DNA from: Schlesneria paludicola DSM 18645
GTDB lineage: Bacteria > Planctomycetota > Planctomycetia > Planctomycetales > Planctomycetaceae
Length of the DNA: 64,000 bases
Reading direction: 5' to 3'
Assembly: GCA_945862235.1 (NCBI GenBank)
Contig: CAMAYU010000012.1
Span: 1-64,000 of the forward strand
Below are positions 1 through 64,000 of this stretch, piece by piece. Position 1 is the first letter of the stretch. Each line of letters begins with the position of its first letter. Made by a program: the position numbers and the translations under genes. Below the pieces are notes generated by a model that worked only from the letters and a program-made list of their open reading frames with translations, did not search any database and was not told the origin of the DNA.

Positions 1-189
1 CCAAAACAAAGCGAGAATGGTGCGTCTCGAAGACTCGACGACACCCTACAACTGGCCTCGCTCCAACAAGGCGATGGCCTTGGAGCGACGGCGACCGGGC
101 TTGGTCGTGGTTCCAGCGTCGCGTAGAGTGTTCCGGCTTGGCAATTCTGTCCTGCCAAACTGAGAACGTCCGCTTGAGAGAGAGTCCTC

Positions 190-2403
190 ATGTTCGCCCG
201 TTCTGCCGACTCGCGATCGTTGCTTCCGTTCGTTCAGCCGCGTCGTGACCTGTTGAAGCGGAGCGGATTGGCCGCTTTGACGGGTGGCCTCACGTCGTTG
301 ATGCCCGCCCTCGCGCGGGCCGCGACATCGGAAAACGTGTCCGGTGCGGGAGGCTGCTTCGGGCGGGCGAAGCAAGTCATCCTGTTGTTCCTCGCGGGCG
401 GGCCGCCGCAGCACGAGACCTTCGATCCGAAGCCGCTCGCGCCGGCTGAGATTCGCGGGCCGTTCCGACCGATCCAGACGAACGTGCCCGGCATCGACTT
501 TTGTGAACTGCTACCGCGCACCGCGATGCGTGCCGACAAGCTGGCCGTCATTCGGTCGATGTTCACGAACAACCAGATCCACGGGGGGAGCGGTTATTGG
601 GTGTTGACCGGTCAGCCGATGCTGACCAGCGACGGCGAGAACGCGGCTCCGAGCGACTGGCCGAATCTCGCTTCGATCGTGAAGCGGTTCCGCCCGAGTG
701 ACAAGCTGTCGTCGTTGTCGGCCGTGTCGCTCCCCGAACTCTTCATCGGCAACGGCGGCAACATTGAGGCAGGGCAATTCGGCGGGATCATGGGGCCACA
801 GTGGAGTCCCGAGCTGATCGAGTGCCATCCGGCCGAACCTCACTCACCGTTGGGCGGCCTCTACGCGAGCAAGGTTCCCGCCGATCAGATGCGTCGCCGT
901 GTGACGTTGCTCGATGCGCTCGGCCACTCGTTCGATGCCACGCCGCGCAGTGCGACCGTGCAACTTCACGAAGGACTGCAACGTCAGGCGTTCGAGCTGC
1001 TGACCACCGGCGGCGCGCGTGAGGCATTTCGTTTGGAGGATGAACCCGACCGCGTGCGCGAGCGCTACGGCCGTCATCCCTGGGGCCAGAGCGTGCTGCT
1101 CGCGCGGCGGTTGGTTGAGGCGGGGGTTCGCTTTGTCACGGTGAACTGGCCGCGCGTGGCGGGAGATCGTGGTGTTGATAACCCGCTGTGGGACACGCAC
1201 GCCCGCAACTTCGACCGGATGGAAGACTGCCTCGCACCGCAGTTCGATGTCGGCTTCACGGCGCTGCTCGACGATCTCGAAGAACGCGGGCTGCTCGACG
1301 AAACACTGGTCATTGCGGTCGGTGAGTTTGGTCGCACCCCCAAGGTCAACGCCAACGCGGGACGCGATCACTGGGGCAACGTCTTCAGTTGCGTGCTGGC
1401 GGGAGCGGGCATCTCGGGCGGACAGGTCTACGGTTCGAGTGATCGCGAGGGCGGCTATCCTGCGACCGATCCCGTCAATGCCGGACATCTCGCCGCGACC
1501 GTGTTTCATTTGGTTGGCATCGACACGCACGCGACGTTCCAAGACCGGCAAGGTCGCATCCTGCCAGTGACCGCTGCCGAGCCGCTCTACAAGTTGCTCG
1601 GCGAGGAACCGGCTTCCACCGCGCGACAACCCTCGTCCGGCGACATCGCGTTTGTCCCGCCCTATCACGCGGGACTCCTCGCTCACTCCGACTTCCAACA
1701 AACCACCACGCTGCGCCCGCTCGATGCTCCCGCCAGCCCCAAGAGTTGGCGAGCGGAGGCCACCGGCGGACTGAATGTGCGATTGCTCGACGATGCCCCG
1801 CTTCGCTCAACGATGACTGAACGTAGGCCAGCCTCCTTGGTCCGGCCGGACGAGGGGGGCCGGCCTACAGCAGACACGCTGGCCACCAATCAAACTCACG
1901 CAGCGTTGGGCTTGTGGCCCGCGACCGTCGAACTGCTCCTCGTTCCCACTGTCGTGTCTGCCGTCGTGGCCCAACAGATTCGCGATCCCCAAGCTGGCCG
2001 CTTCACCGCGAAGGCCCTGATCAGCGGAGGCGGCTCCTCGCGCGAGGACTTCGAGCGGCTCTTCGTGAACCAATTCCGTTGCCGTTTGATCTTCTTCCGC
2101 TTCGCTCAACCGACAAAGTCCGCCCGCGATCGAACAGAACTGGCGTCAATGGAGTTCGTCCCAACGTTCAGCGATGGCGAAGGTTCAACCGCAGCACGTC
2201 CCATCTCAGGACAGTCGATTTCACTGGAAGCCCAACTCGCTCCGACGCCCGGTGGGAACTTCACCTTCGGTCTTGGAATCGGTGTCGCCGTGATCGTCGA
2301 ACAAAAGACGACAAATCCGCTCGCACTTCCCGCGAACAACCAATCCGCCTTCGTGCGCCTTCAACGCATCGACCTCAGCTTCGAAGGCTGGCGCATCGGT
2401 TGA
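190..2403 (+). CDS. Tat-exported DUF1501 protein with long C-terminal extension
   Basis: 737 residues. A twin-arginine export signal is visible (RRDLLKR at residues 18-24, then a hydrophobic stretch ending ALARAA). Residues about 55-445 match the DUF1501 family, which has a sulfatase/alkaline-phosphatase-like fold: conserved GEFGRTPKVN, GRDHWGN and a typical His-rich ending. Family members are usually near 430-480 residues, so about 280 C-terminal residues are extra and I do not recognise them. An inverted repeat at 1823-1868 is read through in frame inside this extension (about residues 545-560). DUF1501 proteins usually pair with DUF1549/DUF1553 cytochrome-like proteins in planctomycetes; the partner may lie upstream of the window. 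The enzymatic role of the family is not established. The ATG at 190 directly precedes the signal peptide. Confidence 0.88.
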   Translation: MFARSADSRSLLPFVQPRRDLLKRSGLAALTGGLTSLMPALARAATSENVSGAGGCFGRAKQVILLFLAGGPPQHETFDPKPLAPAEIRGPFRPIQTNVPGIDFCELLPRTAMRADKLAVIRSMFTNNQIHGGSGYWVLTGQPMLTSDGENAAPSDWPNLASIVKRFRPSDKLSSLSAVSLPELFIGNGGNIEAGQFGGIMGPQWSPELIECHPAEPHSPLGGLYASKVPADQMRRRVTLLDALGHSFDATPRSATVQLHEGLQRQAFELLTTGGAREAFRLEDEPDRVRERYGRHPWGQSVLLARRLVEAGVRFVTVNWPRVAGDRGVDNPLWDTHARNFDRMEDCLAPQFDVGFTALLDDLEERGLLDETLVIAVGEFGRTPKVNANAGRDHWGNVFSCVLAGAGISGGQVYGSSDREGGYPATDPVNAGHLAATVFHLVGIDTHATFQDRQGRILPVTAAEPLYKLLGEEPASTARQPSSGDIAFVPPYHAGLLAHSDFQQTTTLRPLDAPASPKSWRAEATGGLNVRLLDDAPLRSTMTERRPASLVRPDEGGRPTADTLATNQTHAALGLWPATVELLLVPTVVSAVVAQQIRDPQAGRFTAKALISGGGSSREDFERLFVNQFRCRLIFFRFAQPTKSARDRTELASMEFVPTFSDGEGSTAARPISGQSISLEAQLAPTPGGNFTFGLGIGVAVIVEQKTTNPLALPANNQSAFVRLQRIDLSFEGWRIG
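1823..1868. repeat. Imperfect inverted repeat inside the DUF1501 gene
   Basis: Two 23-nt arms (1823-1845 and 1846-1868) are complementary at 19 of 23 positions. The element starts GTAGGCC and ends GGCCTAC, resembling the intergenic palindromes of this window. It is translated in frame as a low-complexity Arg/Pro/Gly segment. Confidence 0.7.
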
Positions 2404-2430
2404 AACTCCCGTCGCCACCGGAGAAATGTG

Positions 2431-2552
2431 GAGAGGGCATTTCAAAACTAGCCCGACGCGCAAGCGAGGGCTGCACCATCATCGAAGGCCCAGCCCTCGC
2501 TTGCGCGTCGGGCTGGTTTTTCGAGGCGAAAACAGGTTCTGAAATGCCCTCT
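2431..2552. repeat. Nested inverted repeat between convergent genes
   Basis: Inner arms 2450-2473 and 2491-2514 are perfect 24-nt complements. Outer arms 2433-2448 and 2536-2551 match with one mismatch. It sits between the stop codons of convergent genes and is followed by a T-run on the plus strand (GGTTTTTCG), so it could act as a bidirectional terminator. No other gene is visible in this gap. Confidence 0.8.
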
Positions 2553-2561
2553 ACGCCTCGT

Positions 2562-3308
2562 TCAGCGGGCCTGACGGAGCGAGCGGGTGCATTCCCACAG
2601 CAGCACGGCGGCGGCGGCGGAGACGTTGAGAGACTCCACACGCCCGCTGCCGGGGATGGTGACGAGGCGATCGCAGGCTGCGGCGACTTCATCGGCGAGG
2701 CCGTGCTCCTCGTTCCCCATCACGAGGGCGATGGGCTTGTAACCGGAGACATCTAGGTCGGGATGACCGCCGCGCGTGTCGGCTCCGATCACGGTGTAGT
2801 ACTTGCGCAACTCGTGCGCGAACAAGTCGAGCCGCTTCACCTGAAAGACCTCGACATGATCGAGTCCCCCTTCGGCGACGCGGTACGTCGCTTCGGTCGG
2901 CAGCGCGGCGGAAGGATGATCGGGCAGGATCAACTTCGTCACACCGAAGAACGCCGCCGTGCGAATGATCGCCCCCAAGTTGTGTCCGTTCGAGATGCAG
3001 TCGAGCAGCAGCACCGGCTCGCGCAGACGGCCCCATTCGCGCAGCTCATCGGGGTGAGGCGACTTCAACACGGGTCGATCCACGACGGCCACGATCCCAC
3101 CGTGATGGATCGACCCCGAAATCTTCTCCAACTCCGCCGGTTCGACACAGCGGTAAATCTTCTTCGCCGTCGCCAGTGCCGAACAAATGTTGCCGACGCA
3201 GGGCGCAGTCGCCTCGTCAAAAAACAGTCGCCGGATGGAATTCGGTTTCTTCTCAAACCGCGACCGCACAGCACTCAGCCCGCAGACCGCGAGTTCTTCG
3301 TTACGCAT
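2562..3308 (-). CDS. SpoU/TrmH-family RNA 2'-O-methyltransferase
   Basis: 248 residues, the usual length for a SPOUT RNA methyltransferase with a short N-terminal substrate-binding domain. Residues 1-75 fit that domain (ending SGSIHHGGIVA). The catalytic part carries the three SpoU motifs: NGHNLGAIIRTA with the Asn/Arg pair, LVMGNEEHGL, and PGSGRVESLNVSAAAAVLL. The family transfers a methyl group from SAM to a ribose 2'-OH in tRNA or rRNA in the cytoplasm; the target cannot be read from sequence. Start is the ATG at 3306-3308. It converges on the DUF1501 gene and is followed by the inverted repeat at 2431-2552. Confidence 0.9.
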   Translation of the reverse strand: MRNEELAVCGLSAVRSRFEKKPNSIRRLFFDEATAPCVGNICSALATAKKIYRCVEPAELEKISGSIHHGGIVAVVDRPVLKSPHPDELREWGRLREPVLLLDCISNGHNLGAIIRTAAFFGVTKLILPDHPSAALPTEATYRVAEGGLDHVEVFQVKRLDLFAHELRKYYTVIGADTRGGHPDLDVSGYKPIALVMGNEEHGLADEVAAACDRLVTIPGSGRVESLNVSAAAAVLLWECTRSLRQAR

Positions 3309-3346
3309 ACCGTTTCAATTCCAATCTGTCTGTTTAAATGATCTGT

Positions 3347-3946
3347 CTAAAGTTTGACGGGGAAGAGCGAACGGACGCTGCATGTGAAGCCGGGGATCAC
3401 GCCGCCACCAGTCAGTTCACCGTCTGGTCCAAATTCATCGACAATGCGACCGGGTTGAAAGACTCGCACCGACTTGTTGACCGGGTTGACGACCCACACC
3501 AGACGAACGCCCGCGCTGAGATACTCATCGACCTTCGCTTCGACCTCGTAATAGATGTCGTTGGGTGAGACGACTTCGACAGCCAGATCGGGGGCGATGG
3601 TGATGTAGCCCTCGGGAGGACTTGCAAGACGGTCGGCCCGAATGAACGAGGCATCCGGTTTGCGAACCCGCTCGGGATCGTCGGCATAGCAGCGGTAGCC
3701 GACGCCGTCGCCAAATGCCCAGCCGCCATACTGTCGAGCGAACTCGCGAATCCGGCCAAACACTTCACCACCAACCCAGCCCGAGAGTGCGCCCATATCT
3801 CGCTCCACAAGTTCTCCGTCAACAAGTTCGTAGCGTTCCCCGTTCCGCATTTCCAAGAGTTCGTCGGCAGTGATCGGCGGATCGATGACGGCTGCAAATG
3901 GCGGCGAAGGAGCCATCATCGACCGGGTTTCAAGAACGGCACTCAT
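3347..3946 (-). CDS. Uma2 family (DUF820) restriction-endonuclease-fold protein
   Basis: 199 residues with the Uma2/DUF820 pattern: N-terminal ITADELLEM and ERYELVDGELVE, then VRKPDASFI and DLAVEVVSPND with the Asp/Glu residues of a PD-(D/E)XK-like active site, then EYLSAGVRLVWVVNP. These proteins are common in many copies in cyanobacteria and planctomycetes; a nuclease fold is predicted but the biological role is unknown. Start is the ATG at 3944-3946. It lies 38 bases from the start of the methyltransferase gene on the same strand. No toxin or antitoxin partner was recognised. Confidence 0.88.
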   Translation of the reverse strand: MSAVLETRSMMAPSPPFAAVIDPPITADELLEMRNGERYELVDGELVERDMGALSGWVGGEVFGRIREFARQYGGWAFGDGVGYRCYADDPERVRKPDASFIRADRLASPPEGYITIAPDLAVEVVSPNDIYYEVEAKVDEYLSAGVRLVWVVNPVNKSVRVFQPGRIVDEFGPDGELTGGGVIPGFTCSVRSLFPVKL

Positions 3947-4032
3947 GAGATTTCCTTTGCTGCAATGAAGCGAGCGACCACGAGAAGCGGCATCAATTCA
4001 ACAACTCGTTGCTCAGGTTCGACCATTCATCG

Positions 4033-5535
4033 TCAAGCCAGAATATCCGTGACGACCTTGCCATGCACATCGGTCAGACGGAAGTCGCGGCCTTGGTTGC
4101 GGAAGGTCAGCTTTTCGTGGTTGATGCCGAGCAGGTGCAGGATCGTCGCGTTGAGGTCATGCACGTGGACCGGCTTTTCGGTGATGTTGTAGCTGAAGTC
4201 GTCGGTCTCGCCGTGGACGATGCCCGGTTTGGTTCCGCCGCCGGCCATCCACATCGTGAAGTTGCGCGGGTGGTGGTCGCGGCCGTAGTTGTCCTTCGTC
4301 AGCGTTCCCTGGCTGTAGACCGTGCGGCCGAACTCGCCGCCCCACACGATCAATGTCTCATCGAGCATCCCGCGCTGCTTCAAGTCCTTGATGAGGCCCG
4401 CGCACGGTTGATCGCACGCCTTGACGAGTTGTCGGATCGAACCGGGCAATCCACCGTGATGGTCCCAGCCTCGCAAGAAGACCTGCGTGAAGCGGACGCC
4501 GCGTTCGGCGAGGCGTCGCGCTTGAAGGCAGTTGTAGGCGAACGTGCCCGGCTGAGTGACCTCGTCGCCGTACAGTTCGAGAACATGCTTCGGCTCTTTC
4601 GAGATGTCGGCCAACTCGGGGACGGAGGTTTGCATCCGGTAGGCCATCTCGTACTGCGCGATTCGCGCGGAGATCTCGGGGTCGCCCACTTCCGTCAGTC
4701 GCTGCTGATTCAGTTCGCCGAGGCCGTCCAGCATCTGGCGTCGCGTGTCGGCGGAGACACCCGGCGGGTTGGACAGGTACAGCACAGGATCACCCGATGA
4801 CCGCATCGACACCCCTGCGTGCTTCGTCGGCAAGAATCCCGCCGCCCACATGCGCGAGAACAACGCCTGCGTCTGTCCCCCCTGAGCCAGTCGCGAAATG
4901 AGCACCGTGAACGCGGGCAAGTCCTCATTCGGACTGCCGATCCCGTACGAGAGCCACGCGCCGAGCGACGGCCGGCCGGGGATTTCGCTCCCCGTCGTGA
5001 TGAACGTGATCGCCGGATCGTGATTGATGGCGTCGGTGTTCATCGACTTGATGATGCACATGTCATCGACGCTTCCCGCGAGATGCGGCAGCAGTTCGCT
5101 GACCCATGCCCCATGCTTGCCGTGCTGAGCGAACTTGAAGATCGACGGAGCGATCGGGAACCGAGCCTGCCCCGATGTCATCGTGGTGATTCGCTGGCCA
5201 GCCCGCACCGACTCGGGCAAGTCCTTATCGAAGTACTCGCCGAGCTTCGGCTTGTAGTCCCACAAATCAAGCTGCGACGGCCCGTCCGCCATGAACAGCC
5301 AGATCACCCGCTTGGCCTTCGGCGCGTGATGGTACGCGGGCATCACGCCCTGCGTCCCCATGCCACTCGCCCCCGCCCCGTTTGCAGATGAGGCCCCTCC
5401 TGCCGCAGCCAGATCCCCCGCAAAAATGCTCGGATTCATGCAAGCCCCGAGCGCCACCGCCCCCAGCCCGCAAGCCTGCCTCCCAAAAAAATGCCGCCGA
5501 GTCATCGCCTGCTGATATTCAAGAATCGGGTTCAT
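4033..5535 (-). CDS. Tat-exported DUF1501 protein
   Basis: 500 residues, close to the normal DUF1501 length. The N-terminus has a twin-arginine signal (TRRHFFG at residues 12-18, then [10 protein letters not shown]). Family landmarks: [19 protein letters not shown] near residue 75, [30 protein letters not shown], and a C-terminal [13 protein letters not shown]. The C-terminus ([16 protein letters not shown]) is the usual family ending. Such proteins are typically encoded with a PSCyt/DUF1549/DUF1553 protein; one lies upstream on the same strand (8790-11927), but separated by two unrelated genes. Export across the inner membrane is expected; the substrate is unknown. Start is the ATG at 5533-5535. 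Confidence 0.92.
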
Positions 5536-5578
5536 GTGAGTCTCCTGTCTGAATGGTTTTGATTTAGTCTTATCTTCG

Positions 5579-5630
5579 CCTTGTCCCCTCGCCCCGGCTT
5601 TGCGGGGAGAGGGTGAGGGTGAGGGGTTCT
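5579..5630. repeat. CCCTCACCC/GGGGCGAGG interspersed repeat
   Basis: A short imperfect hairpin with the sequence type CCCCTCGCCCCGG...GGGGAGAGGGTGAGGG. Similar copies occur at 8730-8777, 31459-31506 and 45380-45425, always between genes. Confidence 0.7.
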
Positions 5631-5655
5631 TCTGCTTTTGCAGGTCGCGCGATCA

Positions 5656-5754
5656 GGGGTCAGGTGGTTCAAAGTTCAATTTTCGCGGACAAACCGGTTT
5701 GATCATGGTGGCGGCTGCTGTCCGCGAAAATTGAACTTTGAACCACCTGACCCC
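5656..5754. repeat. Perfect 36-nt inverted repeat (GGGGTCAGGTGG family)
   Basis: Arms 5656-5691 and 5719-5754 are exact reverse complements over 36 nt with a 27-nt loop. The outer part of the arms (GGGGTCAGGTGGTTCAAAGT) recurs in the inverted repeat at 51614-51676. It sits between two minus-strand genes. Confidence 0.9.
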
Positions 5755-5766
5755 GGCTTCCTCGTA

Positions 5767-6405
5767 TTACTCATCTTTGGCACCGGGATCATCGTCTTCC
5801 GGCAATCGTTCCCGCTTGGCTTGTTCGATCACATCACGAAGCCTGTTCGCGGTCTCTCCTCCAAATCGACCAATCCAAGTTTCATCAATCAGTCCGATGT
5901 CGAACATGTCGATCAAGTGCGTCTGATCTTTGGTTCGGTACGAAGTCAGCTTCATGCGCACGAGCGATTCGAGTTGCAGGACTCGGATGCGACCGGTGGC
6001 TTCCGACTCAGTCACGTCGGGAGCGGGGTGCAGGTCTGTTTGCCGAACTCGTTCGTTGGCGAACAAGACGTGAACCGCATCGCGCGCCTTGGCGGTTGGT
6101 CCGTCCAAGTACATCGTCATCGCACCCGAGCGACGAAAGACGAACCCCTGTTTTTCCATCGCCCCCGTCGCTGCATCCAAGTCGGCGCGTCGCAACAGAA
6201 TGTCCACGTCTTTGGTGAATCGGACGGCGGCTTCATCCACCCGAGACACCCAGTTGGCAACCGCGTTGCCACCGATCACGGCGTAAGGAATCTTTGCCGC
6301 GTCGAGTGTCGCAGCCGCACGAATCATTCGCTCAGTGATTTTGTCCACGGCGCGAAACACCCTTTCCAAATCGAACGGCCCGAGTTTGAGTGTTGTTGCG
6401 GTCAT
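5767..6405 (-). CDS. Nucleotidyltransferase-fold protein
   Basis: 212 residues from the ATG at 6403-6405. An upstream extension is possible, but it lacks conservation-like sequence. The segment YAVIGGNAVANWV followed by FTKDVDILL fits the nucleotidyltransferase superfamily (GG/GS loop followed by D-x-D), as in AbiEii/MNT-like proteins. A basic region (LESLVRMKL) and SYRTKDQTHLIDM follow, as in proteins annotated 'nucleotidyltransferase family'. It may transfer a nucleotide to a protein or small molecule, but the usual G[GS]xAxxxH of aminoglycoside enzymes is not clear. No adjacent HEPN antitoxin-type gene was seen. The family is reasonably clear; the substrate is unknown. Confidence 0.7.
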   Translation of the reverse strand: MTATTLKLGPFDLERVFRAVDKITERMIRAAATLDAAKIPYAVIGGNAVANWVSRVDEAAVRFTKDVDILLRRADLDAATGAMEKQGFVFRRSGAMTMYLDGPTAKARDAVHVLFANERVRQTDLHPAPDVTESEATGRIRVLQLESLVRMKLTSYRTKDQTHLIDMFDIGLIDETWIGRFGGETANRLRDVIEQAKRERLPEDDDPGAKDE

Positions 6406-6491
6406 CGAATTGCCTGCTGTGAAGTATCGTCTCGTCGGTCCAAAGCAGCTGCACGTCTCATTTCGTTCCGTCAAACAGGGCCACCCCGACC

Positions 6492-8576
6492 CTACGGCGT
6501 TTTGGCCTGATTCTCTCGGGCCATGTACGACGCGGCGTGAATCTGCAGGCTCAGCGCGGAAATGCTGGTCATCATGACCGGCCCCGCGACGTGACCCTTC
6601 CCCACGGAATTCCAGCTTCCGTTATCGCAGTCATTGGACTTGATCTGGGACTTGATAAGGAACCGCCGGGCGTCGCGATTCCACGTATCCCACTCGGAAC
6701 CGGGCAGGTTGTGCATCACCTGTGTCGCGTAATAGAAAAAGTACGGGTTGCCCTCTGCTCCGGGGAGGTTAGCCATCACGTAGGCTTGGCCTTCGATCAT
6801 GGCTGGCTCAGTGCGTTTCATGCCGCCATATTGATTACAGAGCAATCCGACGGCCGACATGGTGGGCGTTGCTCCCGATTCGGGTGAATACGAAAACAAC
6901 CCGCCCGATTTCCCTTTAGCCACGGATTTGAGAAAGAGCTTGGCTTTCACCAGTGTCTGCGGATTGACCTTCAGCCCGGCCATGTCTCCGCTCTTCAGCG
7001 CCATCAACTGCCATCCGACGACGGATGTATCGCCGACCGTCGAAGGATTGGGGGAGTAGTGCCAGCCTCCCGACGTGTCGTTTTGAGCGTCTTCAATGAA
7101 CGCGATCGCGGCTTGAGCGGGAAGCTGCAGCCGACGGTCCTTGCTCAAGCCATAGGCTTCACACAGTGCGATCGTGGCTAGTCCATGCTCGTACATGCTG
7201 CCGGTCCCCAATTGGCCGGTCTTAGTGTTCTGATTGCGCATCATCCAATTCAGCCCGCGGCTGACGACGCCCTTGCGAGTCCCCGCCGTTTCGTGAGTCT
7301 GCCCGGCGGCGAAGTAGGGGAGCAATCCGAAGGCGGTCGCGGCCATCGGGTATTCTGGGGGAACGGCGACGGGCTCTTTCGACTCTTCGGCCTCTTTCCA
7401 CAGGGGCTTCGTGCAACTCTTATCTTTGCACTGATGAGCAAAGCCTTTGGGGCCGCAGCCCCAACTGCCATCTGTATTTTGGTGTCGTGCCAACCAATTC
7501 ATCGCTCCAGCAGTTGCATCCGCCGAACTCGACTCCTCTAACGACTTCGACTCATTAGAAGCGGGTGGAGCGGGCTTAATGTTCAATATCTTCGCCAATT
7601 CGGTCTTGCGATCCTTCACGCGGCGTTTGACCAGCGGGCTGGTCACGTCCGGTTCCAGTTCCGCATACCACTTGTAGGTCCGGCGTTGGGCCTCCGTCTT
7701 CGCCATTCCCTTCGCGGTTTGAGCCGCCTCCCACCAAGCGTCTGCCACCGCCTGTCGGGAATCGACTTCCGTAGTGACCGCCAGCTCTGCCTTGGCGGCC
7801 GCCTGCCACTTGGGATCCGATCCCTTCGCAAGATATGGCAGCGCTTGCTCCCATTCTCCCTCGAAGATGGCCAGACACACGCCGAACTGAAAGTTCGCCT
7901 GTGGGTCTGCGGGTGCCGTCGCCAACGTTTGTCGCGCTTTCTTCTGCGATCCAAACGCCTGCTCACACTCCTCCACCGCTCCTCGCGTACTGTTGAGCAG
8001 CGTTATGGAAGACTTCGCGTTGAGTTTCTTGGCTGCGGCTTCCGCGAACTCCAATGATCGTTTGGCATCCCCAAACCGTTTCTCGCCGTTCGCCAATTCC
8101 ACCATCGCCACGACATCCTTCACCGCTTGATCCAGTGTTGAGGTCGATTTACAGACCGCGATGAATTCTTCGAGTTGCTTTGATCGTTCGAGGATCGGAT
8201 CGACCTTAAAGGTCTCGGTCAGTTTTTGGATACACTTCCTCAATGTAGCGAGATCACTTTTCTCTCGAATCAAAGGAAGCGCCGCTTGCAGGACGACGTA
8301 AATCTCATCAGATGATGTGGCTGGATCGTCCGCCATCTTCATCAGGTCACGCAACGCCTGCTGCTGCTTCGACGTGTTTGTGGCTTTCGAGAGACCAAGT
8401 GTCTCATCCAACTGCGTCCGAATACTTTTCTGTCGATCGGCGGAGGGGATCGCAACCCGCGAATCGGACGAGTCCTGCCCAGGAACCGCGCCGCCATGAA
8501 TGCCTCCCAGCAGCAGGCAAAGGAAGAGAAAGTAGCGGCAGGCTTTTTGAAAGAAATGGCGAGCCCCGGCGAACAT
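6492..8576 (-). CDS. Secreted prenyltransferase/squalene-cyclase-repeat protein
   Basis: 694 residues from the ATG at 8574-8576, chosen because it is followed directly by a signal peptide (FLFLCLLLGGIHGG). Residues about 30-330 are helical and Ala/Lys-rich with tetratricopeptide-like character. The C-terminal half has alpha/alpha-barrel repeats of the prenyltransferase and squalene oxidase type: ALNWLARHQNTDGSWG-like, LNWMMRNQNTKTGQLG and AIAFIEDAQNDTSGGWHY. A Cys cluster interrupts the first repeat (WGCGPKGFAHQCKDKSC). Planctomycetes encode many such secreted proteins of unknown role; the catalytic DxDD of true cyclases was not seen. The gene lies between the nucleotidyltransferase-like and PSD1 genes on the same strand. 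Confidence 0.8.
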   Translation of the reverse strand: MFAGARHFFQKACRYFLFLCLLLGGIHGGAVPGQDSSDSRVAIPSADRQKSIRTQLDETLGLSKATNTSKQQQALRDLMKMADDPATSSDEIYVVLQAALPLIREKSDLATLRKCIQKLTETFKVDPILERSKQLEEFIAVCKSTSTLDQAVKDVVAMVELANGEKRFGDAKRSLEFAEAAAKKLNAKSSITLLNSTRGAVEECEQAFGSQKKARQTLATAPADPQANFQFGVCLAIFEGEWEQALPYLAKGSDPKWQAAAKAELAVTTEVDSRQAVADAWWEAAQTAKGMAKTEAQRRTYKWYAELEPDVTSPLVKRRVKDRKTELAKILNIKPAPPASNESKSLEESSSADATAGAMNWLARHQNTDGSWGCGPKGFAHQCKDKSCTKPLWKEAEESKEPVAVPPEYPMAATAFGLLPYFAAGQTHETAGTRKGVVSRGLNWMMRNQNTKTGQLGTGSMYEHGLATIALCEAYGLSKDRRLQLPAQAAIAFIEDAQNDTSGGWHYSPNPSTVGDTSVVGWQLMALKSGDMAGLKVNPQTLVKAKLFLKSVAKGKSGGLFSYSPESGATPTMSAVGLLCNQYGGMKRTEPAMIEGQAYVMANLPGAEGNPYFFYYATQVMHNLPGSEWDTWNRDARRFLIKSQIKSNDCDNGSWNSVGKGHVAGPVMMTSISALSLQIHAASYMARENQAKTP

Positions 8577-8729
8577 GAGCGTTTGTCTTTCAATTGGAAG
8601 CGGGGTGGTAGGGCGACCGGGTTGCAGTGCAGCACAAGGGAAGGGGGCCGATGATACCAAACGGAATCCGCCTCTTGTTATTCCAACTCGCAAACATCCA
8701 ATACGATAGCTGGGCTACTCCGAACACAA

Positions 8730-8777
8730 GACCCCTTCACCCTCACCCCTCCAAGACGAGGGGACAAGGCGAAGGCG
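8730..8777. repeat. CCCTCACCC-type interspersed repeat
   Basis: Copy of the short GC-rich element also present at 5579-5630 (opposite orientation), 31459-31506 and 45380-45425. It lies downstream of the PSD1 gene stop codon. Confidence 0.6.
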
Positions 8778-8789
8778 GACGAGAAAGCT

Positions 8790-11700
8790 TCACTTCGTGA
8801 TCGTCTCATCCAGATTGATGAGCAGGTTGGCGATAATTGTCCAGGCGGCGTACTCACCGGGTTCGAGGTTCATGTTGCGGGGCGAGTCTCCGTAGGCGAG
8901 CAGTTTCTCGGCGGCGGGCTTGTCGGCTTGGAACGTGGCGAGTTGCTTTTGCAGCGTCCGCTGCAGGACTTCAAGTTCTTTGGCGGTTGGGGTGCGGGCC
9001 GTGGTCCAGCGGAAGCCGAAGGTGAGGCGGGACTCAGGGGTCGAGCCTCCTTCCGTCAGCATGCGTTCGGCGAGGCGGCGGGCGGCTTCAACGTATTGCT
9101 TATCGTTCATCAGGGCGAGCGCCTGGAGGGGCGTGTTAGTTCGAGGCCGACGGACCGTGCAGTTCTCGCGCGACGGGGCGTCGAACGTGGACATCGACGG
9201 CGGCGGCGACGTGCGTTTCCAGAACGTGTACATGCTGCGGCGGTAGAGGCTCTCACCCGCGTCCTGTTTGAACTCGCGCGTGTTGCTGCCGACGAAGGCG
9301 ACAGCTTCCCAGACACCCTCGGGCTGGTACGGCTTCACGCTCTTGCCGCCCGATCGTTCGACGAGCAGACCGCTCATCGCGAGGACCGAATCGCGGATCA
9401 CTTCTGCTTCGAGACGGAAGCGCGGGCCTCGGGCAAGCAACTGATTTTCGGAATCGCGGGTGAGGAGCGTCGCCGAGACATTCGACGACTGGCGGTACGT
9501 CCCCGACATGACCATCAGCTTGTGCATCTGCTTCACATTCCAACCGGTGCGGATGAACTCGGTGGAGAGCCAGTCGAGCAGTTCGGGATGCGTGGGCCAC
9601 GTTCCCTGCGCCCCGAAGTCTTCCGCCGTCTTGACGATTCCGGTGCCGAAGAACTGCTGCCAGTAACGGTTCACGATGACGCGCGACGTGAGCGGATGAT
9701 TCGGCGCCGTGAGCCACTTCGCCAGACCGAGCCGGTTGTTCGGCACGCCTTCTGGCAGAGCGGGCAGCACGGACGGCACGCCCCGTTCGACCTTGTCCCC
9801 CTTCTTGTCGTAGGCCCCGCGAATCAGGACGAAGGTCTCGCGCGGTTGCGGCAGGTCGCCGCTGATCATGGTCGCGGGGATCGCGTTGTCGAAGTCGGTC
9901 CGTTGCTTGGTGAGGTCCGCGACTTTGGCGAAGAGCGGAGCAAACGTCGCTTTGCTCTCCTTGTGAATGTTCTGCACGAAGTAGTTGAGAAGTTGCTTCT
10001 GTTGATCGGGGTTGCGCTTCGTGCGTTCGATCTTGATGAGGTTTTGAATGTCAGCAGGAAGCTCTTTGCGCGGCGTCGGCAACTCGGACTCTTCCCACGC
10101 CAGTTGCGAGGTGAACTCTGTTTGCACCGGCGTAGTGCGCGTGATGACTCCCGCCTTGTCCCAATAGACTGTGCCGCCGAACTGAGTGAAGGCCCAGCCG
10201 TTCAGAGACGATCCGGCCTTCAACCCGACATCGGCGATGTTCACTTCCAGACGAACCCATTCGCCCAGCTTGGGCAACGGGCCGCCGAGTCGTTTGGCCA
10301 CCGAGTTCTTCACCCCGAAGCCAATCGCGTCTTCATCGCCCCAATTCATGCGGTGCTCCCACGCACCATCGTTGAACTGCATCATGATGGCCTTCGGTGG
10401 ATTGGCTGGATCGAGGTAAACGTGAGCGAACAAGATGTCGCTCTCGCCCAACTTCAGACCGGGGTTGGCTCCGGTGAAGAAGTGCTGTGACAAGCCGGGG
10501 GCCGTGCGTGTCGATGATTTCTCACCGCTGAGGACCGGCCCCTCGGCCTTGGTCACGAATTTCCAAGGCGTGTCGCCTTGCAGGTTGGCTCCGGCAGGCA
10601 TGTCGTCGTCGAACCAGACGAATTCCTGACGCAACACCGACAAGGCATCGGCCGGGATCGACTTGCCTTCCAGCGGATCGACGTACTGAATCTTGGCGAG
10701 TCCGTCCGCCACGGCCGCATTCGTCGCGGCAATCTGAGAATCGAAGTCCTTCATCTTCGCTGTCTGCTCGACCGACGGCAGCTTCATCGTGGGAGCGGGC
10801 AAGAGCGCGTTGCCGTCCATCGCCGCATCGGCCATCGAGTAGAAGTACGAGTAGAGCGAATAGAACTCCTTCTGCGTGACCGGATCAAACTTGTGCGTGT
10901 GACAGACGGCGCATTGCAGCGTCAGCCCCAGCCACACGGTCGAGAGAGCCTCGGTCCGATCGACGGCGTACCGCACGAAGACTTCGTCGTTGATCGAGCC
11001 GCCTTCACTGGTCGTCACGTTGCAGCGGTTGAAGCCCGACGCGACCTTCTGCTCGGTCGAAGCGTTCTCAATCAAGTCGCCGCCGAGCTGTTCGATCGTG
11101 AACTGATCGAACGGCTTGTTCGAGTTGAACGCGTTGACGACGTACTCGCGAAACGGCCAGAGCGACCGTTCGTTGTCGAGATGCAGTCCATGCGTGTCTC
11201 CATAGCGAGCGGCATCCAACCAGATGCGGCCCTGATGCTCACCGTAGCGCGGCGACTGAAGCAGCCGATCGACAACCTTCTCGTAAGCCTCGGCCGAAGC
11301 GTCGATGAGGAAGGCGTCCACTTCAGCGGGCGTCGGCGGGAGGCCCGTCAGGTCAAAAGTCGTTCTGCGGATGAGGGCGATCTTGTCCGCTTCGGGCGAC
11401 GGTTCGAGGCCAGCTTGCTCCAGCTTCGCCAACACAAAGTTGTCGATCGGATTTTTGACGTGCGTTTGAAACTTGGTCGCGGGCGGGTCGCGACGAACCG
11501 CCGCGAGGAACGACCAGTGACCCTGATACTCAGCCCCCTGAGCAACCCATAACTTCAGTGTCTCGATGTCGTCGGCGGTGAGACTCTTCCCACTCTCCTT
11601 CGGCGGCATCTGCTCGGTCAGATCGGCCGACGTGATCCGCTTGATGATCTCACTGGCCGAAATGTCATTCGGCACGATGGGCGTCTTCCCCGACTCCAGC

Positions 11701-11927
11701 TTCGAGACGGCACTCTCCCGCTTATCCAGTCTCAGCCCCGCCTGAAGCTGCTTCTGATCGGGACCGTGACACAGATAACAGTTGTTCGACAGAATCGGCC
11801 GCACGTCCCGGTTGAACTCGATCTTCCGATCGGCCGCGTGAACCGAGGAGACGGTCAACACGGACGACGCAGTGCATACGAACAGACTCGCCACAGACGC
11901 GGCACAAACAACGAACCGACTTCGCAT
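8790..11927 (-). CDS. PSD1-type protein: PSCyt1, DUF1549 and DUF1553 domains
   Basis: 1045 residues from the ATG at 11925-11927. A GAGGG ribosome-binding site lies 7 bases upstream, and a signal peptide ending SSVHAA follows. The first c-type haem motif is CYLCH at residues 50-54 (PSCyt1). DUF1549 follows with a second motif, [18 protein letters not shown]. The middle holds a LamG-like beta segment (about 490-600). DUF1553 fills the last third ([37 protein letters not shown]). These planctomycete-specific periplasmic proteins are thought to be linked to polysaccharide use, but no reaction is established. The gene heads a minus-strand series that ends with the DUF1501 gene at 4033. Confidence 0.92.
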
Positions 11928-12148
11928 CGGAAAGCCCTCGATAAACAACGGGAGTGAAAACGAACTTGGTGAGAAGCACAGGTAGGATCAACCGGCAGAC
12001 GGCTCGAATCTCGAGCAGGCGATCAGTATCGGTCGATCCCTACGGCGATGTCAAACCGAGGGAGCGGGATGCGGGACACAGGCGAAGCCCGACAAAGGGT
12101 CGCGCGGATGGCAGCGATTGTCGCGAGGTGATTCGTCGAGAAGTTTCG

Positions 12149-12643
12149 TCATTTCGTCCCGGCTGAGACCAACTGTGCCACGGGAGCCGCTTCAATGGTC
12201 GCAGCGTGAAAGAGGGCCTCGCGCAGGAGCGGCAACCAAGTCGCACGAATCCAGTGCCGATCATCGCAGGGAGTGACCCGAAACGTCTGCCAACCCCCTT
12301 CAATGAGAGCCGCTTCCATGCTGTCACCACACGCAACGTTGGTGGTGTGAATGACCACGGGGCAGCTTGGAGATTGCACGGCGAGAGCCTTGGCCACCAT
12401 GCGACCATCGCCGGGATCTGTTCTGTCGATTGCCGAGAGTGGCAGCTCCAAATCGTGATCGAGCGAGATCGCAATCGTTTCCTCAAGATGCCGATCCAGC
12501 CACGTCAACATCAACGGAGCCGTTGGAAGGAAATGAGGTTCGTACATGTAGAGCTTGTCCGCCAAGGCCGCGCGCATGGCGACAGTGCGATCAGCGTTGT
12601 CTTCCAGAATGGCGATCTTCAAGCCGTTTTTGTGACTGCTCAT
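12149..12643 (-). CDS. Cyclic-phosphate-processing receiver (cREC)-like protein
   Basis: 164 residues. It starts like a receiver domain (LKIAILEDNADRTVAMRAAL, with the acidic pair at residues 15-16) and continues with ISLDHDLELP and VVIHTTNVACGDSMEAAL. The SLDHDL signature is typical of the small receiver-like family described as cyclic-phosphate-processing (cREC), predicted to act on 2',3'-cyclic phosphate RNA ends. No output or DNA-binding domain is attached, unlike a response regulator. It is divergent from a gene pair at 12788-13880 whose first product is HEPN-like. Start is the ATG at 12641-12643. Family call moderate; activity is inference. Confidence 0.65.
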   Translation of the reverse strand: MSSHKNGLKIAILEDNADRTVAMRAALADKLYMYEPHFLPTAPLMLTWLDRHLEETIAISLDHDLELPLSAIDRTDPGDGRMVAKALAVQSPSCPVVIHTTNVACGDSMEAALIEGGWQTFRVTPCDDRHWIRATWLPLLREALFHAATIEAAPVAQLVSAGTK

Positions 12644-12787
12644 TTTCTACCGTCCTCTCCGATCCTTCGCGTCCGTGATCGTTAGGCAAGATGTTGTCAT
12701 CGCGAGACTTGGGAACTCAGGTGAAGTCCGACATAATCACCTGCACAGTGAAATGCGTGTTGTGCGACAACTCCCGTGAAGAGCATC

Positions 12788-13318
12788 ATGCCCAAGCGTC
12801 TAACCGAGCGGATCAAGCCCGATTCAATCGACGAGTTCGTCGCGGCGGCATGCGAACGATACAGCGATGGAATCGCGTTGGCAGCGCAAGCTCGCCGGAC
12901 GGGCGCGATCTACTTGTTCGGTTATTCTGCCGAAATGGTGATGAAGGCTGCTTACTTTCGGGCCATCGGCGTTTCCGCTCGGACGAAGTTGGAAATGGGG
13001 AGTCATCTCTGGCCCGCTGTGACTCAAGCCAAGCAGCTCGGTGTGAATTGGCCGAAACACCACAATCTGCATTACGTTCAAGGCTGGGCGGAGTTGCTGG
13101 TCGTGACTCAGAAGAATTTGTTGACGACAAGTCAGCCACCGCTGGTGTCCGCATACGCCGATCCCAGCTTCGGCCAACGAGTCACATTTCACGCGACCAC
13201 CGTTCAGAACCTTTGGACCGAGTCTCTGCGCTATCACAAGAACCGAGCCTACGAGTTTGAATTGCGTCGAATGCAGTCCAGTGTCAGTTGGTTGATGACA
13301 AGCCTGCCCCAGCTATGA
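12788..13318 (+). CDS. HEPN-like hypothetical protein
   Basis: 176 residues from the ATG at 12788; an in-frame GTG at 12776 is an alternative. The pattern is that of small helical HEPN proteins: an N-terminal helix (DEFVAAACERYSDGIALAAQA), then IYLFGYSAEMVMKAAYFRAIG, a His-containing SHLWPAVTQAK segment and a late W-x4-RYHKNRAYEF helix. The strict HEPN RNase motif R-x4-6-H is not obvious, so it may be a non-catalytic or substrate-binding member. The stop overlaps the GAGG ribosome-binding region of the next gene, which begins 10 bases later, so the two are probably co-transcribed. HEPN call is by eye and moderate. Confidence 0.6.
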   Translation: MPKRLTERIKPDSIDEFVAAACERYSDGIALAAQARRTGAIYLFGYSAEMVMKAAYFRAIGVSARTKLEMGSHLWPAVTQAKQLGVNWPKHHNLHYVQGWAELLVVTQKNLLTTSQPPLVSAYADPSFGQRVTFHATTVQNLWTESLRYHKNRAYEFELRRMQSSVSWLMTSLPQL

Positions 13319-13328
13319 GGATCAGACC

Positions 13329-13880
13329 ATGCCCAGAATCAAACGGCAGCCAGAACCATTTGCGTACAGAGGCGATGTCGATCTCTTGGCCGCGCTCGTC
13401 AATGAACTGAAGGAGCCGAAAGACTTCGGTCAGCCGATGATCGACGAAGAAGTTTTCGCAAAGACGAATCTCATTCGTGTTCTCGTGCTGTGGGATCGCT
13501 GGTCTGAAATCCCGGAAGAAGCGCGCACCGACGTGATTCGCCAAGCCTATCTCCAAGCTGATGGGCAAGAGACCGCCGACCGGTTGGTCTTGATCAACGG
13601 CTTGACCTTTCCCGAGGCACACGACGACGAGTTGTTGCCGTTTGAAGTGATCGCACTCCACCGTCGCGGTGACAAGTACAGTTTGGAAGATTGTGCCCAA
13701 GCGATGACCAAGCTGGGCGCGTCGATCCTCGAAAGGTCTGACCATCCTCGGCTTTGGTTTCAAACGCTTGAGCAAGCAGAAGAGTGTGTCGAGCGACTCA
13801 AGCGGCACCTCCCTGGAAGCGACGACGTTTGGAGTATCTCACAGTCGCTCGCAAGAACCGGGCTGCTGGTTCCTGCTTGA
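13329..13880 (+). CDS. Hypothetical protein, operon partner of HEPN-like gene
   Basis: 183 residues, acidic in the middle, no signal peptide or membrane segment. I do not recognise the family. Visible landmarks: NLIRVLVLWDRWSEIPEEAR, QETADRLVLINGLTFPEAH and LPFEVIALHRRGDKYSLEDC. The ATG at 13329 has GAGG 8-11 bases upstream, overlapping the end of the preceding gene. Tight linkage to a HEPN-like gene suggests a partner role (for example an antitoxin or substrate-recognition subunit), but that is inference from context only. Confidence 0.6.
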   Translation: MPRIKRQPEPFAYRGDVDLLAALVNELKEPKDFGQPMIDEEVFAKTNLIRVLVLWDRWSEIPEEARTDVIRQAYLQADGQETADRLVLINGLTFPEAHDDELLPFEVIALHRRGDKYSLEDCAQAMTKLGASILERSDHPRLWFQTLEQAEECVERLKRHLPGSDDVWSISQSLARTGLLVPA

Positions 13881-13954
13881 GTCCGTAGCTCAGCACGTCA
13901 TTGCAAAAATGGTTTGGCGGTCCGAAGCGAAGCAACATTGAGGGAGTTCGAGTG

Positions 13955-16900
13955 ATGCGAACGAGGTGTCTCGGCGGGATGTTGGCGTTGGTTTTGGGGG
14001 CGATGATTGGCGGAGCGACCTGCGCCGCGGAGGCCAAGTTACAAGAAGGGACCAAGCCAAACGTCGTCCTCTTCCTGATTGACGATCTCGGGTGGGCGGA
14101 CCTTGGGTGTTATGGGAGTAAGTTTCATCAGACGCCGAACCTCGACAAGTTGGCTGCGGAAGGGGTGCGGTTTACTCAAGCTTATGCCGCGTGTCCGGTC
14201 TGTTCTCCGACGCGGACGGCAGTGCTGACCGGGCGGTATCCGCAGCGGAGCGGCATCACGACGTGGTTGCCCGGTCAGCCGTCTCAGAAGAATCACAGGC
14301 TGCTCGCGCCGGAGGTTCCGCTGCAATTGCCGATGGATGAGGTGACGATTGCCGAGGCGCTGAAGCCGGCCGGATATGTCAGTGCTTCCATTGGGAAATG
14401 GCATCTGGGCGGAGCAGGTTCGCTGCCGACCGATCATGGGTTCGATGTGAACATCGCGGGCGATGACGCCGGGACGCCGTACAGCTACTTCGCTCCGTAC
14501 ACGTCCGGGGCGAATGGCAAGAAGAACGGCAAGACGATCCCCGGACTGGAGGACGCTCCCGCAGGCGAGTACCTGCCGGATCGGCTCGCCGCCGAAGCCG
14601 AGAAGTTCATTGATGCTCACAAGGAGCGGCCGTTCTTCCTGTATCTCCCTCACTTCGCGGTTCACACGCCGATGAAGGCAAAGGCGGAGATGATCGCCAA
14701 GTACGGCGCGATGCCGAAGGAACCAAATGGCTCGCAGCAGAACCCGATCTACGCCGCGATGATGGAGAGCATGGATGAGGCTGTAGGTCGCGTGTTGAAG
14801 CGGCTCGATGAAGTCAAGCTGACCGAGAAGACACTCGTCATCTTCACTTCCGACAACGGCGGCCTCGCGAACGGCAACGGCCAGATCATCGCACCGACCA
14901 ACAACGGCCCGCTGCGTGACGGCAAGAGCCAGCTCTACGAAGGCGGCATTCGAGTCCCGCTGATCGTGAAGTGGCCGGGCGTCACCAAACCGGGATCGAC
15001 GAGTGACGCGATCGTCTCCAGCATCGACCTCTTCCCGACGATCATGGAGGCGTGCGGGGTAAAGTCGGATGCGAAGGTCGATGGCCTGAACTTGTCGCCT
15101 GCGTTGAAAGGGGGCGCAGTTCCACAGCGCGACGCCATCTACTGGCACTTCCCGCACTACAACAGCAACGCGGGAGCGAAGCCGGGCGCGGTGATTCGGT
15201 CGGGCGATTGGAAGCTGATCGAGTTCTATGAGACCGGGCGACGTGAGCTATTCAACATCGCAAAGGACATGCGCGAGTCGAACAACTTGATCGAACAGAA
15301 CGCCGACATCGCGAAGGATCTCCAAGCGAAACTCGTCGCGTGGCGCGAGTCGGTCGGGGCGAAGATGCCGACGCTGAATCCCAACTACTCGCCGAACGAA
15401 CAGAAGGACGATGGCTCGGTGATGCTGCACTCCAGTACCGCCGATGTCTTCGGCACGATGCTGCGGTACGAGCCGTTGCCTCACAAGGACACGCTCGGCT
15501 TCTGGGTCCGCCAAGAAGACTGGGCTTCGTTTGAGTTCACGATCACCAAGCCGGGGCGCTTCCGTCTGGTGCCGCACGTCGGCTGTGGCACCAGCGGCGG
15601 GAGCCTCGTTCATTTTGAAGTGACCCCTGCTGTTCCGAGCGGGGGACGTAAGTCCCCCGGTTCTTCGCCCGACGACAACGCCAATTCAATCGCGTCCCCC
15701 GAGCGTCAGCTCCTCACACTCACCGTCCCCGCGACCGGCGGTTTCCAAAAATTCGTCCCGCAAGACCTCGGCGAACTGACGCTGACCAAACCGGGCCGCT
15801 ACACGCTGTCGATCAAGCCGCAGAAAAAAGAGGGCGTCGCTGTCATGGACGTTCGCCGAGTCGAACTGCGCCCCGTCACGACGGCGATGATGCTGCCAGA
15901 CCTCAAGCTGCTCGAACCGTTCTGGCGTTCAACGACCGTCCATCGCGAGAGCGTCCTCTTCGTCAAAGAGACCGCCGACAAACCGGCCGACGGCAAGCTG
16001 CTGTTCCCCACGACGAAGGTCATCTCCATTCATGCGGCCGACGGATCGAAGCGGTTCGAGTTGGGACGCGACTTCACCGTGAGCGATGACGGCACGCGAC
16101 TGGTTCTGACCGAGAAGTCGTCGGTCCCGTTCCTGCGCCAGGACGAACTCTTCCCGCCGAAAGGGAAGCTGCCGCTGTGGTCCGGTGGCGCGGCCGAAGG
16201 ACCGCAGTCGCTGTCACACAAAACGGGCGATCCCGAGACGCACGTCCTGTTCAACAACGGCCACTGGTTCCACGATCAGCAGGTCGAAGTGACGTATGAA
16301 CGAACCGCCGCCGATTGGCCCGGCGCGGCCCCTCGATTCGACGCGAGCCGCCTGCCGAAGACGCTCGCCAAGTTGAAGGCCAAGCAAAAACTGACGATTG
16401 GCGTGAGCGGCGACAGCATCACGTTCGGCCTCAATGCGTCGGGCCTTGTCGGCGCGGCCCCGTTCATGCCGATCTATCCCGAACTGGTCGCGGCTCAACT
16501 GCGCGAGTCGTACGGGACCGAGGTCGCCCTCTTCAATCGAGCCGTCGGCGGCTGGAACATCAACAGCGGTCTGGGCGATCTCGACAAACTGATCGAACAC
16601 AAACCGGACCTCGTCATCGTCGCTTACGGCATGAACGACGTGGGCTATCGCAACCCCGAGACCTACAAGGCCGGAACCGCCAAGCTGATCGAACGCCTCC
16701 GCGCCACGAACCCCGATGTGGAAGTGATCCTCGTCGCGACAATGCTCGGTAACGACCAATGGCGTCACACCCCGCGTGAGATGTTCCCGCTCTACCTCGA
16801 CGCCCTGAAGTCGCTCGCCGGAACGAACGATCAATCCGCGCCCGGCATCGCCCTCGCCGACCTCACGTCGCTCTGGACCGAGATGCTGAAACGAAAGCGC

Positions 16901-17005
16901 GACAGCGACCTTACCGGCAACGGCGTCAACCACCCGAGCGACTTCGGCCACCGAGTCTACGCGTCGGCGGTGCTGTCGCTGTTGGTCGAGACCGCAACAA
17001 AGTAG
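13955..17005 (+). CDS. Secreted sulfatase fused to SGNH/GDSL hydrolase
   Basis: 1016 residues from the ATG at 13955 (a GTG at 13952 is adjacent), followed by a signal peptide (LALVLGAMIGGATCAAE). Sulfatase domain, residues about 25-480: NVVLFLIDDLGWADLGCYG metal-binding start, and C83-S-P-T-R, the C-x-P-x-R site converted to formylglycine. A beta-sandwich-like linker follows (about 490-640), then a region around 640-800, then an SGNH hydrolase domain with GDSITFG (Ser821), NRAVGGWN, YGMNDVGY and NHPSDFGH. The combination suggests desulfation plus ester removal (for example deacetylation) on a sulfated polysaccharide outside the cytoplasm. An inverted repeat at 15640-15659 is read in frame in the linker. 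Confidence 0.88.
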   Translation: MRTRCLGGMLALVLGAMIGGATCAAEAKLQEGTKPNVVLFLIDDLGWADLGCYGSKFHQTPNLDKLAAEGVRFTQAYAACPVCSPTRTAVLTGRYPQRSGITTWLPGQPSQKNHRLLAPEVPLQLPMDEVTIAEALKPAGYVSASIGKWHLGGAGSLPTDHGFDVNIAGDDAGTPYSYFAPYTSGANGKKNGKTIPGLEDAPAGEYLPDRLAAEAEKFIDAHKERPFFLYLPHFAVHTPMKAKAEMIAKYGAMPKEPNGSQQNPIYAAMMESMDEAVGRVLKRLDEVKLTEKTLVIFTSDNGGLANGNGQIIAPTNNGPLRDGKSQLYEGGIRVPLIVKWPGVTKPGSTSDAIVSSIDLFPTIMEACGVKSDAKVDGLNLSPALKGGAVPQRDAIYWHFPHYNSNAGAKPGAVIRSGDWKLIEFYETGRRELFNIAKDMRESNNLIEQNADIAKDLQAKLVAWRESVGAKMPTLNPNYSPNEQKDDGSVMLHSSTADVFGTMLRYEPLPHKDTLGFWVRQEDWASFEFTITKPGRFRLVPHVGCGTSGGSLVHFEVTPAVPSGGRKSPGSSPDDNANSIASPERQLLTLTVPATGGFQKFVPQDLGELTLTKPGRYTLSIKPQKKEGVAVMDVRRVELRPVTTAMMLPDLKLLEPFWRSTTVHRESVLFVKETADKPADGKLLFPTTKVISIHAADGSKRFELGRDFTVSDDGTRLVLTEKSSVPFLRQDELFPPKGKLPLWSGGAAEGPQSLSHKTGDPETHVLFNNGHWFHDQQVEVTYERTAADWPGAAPRFDASRLPKTLAKLKAKQKLTIGVSGDSITFGLNASGLVGAAPFMPIYPELVAAQLRESYGTEVALFNRAVGGWNINSGLGDLDKLIEHKPDLVIVAYGMNDVGYRNPETYKAGTAKLIERLRATNPDVEVILVATMLGNDQWRHTPREMFPLYLDALKSLAGTNDQSAPGIALADLTSLWTEMLKRKRDSDLTGNGVNHPSDFGHRVYASAVLSLLVETATK
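15637..15670. repeat. Repeat-family fragment inside the sulfatase gene
   Basis: An 8+4+8 perfect hairpin (15640-15659, CGGGGGAC and GTCCCCCG) followed by GGTTCTTCGCCCG. This closely resembles one half of the intergenic AGCGGGGTGGCGTAAGCCCC...GGTTCTTGGGCG family (for example 20614-20692). It is translated in frame as a Gly/Ser/Pro-rich stretch. Confidence 0.65.
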
Positions 17006-17029
17006 TACTTGCGACCGGCGGTGGTGCTA

Positions 17030-17123
17030 ACAGCCTGTTGAACAACGTAGGGTACGCTTGCTCGTCTTGACAGCGAGCACACGAGCAAGCCGGAGGCTTA
17101 CTCTCCGTTTTTCAACAGGCGGC
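17030..17123. repeat. Imperfect long inverted repeat
   Basis: The arms begin GCTAACAGCCTGTTGAA and end TTTTTCAACAGGCGGCTAA; the inner CTTGCTCGT and ACGAGCAAG also pair. It lies between the sulfatase and GH57 genes. No gene is visible in this 196-base gap. Confidence 0.6.
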
Positions 17124-17201
17124 TAAGCCAATGGCACTGCCTTTGGGTGTCAGCCCCCGGCTCACCTGATTCGTTGATCTTTCCACCGAGATTCTTCTCC
17201 A

Positions 17202-19409
17202 ATGCCTGCCGTCAATCTTGCCTTCGTCTGGCATCAGCATCAGCCCTACTACCCGGATCGGATCGGGGGTGAGAACCCGATGCCGTGGGTGCGGCTGCAT
17301 GGGACGAAGGACTACTGGGGGATGGCATGGCACATCAAAGAGGTGCCCGAGTTTCGTTGCACGATCAATCTCGTTCCCAGCTTGCTCGAACAGTTGATCG
17401 CCTACACCGATGGCGGCGCGAGTGACCGGCATCTCGATGTCTCGCGCACTCCCGCCGATGGTCTGAGCGAAGCCGACACGCGCTTCCTGCTCGACCAGTT
17501 CTTCATGGCCAACTACGACAACATGATCCGCCCGTATCCGCGCTATGCGGAGCTGCATCAGAAGCGGGCGGCCAACAGCGATCCGTTCGAGCGAGCGATC
17601 CAGCGGTTCACCGAGCGCGACCTGCGCGACCTCCAAGTTTGGAGCAACCTCACGTGGTTCCATCCGCTGCTGTTTGATCTCGACTCGGACTTGAAGGCAT
17701 TCCTGCTGAAGGGACACGGCTGGACGGAGGTGGAGAAATCGTGGCTGCTCCGCAAGCAGCTCGATGTGTTGCGGCAGATCATCCCGCTGCATCGTGAGCT
17801 GATGCAGGGTGGCCAAGTCGAACTGACAACCACGCCGTTCTATCACCCGATCCTGCCGCTTCTGTGGGACAAACGCAGTGCGCGGCAAGCGATGCCCGGC
17901 TGCGTGTTGCCGAAGTATTTGGACTCGTACCGCGAGGATGCCGTCGCGCAGCTTAAGAAGGGTGTCGAATTCCATCGCGAGCTGTTCGGGGTGAACCCGG
18001 TCGGGATGTGGCCGTCCGAAGGATCGGTCTCGCAAGAGGTGATCGCGGCGATTGCCGATCAGGGGATCGAATGGATCGCCACGGATGAGGAGATTCTCGC
18101 CGCTTCCACGAACGGCTGGGTCTCGCGCGATGGCAGCGGATACCTGCGCAATCCCGAGATGCTCTACCGACCGTGGCGACTCGAAGAACAGGGTCGCCCG
18201 ATGCAGATCATCTTCCGCGATCATGCGCTCAGCGACCTGATCGGCTTTCAGTATCAGCGGTCCGACCCGCAGCACGCGGCCAACGATCTGCTCGGCAAGA
18301 TCGACGCGATCGGCTTCGCCACGGCACCGCACAACGCGGGACGCCCGGCTCTCGTGCCGGTCATCTTGGATGGCGAGAACTGTTGGGAGTACTTCGCCGA
18401 CGGAGGCGTTCAATTCTTGAGGACGCTCTACCGCAGTTGCGTCTCACACCCGAACGTGCAGCCGGTGCGAGTCCAAGATCACATTCGCGAGTTCCCGGCG
18501 ACCGATCGCATCACGCACCTCTTCGCGGGGAGTTGGATCAACCACAACTTCGCAATTTGGATCGGTCACTCGGAAGATCACACCGCGTGGGACTTGCTTC
18601 ACCAGACGCGTGAGTTCCTCAAGCAGACGGAGATCAATCAGGCCAGCTCGGCGCATCCGATCTCGCCCGAAGTCCTTTCCCGTGCGTGGGACGAAATCTA
18701 TATCGCCGAAGGGAGCGACTGGTTCTGGTGGTTTGGCGACGATCATTCGTCCGCACAAGACGGGCTGTTCGATCACTTGTTCCGCAAGCATTTGAAGAAC
18801 GTCTACATCCTGTTGAAGACGCCGTATCCCGTTCAGCTCGATCGCCTGATTGGCAGCGTCGGACAGAAGCCGATGCAGACCGAGCCGAAAGGTTTTCTGA
18901 AGGTGAAGATCGACGGGAGGCAGACGTATTTCGAGTGGATCAACGCGGGACACTACGTCAGCGGGAGCGAACGCGGGACGATGACGATGGTGACGCGCGG
19001 CATCATCCGCGAGATTTTTTTCGGTTTCGATGCCGACCGGTTTCTGCTCCGCCTCGACACGGCGGGACGTGCGCTGGAAGACCTCAAAGCGATTGATGAG
19101 ATTCGGATCGGCTTCGCGTCCCCGAATGAAGTCGAGATTCGCATCTCGGGCTTCCGCGAGGGATCGTTAATCGCCGCAATCCAATTCACCGATCAAACCG
19201 TCGCACTGTCTCAAGCCGAAGTCGCCGTCCACAGCGTCGTCGAAGTCGCCGCGTCACTCACCACCATGAACTTCGTGCGCGGTGCCCGCGTCGAGTTCTA
19301 CGTCGCCGCCTTCATCAACGACCAATGCGAAGACCGAGTCCCTCGTGAAGGACTCCTGACCATGAACGAACCGACGAAAGATTTTGAACTCCAAATGTGG
19401 CAGGCGTAA
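17202..19409 (+). CDS. Glycoside hydrolase family 57 enzyme (alpha-amylase/amylopullulanase type)
   Basis: 735 residues, cytoplasmic (no signal peptide). GH57 conserved regions are present: HQHQPYYP at residues 10-17, [10 protein letters not shown] with the probable nucleophile Glu273, and [12 protein letters not shown] with the probable acid/base Asp390. These enzymes cleave or transfer alpha-glucan chains by a retaining mechanism. The C-terminal ~200 residues form a beta-rich domain. The next genes encode a GalT-like uridylyltransferase and a second GH57 enzyme, so the three probably work on glycogen or maltodextrin. Exact specificity cannot be read from sequence. Start is the ATG at 17202. 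Confidence 0.88.
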
Positions 19410-19422
19410 TGGCGAGTAGGCG

Positions 19423-19530
19423 AGTAGGGTGCGTGGAGTCTTCGGAACGCACCGGTGGAGGATTGCCAACTCAGATAGAGGATTGCCAACTCAGATAACG
19501 GTGCGTTCCGAAGACTCCACGCACCCTACT
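19423..19530. repeat. Perfect 32-nt inverted repeat with a duplicated loop
   Basis: Arms 19423-19454 and 19499-19530 are exact reverse complements (32 nt). The 44-nt loop contains a 20-nt segment beginning GAGGATTGCC in two tandem copies. It lies between the GH57 and GalT genes. Confidence 0.9.
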
Positions 19531-19551
19531 GCTAACAGCTAAGAGCTTCCC

Positions 19552-20553
19552 ATGCCCGAACTTCGCAAAGATCCGATCGTCCAACGCTGGGTGGTAATGG
19601 CTCCTGATCGAGCCAAGCGGCCTTCGGATGTCAAAGATGATCCGAAACTGGTCGAAGGGGAGTTCGATCCGTTCGCCGAAGGGAACGAAGCGGCGACGCC
19701 TCCCGAGATCATGGCTTACCGCAACTATGGCTCGCAGCCGAACGGTCCCGGCTGGCGCGTGCGCGTCGTTCCGAACAAGTTTCCCGCTTTGCAGATTGAG
19801 GGGAACTTGGAGAAGCGCGGCGACGGCATCTACGACATGATGAACGGCATCGGGGCGCATGAGGTCATCATCGAATGCCCGCACGGCGAGACGAACATGT
19901 CTCGCCTGAGCGTCGATAACATTCGCGAGGTCTTGTGGGTTTATCATGATCGCCTGGTGGACTTGAAGCGCGATCGTCGCCTCGTCCACGCGCTGATCTT
20001 CAAAAACAAAGGGGCACTCGCCGGAGCGTCGCTGCAACACAGCCACTCACAGCTCATGGCGACCTCAGTCGTCCCGATCACGATCTACGAGGAGATCAAC
20101 GGCGCGCTCGAGTTTTTCAACTATCGAGGCCGCTCGATTTTCGACGACATGATCCAGCAAGAGCTGGCTCACGGAAAACGAGTCGTGCTCGACACTCCCA
20201 ACTTCGTCGTCTTCTGTCCGTTCGCCAGCCGCTTCCCGTTCGAGACGTGGATCCTGCCGAAGCAGCAGTCGAGCCACTTCGAGAACATCACACGACAGGC
20301 CATCGAAGAATTGGGAACCGTGCTGAAGACGGTCTTGCGCAAGCTCGAACTCGCACTGGACGACCCACCGTACAACTACGTGATCCACACGGCTCCGTTC
20401 AACCAGCCAGAACTGCCGCACTTCCTCTGGCACATGGAACTCTTCCCACGCATCACGCGCGTGGCGGGCTTCGAGTGGGGGAGCGGCTTCTACATCAACC
20501 CGGTCCTCCCCGAAGAAGCCGCCGCGTTCCTGCGTGAGGTCGATTTGGATTGA
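19552..20553 (+). CDS. galT: Galactose-1-phosphate uridylyltransferase-like protein
   Basis: 333 residues, the usual GalT length. HIT-superfamily features: an N-terminal [25 protein letters not shown], and the active-site motif HSHSQ with catalytic His165 (canonical HPHxQ). The C-terminal part has YNYVIHTAP and [11 protein letters not shown]. Oddity: the region that normally holds the zinc-binding CPFCPGNE reads FDPFAEGNE (residues 38-46), so both cysteines are missing. The enzyme would transfer UMP between UDP-glucose and galactose-1-phosphate or a related sugar phosphate. Its position between two GH57 genes suggests a link to storage-glucan metabolism rather than a classical Leloir operon. 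Start ATG at 19552. Confidence 0.88.
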
Positions 20554-20613
20554 AGAGCGCTGGCGCGAATTTCGACAGCGTCGTTTCACCACGTGGGCAG
20601 TGACGAGACATCT

Positions 20614-20737
20614 GAGCGGGGTGGCGTAAGCCCCCCGGTTCTTGGGCGTAAGCCCGCTTGGGAAGAGCCAGGGGGCTGACGCCACCCCGCTCGGAAACCT
20701 CTCACTTTGTGCCGTGCGCGTTTATTTGTGCCGTGCG
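20614..20737. repeat. GAGCGGGGTGGCGT-family inverted repeat
   Basis: The hairpin arms (20614-20638 and about 20668-20692) differ at two positions; a smaller GGGCGTAAGCCC palindrome lies between. The right flank (CTCACTTTGTGCCGTGCGCG) is shared with other copies, and TTTGTGCCGTGCGCGTTTA is itself tandemly duplicated here. Other copies: 28037-28171, 30093-30180, 31316-31440, 35566-35625 and 55170-55250. Confidence 0.85.
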
Positions 20738-20863
20738 CGTTTAAACGAACGCCCACACTGCTTCGCCAGCTTGCCCGGTCGTCATGGACCTTGCGACCGC
20801 ACCGAGATTGGTTGCAGGCCGAGCGGCAAAATGACGATTGTGCCGACTGACACGACGCGCTCT

Positions 20864-20935
20864 CACACCGACCCGAAGCGTGAGCGAGGAGTGGGGACGA
20901 ACAGCCACTCCTCGCTCACGCTTCGGATTGGTGTG
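20864..20935. repeat. CACACCAACCCGAAG-family inverted repeat
   Basis: 31-nt arms (20864-20894 and 20905-20935) pair with two mismatches. Related copies are at 26301-26418, 41131-41251 and 42905-43009. With the element at 20614-20737 it accounts for most of the 450-base gap before the second GH57 gene; I see no gene there. Confidence 0.85.
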
Positions 20936-21003
20936 ACCTCTCATCTGATCGACAACCTCAACCCGCGAAATGCTCCGCGGGTCGAGACAAGGACGTTCCG
21001 GCA

Positions 21004-23211
21004 ATGACTGCTTCTGTTCGATTGATTCTGACTCTGCACAATCACCAGCCGATCGGCAATTTCGACGGTGTGTTCGAGGCGGCGTACTGCGACAGCTATG
21101 CCCCGTTTCTCGAACTGCTGGATGAGTTCCCCGAAGTCCCGGTTGTGCTGCACATTTCGGGGAGCCTGCTCGAGTGGCTGACCGAGCGGCATCCCGAATA
21201 CATCGATCGCGTGCGAGGACTGGTGGCGCGCGGACAGGTCGAGCTACTCGGCGGGCCGTTCTATGAGCCGATCCTCGCGTCGATCCCGCGTCGCGATCGA
21301 CTCGGCCAGATGAAGGCGTACAAGCGGCATCTCGAACAGACCTTCGCCACGCGTGTGCGCGGCATGTGGGTTCCCGAACGAGTTTGGGAGCAGTCGTTCG
21401 CCGGTGACATCGCCGAAGCGGGGATCGAGTACACGCTGCTCGACGACACGCACTTTCGGAACGCGGGTCTGCACGACGACGAACTGCACGGCTACTACCT
21501 CACCGAGGAGAGCGGTCGGCTGCTCAAAGTCTTCGCGGGGGGCGAGCGGCTGCGTTACCTGATCCCGTATGCCGATCCGTATGAGACGATCAATCACTGC
21601 CGCAGCATCGCCGAACGGTTTCCGAACGCGGTCCTGATCTTCGGTGATGACGGCGAGAAATTCGGAGTCTGGCCGGGATCGAAGGACCTCGTCTATCGAG
21701 ACGGTTGGCTGCGCAGGTTCTTCACGGCGCTGCGTGAGAACCGCGAGTGGCTGAACGTCACCACGATGTCGGAGACGGTCGATCGCGTCTCGCCGCTGGG
21801 CCGCATCTATCTCCCCGACGGCAGCTATCGCGAGATGACCGAATGGGCGTTGCCGACCGAGAGGCAGACGCACTTCCGCGAGATGATTCGCGGGCAAGAG
21901 CAGCGTCACGACTGGCATCGCGTCAAGCAGTTTGTCCGCGCGGGTTTCTGGCGGAACTTCCTCGTGAAGTATCCCGAGGCGAACGAGATGTACTCGCGCA
22001 TGATGCAGGTCAGCCAGCGCGTGGAAGAGGCATCCGCGGGCGAAGTCGATCCGCGGGCGTTGCCGCTCATCGAAGAAGCGCGGCGTGAGCTGTATCGCGC
22101 TCAGTGCAACTGCCCGTATTGGCACGGAGCGTTCGGCGGGTTGTATCTACCTCATCTGAGAAACGCCGTTTACTCGAAGCTGATCGCGGCTGACACTTTG
22201 CTTGAGGAAGCGGCCGGTCGCAGCGGACGCTGGGTTGATATCAAGGCGGACGACTTCAATCTCGACGCGCGGAAAGAGATTCGTCTGGCGGGTGACCGAC
22301 TCGTCGCGTACCTCGCGCCCAGCAAGGGTGGGCATCTGTACGAACTCGATGTGCGTGCTGTCCGCACCAATTTGCTGGCAACTCTCAATCGTCGGCCCGA
22401 GCCGTATCACGACCGCATTCGGCAACATGCTGGTCAGGCGTCTCACGAGGGTGGCGGCGGTGTCGATCCGAACGGCGGCGTGCGATTCAAACAACCGGAC
22501 CTCGACCAGAAGTTGCAGTACGACACGTGGCCTCGCAAAAGTTTGGTCGATCACTTTTTGCAGCCGGGGCTGTCGCGCGAGGCCTTCGTCAACGGACACG
22601 GCGGCTTGGGCGACTTCACCGAAGGCGTCTATCAATCGAAGCTGCGTCGGTCGGACGAACGTGTCGAAGCGTGCTTGTGGCGCGACGGCTATCTCGGGCC
22701 GTATCCGGTGAAGGTGACGAAGACGGTGGCGCTCGATGCGGGCGACGGAAGCACGCTCGACGTGACCTATCTGTTGGAGAACCTCCCCGCCGGACTGCCG
22801 ATTCATTTCGCGGTCGAATTCAACTTCGCGGCGATGCCCGCCGGTCCGCACGACCGCTACTTCTATGGCGAGCATGGCCAGTCGCTGGGAACACTCGACA
22901 CGCGACTCGATACGGAACCGATGTCGCGCATTGGTCTCGTCGATGAATGGCTCGGCGTGGATGCGGCTCTCGATTCGTCCGAGCCGGCCAGCTTCTGGAC
23001 GATGCCAATTCAAACCGTCAGCCAATCCGAGAGCGGGTTTGAACTGGTCCATCAAAGCTGCGCGGTCATCCCGCACTGGCAGTTTCAAGTCCCGAACGAC
23101 GGCTGCTGGCGCGTAAGGCTCTCGCTGTCGTTCGATACGTCAGCAACGCAAGCGCGGGAACTGGCCGCACGCGCGATCAGTCACCGCGCGCCGGTCGATG
23201 CCACGCGGTGA
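21004..23211 (+). CDS. GH57 4-alpha-glucanotransferase-like enzyme
   Basis: 735 residues with the architecture of Thermococcus-type 4-alpha-glucanotransferase: a GH57 barrel from residue 1 (HNHQPIGNFDGVFE), probable nucleophile Glu125 in GMWVPERVWEQ, and catalytic Asp in FGDDGEKFGVWPG (residues 213-225). A middle helical domain (QCNCPYWHGAFGGLYLPHLR) and a C-terminal beta-sandwich domain correspond to DUF1925 and DUF1926. The enzyme would move maltooligosaccharide segments between alpha-glucans in the cytoplasm. It closes a GH57-galT-GH57 cluster. Length and motif spacing match the family well. Alpha-amylase annotation is an alternative. Start is the ATG at 21004. Confidence 0.9.
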   Translation: MTASVRLILTLHNHQPIGNFDGVFEAAYCDSYAPFLELLDEFPEVPVVLHISGSLLEWLTERHPEYIDRVRGLVARGQVELLGGPFYEPILASIPRRDRLGQMKAYKRHLEQTFATRVRGMWVPERVWEQSFAGDIAEAGIEYTLLDDTHFRNAGLHDDELHGYYLTEESGRLLKVFAGGERLRYLIPYADPYETINHCRSIAERFPNAVLIFGDDGEKFGVWPGSKDLVYRDGWLRRFFTALRENREWLNVTTMSETVDRVSPLGRIYLPDGSYREMTEWALPTERQTHFREMIRGQEQRHDWHRVKQFVRAGFWRNFLVKYPEANEMYSRMMQVSQRVEEASAGEVDPRALPLIEEARRELYRAQCNCPYWHGAFGGLYLPHLRNAVYSKLIAADTLLEEAAGRSGRWVDIKADDFNLDARKEIRLAGDRLVAYLAPSKGGHLYELDVRAVRTNLLATLNRRPEPYHDRIRQHAGQASHEGGGGVDPNGGVRFKQPDLDQKLQYDTWPRKSLVDHFLQPGLSREAFVNGHGGLGDFTEGVYQSKLRRSDERVEACLWRDGYLGPYPVKVTKTVALDAGDGSTLDVTYLLENLPAGLPIHFAVEFNFAAMPAGPHDRYFYGEHGQSLGTLDTRLDTEPMSRIGLVDEWLGVDAALDSSEPASFWTMPIQTVSQSESGFELVHQSCAVIPHWQFQVPNDGCWRVRLSLSFDTSATQARELAARAISHRAPVDATR

Positions 23212-23231
23212 GAGCGTTGGGAATGAAACGT

Positions 23232-23314
23232 GGGATGGACGCCTCGTCCGTCCGTATTGATCTCGTCCCCCCGCTGCTTCACTGAGGGCGGACGGACGAG
23301 GCGCGTCCATCCTA
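23232..23314. repeat. Inverted repeat between convergent genes
   Basis: GGGATGGACGCCTCGTCCGTCCG (23232-23254) pairs with CGGACGGACGAGGC...GTCCATCC (23289-23312) with a 2-nt offset. It separates the stops of the GH57 and nitroreductase genes and may end transcription from both sides. Confidence 0.75.
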
Positions 23315-23344
23315 CGGAGCAAACTCGCGTCCTTGCCAATCGCC

Positions 23345-24013
23345 TTACTTCCCATCGACTCGCAGCACGACATCGTCAGCGGTGAAACGGACTTTGGGCA
23401 TTGCGGCGTACTTGTCGTCGGGGGCGCGATAACCGGCGACGCAAGCGACCACTGTTTGATAGCCGAGACTTTGCAGATCGAGCACTTCGTCGTACTTGGC
23501 CGGTTGAATCCCTTCCATCGGACAAGTGTCGATCCCCAACATCGCGGCTGTCGCCATGAATTGTCCAAGAGCGATGTACGCCTGAAGGCTCGCCCAGTGA
23601 GTCAAGTTCATGCCGCTTTTCAACAGGCTACTGACCATCATCCCACGGAAGCCCGCGAGGGCCTCGACCGAGCCACCACGCACTTCCACGATCCGCGCGA
23701 GGTACTGATCGATGTCGGCTTCCGACAGGTTGCGTTTGATCGCGAAGACCACCACATGCGACGCTTCGACCACCTGCGTCTGGCCCCACGAGATCGGCGG
23801 CAACTTGGCCTTCGTCGCGGGATCGGTGATGACCACGAACTTCCACGGCTGCAACCCGAACGAGGAAGGAGACAAGATCAGCGCCTGTTCGAGCGTGGAC
23901 CAGTCCGCCGCCGAGATCGCCTGCGTCGCATCAAACTTCTTGGTGGCGTAACGCCACTGCAACTGCTTCAACGCGGTTTCGTGGCTGACGGGTTCATGGC
24001 CTTGGAGTGGCAT
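23345..24013 (-). CDS. NAD(P)H-dependent nitroreductase family oxidoreductase
   Basis: 222 residues, matching NfsB-like nitroreductases. It has RYATKKFD near residue 22 (FMN phosphate contact), LSPSSFGLQPWKFVVI (flavin-binding), and near the C-terminus GYQTVVACVAGYRAPDDKYA. These cytoplasmic FMN enzymes reduce quinones or nitro compounds with NAD(P)H; the natural substrate is unknown. The gene stands alone, convergent with the GH57 gene, and starts at the ATG at 24011-24013. Confidence 0.92.
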   Translation of the reverse strand: MPLQGHEPVSHETALKQLQWRYATKKFDATQAISAADWSTLEQALILSPSSFGLQPWKFVVITDPATKAKLPPISWGQTQVVEASHVVVFAIKRNLSEADIDQYLARIVEVRGGSVEALAGFRGMMVSSLLKSGMNLTHWASLQAYIALGQFMATAAMLGIDTCPMEGIQPAKYDEVLDLQSLGYQTVVACVAGYRAPDDKYAAMPKVRFTADDVVLRVDGK

Positions 24014-24190
24014 GGTCGATGAGTTCCTTGGTTCTGAGTCTTGAAGGTGGAGCCGAATCGTAGGGGTGGCGGCGAAACCTAATCGGGATGCCCTCGCTCG
24101 GCAATGAGTCTCGCATTTCCATCAGGGCGACTCGACATCGCCCACGAGGTTCTGGAGTTGGGTGTTCCAATTTCCAGGTTCTACCGGATT

Positions 24191-24322
24191 GCAGGTGTTG
24201 GATTTCGACCCCATCCCGCTGGTCGGGATGGTGAATGAGACGGAGAGCGAACTTGGGGACAACGGTAAATCAAAAGACGACCCATCCGCCTCGCGCGAAT
24301 GGGGTCTGGGGACAGCACCTGC
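24191..24322. repeat. Imperfect GCAGGTG...CACCTGC inverted repeat
   Basis: GCAGGTG followed by TTTCGACCCC (24191-24212) faces GGGGTCTGGGGACAGCACCTGC (24301-24322). It lies in the 520-base gap 24014-24534, which otherwise shows no convincing gene. The promoter of the following gene presumably lies in its last part. Confidence 0.45.
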
Positions 24323-24534
24323 AATTCGATAGGGCCAGCAAATTGGCACACCCGAGCTCAATTCAGCCATTCGAACGCGCGGCCTTTCAGATGTGCTGTC
24401 CACACGGTGAAACGAGGCAGTTCGCCCCAACATCGCGGCTTCCCCCAATATCCAGCCGCCGCTAGAATCCCGCCCCCAACTGGCAGGGTCTCAACTGCCT
24501 GATTGACCTACGACGCGAGTTAAAGGAGTGCCCA

Positions 24535-26265
24535 GTGTCCGTCCGAACTTTGTGCCTGATTCTTTCGGCTGGCCTGTTGTTTGTGCCTGCTGCTAATGCT
24601 CAATCCGAAGCCCGGATCAAGATCGTTCAACCGGGAGTGAACCGTCTGGAAGAGGATTTGAAGTATCTGATCGAACTCAGCCCGACCCCTGCTCTCAAGA
24701 AGCAGTGGAAGACGGTGAAAGACAATCTGATCGACAACTTCACACCGGGCATTGATGTCACTCAACCGATCCGAATCGATGTGGTCTTCGGTAAGAAGAG
24801 CCTCGATTATGAGATGCACTTTCCCGTGACGAAGCTCGGCGGGAAGGGGGGCTTTCTCCTGAATATTGGTGATTTGGGCTACAAGAACAAGCAAGAGGTG
24901 ACGGGTCTGTATTCGCTGACGGAAAGTGCCAAAGGAAAGCCCGTCAAACTGCTCGGCTACTTGCGCGATGCGAATAAGTACGGCTCGATCGCTCCGACGA
25001 AGGAAGCGGTCCCCGCCAATTTGGCTCATCCGATTAACGAAGCCCTCAAGGCGTATCTCGCTAAAGGCTACGATTTCGCGGCCGAGTTAAAGAACGATCC
25101 CGCCGACAAGAAGGGGCTGGCCGATCGCCAAGCCAACTTCAAAGAGTTGCGGACTCAGCTCGAAGCGGGGATCAAGTTCAAACGCGATGAAGACAAGAAC
25201 ACGTTCGAGTTACGTAAGCTCACGGTCGTGCAGAACCTCGCCGAAGCCGAGCGGTTTCTGGTCGAGACCGAGCTGCTAACGATGGGCTGGACCACCGATG
25301 TCGCACTCAAGGAAGGACGCGGCGAGTTCAGCTTCGCGGCGATCCCCGAGACCAGTTTGCACGCCAGCGCGGCCCTGCTCGGTGCCAAGCCGAGTCACTT
25401 CGCGCATGTGAAGGCTCCGGAAAAGACGGCGGCCACAGGACGAATCAACTTCGCCATTGATGCCCTTCGTGCCGAACACCTCAAGAATTTCTACAAAGCA
25501 TTTCGGCCGGTACTGGCCGCGCGATTCGATTCGAGTGCCACGCTGAAGGACGCTGACCAAAAAACGGCTGCCAAACAAGCGGGCAATCTGCTGATCGACA
25601 TGCTCGACGCCAGCATTGCGATCGGAGCGCTCGACGGTTGTTTCGATCTGACCGATGTCGGCGATGGTAAGCATGGGTTTCTCGGCGGCATTCGTGCGGC
25701 CGACGGCAAAGTCGCCGACCAAATCTTGGGCTTGTTTCCCAAGCTGTTGCCGGGTCACGAAGTCGCACTGAATGTAGCCACTGTCGGTGAGACCGGATTG
25801 CACACGCTGAAGGTTCCCGCAGGACGGCTGCCTCAATTCCAAAAGTTCTTCCCCGGTGAAACCGTCGTTTATCTGGCCACATCCAAAGATGTCGTCTGGC
25901 TGGCAATCGGCCCCAATGCTCAAGCCGATCTCACCGCAGCGATCACCGCCGTAGCTGGCCCCGCCGCCGAGACTCCCGATACGACGATCCTCTCGTTCTC
26001 GGCCAACATGGCACAACTGGTCGAATTCTTCGACGCTCTCGCACCCGAGAAGGCCGAGACCAAAGAATCGAAAACCGCCGACCAGAAAGAGCAGGAAAGA
26101 CTTCGCACTGTGGCCGAACAGGCCGTGGCCGGATGCGAGCCACGCCTGACGACGACCGTCAAGCGGAACGGCAACGTCATTGAGGCCACGTCCGTGGTCA
26201 GCGAATGTGCGTTGAAGTTTGTCGGCACCATGATCGCCGACCAAGTGAAGAAGTATCTGGAGTGA
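24535..26265 (+). CDS. Secreted protein of unknown function
   Basis: 576 residues starting at a GTG (24535) with AAGGAG 6 bases upstream, which decides the start. A signal peptide follows (LILSAGLLFVPAANAQ). The mature protein is rich in Lys, Ala and Glu, with repeated 'LKSLKF'-type amphipathic segments and no catalytic motif I can name. Segments such as RIKIVQPGVNRLEEDLKYLI and AVTAVAGPAAETPDTTILSF fit large planctomycete secreted families annotated only as hypothetical. A small internal charge-rich region (EKAETKESKTADQKEQERL, about residue 505) looks like a linker. It is flanked by inverted repeats on both sides, so it is likely monocistronic. Confidence 0.75.
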   Translation: MSVRTLCLILSAGLLFVPAANAQSEARIKIVQPGVNRLEEDLKYLIELSPTPALKKQWKTVKDNLIDNFTPGIDVTQPIRIDVVFGKKSLDYEMHFPVTKLGGKGGFLLNIGDLGYKNKQEVTGLYSLTESAKGKPVKLLGYLRDANKYGSIAPTKEAVPANLAHPINEALKAYLAKGYDFAAELKNDPADKKGLADRQANFKELRTQLEAGIKFKRDEDKNTFELRKLTVVQNLAEAERFLVETELLTMGWTTDVALKEGRGEFSFAAIPETSLHASAALLGAKPSHFAHVKAPEKTAATGRINFAIDALRAEHLKNFYKAFRPVLAARFDSSATLKDADQKTAAKQAGNLLIDMLDASIAIGALDGCFDLTDVGDGKHGFLGGIRAADGKVADQILGLFPKLLPGHEVALNVATVGETGLHTLKVPAGRLPQFQKFFPGETVVYLATSKDVVWLAIGPNAQADLTAAITAVAGPAAETPDTTILSFSANMAQLVEFFDALAPEKAETKESKTADQKEQERLRTVAEQAVAGCEPRLTTTVKRNGNVIEATSVVSECALKFVGTMIADQVKKYLE

Positions 26266-26300
26266 CGCTCGGTCGGGACGTGAGGCGGGTTTGTAAGGCA

Positions 26301-26418
26301 AGCGGCAAGACGTGACTTACCCACACCAACCCGAAGTGTGAACAAGGGCGAAGTCGATCAACATCCTCGTTCACACTTCGGATTGGTGTCCACGAGTAAA
26401 TCATTTGTTGCCGCTCAC
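26301..26418. repeat. CACACCAACCCGAAG-family element with outer terminal repeats
   Basis: The inner arms CACACCAACCCGAAGTGTGAAC (26322-26343) and the complementary 26368-26389 flank a 24-nt loop. Outer ends AGCGGCAA and TTGCCGCTCAC also pair, giving a MITE-like layout shared with 41131-41251. Confidence 0.8.
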
Positions 26419-26500
26419 CTAACCGGCTGGCAATGACGGGTGTCACGGCCAGGTGACAAACCTGCCCCGCCGATCGGTTGGAGAACGAAGAGGCTCGCCG

Positions 26501-27328
26501 ATGCCATTGGTTCTTACGCTGCGCGAGTCGCCGTCACTGTCGATCGAAGTGGACGCCGTGCGCAGTGAGATCGTGCGCGAGCAGACGGCCGATCAAGTCC
26601 AAGCGACTCTGATCCAATACGGCAACCGCCGCGTGCCACTCGCCGAATTCTTCGCTGTCTCCGGTTCAGCCGGTGACGATCAACAAGTCATTTGGGTCGG
26701 AGACTGTTCCCGCGTGAAACGGATCGGCGAGAGACATGCCGTCGGTCGGATCCTCATCGAAGGGGACGCAGGAATGCACCTCGGGGCGGAGATGACCGGC
26801 GGTGAGATCACCGTGCGAGGGAACGTCGCCGATTGGGCCGGGGCACAGATGAGCGGCGGTCGCTTACGGATCGAGGGGAACGCCGGGAGTTGTCTCGGCG
26901 CGGCCTATCGCGGTGCGACGCGCGGCATAACCGGCGGCGAGATTCTTGTCAGCGGATCGGCCGGCGATGAATTGGGCACAGCGATGCGACGCGGTCTGAT
27001 CGCGGTCGCTGGCTCGGTCGGACACGCGGCCGGGTTCGGCATGATCGCCGGTTCACTGATGCTGTTCGGTAGCGTCGGTCGTCACACCGGCGCGGGAATG
27101 AAGCGTGGCTCGATCACGCTGTTCTCGACGACTCACCGCCCCGAACTGCTGCCGACGTTTCATCACGCCAGCATCGAGCAACCGACGTTCTTGAGAGTCT
27201 ACTTGCGACACCTCGAACGGCTCGGCTTTCCGCTTCCGTCCGGATGCCTCACCGCCAGCTACGACCGCTACAACGGCGACCTGATCGAACTCGGCAAAGG
27301 TGAAATCTTGGTCCGTCAGTGTGAATGA
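26501..27328 (+). CDS. fhcC: Formyltransferase/hydrolase complex subunit C (FwdC/FmdC-like)
   Basis: 275 residues from the ATG at 26501 (an upstream in-frame start adds 16 unlikely residues). After a ~80-residue N-terminal domain, the protein is a right-handed beta-helix of short G-rich coils typical of FwdC/GlxB/GltS-C: RILIEGDAGMHLGAEMTGGE, ITVRGNVADWAGAQMSGG, LRIEGNAGSCLGAAYRG, ILVSGSAGDELGTAMRRG and SLMLFGSVGRHTGAGMKRG. In bacteria with tetrahydromethanopterin-linked C1 metabolism this subunit belongs to the FhcABCD complex that releases formate from formyl-H4MPT. No fhcA, fhcB or fhcD gene lies nearby, so the complex must be completed from elsewhere. Confidence 0.85.
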   Translation: MPLVLTLRESPSLSIEVDAVRSEIVREQTADQVQATLIQYGNRRVPLAEFFAVSGSAGDDQQVIWVGDCSRVKRIGERHAVGRILIEGDAGMHLGAEMTGGEITVRGNVADWAGAQMSGGRLRIEGNAGSCLGAAYRGATRGITGGEILVSGSAGDELGTAMRRGLIAVAGSVGHAAGFGMIAGSLMLFGSVGRHTGAGMKRGSITLFSTTHRPELLPTFHHASIEQPTFLRVYLRHLERLGFPLPSGCLTASYDRYNGDLIELGKGEILVRQCE

Positions 27329-27345
27329 TGGTTCCGCCGCCATTG

Positions 27346-27446
27346 GTAGGGTGGGACCAGCGGCGCTTCGCCGCGCCGGCCCACCACGATTTCTCGACGT
27401 TTTCGGATGCTGGGCCGGCGCTCGAAGCGAGCTGGGCCACCCTACG
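27346..27446. repeat. GTAGGGTGG imperfect inverted repeat
   Basis: GTAGGGTGGGACCAGC...GCCGGCCCACC at the left and GGGCCGGCGCTCGAAGC...CCACCCTAC at the right pair with a small offset. It lies between convergent genes (fhcC and the unknown at 27505). Confidence 0.65.
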
Positions 27447-27504
27447 TCAAAAAGGCGATGGCCCTGCAAGCCCGCCCCCAACAGTCAGGGTCCGTCGCCC
27501 GTTC

Positions 27505-28029
27505 TCACGAAACAGTGACCTCTTCGAGCGTGCCGTCGGCGCGTTGGCGAAACGCGGGACCAGCATCGCAAGGAGGACGCGTGTAGAGCTTCAGTTGGAC
27601 CGAGTGGCTGTCGATTTGGCCACGCAAGGTGACGAACGAGCCGGTCGAGCCATCGGCTGTCGCACAGACATTCCAGCGGAACTCATCGACGCGCGTGAAG
27701 CCTTCGGTCAGGCGGCCGAAGTCAAACTCGAAACTGATGAATCGAGACTGTCCATCATCGCGGCCACCGACGACCTCGGTTGAACCGAGATACATCCGGG
27801 CTTCCCAGCCGTCCGGAGTCAGCTCGCACTGATAGCCGACCTTGGCAACACCCGACAGCGGTTCAAACAACGCCGCCGTCTGATGCACAAACGCCGACAA
27901 CCATTCCGGGCGACGATCACGTTCCTTGCGGTCTCGCTTGTGAAATTCCAACTGCTTGAGCAGGTGCTTCACCAACATGTGCGAGTGTGCCAAGATCGTC
28001 GCTCCCAATTGTTTTTGAATTCGCAACAT
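27505..28029 (-). CDS. Hypothetical protein
   Basis: 174 residues from the ATG at 28027-28029 (a TTG at 28047 is less likely). The N-terminus is helical and basic (QKQLGATILAHSHMLVKHLL, EFHKRDRKERDRRPEWLSAF). The rest is beta-rich with SRFISFEFDFGRLTEGFTRV and VCATADGSTGSFVTLRGQID. No signal peptide or membrane helix is visible and I do not recognise the family. It converges on fhcC, separated by an inverted repeat, and has the GAGCGGG-family repeat upstream. Codon usage resembles neighbours, supporting a real gene. Confidence 0.55.
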   Translation of the reverse strand: MLRIQKQLGATILAHSHMLVKHLLKQLEFHKRDRKERDRRPEWLSAFVHQTAALFEPLSGVAKVGYQCELTPDGWEARMYLGSTEVVGGRDDGQSRFISFEFDFGRLTEGFTRVDEFRWNVCATADGSTGSFVTLRGQIDSHSVQLKLYTRPPCDAGPAFRQRADGTLEEVTVS

Positions 28030-28036
28030 AGACCTC

Positions 28037-28171
28037 ACACGGCACAAAGCCAGACGTTGCTGAGCGGGATGGCGTCAGCCCCCTGGTTCTTCCCAAGAGG
28101 GCTGACGCCCAAGAACCAGGGGGCTGACGCCACCCCGCTCAGATGTCTCATCACTGACCACGCGAGGGACA
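28037..28171. repeat. GAGCGGGGTGGCGT-family element
   Basis: Runs from CACGGCACAAAGC to TCATCACTGACCACGCGAG. The hairpin 28061-28141 has arms starting TGAGCGGGATGGCGTCAGCC and ending GGCTGACGCCACCCCGCTCA. The rest of the gap up to 28637 has no recognisable gene; coding-like stretches there lack any domain. Confidence 0.85.
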
Positions 28172-28637
28172 GGTCCGTTGAACCCGCAACTCGGTAACTT
28201 TGTCCCCTTGGTATCGGGTGGTCACGAAAAGAAGCCGAGTCCAATTGGTCATTCCTGCCGAAGTGCGTCCCGGCACCCGTCAGCTGCGCGCCGTGTGCGG
28301 CAGGGCGCAGTCCCTCGGAACGTAACGACCGGGCCGGTTCTGCCACGAGGTCGCGGTGTGAGGAGACCGCGAGGAACTGTGAAGTTTTCGCCAACGTGGC
28401 CCTTCGCGTTTGTAACTCTTACACGGAACGGCCTCCGCCCGACGCTCGTTGGCGAGGCATTTTGAAGTGCGGCAGCCTCGCAAGTCGTGACTCTCGCAGA
28501 CCTTGCCAGTCCACTTGGCAATCGGCCGTTTCAGCCGGTCCAGAGTTTGCTCTCTCGACGAGTTTGTCGCGGACTTGGCATGGATGCCTGTGACTCGCGG
28601 CAATCCCCTCTCGAAATTCAATCCTCTCGGAACCGGC

Positions 28638-29708
28638 ATGGACGCTTTCTTCCGCGGTCTACTCGTCGTCGGCGCTTTGGCCTCCATCGGGGCCGGGTAT
28701 CGCACGCCCAACTTCATCGTCACCGCGCCTACGGCCGAGTTCGCCAAGCAGGTCGGCGATGCGGCCGAAATCTATCGCGGTGAGTTGGCGATCGAATGGA
28801 TCGGCAAACCGCTCCCCGCCAATTGGTCGTCTCCGTGCCCGATCGACGTGAAGGTCGGCACGATGGGAGCGGGCGGCGCGACGACGTTCAACTTCCAAAA
28901 CGGCGAGGTCTACGGCTGGAAGATGGAGATCCAAGGGAGCGAGGAACGGATCCTCGATTCCGTGCTGCCTCACGAAATCAACCACACCATTTTTGCCTGC
29001 CACTTCCGCCGCCCGTTGCCGCGCTGGGCTGACGAAGGAGCCGCATCGCTGATCGAACACGGGTCCGAGCGGCTGCGTTTGCAAAAGATTCACGGGCAAG
29101 TGATGGGCACCTCCAAAAAGATCCCGCTCCGCACGCTGCTCGACATGAAGAACTATCCGACAGACAAGCAACAGGTGCTGACGCTCTACGCCGAAGGCCA
29201 TTCGCTGGCTGACTTCTTGATCCAGAAGAGTGACAAGCCGAGCTACGTGACGTTTCTTCAAGTGGCTCACAGCGACGGCTGGGAGGCGGCGCTCCAGCGC
29301 TACGACTACCCAAGCGTGGAGGCTCTCGAACGGGACTGGGACAAGTGGGTGTTGGCGAGCAGCCCGACGTTGAACGGTCCAAACGCTGCTCAATTGGCCG
29401 ACAACCGGAAACGAGCGACCCCGCCCGGAACGACGATTCGCGGTCAGTCGCCCGAATCCACACCGGGACTGACGGACCTCAGTCTTCCCGTCGCGACAGT
29501 TCCTGCCAGCACGCAGCCGAACCGAGCGGCAATCGCCGGTGCTGAACAAGCCCGCGCGCAGAGCGAGCCCGCGCCACCCATCGAAGTCACCGCTGTCGCT
29601 CCCGCACGCAGCCGCGCCGGACTGGAACTGCCGCTGCTAACTCAGCCCGCGCGAGCCGGTGCCGCGCGAGTTCCTCGTGAGGGGACTCCCCGGTCCTTCA
29701 CGCAGTGA
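28638..29708 (+). CDS. HExxH metallopeptidase-like (gluzincin) secreted protein
   Basis: 356 residues from the ATG at 28638, followed by a hydrophobic export signal (FFRGLLVVGALASIGAG); an upstream in-frame ATG at 28584 is possible. The zinc motif is H112-E-I-N-H116 with a likely third ligand Glu133 in PRWADEGAASLIEHG, as in gluzincins of the peptidase MA-like type. The preceding beta strand (YGWKMEIQGSEERI) and the following helix fit that fold. The last ~110 residues are Ala/Pro/Ser-rich and disordered. It probably acts outside the cytoplasm; the substrate is unknown. The C-terminus abuts the perfect inverted repeat at 29727-29851. Confidence 0.78.
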   Translation: MDAFFRGLLVVGALASIGAGYRTPNFIVTAPTAEFAKQVGDAAEIYRGELAIEWIGKPLPANWSSPCPIDVKVGTMGAGGATTFNFQNGEVYGWKMEIQGSEERILDSVLPHEINHTIFACHFRRPLPRWADEGAASLIEHGSERLRLQKIHGQVMGTSKKIPLRTLLDMKNYPTDKQQVLTLYAEGHSLADFLIQKSDKPSYVTFLQVAHSDGWEAALQRYDYPSVEALERDWDKWVLASSPTLNGPNAAQLADNRKRATPPGTTIRGQSPESTPGLTDLSLPVATVPASTQPNRAAIAGAEQARAQSEPAPPIEVTAVAPARSRAGLELPLLTQPARAGAARVPREGTPRSFTQ

Positions 29709-29726
29709 GTTGGGGCGCGAGGAACT

Positions 29727-29851
29727 GTAGCCCTGTCGCTCCGCGACAGGCAGCGCGATCCTCGCGAGACCTCGATCCGTCGAGTCGCTTTGAATCCACT
29801 GCAAACGCCACTCGCGCGTTCGCGCTGCCTGTCGCGGAGCGACAGGGCTAC
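29727..29851. repeat. Perfect 32-nt inverted repeat (GTAGCCCTGTCGC)
   Basis: Arms 29727-29758 and 29820-29851 are exact reverse complements separated by 61 bases. Confidence 0.9.
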
Positions 29852-30092
29852 CTCTTGGGAGCGACTGCACCCGACTCCCCGCACGGCTCATTTCGCGGTT
29901 GTACTTTGGCGAGGCAGGGCGTCTATAATCTGCCCGCCGCCGGTAAGTCCCGCCTGTTGTGACCGCCCGCCTGTTCTCCATTCCCATTCCTCTCGCGAAG
30001 GCAATGTGTGCTCGTGCCAACGTTTCATCGACCATTGTCGCGCGAATTGGTGTCGTGCGGACTCACGTCTCTCTCTCTCGTGGCCAACGACA

Positions 30093-30180
30093 AGACATCC
30101 GAGCGGGGTGGCGTCAGCCCCCTGGCTCTTGGGCGTCAGCCCGTTTCCCAAGAACCGAGGGGCTTACGCCGCCACGCCCA
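30093..30180. repeat. GAGCGGGGTGGCGT-family element
   Basis: Copy beginning GACATCCGAGCGGGGTGGCG and ending GGGGCTTACGCCGCC. It ends only a few bases before the probable start of the lipoprotein gene at 30194. The 485-base gap 29709-30193 otherwise shows no gene. Confidence 0.8.
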
Positions 30181-30193
30181 AAGAGGTCTCGCG

Positions 30194-31291
30194 TTGAGCC
30201 GGATTGCCTTCCTTAACACACCTGTCGCGAGCGGGATGCTGCTCGTCGGCGTGGCACTGCTCTCCGGCTGCGGGAAGCCGGAGCAAGTCACTTCCTACAC
30301 CGTGCCCACGCACGAATCATTGCAGACGAAAGAGTTCCTCGCCGAGTCTGCCAAGCGGAAGCCGCAGCCTGCTCGCATGATCGCGGCGATCGTGCCGCAG
30401 GGGGAATCGCTCTGGTTCTTCAAGTTGCAGGGACCGCCCGACGCCGTGCAGGCGCGCGGTGAGGAAGTGCGTGAGTTTTTGAAGTCGCTCAAATTTTCAA
30501 GCGACGACAAACCCGAGTGGACTCTCCCCGCAACGTGGACCGAAACGCCCGGCAACGCGAACCGCCATGCGACGCTCGTGCTGAGCGAGCAACCTCGGCT
30601 AGAGCTCTCGGTCACGGTCCTCGCGAAGGGGCCGGGCGATTCGACGAAGCAGCTTCTGGACAACATCAATCGCTGGCGCGGACAACTCGATCTACCGCAC
30701 ATCGCAGCCGACGACCTGCCGTCTCGCACCGAGACGCTGAAGGCCAGAGAGCTGACGGTGACAGTCATCAACATCGTCGGCAAGGCGTCTCAACGACCAG
30801 CGATGCCGGGCGGGATGATGCCACCGGGGATGGGACAGCCCAGTCCGCGCGAAGCGGCTCCGGGAGCCAAGCAGCCCACGGGGAATCCAAAGTCGGGTGA
30901 GTCGTCATTCAACAAGCCGGACGAGTGGGCGGAAGTCCCTCCCAAACAGTTCCAACTCGCGCGGTTCACCGTCGGCGAGGGAGAGCAGTCTGCCGAGATC
31001 GCGATCTCGCGCGCGGGAGGCGATCGCGCCGCGAACATTAACCGTTGGCGAGGCCAAGTCGGGTTGGAGCCACTCTCCGGCGAAGAACTCGACAAGACCA
31101 CCCAGCCGTTTGAAGTCGGTTCAAAAAAGGGTGAATTGGTCGAGATCATCGCCGGCGACAAAGCGATCTTCGGCGTGATGATCCCCGACGAAGGGCAGAC
31201 GTGGTTCATCAAGCTGACCGGCTCAGCGGCCACTGCGGCGAAAGAGCGAGCGCGGTTTGAAGCGTTTGCGAAATCATTGAAGCTGGAATGA
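30194..31291 (+). CDS. Lipoprotein with mirrored internal duplication
   Basis: 365 residues if translated from the TTG at 30194; the ATG at 30236 (MLLVGVALLSGCGKPE) is the alternative. Either way the lipobox LLSGC marks a lipoprotein. The chain is built of two related domain types in a mirrored order: SLWFFKLQGP...LKSLKF, then a segment with NINRWRGQLDLPHI, then a second with NINRWRGQVGLEPL, then TWFIKLTGS...AKSLKL. A Pro/Gly-rich hinge (MPGGMMPPGMGQP) joins the halves. No enzyme motif is visible. It precedes the ResB-CcsA gene on the same strand, with a repeat between, so a link to cytochrome c maturation is possible but unproven. Confidence 0.72.
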   Translation: MSRIAFLNTPVASGMLLVGVALLSGCGKPEQVTSYTVPTHESLQTKEFLAESAKRKPQPARMIAAIVPQGESLWFFKLQGPPDAVQARGEEVREFLKSLKFSSDDKPEWTLPATWTETPGNANRHATLVLSEQPRLELSVTVLAKGPGDSTKQLLDNINRWRGQLDLPHIAADDLPSRTETLKARELTVTVINIVGKASQRPAMPGGMMPPGMGQPSPREAAPGAKQPTGNPKSGESSFNKPDEWAEVPPKQFQLARFTVGEGEQSAEIAISRAGGDRAANINRWRGQVGLEPLSGEELDKTTQPFEVGSKKGELVEIIAGDKAIFGVMIPDEGQTWFIKLTGSAATAAKERARFEAFAKSLKLE

Positions 31292-31315
31292 CGGACGTCG
31301 GCGTTACACCTCGCG

Positions 31316-31440
31316 CGGCACAAAGTGAGAGTTTTCCGAGCGGGGCGGTGTAAGCCCCCCGGTTCTTGGGCGTAAGCCCTCATGGGAAGAACCGAGGGGC
31401 TTACGCGGCTCCGCTCAGATGTCTCATCACTGACCGCGTG
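31316..31440. repeat. GAGCGGGGTGGCGT-family element
   Basis: Runs from CGGCACAAAGTGAGAG to TCATCACTGACCGCGTGA, showing both outer ends of the family. The inner hairpin arms begin CCGAGCGGGGCGGTGTAAGC and end GCTTACGCGGCTCCGCTC. Confidence 0.85.
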
Positions 31441-31458
31441 ATCCATTTTGAAGAGAAG

Positions 31459-31506
31459 ACCCCTCACCCTAACCCTCTCCCCGCAAGGCCGGGGCGAGGG
31501 AACAGG
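31459..31506. repeat. CCCTCACCC-type interspersed repeat
   Basis: Copy of the CCCCTCACCCTAACCCTCTC...GGGGCGAGGG element located 24 bases before the ResB-CcsA start codon; also at 5579, 8730 and 45380. Confidence 0.65.
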
Positions 31507-31529
31507 ACACCGAATAGCAGAGGCATCAC

Positions 31530-34500
31530 ATGGCCATCGACATCCGAACGACAGATCTCAATGCGGCTGACCGGTCCTCACGCGCGAGCGGTTCCGAGTT
31601 CTCTCTGTGGGAGGGCGTGAAGACGGTTCTGGCTCCGGTCGCTTCGCTGAAGCTGACCGTCGCGCTGTTTGCCCTGTCTATCGTGCTGATTTTTGTCGGC
31701 ACGCTGGCTCAGGTGGACAAGGACATCTGGGAGGTCATCGGTCTCTACTTCCGTTGCTGGATCGCGTGGGTGCCGGTTCAAGTTTTCGTGCCGCCCTCGT
31801 TTGTCATCGCCAATGAAGTGCGCGACGCCCAAGACAAGTTGCTCGAACCGACCTACTGGCTCATGGGCTTGATTCCGCTCGGCAGTTGGAAGGCGGACAA
31901 CATTCCCGGCGGCTTCTGGTTCCCCGGTGGAGCGTTGATCGGCGTGTTGCTGGGGGCGAATTTGTTCTCGGCGCATTTGATCCGATTCAAGGCGGAGGCA
32001 CGCGGCACGCGGTTGCTCGCCGGACTCGCGGCCATCGCCGTGGGTGGCGCGGCGACGTGGTTTGTTATCGCAGCGGGAAGCAACTCGAAGGGGATTCAGG
32101 CTGAGCCGTTCATCTCCTACAGCACGCTGTGGATTGGTTTCGTGGGATCACTCGCGCTGCTCGGTCTCGCGTCGGCCTATGCGACCGTGCAGCAGTGGTC
32201 GCGTCCGGTTAACGCGGCGAATCAAGCGAAGGGCTGGTTTGTCCGAGGTCTGTTGGCGATCGTGACCGTCGGACTGGCGGTTCTCGTCGGTTGGCTCTTC
32301 TCGCAGGGAGACGCGGTTCGCCCGAGTGATTCGTCGCTCCGCATCCTGTGGCAGTTGACTCAGGCGACGTTCGCCGGTGCGGCACTGTTGGCGGGCTGCT
32401 GGGTCGTGTTCAAGAAGCGCGCCGGGATCGTGCTGCTGCACGCGGGAATCGGCTTGATGATGTACTACGAATTGCACGTCTCGCTGACGGCGATCGAAAC
32501 GCAGATGAATCTCGAAGAGGGTGAGACCTCCAGCTTCGTCCACGACATCCGCACGTTCGAGTTGGCGGTGATCGACAAGAGCGACCCGAATTCCGATCGC
32601 GTCGTGGCCATACCGCGTTCGCTCTTGCTCGATTCGGCTCCGACTTCAGCGACGGGAGCTGCCAAACCAATCGACTTCCCCGAGCTGCCGTTCACGGTCG
32701 AGATCACGCGATTCGAACCGAACTCGCACCTGCGAGCGGCCTCGTCCCAAGATGCCAATCCCGCGACGACGGGACTCGGCGTCGAATGGTTTGCGGAATC
32801 GAAGCGGCCCGGTTCCGGAACTGACGCGGACAGCAAGGTCGATATGGCGACAGCTTATGTGACGCTGAAGTCGCGCGACGGTGGCAAGCCACTCGGCACG
32901 TATCTCGTCGGGATGCTGCTGTCGATGAGCGGTGAGACCGACACCGTGACCGTCGGGGACAAGGTGTACGAACTCAGTCTGCGGGCGAAGCGTTACTACA
33001 AGGACTACCGCTTCACGCTGAAAGATGTCCGCAAGGAAGACTACATCGGGACGAGTACGCCGCGCAACTATGCCTCGACGCACGCGATTGTCGATCCGAC
33101 GCGGAACGTCGATGAAGAGAAGACCATCTGGATGAACAACCCACTGCGGTTTGCCAACGAAACGTTCTATCAAAGCGGCTATCACAAGGGACAAGACGGC
33201 AAAGAACACACCACATTGTCGGTCGTGGCGAACACGGGCTGGATGATGCCGTACGTCAGTTGCATGTTGGTCGCCATCGGGATGCTGGCCCATTTCCTGA
33301 TTCTGCTGGTTCGCTTCCTGACACGCGGCGACGAGCCGGACCTTGCCGCCGCTCCCTCGACGGGCGCAATGAGCCTCAAGGAAAAGCTGGGGATCAAGCC
33401 CGCGCAGGCTCCCCTCGTCTCGGCCGTCGAATCGAAGCCCGCATCGCAGTGGCTGTCGGTGGCTGTGACGGCGACGATCGTTGTTCTCTGCGCGGGCTAC
33501 ATCGGATCGAAGGCCCGGCCGCCCAAGACGTCTCCGCTGGAGTACGACCTTGCCGCGTTCGGTCGCATTCCCGTCGTACAAGATGGTCGCGCGAAGCCGC
33601 TCGATTCCGCCGCCCGTTCGGCATTGCTCGAAATCTCCGGCAAGACGACCGTCACGGTCGGGCGGGACAAGGACAAAAAATATCTCCCCGCCATCCAGTG
33701 GTTGCTCGACGTGATCGCCGAAAACGACACAGCCGAGAACTACGAAGTCTTCCGCATCGAGAACCTCGAACTGCACGAGACGATGGGCGTGAAGAAACGA
33801 GATGGCATGAGGTACTCGCGCAAGGAGCTGCGGCCGCGATTCCAACTGAACGAAGCATCGCTCGCTCTACTGCGAGACAAAGGTTTTTCACCGACCGTCT
33901 TGGCCAAGGTCGAACCGCTCAAGGACCAGCGGTTGAGCAGCGATGACTTCCGCGACCAGCTCGCCAAGCTGCTGTCCGAAACCGAATTCAAACAGCTCGG
34001 CGGCACACTGCTGCGAGTTTCCGAGAGCGATGAGTTCCAGAAGCAAGTGGCCAACGCACGCGAAGTGGCCAAGAAGGATCGTCGCTTACTCAGCGTCTAC
34101 CAGCGTAAGGTGCTGCAACTGAGCGACAAGCTCTCGACGTTCGACAACATTCAGTTCGCGTTCGGCCTGCACCATCGCGTTCGGGGCGAGACCCCCGAAG
34201 AAGTGATCGAGTCGTTTCAGATGGTCACGAAGTTCGAGAAGATGGTTGCCGAACAGGGGCAGCCGATCATGGCTGTTGGCTCGACAGAGAAAGACCAGCC
34301 GTGGCGAACGCTGGCGGGCGCGTGGTTGGAAAACACGATGAACATGATCCGCTTGAAGCAGGAGCCGAATCTGAACGTCACCGCCTGGGAAGACATTCTG
34401 AAGGCGTACTCGAAGGATGAAAAGAAAGACTTCAACCGGGCGGTCGAAGCACAACTGAGCCGTCTCACCAAGGAACCGCCTCAAATGGTTCAGCCCGCGC

Positions 34501-35441
34501 GCATCCGGTTTGAAGCGTTCTTCAACCAGTTCCAACCGTTTTCGATCGCCATCGTGCTGTACGTCTTCGCGTTCGTTTTGTCGGCATGCGGCTGGCTCGG
34601 CTGGACGCAGGGCTTCAACCGCGCGGCCTTCTGGTTGCAGGTGCTGATTCTTGCGTTGCATACGTTCGCGCTGGTCGGCCGCATCTACATCTCGGGCCGG
34701 CCGCCGGTGACGAACCTCTACTCGTCGGCCATCTTCATCGGCTGGGCCTGCGTCGTATTGGGGCTGATTCTCGAACTGATCTATCGGATCGGGATCGGCA
34801 GCCTGATCGCGTCGGTCGCCGGTTACGCAACGCTGCTCATCGCCGACAGCCTGTCAGTCAGCGGCGACACGTTCACCGTGCTGCAAGCGGTCCTCGACAC
34901 GCAGTTCTGGCTGGCGACGCATGTGACGTGCATCACGTTCGGATACGCGACGACGTACTTGGCCGGTCTGCTCGGCATCGTCTACGTCGTGCGCGGCGTC
35001 TTCACGCCATCACTGACGCGCGACATCGGTCGCGATCTGAATCGGATGATCTACGGCACGCTCTGCTTCTCGATCTTCTTCAGCTTCGTCGGAACGGTCC
35101 TCGGCGGACTGTGGGCCGACGATTCGTGGGGCCGATTCTGGGGTTGGGATCCGAAGGAGAACGGCGCGCTGATCATCGTCCTTTGGAACGCGCTGGCGTT
35201 GCATGCGCGCTGGGGCGGCTTGGTGAAGGAACGCGGTCTGGCGGTCCTTGCCATCGCGGGCAACATCTTCGTCAGTTGGTCTTGGTGGGGCGTGAACGAA
35301 CTCGGCGCGGGCCTGCATTCTTACGGCTTCACGGAAGGAACGATTCGCAATCTCGGTCTCTGTGCAGTCGCTCATCTCACGCTGATCGCCATCGGCTCGC
35401 TACCGAAGTCGTACTGGCGCAGCTCCCGCAACACGGTGTAG
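31530..35441 (+). CDS. Cytochrome c biogenesis ResB-CcsA (CcsBA-type) fusion
   Basis: 1303 residues, a single protein joining the two system II haem-delivery subunits. The N-terminal half (about 1-600) is ResB/CcsB-like: hydrophobic helices (LTVALFALSIVLIFVGTLAQ) around a periplasmic domain with FYQSGYHKG, and a helix near 570. A long soluble linker (about 660-1000) follows. The last ~300 residues are CcsA/CcmC-type helices with the haem-binding WWD signature GRFWGWDPKENGALI near residue 1203 and conserved His in ALHARWGGL. It would move haem across the inner membrane and ligate it to apocytochromes c, fitting the many CxxCH proteins of planctomycetes. Start ATG 31530; a terminator follows at 35447. 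Confidence 0.93.
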   Translation: MAIDIRTTDLNAADRSSRASGSEFSLWEGVKTVLAPVASLKLTVALFALSIVLIFVGTLAQVDKDIWEVIGLYFRCWIAWVPVQVFVPPSFVIANEVRDAQDKLLEPTYWLMGLIPLGSWKADNIPGGFWFPGGALIGVLLGANLFSAHLIRFKAEARGTRLLAGLAAIAVGGAATWFVIAAGSNSKGIQAEPFISYSTLWIGFVGSLALLGLASAYATVQQWSRPVNAANQAKGWFVRGLLAIVTVGLAVLVGWLFSQGDAVRPSDSSLRILWQLTQATFAGAALLAGCWVVFKKRAGIVLLHAGIGLMMYYELHVSLTAIETQMNLEEGETSSFVHDIRTFELAVIDKSDPNSDRVVAIPRSLLLDSAPTSATGAAKPIDFPELPFTVEITRFEPNSHLRAASSQDANPATTGLGVEWFAESKRPGSGTDADSKVDMATAYVTLKSRDGGKPLGTYLVGMLLSMSGETDTVTVGDKVYELSLRAKRYYKDYRFTLKDVRKEDYIGTSTPRNYASTHAIVDPTRNVDEEKTIWMNNPLRFANETFYQSGYHKGQDGKEHTTLSVVANTGWMMPYVSCMLVAIGMLAHFLILLVRFLTRGDEPDLAAAPSTGAMSLKEKLGIKPAQAPLVSAVESKPASQWLSVAVTATIVVLCAGYIGSKARPPKTSPLEYDLAAFGRIPVVQDGRAKPLDSAARSALLEISGKTTVTVGRDKDKKYLPAIQWLLDVIAENDTAENYEVFRIENLELHETMGVKKRDGMRYSRKELRPRFQLNEASLALLRDKGFSPTVLAKVEPLKDQRLSSDDFRDQLAKLLSETEFKQLGGTLLRVSESDEFQKQVANAREVAKKDRRLLSVYQRKVLQLSDKLSTFDNIQFAFGLHHRVRGETPEEVIESFQMVTKFEKMVAEQGQPIMAVGSTEKDQPWRTLAGAWLENTMNMIRLKQEPNLNVTAWEDILKAYSKDEKKDFNRAVEAQLSRLTKEPPQMVQPARIRFEAFFNQFQPFSIAIVLYVFAFVLSACGWLGWTQGFNRAAFWLQVLILALHTFALVGRIYISGRPPVTNLYSSAIFIGWACVVLGLILELIYRIGIGSLIASVAGYATLLIADSLSVSGDTFTVLQAVLDTQFWLATHVTCITFGYATTYLAGLLGIVYVVRGVFTPSLTRDIGRDLNRMIYGTLCFSIFFSFVGTVLGGLWADDSWGRFWGWDPKENGALIIVLWNALALHARWGGLVKERGLAVLAIAGNIFVSWSWWGVNELGAGLHSYGFTEGTIRNLGLCAVAHLTLIAIGSLPKSYWRSSRNTV

Positions 35442-35446
35442 CCTTG

Positions 35447-35480
35447 AAGTCCGGCTTGGATTTGCCAGCCGGACTTTCTT
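35447..35480 (+). terminator. Rho-independent terminator after ResB-CcsA gene
   Basis: A perfect 10-bp stem AAGTCCGGCT (35447-35456) and AGCCGGACTT (35467-35476) with a 10-nt loop, followed by TCTT, starts 5 bases after the stop codon. Confidence 0.8.
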
Positions 35481-35565
35481 CGAGGCGGGCGCGCCGGGAC
35501 CTGATCGCTCGAATGCTCACAACCAGCGCAGCTTCCTCGCCTTGATTCGCGCGGTCGATGATGAG

Positions 35566-35625
35566 ACTTGCGAGCGGGGCGGCGTAAGCCCCGCTCGCAA
35601 ACAACTTACTTTGTGCCGTGCGAGG
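35566..35625. repeat. Short GAGCGGGG-family repeat copy
   Basis: GCGAGCGGGGCGGCGTAAGC followed by GCTCGCAAACAACTTACTTTGTGCCGTGCG. The inner part of the family is deleted, leaving a compact hairpin and the shared TTTGTGCCGTGCG flank. Confidence 0.75.
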
Positions 35626-35713
35626 CATATTCGCGCGGCACCTCTGCTTGAAGATGGTGTCCGCGCGAATTGAGGGGAGCGCGAATGGACGAGTGGCGAG
35701 TCGGAGACCGCCG

Positions 35714-36943
35714 TTATTTGTCGATCGGCTTGGTGGGCCGCTGGCTGAGCAAGGTCATGACCAGCGCCTGTTCCATCTCGCCGGTCTTGAAGCCGAAGGG
35801 ACCGCGGCCGCTTTTGTAGGCGACTCGTCCCGCAGAGTCGATGACGTACAACCGGGCGGGCATCCCGCTGTAAGCGTTCCCCGTGGAGTCGTGGATGTCG
35901 TCGATCAGCAGCGGGATCGAAGGCTTGAGCAACCGGTGGCACTGCTGCGCGACATCGACTCGCTCGGCGTAGTTCTTCGGTTGAGTCACCGTCACGCCCA
36001 CGCGGGCATTCGATTCCATCTTCCAGCCGTCGGTCGGATGGGCCTCGCGCACATAGACGCCGAGGAACACCGCGTCTTCCTTGAACCGGCGTGAGACATC
36101 CTCGACACCGGGATACATCGAGCGGAACGGGCCACAGGTGAAGTTGCCGAACACGAGGACCACCGGCTTCCTACCGATCTGTTCCGAGAGGCAAATGGCC
36201 TGACGACCGTCGTGGGTTTTGAGGACGAAATCGGGAGCCGGGTCGTTCAACGACGGTCCCTCTTGCAGCGAACCGACCTCGCCCGAAAACAGCCCCGCCA
36301 GCAACTGTCCCTTCGTCGGGGCGTCACCGGGGTAATAGCTCGATGAGATCCCCGCCAGCCACGCATCGCGAATCTGTTCGGACGTGACGATGTCTTCACC
36401 TCCGGAAGCCTCGTCGAAGAACTTCAGCCACTCCTCGCGTGAGAGCTGCCCGTCGCCGTTCGGGTCCATGCGTCGGAAGAGGCGATTGACGAGATAGGCG
36501 TGCTGCACCCACGGATGGCGTTCTGACCAGTCCAAGTCTTCGGCCGCGATCAGGCCGTCTCGGTTGCGGTCCAGTCGTTGAAACCAGACAGCATCACCTT
36601 GAAAGGACTTCGCATCGATCCCTTCATCCGCCGCAACGCCGTGCCGCTCGGCCAGCCAAGCCCAACTGAATCTCGATTGCGCCGGGCCGAACCAGCCCTG
36701 CCCCGGCCCCATGGATCCGCCCTGCGCGATGGCCAGATACATCCGCATCGCCTCGGGCACGATGCGCCCCGCGAACGCGCGTTCGATTTCCTCGACCGGG
36801 ACATCGACCAACTCGGGACCAACCACAAACGGCGGCGGGCCGTTGATCGGAGTCAACGCGGAAGCAGGTTGCGAACCGTCGGCAGCAGCCAGCAGCAGTG
36901 AGGTCATGACAGCGAGCCAATCGATAGAGACGAGTGAGGGCAT
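35714..36943 (-). CDS. EF-hand protein with deiodinase-like thioredoxin-fold domain
   Basis: 409 residues from the ATG at 36941-36943, with a hydrophobic N-terminal signal (WLAVMTSLLLAAADGS). The middle has two EF-hands: DRNRDGLIAAED and DPNGDGQLSREE. The C-terminal domain is thioredoxin-like and carries the iodothyronine-deiodinase landmarks PVVLVFGNFTCGPFRSMYP and VYVREAHPTDGW. In animal deiodinases the corresponding position of FTC is selenocysteine (SCTUPPF); here it is Cys270. Iodothyronine chemistry is not implied, but a peroxidase/reductase role using Cys270 is plausible, perhaps calcium-modulated. It lies 79 bases downstream of the tandem AhpD-like gene on the same strand, probably co-transcribed. 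Confidence 0.8.
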   Translation of the reverse strand: MPSLVSIDWLAVMTSLLLAAADGSQPASALTPINGPPPFVVGPELVDVPVEEIERAFAGRIVPEAMRMYLAIAQGGSMGPGQGWFGPAQSRFSWAWLAERHGVAADEGIDAKSFQGDAVWFQRLDRNRDGLIAAEDLDWSERHPWVQHAYLVNRLFRRMDPNGDGQLSREEWLKFFDEASGGEDIVTSEQIRDAWLAGISSSYYPGDAPTKGQLLAGLFSGEVGSLQEGPSLNDPAPDFVLKTHDGRQAICLSEQIGRKPVVLVFGNFTCGPFRSMYPGVEDVSRRFKEDAVFLGVYVREAHPTDGWKMESNARVGVTVTQPKNYAERVDVAQQCHRLLKPSIPLLIDDIHDSTGNAYSGMPARLYVIDSAGRVAYKSGRGPFGFKTGEMEQALVMTLLSQRPTKPIDK

Positions 36944-37022
36944 GGTGAGTCCCATTATCAATACGCCGCTCCCGAACCGAGGCAACGCCAATGAGTGACT
37001 CGCTGGAGTTCTCGAACCGGTG

Positions 37023-38390
37023 TCATTTGGCTTGGCCAACGAGCGTCACGGTGTCTTCGAGAGGCAGTCGCAACATTTCGGTGAAGCGGTCAAACATGTT
37101 GGCGTCGCAGGTCAGAAAGATGATCTCGGCGACTTCGTTGTCCGAAAACAGTTTTCTCAGACCGGCCACGTCCTCATCGACGATGGTGTGCGGTGCCGAG
37201 GTCAGCTTGCGGGCGAACGCGAATGTCGTCCGCTCGGTTGGAGTGAAGGCGTCATCGCTCGCGCCGATCGCGAACAGCACGTCGTCGGAAACTCCCAACG
37301 CGTTGAGCCTCGTGCGAGCGTGAGCCATCGAGTACCACGCGCGGTTCTCGCGCGAGACGACCCATGCGATCTGAGCCTTCAGTTTCGGATCGAGCTTCCC
37401 ATCGCGGGCAATCGCCTGACGATGCTTCCACAATCGCAGAGCGTTTGTCGGCGAGTACGCCGCCGCCTGAAACCACGCGGGAGGAATGATTCCAGGAGTA
37501 TCGGCGGCCAGAACCTGCAGTGCCGCTTCAATGGAAGGAGGCTTCACCGACGAAGTGCGATTGCGACAGGCTGCCATCGCCGCTTCGGCCTCAGCTCGTG
37601 ATTCCCAGGCCGCGCGCGGCTTGTAGTCGAACGGGGCGACCTTCGTTTCAATCTTCGAGAACTCGTCGGATGTCGGCGTGTCGAGCTGACTCGGCTCATC
37701 GCCACCGAACGACTTGTCCTGTGGGATGCCGGTCGAGGCGGTCCAGCGATTCGTCGAGTTGTTGCCGGCGATCGTCTGCAGGATGTCCACGAGCTGCTCG
37801 TCCTTGAAGTGCTGCTTCACGGCTGCAATGTCCTCGTCCGTGACGAGGTGCGGCGTGAGCGTCACCTTGCGTGTGAATTTCATCGCGGCCTGTTCGTCGG
37901 CCGGAAACGCGGTCCACTTGCAGTCGAGCGACGCGATCTGGTCGTCGGTCATCCCCGCTCGTTTGAGCTTCAGTTCCTGATGACCCAGGCAGTATTGGCA
38001 GTCATTCGTGCGCGACACGATCCAGAACAGCCGTGTCTTGAAGGCGAAGTCGGGGGCTTGCTGCGCCTGTGCGAGCGCCGCATTGACGTTCGTAGTCCCG
38101 CCCGTGCGCCCACTCGACGCGCCCGATGAACCGCGCGACGTTTGCCACGACTCAGGCAGATAGATCGACCGTAGCCGCCCGTTGTTGACCGAGCGTCGTC
38201 CAGCGGCGATCTCGTCCGGCGTAAGCGCGGGGAGCGGAATGCGGGCCTCGCGCTGCTTGAGCGCTTCGATCTTCTGCTTCATCTCGGGCCGAGTCTTCGT
38301 CAGCCCGAAGTCGCTCTTCTCAGCCGACCACCCACTGACACAGGCGGCCGTCACACACATCACGCCGCTCAACCAACTGATCTTTTGCAT
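37023..38390 (-). CDS. Tandem carboxymuconolactone decarboxylase (AhpD-like) protein
   Basis: 455 residues with a signal peptide-like N-terminus (SGVMCVTAACVSGWSAE). Two AhpD-like modules can be aligned by eye. The first has TNDCQYCLGHQELKLKRAG (CxxC plus His, the redox site of the AhpD family) followed by FTRKVTLTPHLVTDEDI. The second has ENRAWYSMAHARTRLNALG, where both cysteines are lost, followed by FARKLTSAPHTIVDEDV. A known-family role would be a thiol peroxidase or reductase in the envelope, with the second module structural. The downstream gene encodes a deiodinase-like thioredoxin-fold protein, which supports a redox job for the pair. Start is the ATG at 38388-38390. Confidence 0.85.
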   Translation of the reverse strand: MQKISWLSGVMCVTAACVSGWSAEKSDFGLTKTRPEMKQKIEALKQREARIPLPALTPDEIAAGRRSVNNGRLRSIYLPESWQTSRGSSGASSGRTGGTTNVNAALAQAQQAPDFAFKTRLFWIVSRTNDCQYCLGHQELKLKRAGMTDDQIASLDCKWTAFPADEQAAMKFTRKVTLTPHLVTDEDIAAVKQHFKDEQLVDILQTIAGNNSTNRWTASTGIPQDKSFGGDEPSQLDTPTSDEFSKIETKVAPFDYKPRAAWESRAEAEAAMAACRNRTSSVKPPSIEAALQVLAADTPGIIPPAWFQAAAYSPTNALRLWKHRQAIARDGKLDPKLKAQIAWVVSRENRAWYSMAHARTRLNALGVSDDVLFAIGASDDAFTPTERTTFAFARKLTSAPHTIVDEDVAGLRKLFSDNEVAEIIFLTCDANMFDRFTEMLRLPLEDTVTLVGQAK

Positions 38391-38481
38391 GAGTCATCTC
38401 CCGAATGGAGTGGGTAGAAAAACAAAACGCTGTTGCGGTTCAATCGCCGCTGTTGAGTCGTGAACGACCGCAGCCTCTCGG

Positions 38482-38874
38482 TCACTCATCGGAACGAAAC
38501 ACCGTCACCACGGGAGACGTTCCCACGACGTAGGCGACCTCCTGCTGAGTCTCTTTCCCCGCGTCGTCCTTGAGAGTTCGACGCACCGTCAAATGCAGGT
38601 TCGTGCCGTCGCTCCGCTCGTCCTTCAGAATTTCAAACGACTCCAATTTCTTGCCGGTCTCCCAGTCGGAGTCTCGACCAATGATCTTCGGCTTGAGATC
38701 ACCGACCTGCTTGCCGTTCTTCCACGCGGTGAGGAATTCGGTGCAGGCTTCGCGCGCCTTGGGTTGATTGAGTGACAGGCTGCGCGCGGTGCGACTGCAA
38801 CCCGTAAGTGCGATGCTCAACGTGAAGAGTACGAACAGGCAATGCGACCAATTCACGATCCGACGGGATTTCAT
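38482..38874 (-). CDS. Small lipoprotein
   Basis: 130 residues. The signal ends in lipobox LTGC (SIALTGCSRTARS), so it should be lipid-anchored. The mature part contains a compact beta-type domain (ESFEILKDERSDGTNLHLTV). It directly follows a DUF1559 gene on the same strand; pairing of a DUF1559 protein with a small lipoprotein recurs in planctomycetes. I do not recognise a function. Start is the ATG at 38872-38874. Confidence 0.72.
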   Translation of the reverse strand: MKSRRIVNWSHCLFVLFTLSIALTGCSRTARSLSLNQPKAREACTEFLTAWKNGKQVGDLKPKIIGRDSDWETGKKLESFEILKDERSDGTNLHLTVRRTLKDDAGKETQQEVAYVVGTSPVVTVFRSDE

Positions 38875-39026
38875 CGAAGTCGACTTTCTGGAAAGAGGTG
38901 AACCGGTTGCGGGAGACAGGGGCGATCATCCACTGTCAAAGGCGACTCAACGGGCGGCCCGTAGCAGAAGCACGAGGAGTGATACTTCGCGCGGTAGGTA
39001 ATGAGGCTTTCTTGGTGAGCCGGGCA

Positions 39027-39989
39027 CTAGAGGTCACCGATGATCTCACCCCCTTCGCGCGTCCCGACAGCTCGCCAAATTCCCAGATCGATGTTGGACG
39101 ACACGAAGCGGACGGAGCCATCGCACATCAGGACATGCACGCCGCCGGTGTGCTTACTGTTGGCGGTCGTCGCGATGCGGCCCGGTGGGTACATGCAAGA
39201 AAGATCATTGGGCGTGAGAATGTGGTAGTAGTAGGTCGTGGTGTGGTCGGGAACCATCCACGGAACGCCTCCGTTCGACTTCCCCTGCTTGGTGAGATCC
39301 TGCACGTTCACAGCGCGGCATTGATCACGCGCTTCGTCGGCCGTGGTGGGATTCGTCCCCGGCTGGAACGTATCCGTGTTACGGGTACTCAACGCGTTGC
39401 TGCCATCGCCCAACATGCGTTCGGACATCATCGCGGTGTTTGTCGTGCCGTCCGAGATGTGGCCCATGCGTGTGAAACTGTTTTGATAGAAGACTCCGTT
39501 TGAAATCGGCAGCCCGTAATTCGGATCGCTGGCCAGAGTCGGAGGAAGCGAGTTCAGAATCCCAGTGCCAGTGTTCGTGTAGTAGCTGTTCCGGCCCCCT
39601 GCGAGTGACGGCATCTGATCGGTATCTGAAGGACACCGGAACGCGGCCAGATTCGTCTCACGAGGAACCGCGTTGTTCGCGTGATTGCCCGCCACATTGA
39701 AGTCGATCACGTTGAACAGCGAGGCCTGATCCAGAAACGGCAGCAGGCGCGGATGCGTCGAATGGGAATTCGTGATGTTCTTCGCCATCGGGAATCCCTT
39801 GAAGTTGTCGTGGTAGTTATGCAGGGCCAGCCCGAGTTGCTTGAGGTTGTTCTTGCACTGAGTCCGCCGGGCGGCCTCGCGCGCTTGCTGGACCGCTGGC
39901 AAAAGCAGTGCGATCAGGACCGCGATGATCGCGATCACGACTAAGAGTTCGATCAACGTGAATGCTCGACGAGAAAGAGAACGCGGCAT
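39027..39989 (-). CDS. DUF1559 protein with type IV pilin-like N-terminus
   Basis: 320 residues from the ATG at 39987-39989 (longer upstream reading lacks the pilin start). The N-terminus is a classical prepilin cleavage/methylation segment: [20 protein letters not shown], with Glu at mature position 5. DUF1559 landmarks are [20 protein letters not shown] and the C-terminal H-x9-DG motif ([16 protein letters not shown]). Planctomycete genomes carry tens of these; they are thought to be secreted by the type II/IV pilus-like machinery and may form surface structures. A lipoprotein gene follows. No operon with prepilin peptidase was seen. Confidence 0.93.
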
Positions 39990-40358
39990 GACAACACCTT
40001 TCAAAAGGAACGCGCGACTGCGCGGAATGGAAATTCGACAAGAAACTCGCGAAGACCGATGACCCGGAGTGGGCGAGGTGTTCGCCCGTGGTAACGGATA
40101 GGGCGGGCGGGCAAGGCGCTGCGCACGCGGAATCGTGATGAGGCTGCAACGACAACCCGCGACGGGCGGCGTCATCAGCTCTCGCGATGAAACTCATGCA
40201 CGTAGGGCAGAACGAGCCAGCCGTGACAGCGTGTCGCACGTGGAAGCCATTCCACGAAGACGATTCCGATCACCGCGTTTCGGTGCAGACGCGCAACACG
40301 CCGCGATGTTCTTCCCGAATCGGAAGGACTCGACCCAAGCGCTGTCGCCAGCGAAACG

Positions 40359-40790
40359 TCAGCAGGCGCGAGGCGGGCGGAAGAGGCGACTCGCGGGACC
40401 AGCCACAGCGTGGTCGAAGCTCGCGGGAAATCGCGAGGCACCGGTGTCATCGGTCGCGAGTCGGGAGATGACACCGAGTACGGCGTCGTGCGGCCGAGAA
40501 ACTTCCCACTGTCGGGAAGGAGCTGCCGGAGCAGGTTGCTGGCGCTGATGACACTGCGGGCCAGAACAAGTCGGTCGAGGCTGCGGAAGATGGGAAGCCG
40601 GATTGCTCACCAAGTCATGGCTCGACGAACGATGACCCTGCATCGCGTGACCGCCATGACCGGCCAGATAATCGCCACAGGATGCCCAAGCAGTACGGGC
40701 ATCCAACGCAACGAGCGTAACCAGCCACAGCGACAGACAACTGCCTCTGAGCAAGCACCGCGTCAGCGATTGGAGACCTTGCCACCGCAT
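40359..40790 (-). CDS. Small secreted Cys-containing protein
   Basis: 143 residues from the ATG at 40788-40790 (a TTG at 40838 is less likely). A signal peptide is clear: RCLLRGSCLSLWLVTLVALD followed by ARTAWAS. The mature part begins SCGDYLAGHGGHAM, then a low-complexity region with His and Pro, and PTCSGPQCHQRQQ. It ends ASRLFRPPRAC. Cys-x3-Cys with flanking Gly/Pro (CSGPQC) and the SCGDYL start recur in a family of planctomycete secreted proteins that has no assigned function. The 13-bp tandem array at 40871-40965 lies 80-175 bases upstream of its start. Base composition and codon bias are a little atypical (Pro/Ser/Arg rich). Confidence 0.55.
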   Translation of the reverse strand: MRWQGLQSLTRCLLRGSCLSLWLVTLVALDARTAWASCGDYLAGHGGHAMQGHRSSSHDLVSNPASHLPQPRPTCSGPQCHQRQQPAPAAPSRQWEVSRPHDAVLGVISRLATDDTGASRFPASFDHAVAGPASRLFRPPRAC

Positions 40791-40870
40791 CTTGCACCGC
40801 CCGGAACCACACCAAACACGACCAAACTTCAAAAACAACTCGGTTCGTGCGGACTACGCTCGTCCTGCAT

Positions 40871-40965
40871 CCACCGTTGGGATCCACCGTTGGGATTCAC
40901 CGTTGGGATTCACCGTTGGGATTCACCGTTGGGATTCACCGTTGGGATTCACCGTTGGGATTCAC
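40871..40965. repeat. 13-bp tandem repeat array (seven units)
   Basis: The unit CCGTTGGGATTCA (minus strand TGAATCCCAACGG) is repeated seven times with exact 13-bp spacing; the ACCGTTGGG core starts at 40873, 40886, ... 40951. Only the first unit differs (GATCCA instead of GATTCA). The array lies 80-175 bases upstream of the secreted-protein start at 40790. The surrounding gap 40791-41252 has no gene. Confidence 0.92.
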
Positions 40966-41130
40966 TTCGGCCATTTCACCCAGAATCTTGCGATCGAACG
41001 ACGGGAAAGACTAACGAGGCAGCGGGAAGAGTTGCAAGAGGCGAGTTTGAATGGTGGACCAGCCATTCAAACCTGCCCGATTGTGCGGCTCAGTTCAATG
41101 CGAGGAATGCTGCCGCGCGATCATGAGATC

Positions 41131-41251
41131 GTGAGCGGCAAGACTTGGCTGACCCACACCAACCCGAAGTGTGAACGAGGGCGAAGTCGATCGGCATCCT
41201 CGTCCACACTTCGGGTTCGTGTTTGCGGGTAAACCATTTGTTGCCGCTCAC
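41131..41251. repeat. CACACCAACCCGAAG-family MITE-like element
   Basis: 121 bp bounded by perfect terminal inverted repeats GTGAGCGGCAA (41131-41141) and TTGCCGCTCAC (41241-41251), with inner arms CACACCAACCCGAAGTGTG and the complementary CACACTTCGGG. No transposase is encoded. Confidence 0.85.
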
Positions 41252-41252
41252 T

Positions 41253-41474
41253 TTACTTGCCGCCACCGAACATGCCGCCGAGGCCCTTCATCACCGTCCC
41301 CATCACATCCGCGCTGTCGCCCGCCCCCGTGCCGCCCAATAAGGCGTCCAATTGATCGGCAATCGGCTTGGGCAACTGCGTCTTGATTTGGCTCAAGACG
41401 ACAGCCACGGCCTGCTTGGCGATCTCATTCGACAACCCGGTCTGCTGCATGACAGCCTTGATGATCTCTTCCAT
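41253..41474 (-). CDS. Small hypothetical protein (73 aa)
   Basis: 73 residues from the ATG at 41472-41474. Helical N-terminal part EEIIKAVMQQTGLSNEIAKQ and SQIKTQLPKPIADQLDALLG, with a flexible Gly-rich tail (GLGGMFGGGK). The pattern fits small DUF2267/DUF937-like proteins often annotated hypothetical. No transmembrane segment. It ends one base before the terminal repeat of the element 41131-41251, so that element probably also forms its 3' end. Confidence 0.65.
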   Translation of the reverse strand: MEEIIKAVMQQTGLSNEIAKQAVAVVLSQIKTQLPKPIADQLDALLGGTGAGDSADVMGTVMKGLGGMFGGGK

Positions 41475-41669
41475 TCGTCGGTCCTTTCAATACGGGATGT
41501 GCCTGATGTGCCTTGGCGGCGAGCGTGTTCAGTGCGATGTCCGTTCGCTCCAAAACACAAACCGGCTGCTCTTGTTTCTCAAGCAGACCACACAGCTTGG
41601 CCCGCGTTCTTGGCAAGAGTCGGGCGGGAACCTACTTCCGATGCAAGGCCATCGGAACCAATCTCATTT

Positions 41670-42869
41670 CTAGACGCGCGGCCTCAGTCCGCACGATAGA
41701 TCGCGTTCGAGATCGGCGGCGTCCTCCAAACCGATCGACAAACGGACGAGGCCGTCGCCGATACCGTAGTCGGCGCGTTCGGCGGCGGTCATGAATTTGT
41801 GAGACGTTCCGGCGGGATACGACATCGTGGTGCGAGCGTCCGCCAATGTCGGCGAGAACGGGATGACATCGGCCAGCGCGCGGAAGAGGGCATCGACGGC
41901 GGAGCGGCCTCCCGCCAGATCGAACGCCAGCATCCCGCCGCAACCGTGCGGCAGCAGTCGTTGCGCGAGAGCGTGATCCGGGTGCGACGCCAAGCCGGGA
42001 TAGAAGACTTTGCTCACGCGCGGATGTTGTTCCAGAAACCGCGCGACGGTGAGTGCGGTTTGCGAGACTCGTTCCATGCGCAGTGGCAACGTGCGCAGAC
42101 CGCGCGACGCGAGCCAACTCTCAAACGGATTCGCATTCACGCCGTAGAGACTCGACATCGCACGAATCTTGCGGATCATGCTGTGCGAACCGACGACCAC
42201 GCCCGCCATCACGTCGCCGTGTCCATTCAAGTATTTCGAGACGCTGTGCCAGACGAGTGCCGCACCGTGTTCAATCGGCCGAATCAGACACGGCGTGCCG
42301 AACGTGCTGTCCACCAGCAGCGGAACGGCCCCCAACGCGGAGACGAGTCGCGGCAGATCGGCCACCTCCAACAGCGGGTTCGAGATCGACTCGACAATGC
42401 ACAGCTTGGTCTCGGGCGTGATAAGGCTTGGCAACGACCCGAGGTCGGCGACATCGAAGTACGTCACCTTCAAACCGAACGACGCGGCGAGGTGATTGAG
42501 CAACTGCCCCGTTCGCCCGTAAAGGACCCGCGCGGCGAGCACGTGATCGCCCGACTTGACCAGCGCCATCAACACCGCCGTCAACGCACCCATGCCTGAC
42601 GCTGTGACCACGCCCGCCTCGGCCCGCTCCAACCGAGCCACATCGCTGGCGAAGGCTTCGTGATTGGGATTGCCGTCGCGCGTGTAGATGTAGCCCTTCT
42701 CGCGCCCGCCCGTCACCGCATCGAGTTGATCGAGCGAGTGCAGGTCGAACGCGGTTGTCATGTAGACGGGGGGCGAACTGGTGCGCGTCGTGAAGTCCTC
42801 GGCCCAGCCTCCGCGTGCGGCGAGGGTCGAGTCTGCAGAGGCGTTTGGTGCGTCGTGGGGCTTAGTCAT
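41670..42869 (-). CDS. Cys/Met metabolism PLP-dependent enzyme (gamma-synthase/lyase family)
   Basis: 399 residues, the usual length of MetB/MetC/MetY-type enzymes. N-terminal SPPVYMTTAFDLHSL; RDGNPNHEAFASDVARLE; TASGMGALTAVLMAL; PLP-lysine motif HSVSKYLNGHGD with Lys212; C-terminal FSPTLADARTTMSYPAGTSH and GLVRLSIGLED, the family ending with the substrate-carboxylate Arg. It could be cystathionine gamma-synthase/lyase, methionine gamma-lyase or an O-acylhomoserine sulfhydrylase; these are not separable by eye. Start is the ATG at 42867-42869; no cofactor or amino-acid biosynthesis neighbour narrows the role. Confidence 0.92.
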   Translation of the reverse strand: MTKPHDAPNASADSTLAARGGWAEDFTTRTSSPPVYMTTAFDLHSLDQLDAVTGGREKGYIYTRDGNPNHEAFASDVARLERAEAGVVTASGMGALTAVLMALVKSGDHVLAARVLYGRTGQLLNHLAASFGLKVTYFDVADLGSLPSLITPETKLCIVESISNPLLEVADLPRLVSALGAVPLLVDSTFGTPCLIRPIEHGAALVWHSVSKYLNGHGDVMAGVVVGSHSMIRKIRAMSSLYGVNANPFESWLASRGLRTLPLRMERVSQTALTVARFLEQHPRVSKVFYPGLASHPDHALAQRLLPHGCGGMLAFDLAGGRSAVDALFRALADVIPFSPTLADARTTMSYPAGTSHKFMTAAERADYGIGDGLVRLSIGLEDAADLERDLSCGLRPRV

Positions 42870-42904
42870 GGTGATGGCTTTGAATGCGGGATTCGGTCGT
42901 TTAA

Positions 42905-43009
42905 CCGCGTGGGCACGAACCCGAAGTGTGAACGAGGATGTCGATCGACTTCGCCCTCGTTCACACTTCGGGTTGGTGTGGGTCAGACAAGTCTTGCCGC
43001 TCGCCTATC
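42905..43009. repeat. CACACCAACCCGAAG-family element (inverted copy)
   Basis: Arms ACGAACCCGAAGTGTGAACG and CGTTCACACTTCGGGTTGGTG flank a GATGTCGATCGACTTCGCCC loop; the right end reads TCTTGCCGCTCGCC. It lies between two minus-strand genes in a 175-base gap. Confidence 0.82.
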
Positions 43010-43044
43010 GAAGTCATCGCGGCAATTGAGCATCATTCCATCAC

Positions 43045-43851
43045 TCAGCGGTCGATGACTTCGGCGTCTTCGAGGAAATAGAGGCCGAACGGCTTGTCGT
43101 CGGCGGCGACCATTTCCAACTTGAGGCGACCGACGACATCGAAGGCTCGCGTGGCGGGGATGTAGCGCGTCGTCTTGCCCGCCTTCAGATCGATCTGCAC
43201 GAGATCGTAGACCTTGGGGTCGCGACCGAAGCAGCAGATTTGGTTGTCACGGGCCAGCACGAAACGTTCGATCCCTTCGGTCTCAAACGTCGGGAACATG
43301 TAGCCGCGAATCTTGATTCGCTGGCCGTTCAGTCCCTTCAACCAAGCCGGCATGTGGTCGATGGCGTCGATCGTGACGGGCTCCATGTTGAGAACCTTCA
43401 GCAGGTCGAGGTCATCGTAGGAGACCCGCAACGCTTTGGAGGCTCCGTCGGTGCGAAAGGTCTTCTCGGGGATCAGCACTTCGATCTGGCGTGGCTCGGC
43501 GGCGACAGGCTTTTCGACGGAAGTCGCCTTCATCAGCGACGCGATGCTCGCACCATCCACGACATTCACCGGGCCGAGGGCTGAGACGGCAAGCTGTTCT
43601 TCGACGACAGGCGTTGTCGCGAACGGGTCGGTTGGTGAGATGGCCTCGATGTTGTCGGCAGTGTCGTTGACGACGGCGTTCGCGGGCGAGGCATCCTCAT
43701 TCTTGGTCGCCGTTTTTTTGGAGGCGGCTGACTTTTCGAGTGGTCGGTAACTGCTGAGGTCCGCGCCGGAACAGCCTGCGATTACCAATGCCCACATCGC
43801 GAGAGTGGTCGAGGGAATCATGCGGCCAGTGGCGGACGAGTGGGATGTCAT
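43045..43851 (-). CDS. Lipoprotein with a CCFG-motif domain (DUF3299-like)
   Basis: 268 residues. A start at 43821 (MIPSTTLAMWALVIAGC) would give an ideal lipoprotein signal with lipobox VIAGC; the ATG at 43851 adds ten residues. After a low-complexity linker the C-terminal ~110 residues contain IKIRGYMFPTFETEGIERFV and LARDNQICCFGRDPKVYDLV. This paired-Cys motif is shared with the product of 44047-44766, and the whole domain resembles DUF3299-type proteins. Cys-Cys-Phe-Gly plus surrounding Asp may bind a metal, but the role is unknown. The two genes lie head to tail on the same strand, separated by an inverted repeat. Confidence 0.72.
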   Translation of the reverse strand: MTSHSSATGRMIPSTTLAMWALVIAGCSGADLSSYRPLEKSAASKKTATKNEDASPANAVVNDTADNIEAISPTDPFATTPVVEEQLAVSALGPVNVVDGASIASLMKATSVEKPVAAEPRQIEVLIPEKTFRTDGASKALRVSYDDLDLLKVLNMEPVTIDAIDHMPAWLKGLNGQRIKIRGYMFPTFETEGIERFVLARDNQICCFGRDPKVYDLVQIDLKAGKTTRYIPATRAFDVVGRLKLEMVAADDKPFGLYFLEDAEVIDR

Positions 43852-43915
43852 CGAGACTCTCGGGCAGTTGGAATTCGAAGCGGGTGTGAGGTGGGTTGGT
43901 CCTCAAACAAGCAAA

Positions 43916-44042
43916 CCCCGCCGGGCCTCCCCCGGTGGATTCAGGACTTTGCACTACTTCTTCTACGTTCATCCAAGCCGTGAGTCGAGTCGTGCAGAAA
44001 CCCGCGAGCCACCGGGGCAAGCCCGGTGGGGTCGCGGGTTTG
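43916..44042. repeat. GCCGGGCCTCCCCCGG / CCACCGGGG inverted repeat
   Basis: CCCGCGAGCCACCGGGG (44006-44022 region) folds with GCCCGGTGGGGTCGCGGG (to about 44039), and a second GC-rich copy lies at about 43916-43935. It fills the gap between the two CCFG-motif genes. Confidence 0.6.
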
Positions 44043-44046
44043 AGGG

Positions 44047-44766
44047 TTAGTACAGCGTCTTGGCTTTACCGAAGAACTCGCAATCGAGTTGGTAGACCGG
44101 TCGCAGGCCGGTTTCATCGACGGTCGGTTCCGCTTTGAAGATGCCCGAGACGGCGACCATCACTTTGTTGTCGTGAAAGTGGACGGTCTTGTCACCGTTC
44201 ATCTTCACCAGAATCATATCGGTCGTTTTGGGCTGTCCACCGAAGCAGCAGTCGCCGTTGTCGCGGCAGAGGACAAAGGACTTGATCCCGGTCATCTGCT
44301 TCGTCGGGTACATGTAGCCTTTGATCATGACCTTTTCACCGACCAGCTTCTGTACGTCGGGATGAATGCCAAGCATGCCGTTCTCAGTGCTGAAGCCTTT
44401 CTTCGAGATGTCGGTGGTGAAGTTCGTCCGTGCATATCCCTGCGGAACTTCCGTGGCATAGCTGTGAACGTGCATCGCGGCGAACCCGACGAACATCAAC
44501 GCCTGCGAGACCAACGTCACGCAGGCCAATCGGCCACCGCTCAGCGCCCCCTGCGATTGCCTGATCTGACGCCAGGCAATGACGGAAACAATCACGCCCG
44601 CCAGTGGAACGATCAACAACACGTCCCAGATGCTCGCCACCAGTGAGATGACCACGAAGGCCATGCTGACGGGAACCAGCGCCGGGATGGGGCGATAGAG
44701 AAATTCCTGGTCATCGGGGGCGATGTTACGAGGTGCATCCAAAGTCATCTGATCTGCTGCCAACAT
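44047..44766 (-). CDS. Membrane-anchored CCFG-motif protein (DUF3299-like domain)
   Basis: 239 residues from the ATG at 44764-44766; a longer reading frame runs into an inverted repeat and is rejected. Three hydrophobic helices follow an acidic N-terminus: VSMAFVVISLVASIWDVLLI, PLAGVIVSVIAWRQIRQ and TLVSQALMFVGFAAMHVHSY. The C-terminal domain is paralogous to that of 43045-43851: VMIKGYMYPTKQMTGIKSFV, LCRDNGDCCFGGQPKTTDMI. Both presumably expose the domain on the same side of the membrane. No enzyme activity can be assigned. Confidence 0.75.
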   Translation of the reverse strand: MLAADQMTLDAPRNIAPDDQEFLYRPIPALVPVSMAFVVISLVASIWDVLLIVPLAGVIVSVIAWRQIRQSQGALSGGRLACVTLVSQALMFVGFAAMHVHSYATEVPQGYARTNFTTDISKKGFSTENGMLGIHPDVQKLVGEKVMIKGYMYPTKQMTGIKSFVLCRDNGDCCFGGQPKTTDMILVKMNGDKTVHFHDNKVMVAVSGIFKAEPTVDETGLRPVYQLDCEFFGKAKTLY

Positions 44767-44888
44767 GATGATTTGCCTTGAAAAATAGCGCGGATCGCCG
44801 ATTGATTGCCTGCGCGAGAACCGGGATTGCCGCAACGCGGAGATATCGTGATGAAGCGCGCGGCCCAAGTCCAGACGGTGGGCAATAG

Positions 44889-44975
44889 CCCCGTAGGATG
44901 GGCACTTCTGCCGATCCGGATTTTTACCGTTTTTTCTCATAAGCAGACGGGCAGAAGTGCCCATTCTACTGGGGC
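44889..44975. repeat. GTAGGATGGGCACTTCTGCC inverted repeat
   Basis: CCCCGTAGGATGGGCACTTC...GCC and GGCAGAAGTGCCCATTCTAC...GGGG pair over about 23 nt. It lies in the 850-base divergent gap 44767-45619, which holds no convincing gene; an open frame there has no recognisable domain. Confidence 0.8.
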
Positions 44976-45379
44976 GGCCAATTCCGGCTGGCGGATTACG
45001 CCGAAGTCGGCGGTCACGTTGGCTCGGGGCGAGTCTTTCGGGGAGTTGCTCGGCCAGAAACCGACTTCAAAACAGGATTATTCCGTGAAAACAGGTGTTC
45101 TCCCCGCAGGTTTTGCCGGACTCAAACGCCTTTCCAGAAAATCGCAACTCACTGAAACAGAATGGGCGTTGAGTCATCTTGACCCTTATTTGCGATTTTC
45201 ACTATCACTCGCCCCGTCTCTCGTTGAACCCGTCAAAGTCTCACGTCATTGCTCCCTTCGCACCCGGACAACTGAGCCACTGAATCGCAGTGATTGGTTG
45301 GTCCAAGTCGGGAAATCAAACTTCGATTGGAACTGGTTGAGGTCTGTGTTTGAAATCTCGGTCACGAGAAACCAGCAAG

Positions 45380-45425
45380 CCCCCTCACCCTAAACCCTCT
45401 CCCAGCAAAGCCGGGGCGCGGGGAC
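45380..45425. repeat. CCCTCACCC-type interspersed repeat
   Basis: CCCCCTCACCCTAAACCCTC...GCCGGGGCGCGGGGA, fourth copy of the element at 5579, 8730 and 31459. Confidence 0.65.
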
Positions 45426-45490
45426 CAGCGGGGTCAGTCGAAATCACGTCTTCGGGAAATCGGAGCAGCCGTTCGGTGGCTCCTGTCCAT

Positions 45491-45543
45491 ATCACTTGTG
45501 ACTACTAAGTGATCAACAGACGGATGGTGTTCACGGATGAACA
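45491..45543. promoter_or_regulatory. Two dyads upstream of the secretin gene
   Basis: ATCACTT (45491-45497) and AAGTGAT (45507-45513) form a 7-nt dyad with 9-nt spacing. TGTTCACGGATGAACA (45528-45543) is a perfect 6+4+6 palindrome. They lie 75-130 bases before the proposed start codon and could be operators; this is inference from symmetry and position only. Confidence 0.35.
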
Positions 45544-45619
45544 TCACACCGTCGCCGGCATTCGCCGGGCACAAAGGTCGACGCATCGTCATCGCCGGAC
45601 CTGTAGGAGGGAATCTACC

Positions 45620-48600
45620 TTGGGTAGGATCGTTGGACTCATCACCTGTTCGTGTTTGGTCATCGTCGCCATGCGGCTGACCAATCTTCAACACACCGAC
45701 CACACCTTAAAGGGTGGCGAGGACCGGGCCAGTGCCCGCGCGAAGTTATCTCCGCGTGAACACTTCAAGCACGGCAAGGACTCGTTCCTACGAGGCCGGT
45801 ATCAGGACGCCGTACAGCATCTCGAAGCTGTCACGGCGATCGGCACCGGACTCAGCGGAACCGAGCGTCGTCAGGCCGAAGACTACCTGACTCGGGCACG
45901 CAGCCGAGTGCAGGCGGCTACCGACGGAACGGTTGTCCGTGCTCAGTCCGATCCGTTCTGGGTCGAAGAGGACGCGGACGAGCCTCCCGCTCGTGAACCT
46001 TCCAGTTCACTGAAAGACGCCACGCGAGTGCGCGTTGATCGGCTGATGACGACGGCTCAGGCCGCACTCCAACGGGGTGACGTGCTTGAGGCGAAGAAGC
46101 TGTCTCAACAGGCAGCTCAATTATCGAAGGACGCCAAGCTGACATTCGGCAAGGGCGAGACCAATCCCGCCAACTTCCTCGCGAAGTTGTCCGGTGGCGC
46201 AGCGACTGCGGCTTGGACGGACAATGAGTTCGCAGATAAGCCTGCCTCCAAAGGAAAAGCCCCCAAGACGGACATCCGTCAGATCGCAGCTCAGCGGGAA
46301 CCAACCGGCTTTGACGAAGCCGCCCCGTCGAGCGATGTCGCCTTTAACAATCCAGGTCGGACTGCGCCTTCCTCCGGGCCAGCAGCTTCCGACAAGAAGA
46401 CTGCGGATACATTGATTGCTCAAGCTCGCGCCGACTTGAAGGCGGGTCGCTTTGACGAAGCTCGTCGCAAGGCTTTGCAGGCCGATGAACTCGACCTGAC
46501 CTACGACCTGTTTGAAGACCGACCCGAACTGTTGTTGGCCGATGTGGATCGCCACTCGTCCACGATGACGATTGCTCGTCCGAACAGCTCTAGCCCGAAG
46601 GCCGCTTCGCCCGCTGTCGCGATAGACAATGGGAATGCTCGCAATGCGAAGAGTTCGACAACGAAGACCGCTTCCGCCAGTGCGAACCCCTCGAATGACT
46701 CGCAGAAACAGCAAGCCCTCAAGCTGCTGGAACTCGCTCGCCAGGACATGAAGAACGGAAACCTCGACGGTGCTCAGGCGAAGGCCGAGCAGGCTGGACA
46801 GCTCAACGTCGCGTACAAGTTGTTCGAGGACATGCCCGAGCTGGTCTTGAACGAAGTCGCCGCACGACGAGTCACCGAAGGTTTGGCTCAGAACGCCGTC
46901 GTTCCCAACAAGACCGCGACTCCCGCCACACGACCACAGGCCAAAGCGTTGCTCGCGAAAGCCCGGAGCGCGATGGGCGAAGGTCGTATTGATGAAGCTC
47001 GCCAACTGGCGATCGAAGCCGATCGCTTGAAGGCTCCGTATGACTTGTTCGACGACCGACCCGACATCGTGCTGGCCGACATCGCCCGCGCTGCGAAGCG
47101 TGGTCCCGGTGTTCCCGCTGCGGGCAAGTTTGCGGATGACATCAAGACGACGAACGTGACGCCCGCCAGCAACGACGATCCGTTTGCGGACCCCGCTCCG
47201 AACGCAGGATCGTCCCCAGCGAATGTCGCGGCGAACTCGCCCGCGAATGCCCGCCAGAACGTCACTCCCGCTCAAGCGGAAGCGTTGGAGAAACTGCGTC
47301 AGGCTCGACAGCTCATGAGTGCGGGTCGTTTCGACGAAGCCCGTGCCAAGGCTGAAGAAGCGGAAGCGATGAACGTCACGTTCCCCGTATTCGCCGATCG
47401 TCCTGACCTGGTCGTCGCCGACCTGAACAAGAAGATGAGTGGCGGCAACGTCGCCTCACGCAAGCCGGTTCGTGACAGCGGTGTCACGACAGCGGATGCC
47501 TCTAACGAATTGGTGACTGATGGCGACGTGAACCCGTTCGCTCCGAACACACGTTCGTCGAACGGTCGCAATGGCATCACCACCGCTTCGGGTTCGACGG
47601 GTCGTCGTCCCGGCAATGTGATGGCTGCCGATGCCACGACTGAGACCGATCTCTCCGGTTCCTCGGCGGGTGACCTCTACAACCGAGGCATGGCCGAACT
47701 GAATCGCGGCAATCGAGCCGGTGCTTACAGTGCGTTCCTCGCCGCTTATCAAAGTGGTCAGCAACTCGACCGCGTGCGGACGCAGCGGATGCAGGACTAC
47801 CTGCGTGAGTTGGCTCCGAAAGCCAACCGCAAAGGCAACGGCATTCAATTGGCGAACAACCAAGTCGATGACAACGACATTGCCAAGACTCCTGATGACG
47901 GTACCCCACTGTCGCTCGAAGCCCCGTCTGTTTTGGATGCGGCTCAGCAAGAACAGGCGGTCAAGTTTGATCGTCTGCGAAGTGATGTGCTCAACGCGGT
48001 CTTCAAGGCCGAACGCTTGAAGGACACCGATCCGGAAGCGGCTCTGACGCTGATCGATCAGACGCTGGCCAAGGTCGAAGGGGCCGAACTGCCCGAGCAG
48101 GCTGCGGTTTCCCTGACGAGACAACTCAACAAGACGCGCTCGTCGCTCCAGTCCGAGATCGTGCGTCAACAGCCGAACCTCGAATTGAAGAAACGCAATG
48201 AAGAGGTCAAGCGATCGCTGACGACGACCGTGGAAACGAACATCCGCGTCGAACAGGAGTACGCCAAGCTGGTCGAGGAGTTCAACGAACTCTTCAAGCA
48301 GCAGCGGTTCGCCGAAGCGGAGATCGTGGCCAAGAAGGCCAAGGAAATGAACCCGAAGGATCCGACGGCGGAAACGCTGTTCTGGAAGGCCAAGTTCGGT
48401 CGCCGCGTCGCCAACAACGAGAAGCTGAAGAACGACAAGGAAGAGTCGTTCATGGGTCAACTCGACGATGTCGAGCAGGCCGTGATCGTGAAGGTCAACG
48501 ACAAGCACCCGATCGACTTCGGGGACAACTTCAAGGACATCACCGCCCGCCGTAACGGGAAGTATCGCACCGACAATCGGACGCGCGATGAGGACGACAT

Positions 48601-50563
48601 CCGCATCGAGCAAAGCCTGTCGAAGGTGATCTCGCTGCACGAAGAACAGTCACCGCTCAGCGATGTCATTGCGAAGATCGCAGCTGTCGCCGACATCAAC
48701 ATCGTGACCGACCAGCTTGGTCTCGAAGAAGAGGGTGTCAGCACCAACACGCCGGTCACGATCAGCGTGGAAGGGATCAAGGTCAAGAGTGCTCTGAATC
48801 TGATCCTCGGTCGGCACAATCTCGGCTACCACATTCACAACCAGGTGTTGAACATCACCAGCCGCATCCGTCAGCAGGGTGAGTTGGTGGTGGCGACGTA
48901 CCCCGTGGCCGACCTCGTGATTCCGATCACGAACTTCGGTCAGTCGAGTGCCAACAATCCGTTCGGAACCAATCCGTTGAACAACGGGATTCCGAATCTC
49001 GGTGGTGCTCAGATGAGCGTCCCACCGGGCGGGTTCCCCGGCATGGGTCAGGTCGGTCCCGGCGGAGCCAATCCACTGACCGGTGAGGCGACGGATGGAC
49101 GTTCGGGATCACGGCCACAAGCACCTGACTTCAATTCGCTGACGGAACTGCTCACTTCGACGATCGCTCCCGATAGCTGGGATTCGGTCGGCGGACAGGC
49201 TTCGGTGCGTCACTACGAAACGACCTTGAGCCTCGTCATCCGACAGACTCAGAAAGTGCATGAAGAAATCGCCGACTTGCTCGATCAGTTGCGCCGCCTG
49301 CAAGACTTGCAGGTGACGATCGAAGTGCGGTTCGTCACGGTGACGGATCGGTTCTTCGAGCGAATCGGGATCGACTTCGACTTCGGTCTGCAAAGCACGC
49401 TGCCGGGCCCCGATCGCGACAACACGGGCCTGCCAATCCAACCGTTTGGTTCGATTCAGCAGCCTCAGTTCGGCTTGTCGGGGACTCAGGCGCAGCAAGG
49501 ACAGCAGCAACAGGGCGGTCAACAGCAGGGCCAACAGGGCCAGGCTGCTGCGGCCAGCAGCTTCTTCACGCAGGGGCCGACACGACAAATGTCCAACCGT
49601 TCCAAATACCCCGGCGGTACGGTCCTCGGGATGTCCGCTCCCGGTCAGTTCACCTCGACCACAGACGTTCCGTTCCAGCAGGGATCGTTCGAGGTGGGAG
49701 TGCCGACGTTCGGTGGCTTCAATCCGAAGGCCGGTGTGGAAATGGGCCTCGCCATCCTGAGCGATGTGGAAGCGTTCTTCTTCATCCAGGCGGCTCAGGG
49801 TGATCAACGGTCCAATCTGATGTTTGCTCCGAAAGTGACGCTGTTCAACGGGCAGTTGGGTCACGTCGAAAGTGCCGTGCGACGGCCGTTCGTCATCAGC
49901 CTGATCCCGACCGTCGGGTTCTTCTCGACAGGTTTCCAACCGGTCATCGCGGTTATCCCCGAAGGCATCACGCTCGACGTGACCGCCGTGGTGTCGGCCG
50001 ATCGCCGGTTCGTGCGACTGACCGTCTCGCCGATCTTCTCGAACATCACCGACGTGTTCACGTTCTCGTTCGTCGGTGGATCGACGGGCGGTGGACAGCA
50101 GGGGCAACAAGGTCAACAGGGTCAAGGTGGTGGACAAGGTGGCGGACAAGGCCAGAACGGCGGCCAGTTCGGGATCGGTGGTGGCGTCGGCACGATGCAA
50201 ATCATGTCGGCCCTGTTCACTCAACAGCAGCAAGGGCAACAGGGACAGCAAGGACAACAGAACCAGGGCGGTGGCGGTGCGAACCTGACCGTGACAGTTC
50301 AACAGCCTGTGGTCGAGCAAGTCACGGTGAACACGACCGTCAGTGTGCCAGACGGTGGCACGGTGCTGCTCGGTGGTGTGAAGCGACTCCGCGAAGGGCG
50401 CAACATGTCCGGCGTGCCAATCCTGAACAAGATTCCTTACGTCAGCCGCCTCTTCAAGAACACGGGTGTGGGTCGTGAAACGGAAAGCCTGATGCTGATG
50501 GTCACGCCACGAATCATCATCCAAGAGGAAGAAGAGGAACTGCTCGGGATTCCAAGAACATAA
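45620..50563 (+). CDS. Giant secretin-family protein with repeated N-terminal domain
   Basis: 1647 residues from a TTG at 45620; AGGAGGG ends 7 bases upstream, which decides this start over the ATG at 45509. An N-terminal membrane/signal segment (IVGLITCSCLVIVAM) is followed by five ~50-residue helical repeats (about 136, 262, 363, 439, 551), four ending in an FxDRPDLVLADL-type signature. Residues ~800-1060 are helical plus STN/secretin N-domain-like; the C-terminal secretin domain (about 1095-1640) has VEVRFVTVTDRFFERIGIDF and VPDGGTVLLGGVKRLREG. Three Gln/Gly-rich loops interrupt it (about 1289, 1491, 1534). It should form an outer-membrane secretion channel; strong terminator after it. Confidence 0.88.
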   Translation: MGRIVGLITCSCLVIVAMRLTNLQHTDHTLKGGEDRASARAKLSPREHFKHGKDSFLRGRYQDAVQHLEAVTAIGTGLSGTERRQAEDYLTRARSRVQAATDGTVVRAQSDPFWVEEDADEPPAREPSSSLKDATRVRVDRLMTTAQAALQRGDVLEAKKLSQQAAQLSKDAKLTFGKGETNPANFLAKLSGGAATAAWTDNEFADKPASKGKAPKTDIRQIAAQREPTGFDEAAPSSDVAFNNPGRTAPSSGPAASDKKTADTLIAQARADLKAGRFDEARRKALQADELDLTYDLFEDRPELLLADVDRHSSTMTIARPNSSSPKAASPAVAIDNGNARNAKSSTTKTASASANPSNDSQKQQALKLLELARQDMKNGNLDGAQAKAEQAGQLNVAYKLFEDMPELVLNEVAARRVTEGLAQNAVVPNKTATPATRPQAKALLAKARSAMGEGRIDEARQLAIEADRLKAPYDLFDDRPDIVLADIARAAKRGPGVPAAGKFADDIKTTNVTPASNDDPFADPAPNAGSSPANVAANSPANARQNVTPAQAEALEKLRQARQLMSAGRFDEARAKAEEAEAMNVTFPVFADRPDLVVADLNKKMSGGNVASRKPVRDSGVTTADASNELVTDGDVNPFAPNTRSSNGRNGITTASGSTGRRPGNVMAADATTETDLSGSSAGDLYNRGMAELNRGNRAGAYSAFLAAYQSGQQLDRVRTQRMQDYLRELAPKANRKGNGIQLANNQVDDNDIAKTPDDGTPLSLEAPSVLDAAQQEQAVKFDRLRSDVLNAVFKAERLKDTDPEAALTLIDQTLAKVEGAELPEQAAVSLTRQLNKTRSSLQSEIVRQQPNLELKKRNEEVKRSLTTTVETNIRVEQEYAKLVEEFNELFKQQRFAEAEIVAKKAKEMNPKDPTAETLFWKAKFGRRVANNEKLKNDKEESFMGQLDDVEQAVIVKVNDKHPIDFGDNFKDITARRNGKYRTDNRTRDEDDIRIEQSLSKVISLHEEQSPLSDVIAKIAAVADINIVTDQLGLEEEGVSTNTPVTISVEGIKVKSALNLILGRHNLGYHIHNQVLNITSRIRQQGELVVATYPVADLVIPITNFGQSSANNPFGTNPLNNGIPNLGGAQMSVPPGGFPGMGQVGPGGANPLTGEATDGRSGSRPQAPDFNSLTELLTSTIAPDSWDSVGGQASVRHYETTLSLVIRQTQKVHEEIADLLDQLRRLQDLQVTIEVRFVTVTDRFFERIGIDFDFGLQSTLPGPDRDNTGLPIQPFGSIQQPQFGLSGTQAQQGQQQQGGQQQGQQGQAAAASSFFTQGPTRQMSNRSKYPGGTVLGMSAPGQFTSTTDVPFQQGSFEVGVPTFGGFNPKAGVEMGLAILSDVEAFFFIQAAQGDQRSNLMFAPKVTLFNGQLGHVESAVRRPFVISLIPTVGFFSTGFQPVIAVIPEGITLDVTAVVSADRRFVRLTVSPIFSNITDVFTFSFVGGSTGGGQQGQQGQQGQGGGQGGGQGQNGGQFGIGGGVGTMQIMSALFTQQQQGQQGQQGQQNQGGGGANLTVTVQQPVVEQVTVNTTVSVPDGGTVLLGGVKRLREGRNMSGVPILNKIPYVSRLFKNTGVGRETESLMLMVTPRIIIQEEEEELLGIPRT

Positions 50564-50603
50564 CGGGTGCTCCCCAATCCGAGGCTCTGTCGCAAGTCCT
50601 CGG

Positions 50604-50639
50604 CCGCCGCGATCGCACGGGCAGATCGCGGCGGTTTTT
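50604..50639 (+). terminator. Rho-independent terminator after the secretin gene
   Basis: CCGCCGCGATC (50604-50614) and GATCGCGGCGG (50624-50634) form an 11-bp stem with a 9-nt loop, followed directly by TTTTTC, about 40 bases past the stop codon. Confidence 0.92.
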
Positions 50640-50897
50640 CGTTTGTATGCGGGGCCTGCAGAAGTCAGCAACGAGAGCCAGAAGGGCCACCACGGATCAC
50701 CCTGATTGACACGGATCGGGCATCGCCCGCAACCCCATGAGTTGGCGAAGGTCGCTCATTCGCGTCGAACAGATGCGACCTTTACTCCGAAGGAGTTGCG
50801 TCTCAGTCTGATTAGGCCAACTCATTTTGAGGCGTCGGCTACGATGTCGGTGGCGGCTGATGTATCCTGCCGCCGACTCGGATTGCGGCGGGCTCCA

Positions 50898-51596
50898 ATG
50901 GAGGCGACAGACGTGAATCAATGGCTGCGAGAAGCTGGTATTGCTCGGATCACGGTGCTGGTCGGAATGGTGGCTTGGGTTGTCGGTTGCTCTCCGCAAC
51001 CTCAAACCGTTGTGACCAAGCCTTCGGCCAACATGTATGGCTACGGCGATACCATCGATGACTCGATGATTCAGTTCAAGGACGACGTGACGACGCAGGC
51101 GAACCCCGATTCTGACCTGACGGAACTCGTCTTCACCGACAAAGCCGGGAAGCAGATCGCTCTCAAAGACTTCCTCGGCAAGCAGCACGTCATTCTGGTC
51201 ATCACGCGCGGGTACGGCGGCGCGATCTGTCCGTACTGTTCGACGCAGACCGCGCGGCTGATCTCCAACTACGCGAAGTTCCAAGAGCAGCAGGCCGAGG
51301 TCATCGTCGTCTACCCGCTCGAGAAACCTACCGACACGCCGCGGTTGGACGAGTTCTTGGCGCGAGCCGTTTCCAAACTTCCGGCCGCGGAGAAAACAGT
51401 CCCGTTCCCGCTACTGTTGGATGTGGAACTGAAGGCCGTCGATGCGCTGGGCATTCGTAAAGACTTGTCGAAGCCCGCGACCTACATCTTCGACAAGGAA
51501 GGCCAACTCCGCTTCGCCTACGTCGGCGCGTCACTCGCGGATCGGCCGTCGATCAAAGCGATGCTCGACCAACTCGGGCAGCTCAACAAGTCGTGA
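50898..51596 (+). CDS. Thioredoxin-fold (AhpC/TSA-like redoxin) lipoprotein
   Basis: 232 residues from the ATG at 50898. The signal ends in lipobox VVGC (VAWVVGCSPQPQ). The mature protein has a redoxin fold: LVFTDKAGKQIALKDFLGKQ, VILVITRGYGGAICPYCSTQ with Cys111 and Cys114 (CxxC), and a C-terminal TYIFDKEGQLRFAYVGAS. It is probably a periplasmic thiol-disulfide or peroxide reductase. It follows the terminator of the secretin gene. The inverted repeat at 51614-51676 lies 18 bases after its stop. Confidence 0.82.
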   Translation: MEATDVNQWLREAGIARITVLVGMVAWVVGCSPQPQTVVTKPSANMYGYGDTIDDSMIQFKDDVTTQANPDSDLTELVFTDKAGKQIALKDFLGKQHVILVITRGYGGAICPYCSTQTARLISNYAKFQEQQAEVIVVYPLEKPTDTPRLDEFLARAVSKLPAAEKTVPFPLLLDVELKAVDALGIRKDLSKPATYIFDKEGQLRFAYVGASLADRPSIKAMLDQLGQLNKS

Positions 51597-51613
51597 TGAA
51601 GTCGTGTGAATTC

Positions 51614-51676
51614 GGGGTCAGGTGGTTCAAAGTTCATTTTTCGCCGCGAAAAATGAACTTTGAACCACCTGACCCC
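51614..51676. repeat. Perfect 31-nt inverted repeat (GGGGTCAGGTGG family)
   Basis: Arms 51614-51644 and 51646-51676 are exact complements with a single-base loop. The outer 24 nt match the arms of the element at 5656-5754. Confidence 0.93.
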
Positions 51677-51772
51677 TGATCGTATTCTTCGCCGCTGAGT
51701 CCGGGGCCTTACGGCACCCGGCTCACTCCAAAACCCTTTTGCCCCTTGTCTCCTGCCCCCTGCTTCCTCCTC

Positions 51773-53608
51773 ATGACCGCCGAATCCACTCAAGAGTTCC
51801 TGACGATCGCGGGCCAGCAAGGATTGCTGCCGTCGGAGACGTTGTACGATCTCGCGGCAGAAGCGGCTCTGAAGCAGATGGACGCGGTGTCGCTGGTCTT
51901 GCAGAAGGGGTTGATGTCGCCGGTACAGATTGAGATCGTCGAGACGCTGCGACAGCCTTCAAAATCGATCCCCGGCTATGAGATTCAATCGGTCCTCGGG
52001 CACGGCGGGATGGGAGTCGTCTATCGAGCGCGGCAGCTCAATTTAAATCGCGTCGTCGCGCTCAAGACGATCCTCGTCAATCAAGCCGCCAATCCGACGA
52101 TGCTCGCGCGGTTCGAGCAAGAGGCCCAGACCGTGGCCAAGCTGGTCCATCCGCACATCGTCGCGGCTTACGATTTCGGGCGACATGCGGGGCGGCTGTA
52201 CTTCGCCATGGAATACGTCGAGGGGGAAGACGCCGATCACTATGCGAGTCGTCAGCACCCGCTCAGCGAGCGCGTGGTGTGGGGACTCATTCGACAGGCG
52301 GCAACGGGCTTAGTTCACGCGGCCGAGATGGGGATCGTCCATCGCGACATCAAGCCCGCCAACCTGTTGCTCGTCACGCCGCCTCAGGGCTATCCGCTTC
52401 CCGCCGGGATGCCGATGGTGAAGATCGCCGACTTCGGGCTAGCGTTGCTCGCCACGGAAGCGGACGAACGGACGAAGCTGACCGCCGAACAAACCACGCT
52501 CGGCAGCCCGCACTACATGGCTCCCGAACAACTCGACTCCAGCAAGCCAGTCGATCTGCGAGCCGACTTGTACGCGCTGGGAGCGACGGCCTACCACCTG
52601 CTCGCCGGGCATCCGCCGTTCGACAAACAGAACCTGCCGCAGATCATCGCGAAGAAATTGAGCGACGAACGGCCCGAGTTGCCTGCCGCGCGTAACGATG
52701 TCTCGGCCGAGGGCCTCGCGCTGATGAACTCGCTGCTGGCGCGAGACCTCGATCAACGCCTCGGCAGTTATGGAGTGTTACTCAGCCGCATCGACGCGCT
52801 GCAGGTCATGATTGCGGCCGATTCGGCGACGCTCGCGTGGCGCACGGCGACTTCGCACTCGATGTCCACGCTCTCGGCGGTGACGGACGTTCGCACTCAG
52901 CCAGCGCGTCAACCGATTCGCGCCGGGATGAAAGTCGGACTGGGCATCGTCGCCGCGCTGATCGTGACGGTGGTCGTATTCGCGCTGGGGCTGGTCCCCG
53001 GTGGAACCTCGACCTCGTCCCTCAAATCGAAAGCGTCGCTGACACCCACGGGTTGGTCGGCTTCGTTGTTCAACGGCAAATCACTGCTCGGTTGGACGAT
53101 CGAGGACGGACAATGGATCGTGGTTCGCGATGACGAGGGTAGCCCCGTCATCGCCGGGACCAGTGGCGAAATGAAGCGGCCGCTGTTGAAGGTGGTCGCG
53201 GGGAAACCCGTTCCGATCGAGCACTATCGCGTCCTCGTCACCTTCCAGTTGCGCGAGGCTTCCGCAGTGGAGATGCAGTTCAATCTGAGACAGCCCGACC
53301 CACAGAATCCCGCAGACAGCCGCCACGCACTGCGACTGACCTTGGATCGCGTCGCCTTGGGGACTCGCCAGGAAGGGAGCTTGCCATTCAAGCCGCTCGC
53401 GCCCGCAAAGCCGTTCGAAATCGGAGCCGATCGCTTGCACGAGTTGAAGCTGGAACGGCAGGCCACCGAATGGCGCGTCTTCGTGGATGATGTCCTCGCC
53501 GGAACAGTCCCGCTCGCGAAGGAGCCTCGTCGTCCCGAGTTCCGCCTCCTCGCCGATGGCGGACCGGCGTGGTTCGGTGACATGGTGGTCGAAGAGCTGG
53601 CACAGTAG
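51773..53608 (+). CDS. Membrane Ser/Thr protein kinase with extracytoplasmic DUF1080-like domain
   Basis: 611 residues from the ATG at 51773. An N-terminal helical segment (~60 residues) precedes a Hanks-type kinase domain: LGHGGMGVVYRARQLN glycine loop, Lys98 in VALKTIL, HRDIKPANLL with Asp192, DFGLAL with Asp220, and TLGSPHYMAPEQL. One transmembrane helix (VGLGIVAALIVTVVVFALGL, about 387-407) leads to a C-terminal domain with LFNGKSLLGWTIEDGQWIV and beta-rich repeats resembling DUF1080/3-keto-disaccharide hydrolase-like folds. All catalytic residues are intact. The downstream HlyD and RND genes are close enough to be co-transcribed (75 bases to the HlyD start), so it may sense something linked to export. 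Confidence 0.88.
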   Translation: MTAESTQEFLTIAGQQGLLPSETLYDLAAEAALKQMDAVSLVLQKGLMSPVQIEIVETLRQPSKSIPGYEIQSVLGHGGMGVVYRARQLNLNRVVALKTILVNQAANPTMLARFEQEAQTVAKLVHPHIVAAYDFGRHAGRLYFAMEYVEGEDADHYASRQHPLSERVVWGLIRQAATGLVHAAEMGIVHRDIKPANLLLVTPPQGYPLPAGMPMVKIADFGLALLATEADERTKLTAEQTTLGSPHYMAPEQLDSSKPVDLRADLYALGATAYHLLAGHPPFDKQNLPQIIAKKLSDERPELPAARNDVSAEGLALMNSLLARDLDQRLGSYGVLLSRIDALQVMIAADSATLAWRTATSHSMSTLSAVTDVRTQPARQPIRAGMKVGLGIVAALIVTVVVFALGLVPGGTSTSSLKSKASLTPTGWSASLFNGKSLLGWTIEDGQWIVVRDDEGSPVIAGTSGEMKRPLLKVVAGKPVPIEHYRVLVTFQLREASAVEMQFNLRQPDPQNPADSRHALRLTLDRVALGTRQEGSLPFKPLAPAKPFEIGADRLHELKLERQATEWRVFVDDVLAGTVPLAKEPRRPEFRLLADGGPAWFGDMVVEELAQ

Positions 53609-53682
53609 CTTCTGTTGCCCCAACCCCAACTGCCCTGCCCAGATATTCCCTCCCCTGTTGTCTCTCACGTGGAATCCAACTC

Positions 53683-55026
53683 ATGAACAGAGTCTCTTGG
53701 CTGTTCAAACGTCTTTCGTTTGGATGTATTTCGTTGGCAGTGTTGCTCTGCGTTGAGCGGGCCGAGGCGCAGGCGCGTGTCGCGCCGGTGATCGTTGCGC
53801 CGGTTATTCAAAAGCAGGCGGCGAGCGGGCAGACGTTTGTTGGGACCGTGATGCCGCTCAAGAAGAGTGCGGTCGGAGCAGCCGTCGATGGTCGCGTCAC
53901 CGAGTTCCCGATCAACGAGGGAGATCGCGTCACCAAAGGTCAGCCGCTGGCGAAGTTGCTGACCGAAACAATCTCGCTGCAAATCGTCGCGGCTCAAGCC
54001 GAGTTGAAGTTCCGCGAGGAAGAACTGCGCGAGCTGTCGAACGGCTGGCGGAAAGAGGAAGTCGAACAAGCGGCCGCGAAAATGGAGGCGGCTCGTTCTC
54101 GGCGCGAGTACACCGGGCAGCGGCTGAAGCGGACGCTGGCGCTGTTCGAGAAAGGGCAAGTCGGCACGCGCGAGCAGATAGAAGAAGACAGCTCGGCAGC
54201 GGTGTACGCCCAGCAAACGTATGAAGCCGAACGGCTCGGTCACGAGTTGATGAAGCAGGGACCGCGACCGGAACGGATCGAACAGTCGAAGGCGCGCGTC
54301 GCCGAGCAGACCGCGCTGGTGCAACAGCTTCAGGACCAGCTCAAGAAGCACACGATGATCGCTCCGTTCGATGGCTACATCGTCGCGGAGAAGACCGAGA
54401 TCGGCGAGTGGGTGACGAAGGGACAGGTTGTCGCCGAGGTGATCTATCTCGATGAGATCGACATTGAAGCGCATGTCCTCGACACGCACATCGAACACGT
54501 GCGCGTCGGGACGACCGTGCGCGTCGAGGTCCCCGCGTTGAAGAGTTCGATCTTCGTCGGTGAGGTCGCGATCATCACGCCTCAAGCCGACATGCGGTCG
54601 CGGACGTTTCCGGTCAAGGTCCGCGTGAAGAACGTCATCCGCGACGACGGGCCGCTGCTGAAAGCCGGGATGTTGGCGCGAGTCACTCTGCCGACGGGTG
54701 AACTGCGTGACTCATTGCTCGTCCCGAAAGATGCGATCGTGTTGGGTGGTCCAACGCCCGTGGTGGCGTCTGTCGTGGCGCTCGATGACAAGGAATTGGC
54801 GGCTCTCGACCCGAAGGCTCCCGGCCCCAAACCGACCTCCAAAGTGAAGTTCGTCCCCGTAGAGCTAGGCATCGCTGACGGGGCTTGGATCGCCGTGACC
54901 GGGCAACTCGCCGCCGATCAACAGGTGGTCATCGTCGGCAACGAACGTGTCATGCCGGGGCAGATGATCAGCATCATCGAAGTCAGAAAAACTCCGGTGG
55001 CCGATGCGGCGGCGGTAAACAACTGA
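53683..55026 (+). CDS. HlyD-family efflux RND periplasmic adaptor
   Basis: 447 residues with a signal peptide (SLAVLLCVERAEAQ). The adaptor pattern is clear: GTVMPLKKSAVGAAVDGRVT barrel-sandwich half, INEGDRVTKGQPLAKL, a helical hairpin (about 95-210), then HTMIAPFDGYIVAEKTEIGE for the second lipoyl half. C-terminal membrane-proximal segments include VKVRVKNVIRDDGPLLKAGM and VVIVGNERVMPGQMISI. It should link the RND permease encoded next to an outer-membrane channel. No TolC homologue lies in the window. Confidence 0.92.
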   Translation: MNRVSWLFKRLSFGCISLAVLLCVERAEAQARVAPVIVAPVIQKQAASGQTFVGTVMPLKKSAVGAAVDGRVTEFPINEGDRVTKGQPLAKLLTETISLQIVAAQAELKFREEELRELSNGWRKEEVEQAAAKMEAARSRREYTGQRLKRTLALFEKGQVGTREQIEEDSSAAVYAQQTYEAERLGHELMKQGPRPERIEQSKARVAEQTALVQQLQDQLKKHTMIAPFDGYIVAEKTEIGEWVTKGQVVAEVIYLDEIDIEAHVLDTHIEHVRVGTTVRVEVPALKSSIFVGEVAIITPQADMRSRTFPVKVRVKNVIRDDGPLLKAGMLARVTLPTGELRDSLLVPKDAIVLGGPTPVVASVVALDDKELAALDPKAPGPKPTSKVKFVPVELGIADGAWIAVTGQLAADQQVVIVGNERVMPGQMISIIEVRKTPVADAAAVNN

Positions 55027-55169
55027 ACCTACAACGCCACCCTGACAGCGGCCGCGATTGTCTTTTCAGCCCGGAGGGCGGCAGATGGTAGCCCACGGCG
55101 TGAGCCGTGGGATGAGTGGCGCTGATTGCACTTTAGCCCGGAGGGCGACACATCTATGCCTCACGCGAC

Positions 55170-55250
55170 ACAATGAAAAGAGGGCTGACGCCCAAGAACC
55201 GGGGGGCTGACGCCGCCCCGCTCAGAGGTCGCATCTCGGACCACGCGAGG
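55170..55250. repeat. GAGCGGGG-family element (partial copy)
   Basis: GAGGGCTGACGCCCAAGAAC, then GGGGCTGACGCCGCCCCGCTC, then CTCGGACCACGCGAGG. It lies in the 303-base gap between the HlyD and RND genes. A second type of hairpin (AGCCCACGGCGTGAGCCGTGGG, about 55090-55111) and the duplicated flank AGCCCGGAGGGCG lie just before it. Confidence 0.75.
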
Positions 55251-55329
55251 TCTATCCGCTGTCCACGTCCGTCAGTGTGCCGCCCTTCGGGCTGAATTTC
55301 CGTCCAACACAACAAAGTTGAGTCTCTGA

Positions 55330-58300
55330 ATGTCGCTCGTTGAAACCTTCGTTAAGAACCCGGTCAAAGTTTCGGTGGCGATGTTGCTGCTGATGTTGTT
55401 CGGCACCATCGCTGGGTTCTCGATGCCGATGCAGCTCACGCCCGAGGTCGAGACGCCGACGTTGACGGTCGAGACGCGCTGGCCGGGGGCCTCGCCGCAG
55501 GAGGTCGAACAGGAAATCGTCCGCGAGCAGGAGGAGAAGCTGAAGAGTGTCGAGGGGATCACGAAGCTGTCGTCCGAGAGCTTCGACTCGATGGGGAGCA
55601 TCAAGCTCGAATTCGCCGTCGGCACGAACATGGACGAGGCGTTGCTGAAGGTGAATAGCCGCCTCCAGCAGGTCAGCACCTATCCCGAGAACGCCGAACA
55701 GCCGGTCATCAGCACTTCGAACTCGTCCAACCAGCCGATCGCGTGGTTCGTGCTGACGCCGCGCAGCGCGACGCCGGATGAGATTCGCGGATTCCAGAAG
55801 GAGCACCCCGACATTGCGGCGGAACTCGAACCGGTGCTGAAGGCTCACAACGTGGGTGTGGCCGTCTACCGGTTGAAGCAGGTGATTGCGAAGCATCCCG
55901 AAGCGCGGCCGCTGCTGGCGGAGATCGACGTGCTGGAGATGCGGCGGTTCGCCGAGAACAACATCGAATCGGCGTTCGAGCGGGTCAAGGGGGTCTCGAA
56001 CGCGGACGTCATCGGCGGATTGGAGAACGAACTGCAGGTGGTCGTCGATCCTGAGAAGCTCGCCGCGCGGCAGTTGACGATCGCCGACGTTCGGGCCGTT
56101 CTCCGGGGTCAGAACCGCGACACGTCGGGTGGCGATTTCTGGGAGGGGAAGCGGCGCTGGGTCGTGCGGACGCTGAACCAGTTTCGCTCGAAGGAGCATG
56201 TCGCACGACAGTTGCTGGCGGTGAGAGGCGGCGCGCCGGTTTACGTCTCCGATGTGGCCGAGGTGCGCGACGGCTTCAAGAAGCCGGACAGCATCGTGCG
56301 GCGGTTCGGGACCAACAGCATGGCCGTGCGCGTGCTGCGCGAAGGGGGGGCGAATGTCCTCGATGTGATGGCGGGCCTGCGCGAGGTCAACCAGCGGCTG
56401 AATGAGTCCGTCCTAGACCGACAGAAACTCCACTTGGCTCAGGTCTACGACGAGACCGAGTACATCTACTCCGCCATCGGACTCGTGACCGAGAACATTT
56501 TTCTGGGGACCGCGCTGACGATGGTCTCGCTGATGATCTTTCTGCATCTGAATCGCCGCACGCTGTTGTTCTCACCACTGATCCTCGCGACCGGTGCGGC
56601 GGCGGTGTACGTCCACAGCTACTGGTTTGCGGTCTGCCTGCTGCTGATCGCGGTGTCGGGGTTGTGGTATGCCCGCGGCGCGCTGGTCATTGGGCTGACG
56701 ATCCCGATCTCGTTGATTGGCACGTTCCTCGTGATCGCGCTGCTGGGTCGATCGCTGAATGTCATCAGTCTCGCCGGCCTGGCGTTCGCGGTGGGAATGG
56801 TCGTCGATAACGCGACGGTCGTCTTCGAAAACATCTACACGCGGTGGGAGCAGGGGGAGTCGGCGTACGACGCCACCATTCGCGGGACCGAGGAAGTGTG
56901 GGGAGCCGTCGTGCTGGCGACGCTCACCACGGTGTCGGTGTTCGTGCCGGTGATCTTCGTCCAGGAAGAGGCGGGGCAGCTTTTCAGCGACATCGCGCTG
57001 GCGATCAGCGCGGCGGTCGCGATCTCGCTGATTCTCGCGATCGTCGTCGTGCCACCAGCGACGGCGCGGTTCCTCGGAAAACGAAAGTCATCGGCGACGG
57101 AGGACGCATCCATTCTGGGCGAAGCGGACGGACCGGGACACGTCGTGATTGGCGGCATGGCGCGCGGGCAGACGGCTTCGACATCGAAGGGACTCGTGCG
57201 GCTACTGGAAGTGTTCGCGATGTCGTTCATCGACGGAGTGACGGGCCTCAATCGCGTCATTCAATGGAACTGGCTGACGCGGCTGACGACGGTGTTCCTG
57301 ATGGTCGGAGCGAGCGCGAGTGTCAGTTGGTGGCTGTGGCCGTCCGTCGAGTACCTGCCGAACGGAAACCGCAACCTGGTGTTCGGCATGTTGCTCCCGC
57401 CGCCGGGCTACAACATGGACCAACTGATCGAAATGGGCGAGAAGGTCGAGGCCGATCTGCGTCCGTACTGGAACGTGGACCCGAACTCACCGGAAGCGAA
57501 GAAACTCGATGCGCCGGTTATCAGCGATCTGTTCTTCGTCGCCAGCTCGAAGCGGGTCTTCATCGGAGCAAAGGCGCACGACCCGGCACGCTGCGCCCAA
57601 CTGATCCCGATCATGCGCAAGGTCTCGTCCGACTTGCCCGGCACGATCGCACTCGTGTTTCAAACGAGCCTCTTCGAGCGGGGGCTGTCGGCTGGACGAA
57701 GCATCGACATTGAAATCACCGGCCCGGAATTGACGAAGCTCGTGCAGCTCGGCGGTCGCATCTTGGGAGGCGATCCCGAGTCGATGCCGGAGCGTGTCTT
57801 GAAGCTGCCGATGGCGGTCTTGATCCCCAACGCTCAGGCCCGCCCGATACCGAGCCTCGACCTGTCCAGCCCCGAGGTTCACGTGATCCCCCGCCTGTTG
57901 CAATCGGCCGAGATGGGGCTGAGTGCGGCGGAACTCGGTTACACAGTCGATGCCCTCGTCGATGGAGCGTATGCGGGGGACTATTTCCTCGGGACCGACA
58001 AGATCGACCTGTCGATTCGCGGGAAGGACGAGTTCGCTCGGCAGACGCAGGACGTGGCGAGCCTGCCGATCGCGACGCGCGACGGACAACTCATCCCGCT
58101 CGGCGCGCTGGCCGATGTCAGCATGGCGAGCGGTCCCGAACAGGTGAACCATCGCGAGCGGGAGCGGGCCATCACGATTCAGGTCTCACCGCCGCCCGAG
58201 ATTCCGCTCGAAGAAGCGATGCGGCTGATTCAGTCGCAGGTTGTCGATCCGCTCGTGAAGTCGGGGCAACTCGACGGCGGCTACAGCATCCACCTCGCGG

Positions 58301-58890
58301 GGACGGCGGACAAACTTCGTCAGACGTGGAAGGCATTGCAGTTCAACATCGTGCTGTCGTTGCTCATCACATATTTGCTGATGGCCGCGCTGTACGAGTC
58401 GTGGGTCTACCCGTTCATCATCATCTTCACCGTGCCGCTGGGAGCCGTGGGCGGGATCGTTGGATTGAAGCTGCTCGGCTGGTACCTGGTCCAACTCGGA
58501 CAGCCTCCGCAAAGCTTGGACGTGCTGACGATGCTCGGCTTCGTGATCCTGATCGGCACCGTGGTGAGCAACGCCATTTTGATCGTCGATCAAACGCTGC
58601 AACTGATCCGCTACGAAGGAATGGCGGATCGCGAGGCGGTCGTCGAGGCGGTCCGTTCGCGCATCCGGCCGATGTTCCTCACCGCAGTCACGACGATCAT
58701 CGGCCTGTTCCCGCTGGTGCTGTTCCCGGGCGCGGGAAGCGAACTGTACCGGGGTCTCGGCGCCGTGGTACTGGGCGGCTTGACCGTCTCCACCTTCTTC
58801 ACGCTCTTCCTGATCCCAACCGTCTTCACACTGACGAGGGATGTTCAGCGGGGGGTGATGCGGTTGGTGTTCGGACGCGGTAATGCGTAA
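55330..58890 (+). CDS. RND-family efflux permease (HAE-1/AcrB-like)
   Basis: 1186 residues, about 140 longer than typical AcrB-type pumps. The N-terminal MSLVETFVKNPVKVSVAMLL and PMQLTPEVETPTLTVETRWP match the family; the proton-relay region reads GLAFAVGMVVDNATVVFENI, with one Asp and Asn where AcrB has two Asp; the C-terminal half has LLITYLLMAALYESWVYPFI and GTVVSNAILIVDQTLQLIRY. Extra length: ~40 residues in the first porter loop (DEIRGFQKEHPDIAAELEPV) and an extra hydrophobic hairpin between the normal TM2 and TM3 (about residues 415-455). Substrate unknown. An inverted repeat follows. Confidence 0.92.
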   Translation: MSLVETFVKNPVKVSVAMLLLMLFGTIAGFSMPMQLTPEVETPTLTVETRWPGASPQEVEQEIVREQEEKLKSVEGITKLSSESFDSMGSIKLEFAVGTNMDEALLKVNSRLQQVSTYPENAEQPVISTSNSSNQPIAWFVLTPRSATPDEIRGFQKEHPDIAAELEPVLKAHNVGVAVYRLKQVIAKHPEARPLLAEIDVLEMRRFAENNIESAFERVKGVSNADVIGGLENELQVVVDPEKLAARQLTIADVRAVLRGQNRDTSGGDFWEGKRRWVVRTLNQFRSKEHVARQLLAVRGGAPVYVSDVAEVRDGFKKPDSIVRRFGTNSMAVRVLREGGANVLDVMAGLREVNQRLNESVLDRQKLHLAQVYDETEYIYSAIGLVTENIFLGTALTMVSLMIFLHLNRRTLLFSPLILATGAAAVYVHSYWFAVCLLLIAVSGLWYARGALVIGLTIPISLIGTFLVIALLGRSLNVISLAGLAFAVGMVVDNATVVFENIYTRWEQGESAYDATIRGTEEVWGAVVLATLTTVSVFVPVIFVQEEAGQLFSDIALAISAAVAISLILAIVVVPPATARFLGKRKSSATEDASILGEADGPGHVVIGGMARGQTASTSKGLVRLLEVFAMSFIDGVTGLNRVIQWNWLTRLTTVFLMVGASASVSWWLWPSVEYLPNGNRNLVFGMLLPPPGYNMDQLIEMGEKVEADLRPYWNVDPNSPEAKKLDAPVISDLFFVASSKRVFIGAKAHDPARCAQLIPIMRKVSSDLPGTIALVFQTSLFERGLSAGRSIDIEITGPELTKLVQLGGRILGGDPESMPERVLKLPMAVLIPNAQARPIPSLDLSSPEVHVIPRLLQSAEMGLSAAELGYTVDALVDGAYAGDYFLGTDKIDLSIRGKDEFARQTQDVASLPIATRDGQLIPLGALADVSMASGPEQVNHRERERAITIQVSPPPEIPLEEAMRLIQSQVVDPLVKSGQLDGGYSIHLAGTADKLRQTWKALQFNIVLSLLITYLLMAALYESWVYPFIIIFTVPLGAVGGIVGLKLLGWYLVQLGQPPQSLDVLTMLGFVILIGTVVSNAILIVDQTLQLIRYEGMADREAVVEAVRSRIRPMFLTAVTTIIGLFPLVLFPGAGSELYRGLGAVVLGGLTVSTFFTLFLIPTVFTLTRDVQRGVMRLVFGRGNA

Positions 58891-58895
58891 CGAAC

Positions 58896-59013
58896 TGTTG
58901 GAAAACGTAGAGCAGGCGGCTCGCCCGCTTGCTTTGCTAGTTAACAAACACAGGTGAGCCGCCTGCTCTACGTTTTTCCACAGGCTGCAAGCGTTAGCTG
59001 GACTAACGCTTGC
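58896..59013. repeat. Inverted repeat plus adjacent perfect palindrome
   Basis: TGTTGGAAAACGTAGAGCAG...GGCTCGCC (58896-58925) pairs with the region 58953-58982 with a few mismatches. Immediately after, GCAAGCGTTAG and CTAACGCTTGC (58987-59013) form a perfect 11-bp stem with a 5-nt loop. Downstream of the RND gene; it could end that transcript. Confidence 0.8.
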
Positions 59014-59100
59014 CCCTTGGGCCGGAAAAATGTGACCACCAATGGACGACTGCACCCACTCACCACCGCGTCGGGCTCACAACTTCCGCTCCTATCCAAG

Positions 59101-59136
59101 AAAAAAGGACTTGCGACAATTTGTCGCAAGTCCTTT
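59101..59136 (-). terminator. Rho-independent terminator of the tRNA-Leu gene
   Basis: AAAGGACTTGCGAC (59104-59117) and GTCGCAAGTCCTTT (59123-59136) form a perfect 14-bp stem with a 5-nt loop; on the minus strand it runs into TTTTTTC. It starts 10 bases past the tRNA 3' end. Confidence 0.92.
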
Positions 59137-59146
59137 CTCTGTCAAG

Positions 59147-59232
59147 TGCCGAAGGTGGGACTCGAACCCACACTCGGGGTGAACCGAACTGGATTTTGAA
59201 TCCAGCGCGTCTGCCAGTTCCGCCACTCCGGC
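59147..59232 (-). tRNA. tRNA-Leu (anticodon CAA)
   Basis: 86 nt read on the minus strand. Acceptor GCCGGAG pairs with CTTCGGC followed by discriminator A. The anticodon stem CTGGA/TCCAG encloses loop TTCAAAA, giving anticodon CAA. A long variable arm between the anticodon stem and the T-arm, and GGTTCGAGTCC in the T-loop, mark a class II leucine tRNA. CCA is not encoded. It reads leucine UUG codons. Confidence 0.97.
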
Positions 59233-59641
59233 CTCTCCAAGCGGGCGGCATCATGAGCGCGGCACTTCGACCCGTCAAGGCTGAGGCGGCCAAGGTGCGA
59301 AAGGACTTCTGAAGTCTTCACCGTCCCTCGACATGATCGGCGCAAGTCGCGTTTAGAAATGTCTTTCCCAAGTTACTCCCACCAGCATTGCCTGTTCAAA
59401 GTGATCAGGATTACTTCAGCTCGCGGCGAACTTGGCTCCAGCATCAAAACAGCCACCCGCAGTGCGTCCTGCCCCCGATCGTGAAATTCTGATGAGGTTT
59501 TCAGATACCGCTTGTCACTCCACGCGGAACTCGGACAATCCCCGCTCCAACCGTGACTCAGCCGCGTGCGCCTGCAATCGCACCGTGAGTTGCAGCCCGT
59601 CCCACACGATAATTGGTCCCATGAAACCGCTCTCCACCACC

Positions 59642-61525
59642 ATGAACGTTCCGTCGTCCTCAGGAAACTCAAGCATGTCAGAACAGTGGTACTACCGCAT
59701 GTTTGGCGAAGAGTTCGGCCCTGTCGCCCTCGAAAAGCTGCGTGAGATGGCCGCCCACGGAACGGTCGGTTGCGAAGATGAGGTTCGCTCAGATCGGTCC
59801 ACGCGCTGGGTGCCAGCCGGATCGGTTAGGGAGTTGGGCCTAGGTTCCAGTGGTGGCGGTGTCGAAGTTGCGACGGCCAGTGATTCCGATGCGGCGATGA
59901 ACGTTGTCGCCCAAGGTGAGCGGGCGGGCCTCGACGACTGGTACTGTTTGGCGAATGGCCACGAACTCGGTCCACTCAATTTTGACGAACTGATGAAGTT
60001 CGCTCGGCATGAACAGCTCTCTGCTGACGATGAAGTGAAGCTTGGAGCCAACGGCAAATGGCGTCGTGTCGGTTCGATTGGTCGCCTCATGGCGGTCCTG
60101 CCTTTTCGAGCCGCTGAGCCGACCAAGCCGCGTCCCGCCGGGCGACCCGCATCGAACCGGTCAATGACGCCGGCTCACGAGCAACCCGCCGTCGGAAGTT
60201 CTCCTCGCCCTGACATGCCACCAGCGGCGGAGCCCGCACCAGTTCCTGCGGTAGACATGAATGCCGCCTATCTCGCCGCCTACGAACAGGCCCGAACGCA
60301 AATCGCCGAGTCGATGATTGCCCAAGCGGAAGCCGCATACAAAAAGGCAGAAGAGACTGCGAAGGCCGAGATGGCTTGGGCCTCCGCTCCCAACGTGGAT
60401 TCCCAATGGTGGGGTTGGATGGGGGGCGTTGAGTTTGGCCCGGTGGCCTTCGTCCAAGTGTTTGCACTCGCCAAGAACGGCCAGTTGAAGCCGTCCGATT
60501 TCTTGCGCAACGGCCCGAATGGTCAAATGTTTCCGTCCTCGAACGCTCCGGGATTGTTCTCGGCGGTAGCGGCAATGGCGAAGGCCGCTGAGACCCTGAG
60601 CTTGGCGAAGGTTCAGGCGCAAGCCGCAGCTGCCTTGACTGCCCCAGCCCCCCCGCTCTCGTCGTTGCCCGCGACGGCTTTTGTCACTGCTGCTGTGCCT
60701 GCGAAGGAGACCAATAGAGCTGTGCCGCAAGATGTTGAGGACGCGCCCAAGCCCGCCGCTACTTCAAGGCCGATCGGCACGGGATCGAAACCCCAATTGA
60801 CGGCTGTCACTGATACTCCCCCGCGTAACACCAACACGCCCAATACCGAGACACCTGTCGTGGAGCGTCCCTCGCCCGCACCGGTCTCTGCCCAAAGGCA
60901 ACCATCCCTGTCGTCTGCTGGTTCGAGTTCGTCGTCAATGTCGTCGAGCAGTTCGTTCAATTCGTACCGACCTGTTGTCGCACCAGCGCGTCCAGCACCT
61001 CGACCCTCGCGGTCAAGCAGCCAATCCTCGTTCTCCTTTTCCGAGATGCTGGAGCCACTCAAAGAGCCGAAGGCTCTCGGTGCCGTCGGTGTCGTCGCGG
61101 CGGTGCTGCTCAGCTTCGGCTGGTTCTACCTTCCTAAGAGCAGCGCGGCGGATGTCAAGAATTTCCGTGAACTCAAGCACATCATCGACGAGATCAAACA
61201 GAAGCGGTCCAGCAACTCGACCGACTTCGCCTCCGTCAACACGAAGGCGGAGAAGATCGGCAAAGCGGTCATCGCAGAATTGGCGAAGAAGGCCAGCCGC
61301 GATGAACCCGCCAAGCAACATCTCCTCTGGGCCGCTCGCGACCGAATGCCCGCCATGCTGGGCGAGCTGAAAAAGGCTCCCACCGAGCCTTCCAAGGCCG
61401 AACAGAGCTTCATCGAATCGCTGCGAGAAGCTGCAAGAATCCTCCACATCAAGGACGACGGCCTCCCCCCGGCTCCACCCCGACCTCCCGTCGATCCCAA
61501 CGCCCCCGTGAGTATCGACGATTGA
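59642..61525 (+). CDS. Triple GYF_2-domain protein with C-terminal transmembrane helix
   Basis: 627 residues from the ATG at 59642 (59621 and 59675 are alternatives). Three GYF_2 (DUF4339) modules are recognisable: EQWYYRMFGEEFGPVALEKL, DDWYCLANGHELGPLNFDEL and DSQWWGWMGGVEFGPVAFVQ, at about residues 12, 97 and 255. A Ser/Pro/Ala-rich disordered segment (about 310-460) leads to one hydrophobic helix (LGAVGVVAAVLLSFGWFYLP, about 479-499) and a helical C-terminal ~120-residue domain. GYF_2 modules are thought to bind Pro-rich peptides; this protein also has its own Pro-rich stretches. Function unknown. The gene lies downstream of a tRNA gene on the other strand; 59233-59641 holds no gene. Confidence 0.78.
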   Translation: MNVPSSSGNSSMSEQWYYRMFGEEFGPVALEKLREMAAHGTVGCEDEVRSDRSTRWVPAGSVRELGLGSSGGGVEVATASDSDAAMNVVAQGERAGLDDWYCLANGHELGPLNFDELMKFARHEQLSADDEVKLGANGKWRRVGSIGRLMAVLPFRAAEPTKPRPAGRPASNRSMTPAHEQPAVGSSPRPDMPPAAEPAPVPAVDMNAAYLAAYEQARTQIAESMIAQAEAAYKKAEETAKAEMAWASAPNVDSQWWGWMGGVEFGPVAFVQVFALAKNGQLKPSDFLRNGPNGQMFPSSNAPGLFSAVAAMAKAAETLSLAKVQAQAAAALTAPAPPLSSLPATAFVTAAVPAKETNRAVPQDVEDAPKPAATSRPIGTGSKPQLTAVTDTPPRNTNTPNTETPVVERPSPAPVSAQRQPSLSSAGSSSSSMSSSSSFNSYRPVVAPARPAPRPSRSSSQSSFSFSEMLEPLKEPKALGAVGVVAAVLLSFGWFYLPKSSAADVKNFRELKHIIDEIKQKRSSNSTDFASVNTKAEKIGKAVIAELAKKASRDEPAKQHLLWAARDRMPAMLGELKKAPTEPSKAEQSFIESLREAARILHIKDDGLPPAPPRPPVDPNAPVSIDD

Positions 61526-61715
61526 AAGTCTCTTCTGTCGAGCGTCACGACCGTTCTTGCAATCTATGCAAACAACAGTGGCTGACGAACGAGCTGAGCG
61601 ACCTCGACTCCCCGCGAGCAGTGCGATACGCGAGCGTGCATCAGTGAATTGGCAGCGACAAAAGTGTGGTCATGGATGGACTTAGCAAGTCGAACGCCGT
61701 GAATGCCGCCCCGCG

Positions 61716-62039
61716 TCAACTACGGACGAGATTCATCGCTTGTGCCTCGGCAACCTGCTGCACAACCTCTTTGGAGGTCGAATTGATGATCGTCACATCG
61801 ACTGGCAAGTCATCGAACAGGTTTGCCGATGTTCGTTCTTCGGTTGCGATCAAGATGAGTTGCGCAGGTTGCTTGCTCTTTCCTGCGCGATGCAGCGGTT
61901 GGGCCGCGTCCCCGAGCAGTTCTCCCGACCGTTGAACTCGGATCAAGATCGGCTGGCTTCCCGGGACCGCTCGGACAATCGCGTCGATCCCGCGATTCCG
62001 CTGCACCGGGACGAAGCGCAACCCGTGCAGATGCGCCAT
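61716..62039 (-). CDS. Short protein resembling a DNA-methylase C-terminal piece
   Basis: 107 residues from the ATG at 62037-62039. The segment RFVPVQRNRGIDAIVRAVPG followed by PILIRVQRSGELLGDAAQPL, QPAQLILIATEERTSANLFD and VTIINSTSKEVVQQVAEAQA reminds me of the C-terminal portion of some large adenine-specific DNA methylases, but catalytic motifs are absent. It could be a genuine small gene or the relic of a larger one; the upstream extension to 62327 does not look coding. The rest of the 816-base gap 61526-62342 has no other recognisable gene. Confidence 0.35.
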   Translation of the reverse strand: MAHLHGLRFVPVQRNRGIDAIVRAVPGSQPILIRVQRSGELLGDAAQPLHRAGKSKQPAQLILIATEERTSANLFDDLPVDVTIINSTSKEVVQQVAEAQAMNLVRS

Positions 62040-62342
62040 CGCATTGCACGTAGGAGTCACGTTCCTTGCGTAACAGTTCGGATGGCGTCTTTGTCGTTCA
62101 TCCGAGTTTCTGGGGGATGAAATAGGAGCAATGGCGATGTCGGCCCGAATCTTCATCCTGAAGGGATGAAAACCAACGACCGCATCCGTCTCACGAAAAT
62201 CATCATCCCCCCCAAATCTTCGGATGAACCCAACAACCTGACCGAGGGCTTCGCCAAATCGACGGGAACTTTTCCGCCACTCGCTCGTCGAACGAGCCGA
62301 CTGTTGTGTGATCCGTGATTTTGCCAAGTTCGGAGAACTGCC

Positions 62343-64000
62343 ATGAGACGCTTACTGGTTGCGATGTTGGGGCTGTTAGTTGCGTTGTCGAGTGGTGTGG
62401 TCGCTCCGCGTGAGGCGGCTGCTCAGGGAGTGCTGATCTTCACGAGTCATCCCGCGCCGTTGCCTCGGCCGATTCATTCGCATGTGGCTCGGATCCCCAT
62501 ACCGGTGATGCCGGTGTCGTCGTACAAGATTAAGGAACTGGCGGTTCAGGCGCGGATCGTCGATCAGGTCGCTCGCGTGCAGGTCTCGCAGTCGTTTGTG
62601 AACACTGGCAGCCAGCAGATGGAAGTGCAGTTCCTCTTTCCGCTCCCTTATGACGGCGCGATCGACAAGCTGACGTTGCTGGTCGATGGGAAAGAGTTCC
62701 CCGGCAAGCTGATGGCTGCGAAGGAAGCCCGTTCGATTTACGAGTCCATCGTCCGGTCGAACAAAGATCCAGCGCTGCTCGAATGGATGGGGATGGGTCT
62801 GTTTCAGACGAGCGTCTTTCCCGTGCCGCCCGGTGCCGAACGGAAGGTCGTGCTGAACTACAACCAACTTTTGAAGAAGGATCGCGGGCTGACCGACTTC
62901 CTCTTCCCGCTCAGCACAGCCAAGTACACGTCGCATGCGGTCGAGAAGGTTGAGTTCCAGATCGCCATCGAATCGGCGATCGACATCAAGAACGTCTACT
63001 CACCGACACACACCGTGGACATTAAACGGCCCGATGCCAAGCACGCTGTCGTCTCGTACACGCGATCGAATGAAGTTCCGACAGGCGACTTTCGGCTGAT
63101 GTTTGACGTGGACAAGGGGGCGGTCGGCGCGAGCGTCATCAGCTACAAGCCGAAGGAGGGCGAGGACGGATATTTTCTCTTGCTCGCCAGTCCACAAGTG
63201 AAGGCCGCCGATGCGGAACGTCCCAAGAAGACCGTCATGTTCGTCGTCGATCGCTCGGGCAGCATGAGCGGCAAGAAGATCGAACAGGCCAAGTCGGCGC
63301 TCAAGTTCGTGCTGAATAACCTGCGCGAAGGGGACATGTTCAACATCGTCGCCTACGACGGCAACGTCGAATCGTTCCGGCCTGAACTGGAGCGGTACAA
63401 CGATGAGACTCGCAAGTCGGCGATCGGTTACGTCGAGGGCCTCTATCCCGGCGGCGGGACGAACATTCACGGAGCACTCACCACGGCGCTGGCTCAACTG
63501 AAGGACAGCAGCCGCCCAAACTATGTCCTCTTCCTGACCGACGGCCTCCCCACGATTGGCGTCACGAATGAAGGGCAGATCGCGTCGGGAGCGAAAGAGG
63601 CCAACAAGATTCGCGCCAGAATCCTCTCGTTCGGCGTCGGCTATGACGTGAACTCGCGACTGCTCGACCGCATCTCGCGTGACGGCTTCGGCCTCTCGGA
63701 ATACGTCCGTCCCGATGAAGACCTCGAAGCGCACGTCAGCACGGTCTACAGCAACATCAGCGCGCCGGTCCTGACCGATGTCACCGTGAACGTTGAACTC
63801 GATGGCCTCAAGCCCGAAGACGGCCCGCCGGTAAACCGCATCTATCCGAAAGGAAACTTCGACCTGTTTGAAGGCCAGCAACTCGTCGTCGTCGGCCGTT
63901 ACAAGAAGCCGGGCGCGGCGAAGGTCATCATCAAAGGACACGTCAGCGGAGCCGAACAGAAGTACGACTTCGGCGCGAACCTGATCGACAAGAGTCACGA
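62343..64000 (+). CDS. VIT and VWA domain protein, 3' end outside the window
   Basis: At least 552 residues, cut by the window end. Signal peptide MLGLLVALSSGVVAPREAAA. A VIT domain (about 55-190) has VSQSFVNTGSQQMEVQFLFP and KEARSIYESIVRSNKDPALL. The VWA domain from about 295 has the MIDAS metal site D303-R-S305-G-S307-M (VDRSGSMSGKKIEQ) and FLTDGLPTIG. Same overall architecture as inter-alpha-trypsin-inhibitor-like bacterial proteins, which act outside the cytoplasm in protein binding. The MIDAS is intact, so a divalent-metal-dependent adhesion role is likely. Start is the ATG at 62343. Confidence 0.9.
   Translation, partial: MRRLLVAMLGLLVALSSGVVAPREAAAQGVLIFTSHPAPLPRPIHSHVARIPIPVMPVSSYKIKELAVQARIVDQVARVQVSQSFVNTGSQQMEVQFLFPLPYDGAIDKLTLLVDGKEFPGKLMAAKEARSIYESIVRSNKDPALLEWMGMGLFQTSVFPVPPGAERKVVLNYNQLLKKDRGLTDFLFPLSTAKYTSHAVEKVEFQIAIESAIDIKNVYSPTHTVDIKRPDAKHAVVSYTRSNEVPTGDFRLMFDVDKGAVGASVISYKPKEGEDGYFLLLASPQVKAADAERPKKTVMFVVDRSGSMSGKKIEQAKSALKFVLNNLREGDMFNIVAYDGNVESFRPELERYNDETRKSAIGYVEGLYPGGGTNIHGALTTALAQLKDSSRPNYVLFLTDGLPTIGVTNEGQIASGAKEANKIRARILSFGVGYDVNSRLLDRISRDGFGLSEYVRPDEDLEAHVSTVYSNISAPVLTDVTVNVELDGLKPEDGPPVNRIYPKGNFDLFEGQQLVVVGRYKKPGAAKVIIKGHVSGAEQKYDFGANLIDKSH

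Follow-up and report, generated by a model that had tools for sequence, protein, structure and literature searches.

Animal iodothyronine deiodinases carry an active-site selenocysteine (Sec) on a thioredoxin-like fold. In DIO3, residues Thr169, Tyr197, and Glu200 form a hydrogen-bond network, and His202 together with Arg275 clamps the substrate (PMC12025243). Bacterial deiodinase-like proteins, which share the same domain and use either Sec or Cys as the nucleophile, appear in the 2005 Sargasso Sea selenoproteome, which suggests a redox role for them and also includes AhpD-like proteins with a CxxU motif (PMC1088965). A 2026 review lists both families and notes that Prx-like genes cluster with AhpD-like genes (PMC13188914); the available text of a 2008 ocean survey gives other selenoprotein fusions and no deiodinase-AhpD fusion (PMC2398784). 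The other system that bears on the present locus is the mycobacterial AhpC-AhpD pair, in which AhpD passes electrons to AhpC (PMC12028322).

The window, a stretch of 64,000 nucleotides from Schlesneria paludicola DSM 18645, encodes a 409-residue protein with EF-hands and a deiodinase-like domain at 35714 to 36943 on the minus strand (an ATG at 36955 could serve as the start instead of that at 36943). This protein is a member of the PF00837/NF038285 deiodinase family. It scores 93.3 bits against PF00837 (T4_deiodinase, cut-off 27) in a Pfam profile search, the domain occupying C-terminal residues 233 to 394 (35762 to 36247, minus strand), and 524.1 bits against the NCBIfam model NF038285, "deiodinase family protein" (curated cut-off 250). 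The NF038285 match is full length, spanning residues 57 to 400, and the EF-hand relatives match over the same length, indicating that the EF-hand part lies within the known family. No difference excludes the protein from NF038285; the AhpD-like partner gene described below lies outside the model. In contrast, of the redoxin-type Pfam profiles, AhpC-TSA reaches 28 bits, barely over its cut-off, and Redoxin reaches 19, below it.

The closest solved structures by sequence are mouse DIO3 (PDB 4tr3, phmmer E 9e-22) and DIO2 (9h48, E 1.5e-18). An AlphaFold model of the 409-residue protein, built with 24 relatives (pLDDT 84.9, pTM 0.85), has a predicted deiodinase fold, and its best structural matches are again DIO2 (Z 15.4, 172 residues aligned, rmsd 2.9) and DIO3 (Z 15.1, 181 residues, rmsd 4.5), ahead of ResA-type proteins (Z 13.9) and the AhpE/Bcp peroxiredoxins (about 12.9). 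An ordinary TlpA redoxin is ruled out by this ranking of profiles and folds, and the CxxC of TlpA/ResA redoxins is absent from the protein, whose site reads TCGPFR. The outcome named beforehand as refuting the original prediction, closest matches among TlpA-type redoxins, was therefore not seen. The original prediction had assigned the gene to the deiodinases from two motifs, GNFTCGPFR and YVREAHPTDGW. Both are present and align in register with FGSCTCPPF and YIEEAHPSDGW in mouse DIO3, and with DIO2 as well, and Cys270, which had been placed at the selenocysteine position, aligns with DIO3 Sec170. The assignment is thus borne out by profiles, PDB sequence search, structure prediction, and the tree of the domain.

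The reading preferred here, to which a probability of about one half is given, is that the protein would act outside the cytoplasm as a peroxiredoxin-like thiol reductase, bind Ca2+ through its EF-hand pair, and be re-reduced by an AhpD-like partner much as AhpD re-reduces AhpC. The candidate partner is the tandem AhpD-like gene that had been noticed next door. It encodes 455 residues at 37023 to 38390 on the minus strand, upstream of the deiodinase-like gene and separated by 79 bp from its ATG at 36943. The product exceeds the cut-offs of PF02627 (33.7 bits against 23) and TIGR01926 (85.5 against 81.8), and its first repeat holds CQYC in the context CQYCLGH, a CxxC (Cys131-Cys134, 37989 to 38000, minus strand) with the following His; the second repeat is degenerate (alignment A2). 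By its sequence, the neighbor is an AhpD/CMD protein, having both the CMD profile and the CxxC with His.

The association between the two genes is conserved, up to gene fusion. The source genome has a single AhpD-like protein of this type and a single PF00837 protein, encoded side by side. Among 150 genomes of the order, an AhpD-like gene is found in 40 of the 50 with a deiodinase-like gene and in 16 of the 100 without one (Fisher p 2e-14, not corrected for kinship); 40 genomes have both genes, 10 the deiodinase-like gene only, and 16 the AhpD-like gene only. By hand count, 26 of the 40 distinct rows of the EF-hand Cys clade have an AhpD-like domain either next door or in the same protein. Three further rows give weak partial matches, and in 11 no AhpD-like gene lies nearby, some of the surrounding stretches being short. 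In ten of the 26, one open frame covers both domains (L003, L032, L045, L050, L052, L055, L058, L115, L118, and L119). The L115 fusion is on a one-contig genome, and in L050 Pfam finds EF-hand, PF00837, and CMD within one 857-residue frame; the frames of L045 and L058 are unbroken only if the motif TGA is read as Sec. In the fused type, the active motif is in the second AhpD repeat (CNYCMGH, CFYCMGH). A model of the fused protein is of low confidence (pLDDT 68.7, pTM 0.53) and lends no support to docking. Two other loci contain AhpD-like proteins of 910 to 954 residues, each with four AhpD-like domains, beside a deiodinase-like gene (L114, 7979 to 10708; L116, 4704 to 7565).

It is somewhat unlikely, although the best of the alternatives, that the protein acts as a peroxidase or thiol reductase without any help from the AhpD-like protein, the two having only regulation or compartment in common. 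Members without an AhpD-like neighbor do exist, including Sec forms outside the clade: none of 20 regions around non-clade members (18 Sec, 2 Cys) has an AhpD of this type, as judged by a model made from the EF-hand clade's own type that may miss divergent AhpD proteins. The occurrence of AhpD-less members both inside and outside the clade indicates that the deiodinase domain does not strictly require the partner. Against independence stand the repeated in-frame fusion and the genome-level co-occurrence, and a thiol reductase with the AhpD-like neighbor as its likely electron donor is preferred.

Sec/Cys exchange is found at both active sites. In a phylum sample of 246 genomes, 76 have a deiodinase-like gene with an in-frame TGA. 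In the loci examined, this TGA lies exactly at the position of Cys270, in motifs of the FGSYTUPPF type; the 409-residue protein lacks the active-site Sec of the animal enzymes, having a TGT codon there (36134 to 36136, minus strand). The selA gene is present in 70 of the 76 TGA-carrying genomes versus 94 of the other 170 (p 2e-9, not corrected for kinship), and in all 10 TGA carriers checked within Planctomycetaceae, the organism's own family. It was found in none of 10 checked genomes of the genus, nor in the source genome. A search for tRNA-Sec in the source genome gave only matches below the cut-off, a level also reached in all 14 control genomes, making the absence of selA the better evidence. 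As to a SECIS signal, the 48 nt that begin at the TGA do not differ in free energy from those of the Cys genes (mean z -0.25 versus -0.37, p 0.94), so the Sec reading rests on codon position and selA rather than on SECIS. In a tree of 80 domains, which requires three Sec/Cys changes, the EF-hand clade is one group (support 100/98), within which three Sec rows branch first, followed by 40 Cys rows. The best reading of the window protein is a Cys form whose lineage lacks the Sec machinery. At the partner's active site, TGA stands in place of the second motif Cys in several relatives (CFYU, CLYU, CQYU), and in L106 such a motif lies beside a Sec deiodinase-like gene. In one selA-bearing genome (L039/L106, 1771 to 8920), a single cluster holds two deiodinase-like genes, one a Cys form and the other carrying TGA, along with an AhpD-like gene whose CFYU motif contains TGA.

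The likeness to DIO2 and DIO3 extends from the fold and the nucleophile position to the EAHPxDGW motif and several active-site residues. Within the T-[CU]-x-P-F and EAHPxDGW segments, Thr269-Cys270 and Glu300-Ala301-His302 are invariant in alignment A1. In DIO3 numbering, verified on the residues that PMC12025243 names, Thr169, Tyr197, Glu200, Ala201, His202, and Arg275 persist as Thr269, Tyr297, Glu300, Ala301, His302, and Arg380, indicating that the core catalytic surroundings are retained. Other residues are changed: Ser167 to Asn, Cys168 to Phe, His219 to Pro, Phe258 to Pro, and Glu259 to Ala, with no Cys counterpart for Cys239. The protein thus lacks both proposed resolving cysteines and has lost some of the proton relay and of the hormone-binding site, and these alterations make thyroid-type deiodination by this protein unlikely. 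Unlike DIO2 and DIO3, the window protein has Cys for Sec, added EF-hands, and a different second cysteine. A Cys within residues 331 to 337 is present in 58 of 60 relatives, compared with about 2% for other seven-residue stretches; it lies in the helix after the EAHP segment, about 65 residues past the nucleophile, where the animal enzymes have no Cys. Here it is Cys335 (35939 to 35941, minus strand), a candidate resolving cysteine.

The retained hydrogen-bond network and substrate clamp (PMC12025243) would also suit a reductive dehalogenase that acts by the deiodinase mechanism on small halogenated aromatics rather than on a thyroid substrate and takes its reducing equivalents from the AhpD-like protein. 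This is quite improbable, given that Asn, Pro, Pro, and Ala replace DIO3 Ser167, His219, Phe258, and Glu259 nearly invariantly across the EF-hand clade, that Arg275 is missing from most Sec forms, and that no dehalogenation genes were seen near the locus. Its extended version, an exported, calcium-controlled enzyme for environmental haloaromatics with a dedicated and often fused AhpD-type donor, and so a bacterial counterpart of thyroid-hormone deiodination, is very improbable.

Two EF-hand stretches, as originally predicted, are matched in Pfam. Loop 1 (DRNRDGLIAAED, residues 125 to 136, 36536 to 36571, minus strand) matches EF-hand_7, and its residues D125, R126, D129, G130, and D136 are conserved at 90% or above in alignment A1; loop 2 (DPNGDGQLSREE, residues 160 to 171, 36431 to 36466, minus strand) matches EF-hand_5 and EF-hand_1. 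Since both loops are intact, the pair likely binds Ca2+, which may serve structure or regulation, and it is these loops on which the description "calcium-linked" depends. Some Sec forms that lie outside the clade have EF-hands as well (L014, L018, L021, and L029). A hydrophobic segment, WLAVMTSLLLAAADG, lies close to the N terminus of the 409-residue protein, making a signal sequence plausible, and the AhpD-like protein has a probable one of its own. From these N-terminal stretches, both proteins are probably exported, and the proposal of an envelope redox enzyme is reasonable.

To our knowledge, no activity has been measured for any bacterial member of the deiodinase-like family. In the mechanism suggested by analogy with AhpC-AhpD, Cys270 would attack an oxidized substrate, perhaps a peroxide, a disulfide, or something similar. 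The helix cysteine, here Cys335, would then resolve the intermediate to a disulfide, and the CxxC of the AhpD-like partner would reduce the Cys270-Cys335 disulfide, as AhpD does for AhpC. The analogy fits in that a thioredoxin-fold enzyme with a nucleophile and a second cysteine is paired with a CxxC protein. Mycobacterial AhpD receives its electrons from a lipoyl protein of the cytosol, and an exported AhpD-like protein would therefore need another electron source, for which no candidate was found. The mycobacterial system likewise joins a thioredoxin-fold thiol enzyme to a CMD-fold CxxC protein in which AhpD feeds AhpC (PMC12028322); here, in contrast, a deiodinase-like protein takes the place of AhpC, its partner has two AhpD repeats and probably a signal sequence, and the two are often fused.

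Two genes on the minus strand precede the deiodinase/AhpD pair and recur beside it in about 15 relatives. The first (38482 to 38874) encodes a small putative lipoprotein of 130 residues, present as a single copy in the source genome. The second (39027 to 40175), a conserved neighbor, encodes a DUF1559 (PF07596) pseudopilin-like protein; with about 40 DUF1559 copies in the genome, its presence is weak evidence by itself. Both genes are also found where the AhpD is missing (L057), and they may share a unit with the pair. Beyond them, the window contains a 13-base unit (ATTCACCGTTGGG) arrayed in roughly seven or more copies at 40869 to 40965 and an 89-base inverted repeat, 97% complementary (41133 to 41221 and 42914 to 43002), that flanks a PLP-dependent sulfhydrylase/lyase-like gene (41670 to 42869). 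The neighboring genes at 43045 to 43851 and 44047 to 44964 share the motif GYM[FY]PT...F.L.RDN..CCFG and have no NCBIfam match. On the other side, an interspersed, partly palindromic repeat of about 83 bases, 72 to 81% alike, occurs at 28059 to 28141, 30098 to 30180, and 31335 to 31417, with a part at 35563 to 35592.

A convergent ResB-CcsA fusion gene (31530 to 35441) ends about 270 bp from the deiodinase-like gene, and ResA-type proteins are the next best fold, but a ResA/CcsX-like thiol-disulfide reductase serving that gene in protein folding or cytochrome c maturation is scarcely probable, with an active site of TCGPF rather than CxxC, DIO2 and DIO3 outscoring it in both profile and fold, and the Ccs gene near none of the fetched relatives. 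The link to Ccs and cytochrome maturation was dropped on this last ground.

As to novelty, the original prediction stands in its family assignment and in its AhpD-like association, which proves conserved and reaches gene fusion; the novelty is smaller than it implied, since an equivalog-type model, NF038285, exists and the bacterial members of this family have been in the literature since 2005 (PMC1088965). What appears new, as far as the open-access literature goes, is the AhpD-like context of the EF-hand form. No description of that form, or of a deiodinase-AhpD cluster or fusion, was found there (most subscription papers lie outside that search), and for the bacterial selenoproteins neither EF-hands nor an AhpD-like cluster or fusion comes up in the accessible parts of PMC1088965 and PMC13188914. 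The bacterial proteins have a twenty-year history, and no report of a substrate or partner for them was found. The repeated adjacency and fusion with AhpD-like proteins, together with the swapping of Sec in and out of both active sites, now provide a specific partner to test. In addition, a soluble Cys protein from bacteria might express more readily than the animal selenoenzymes, offering a route to how this fold came to remove iodine.
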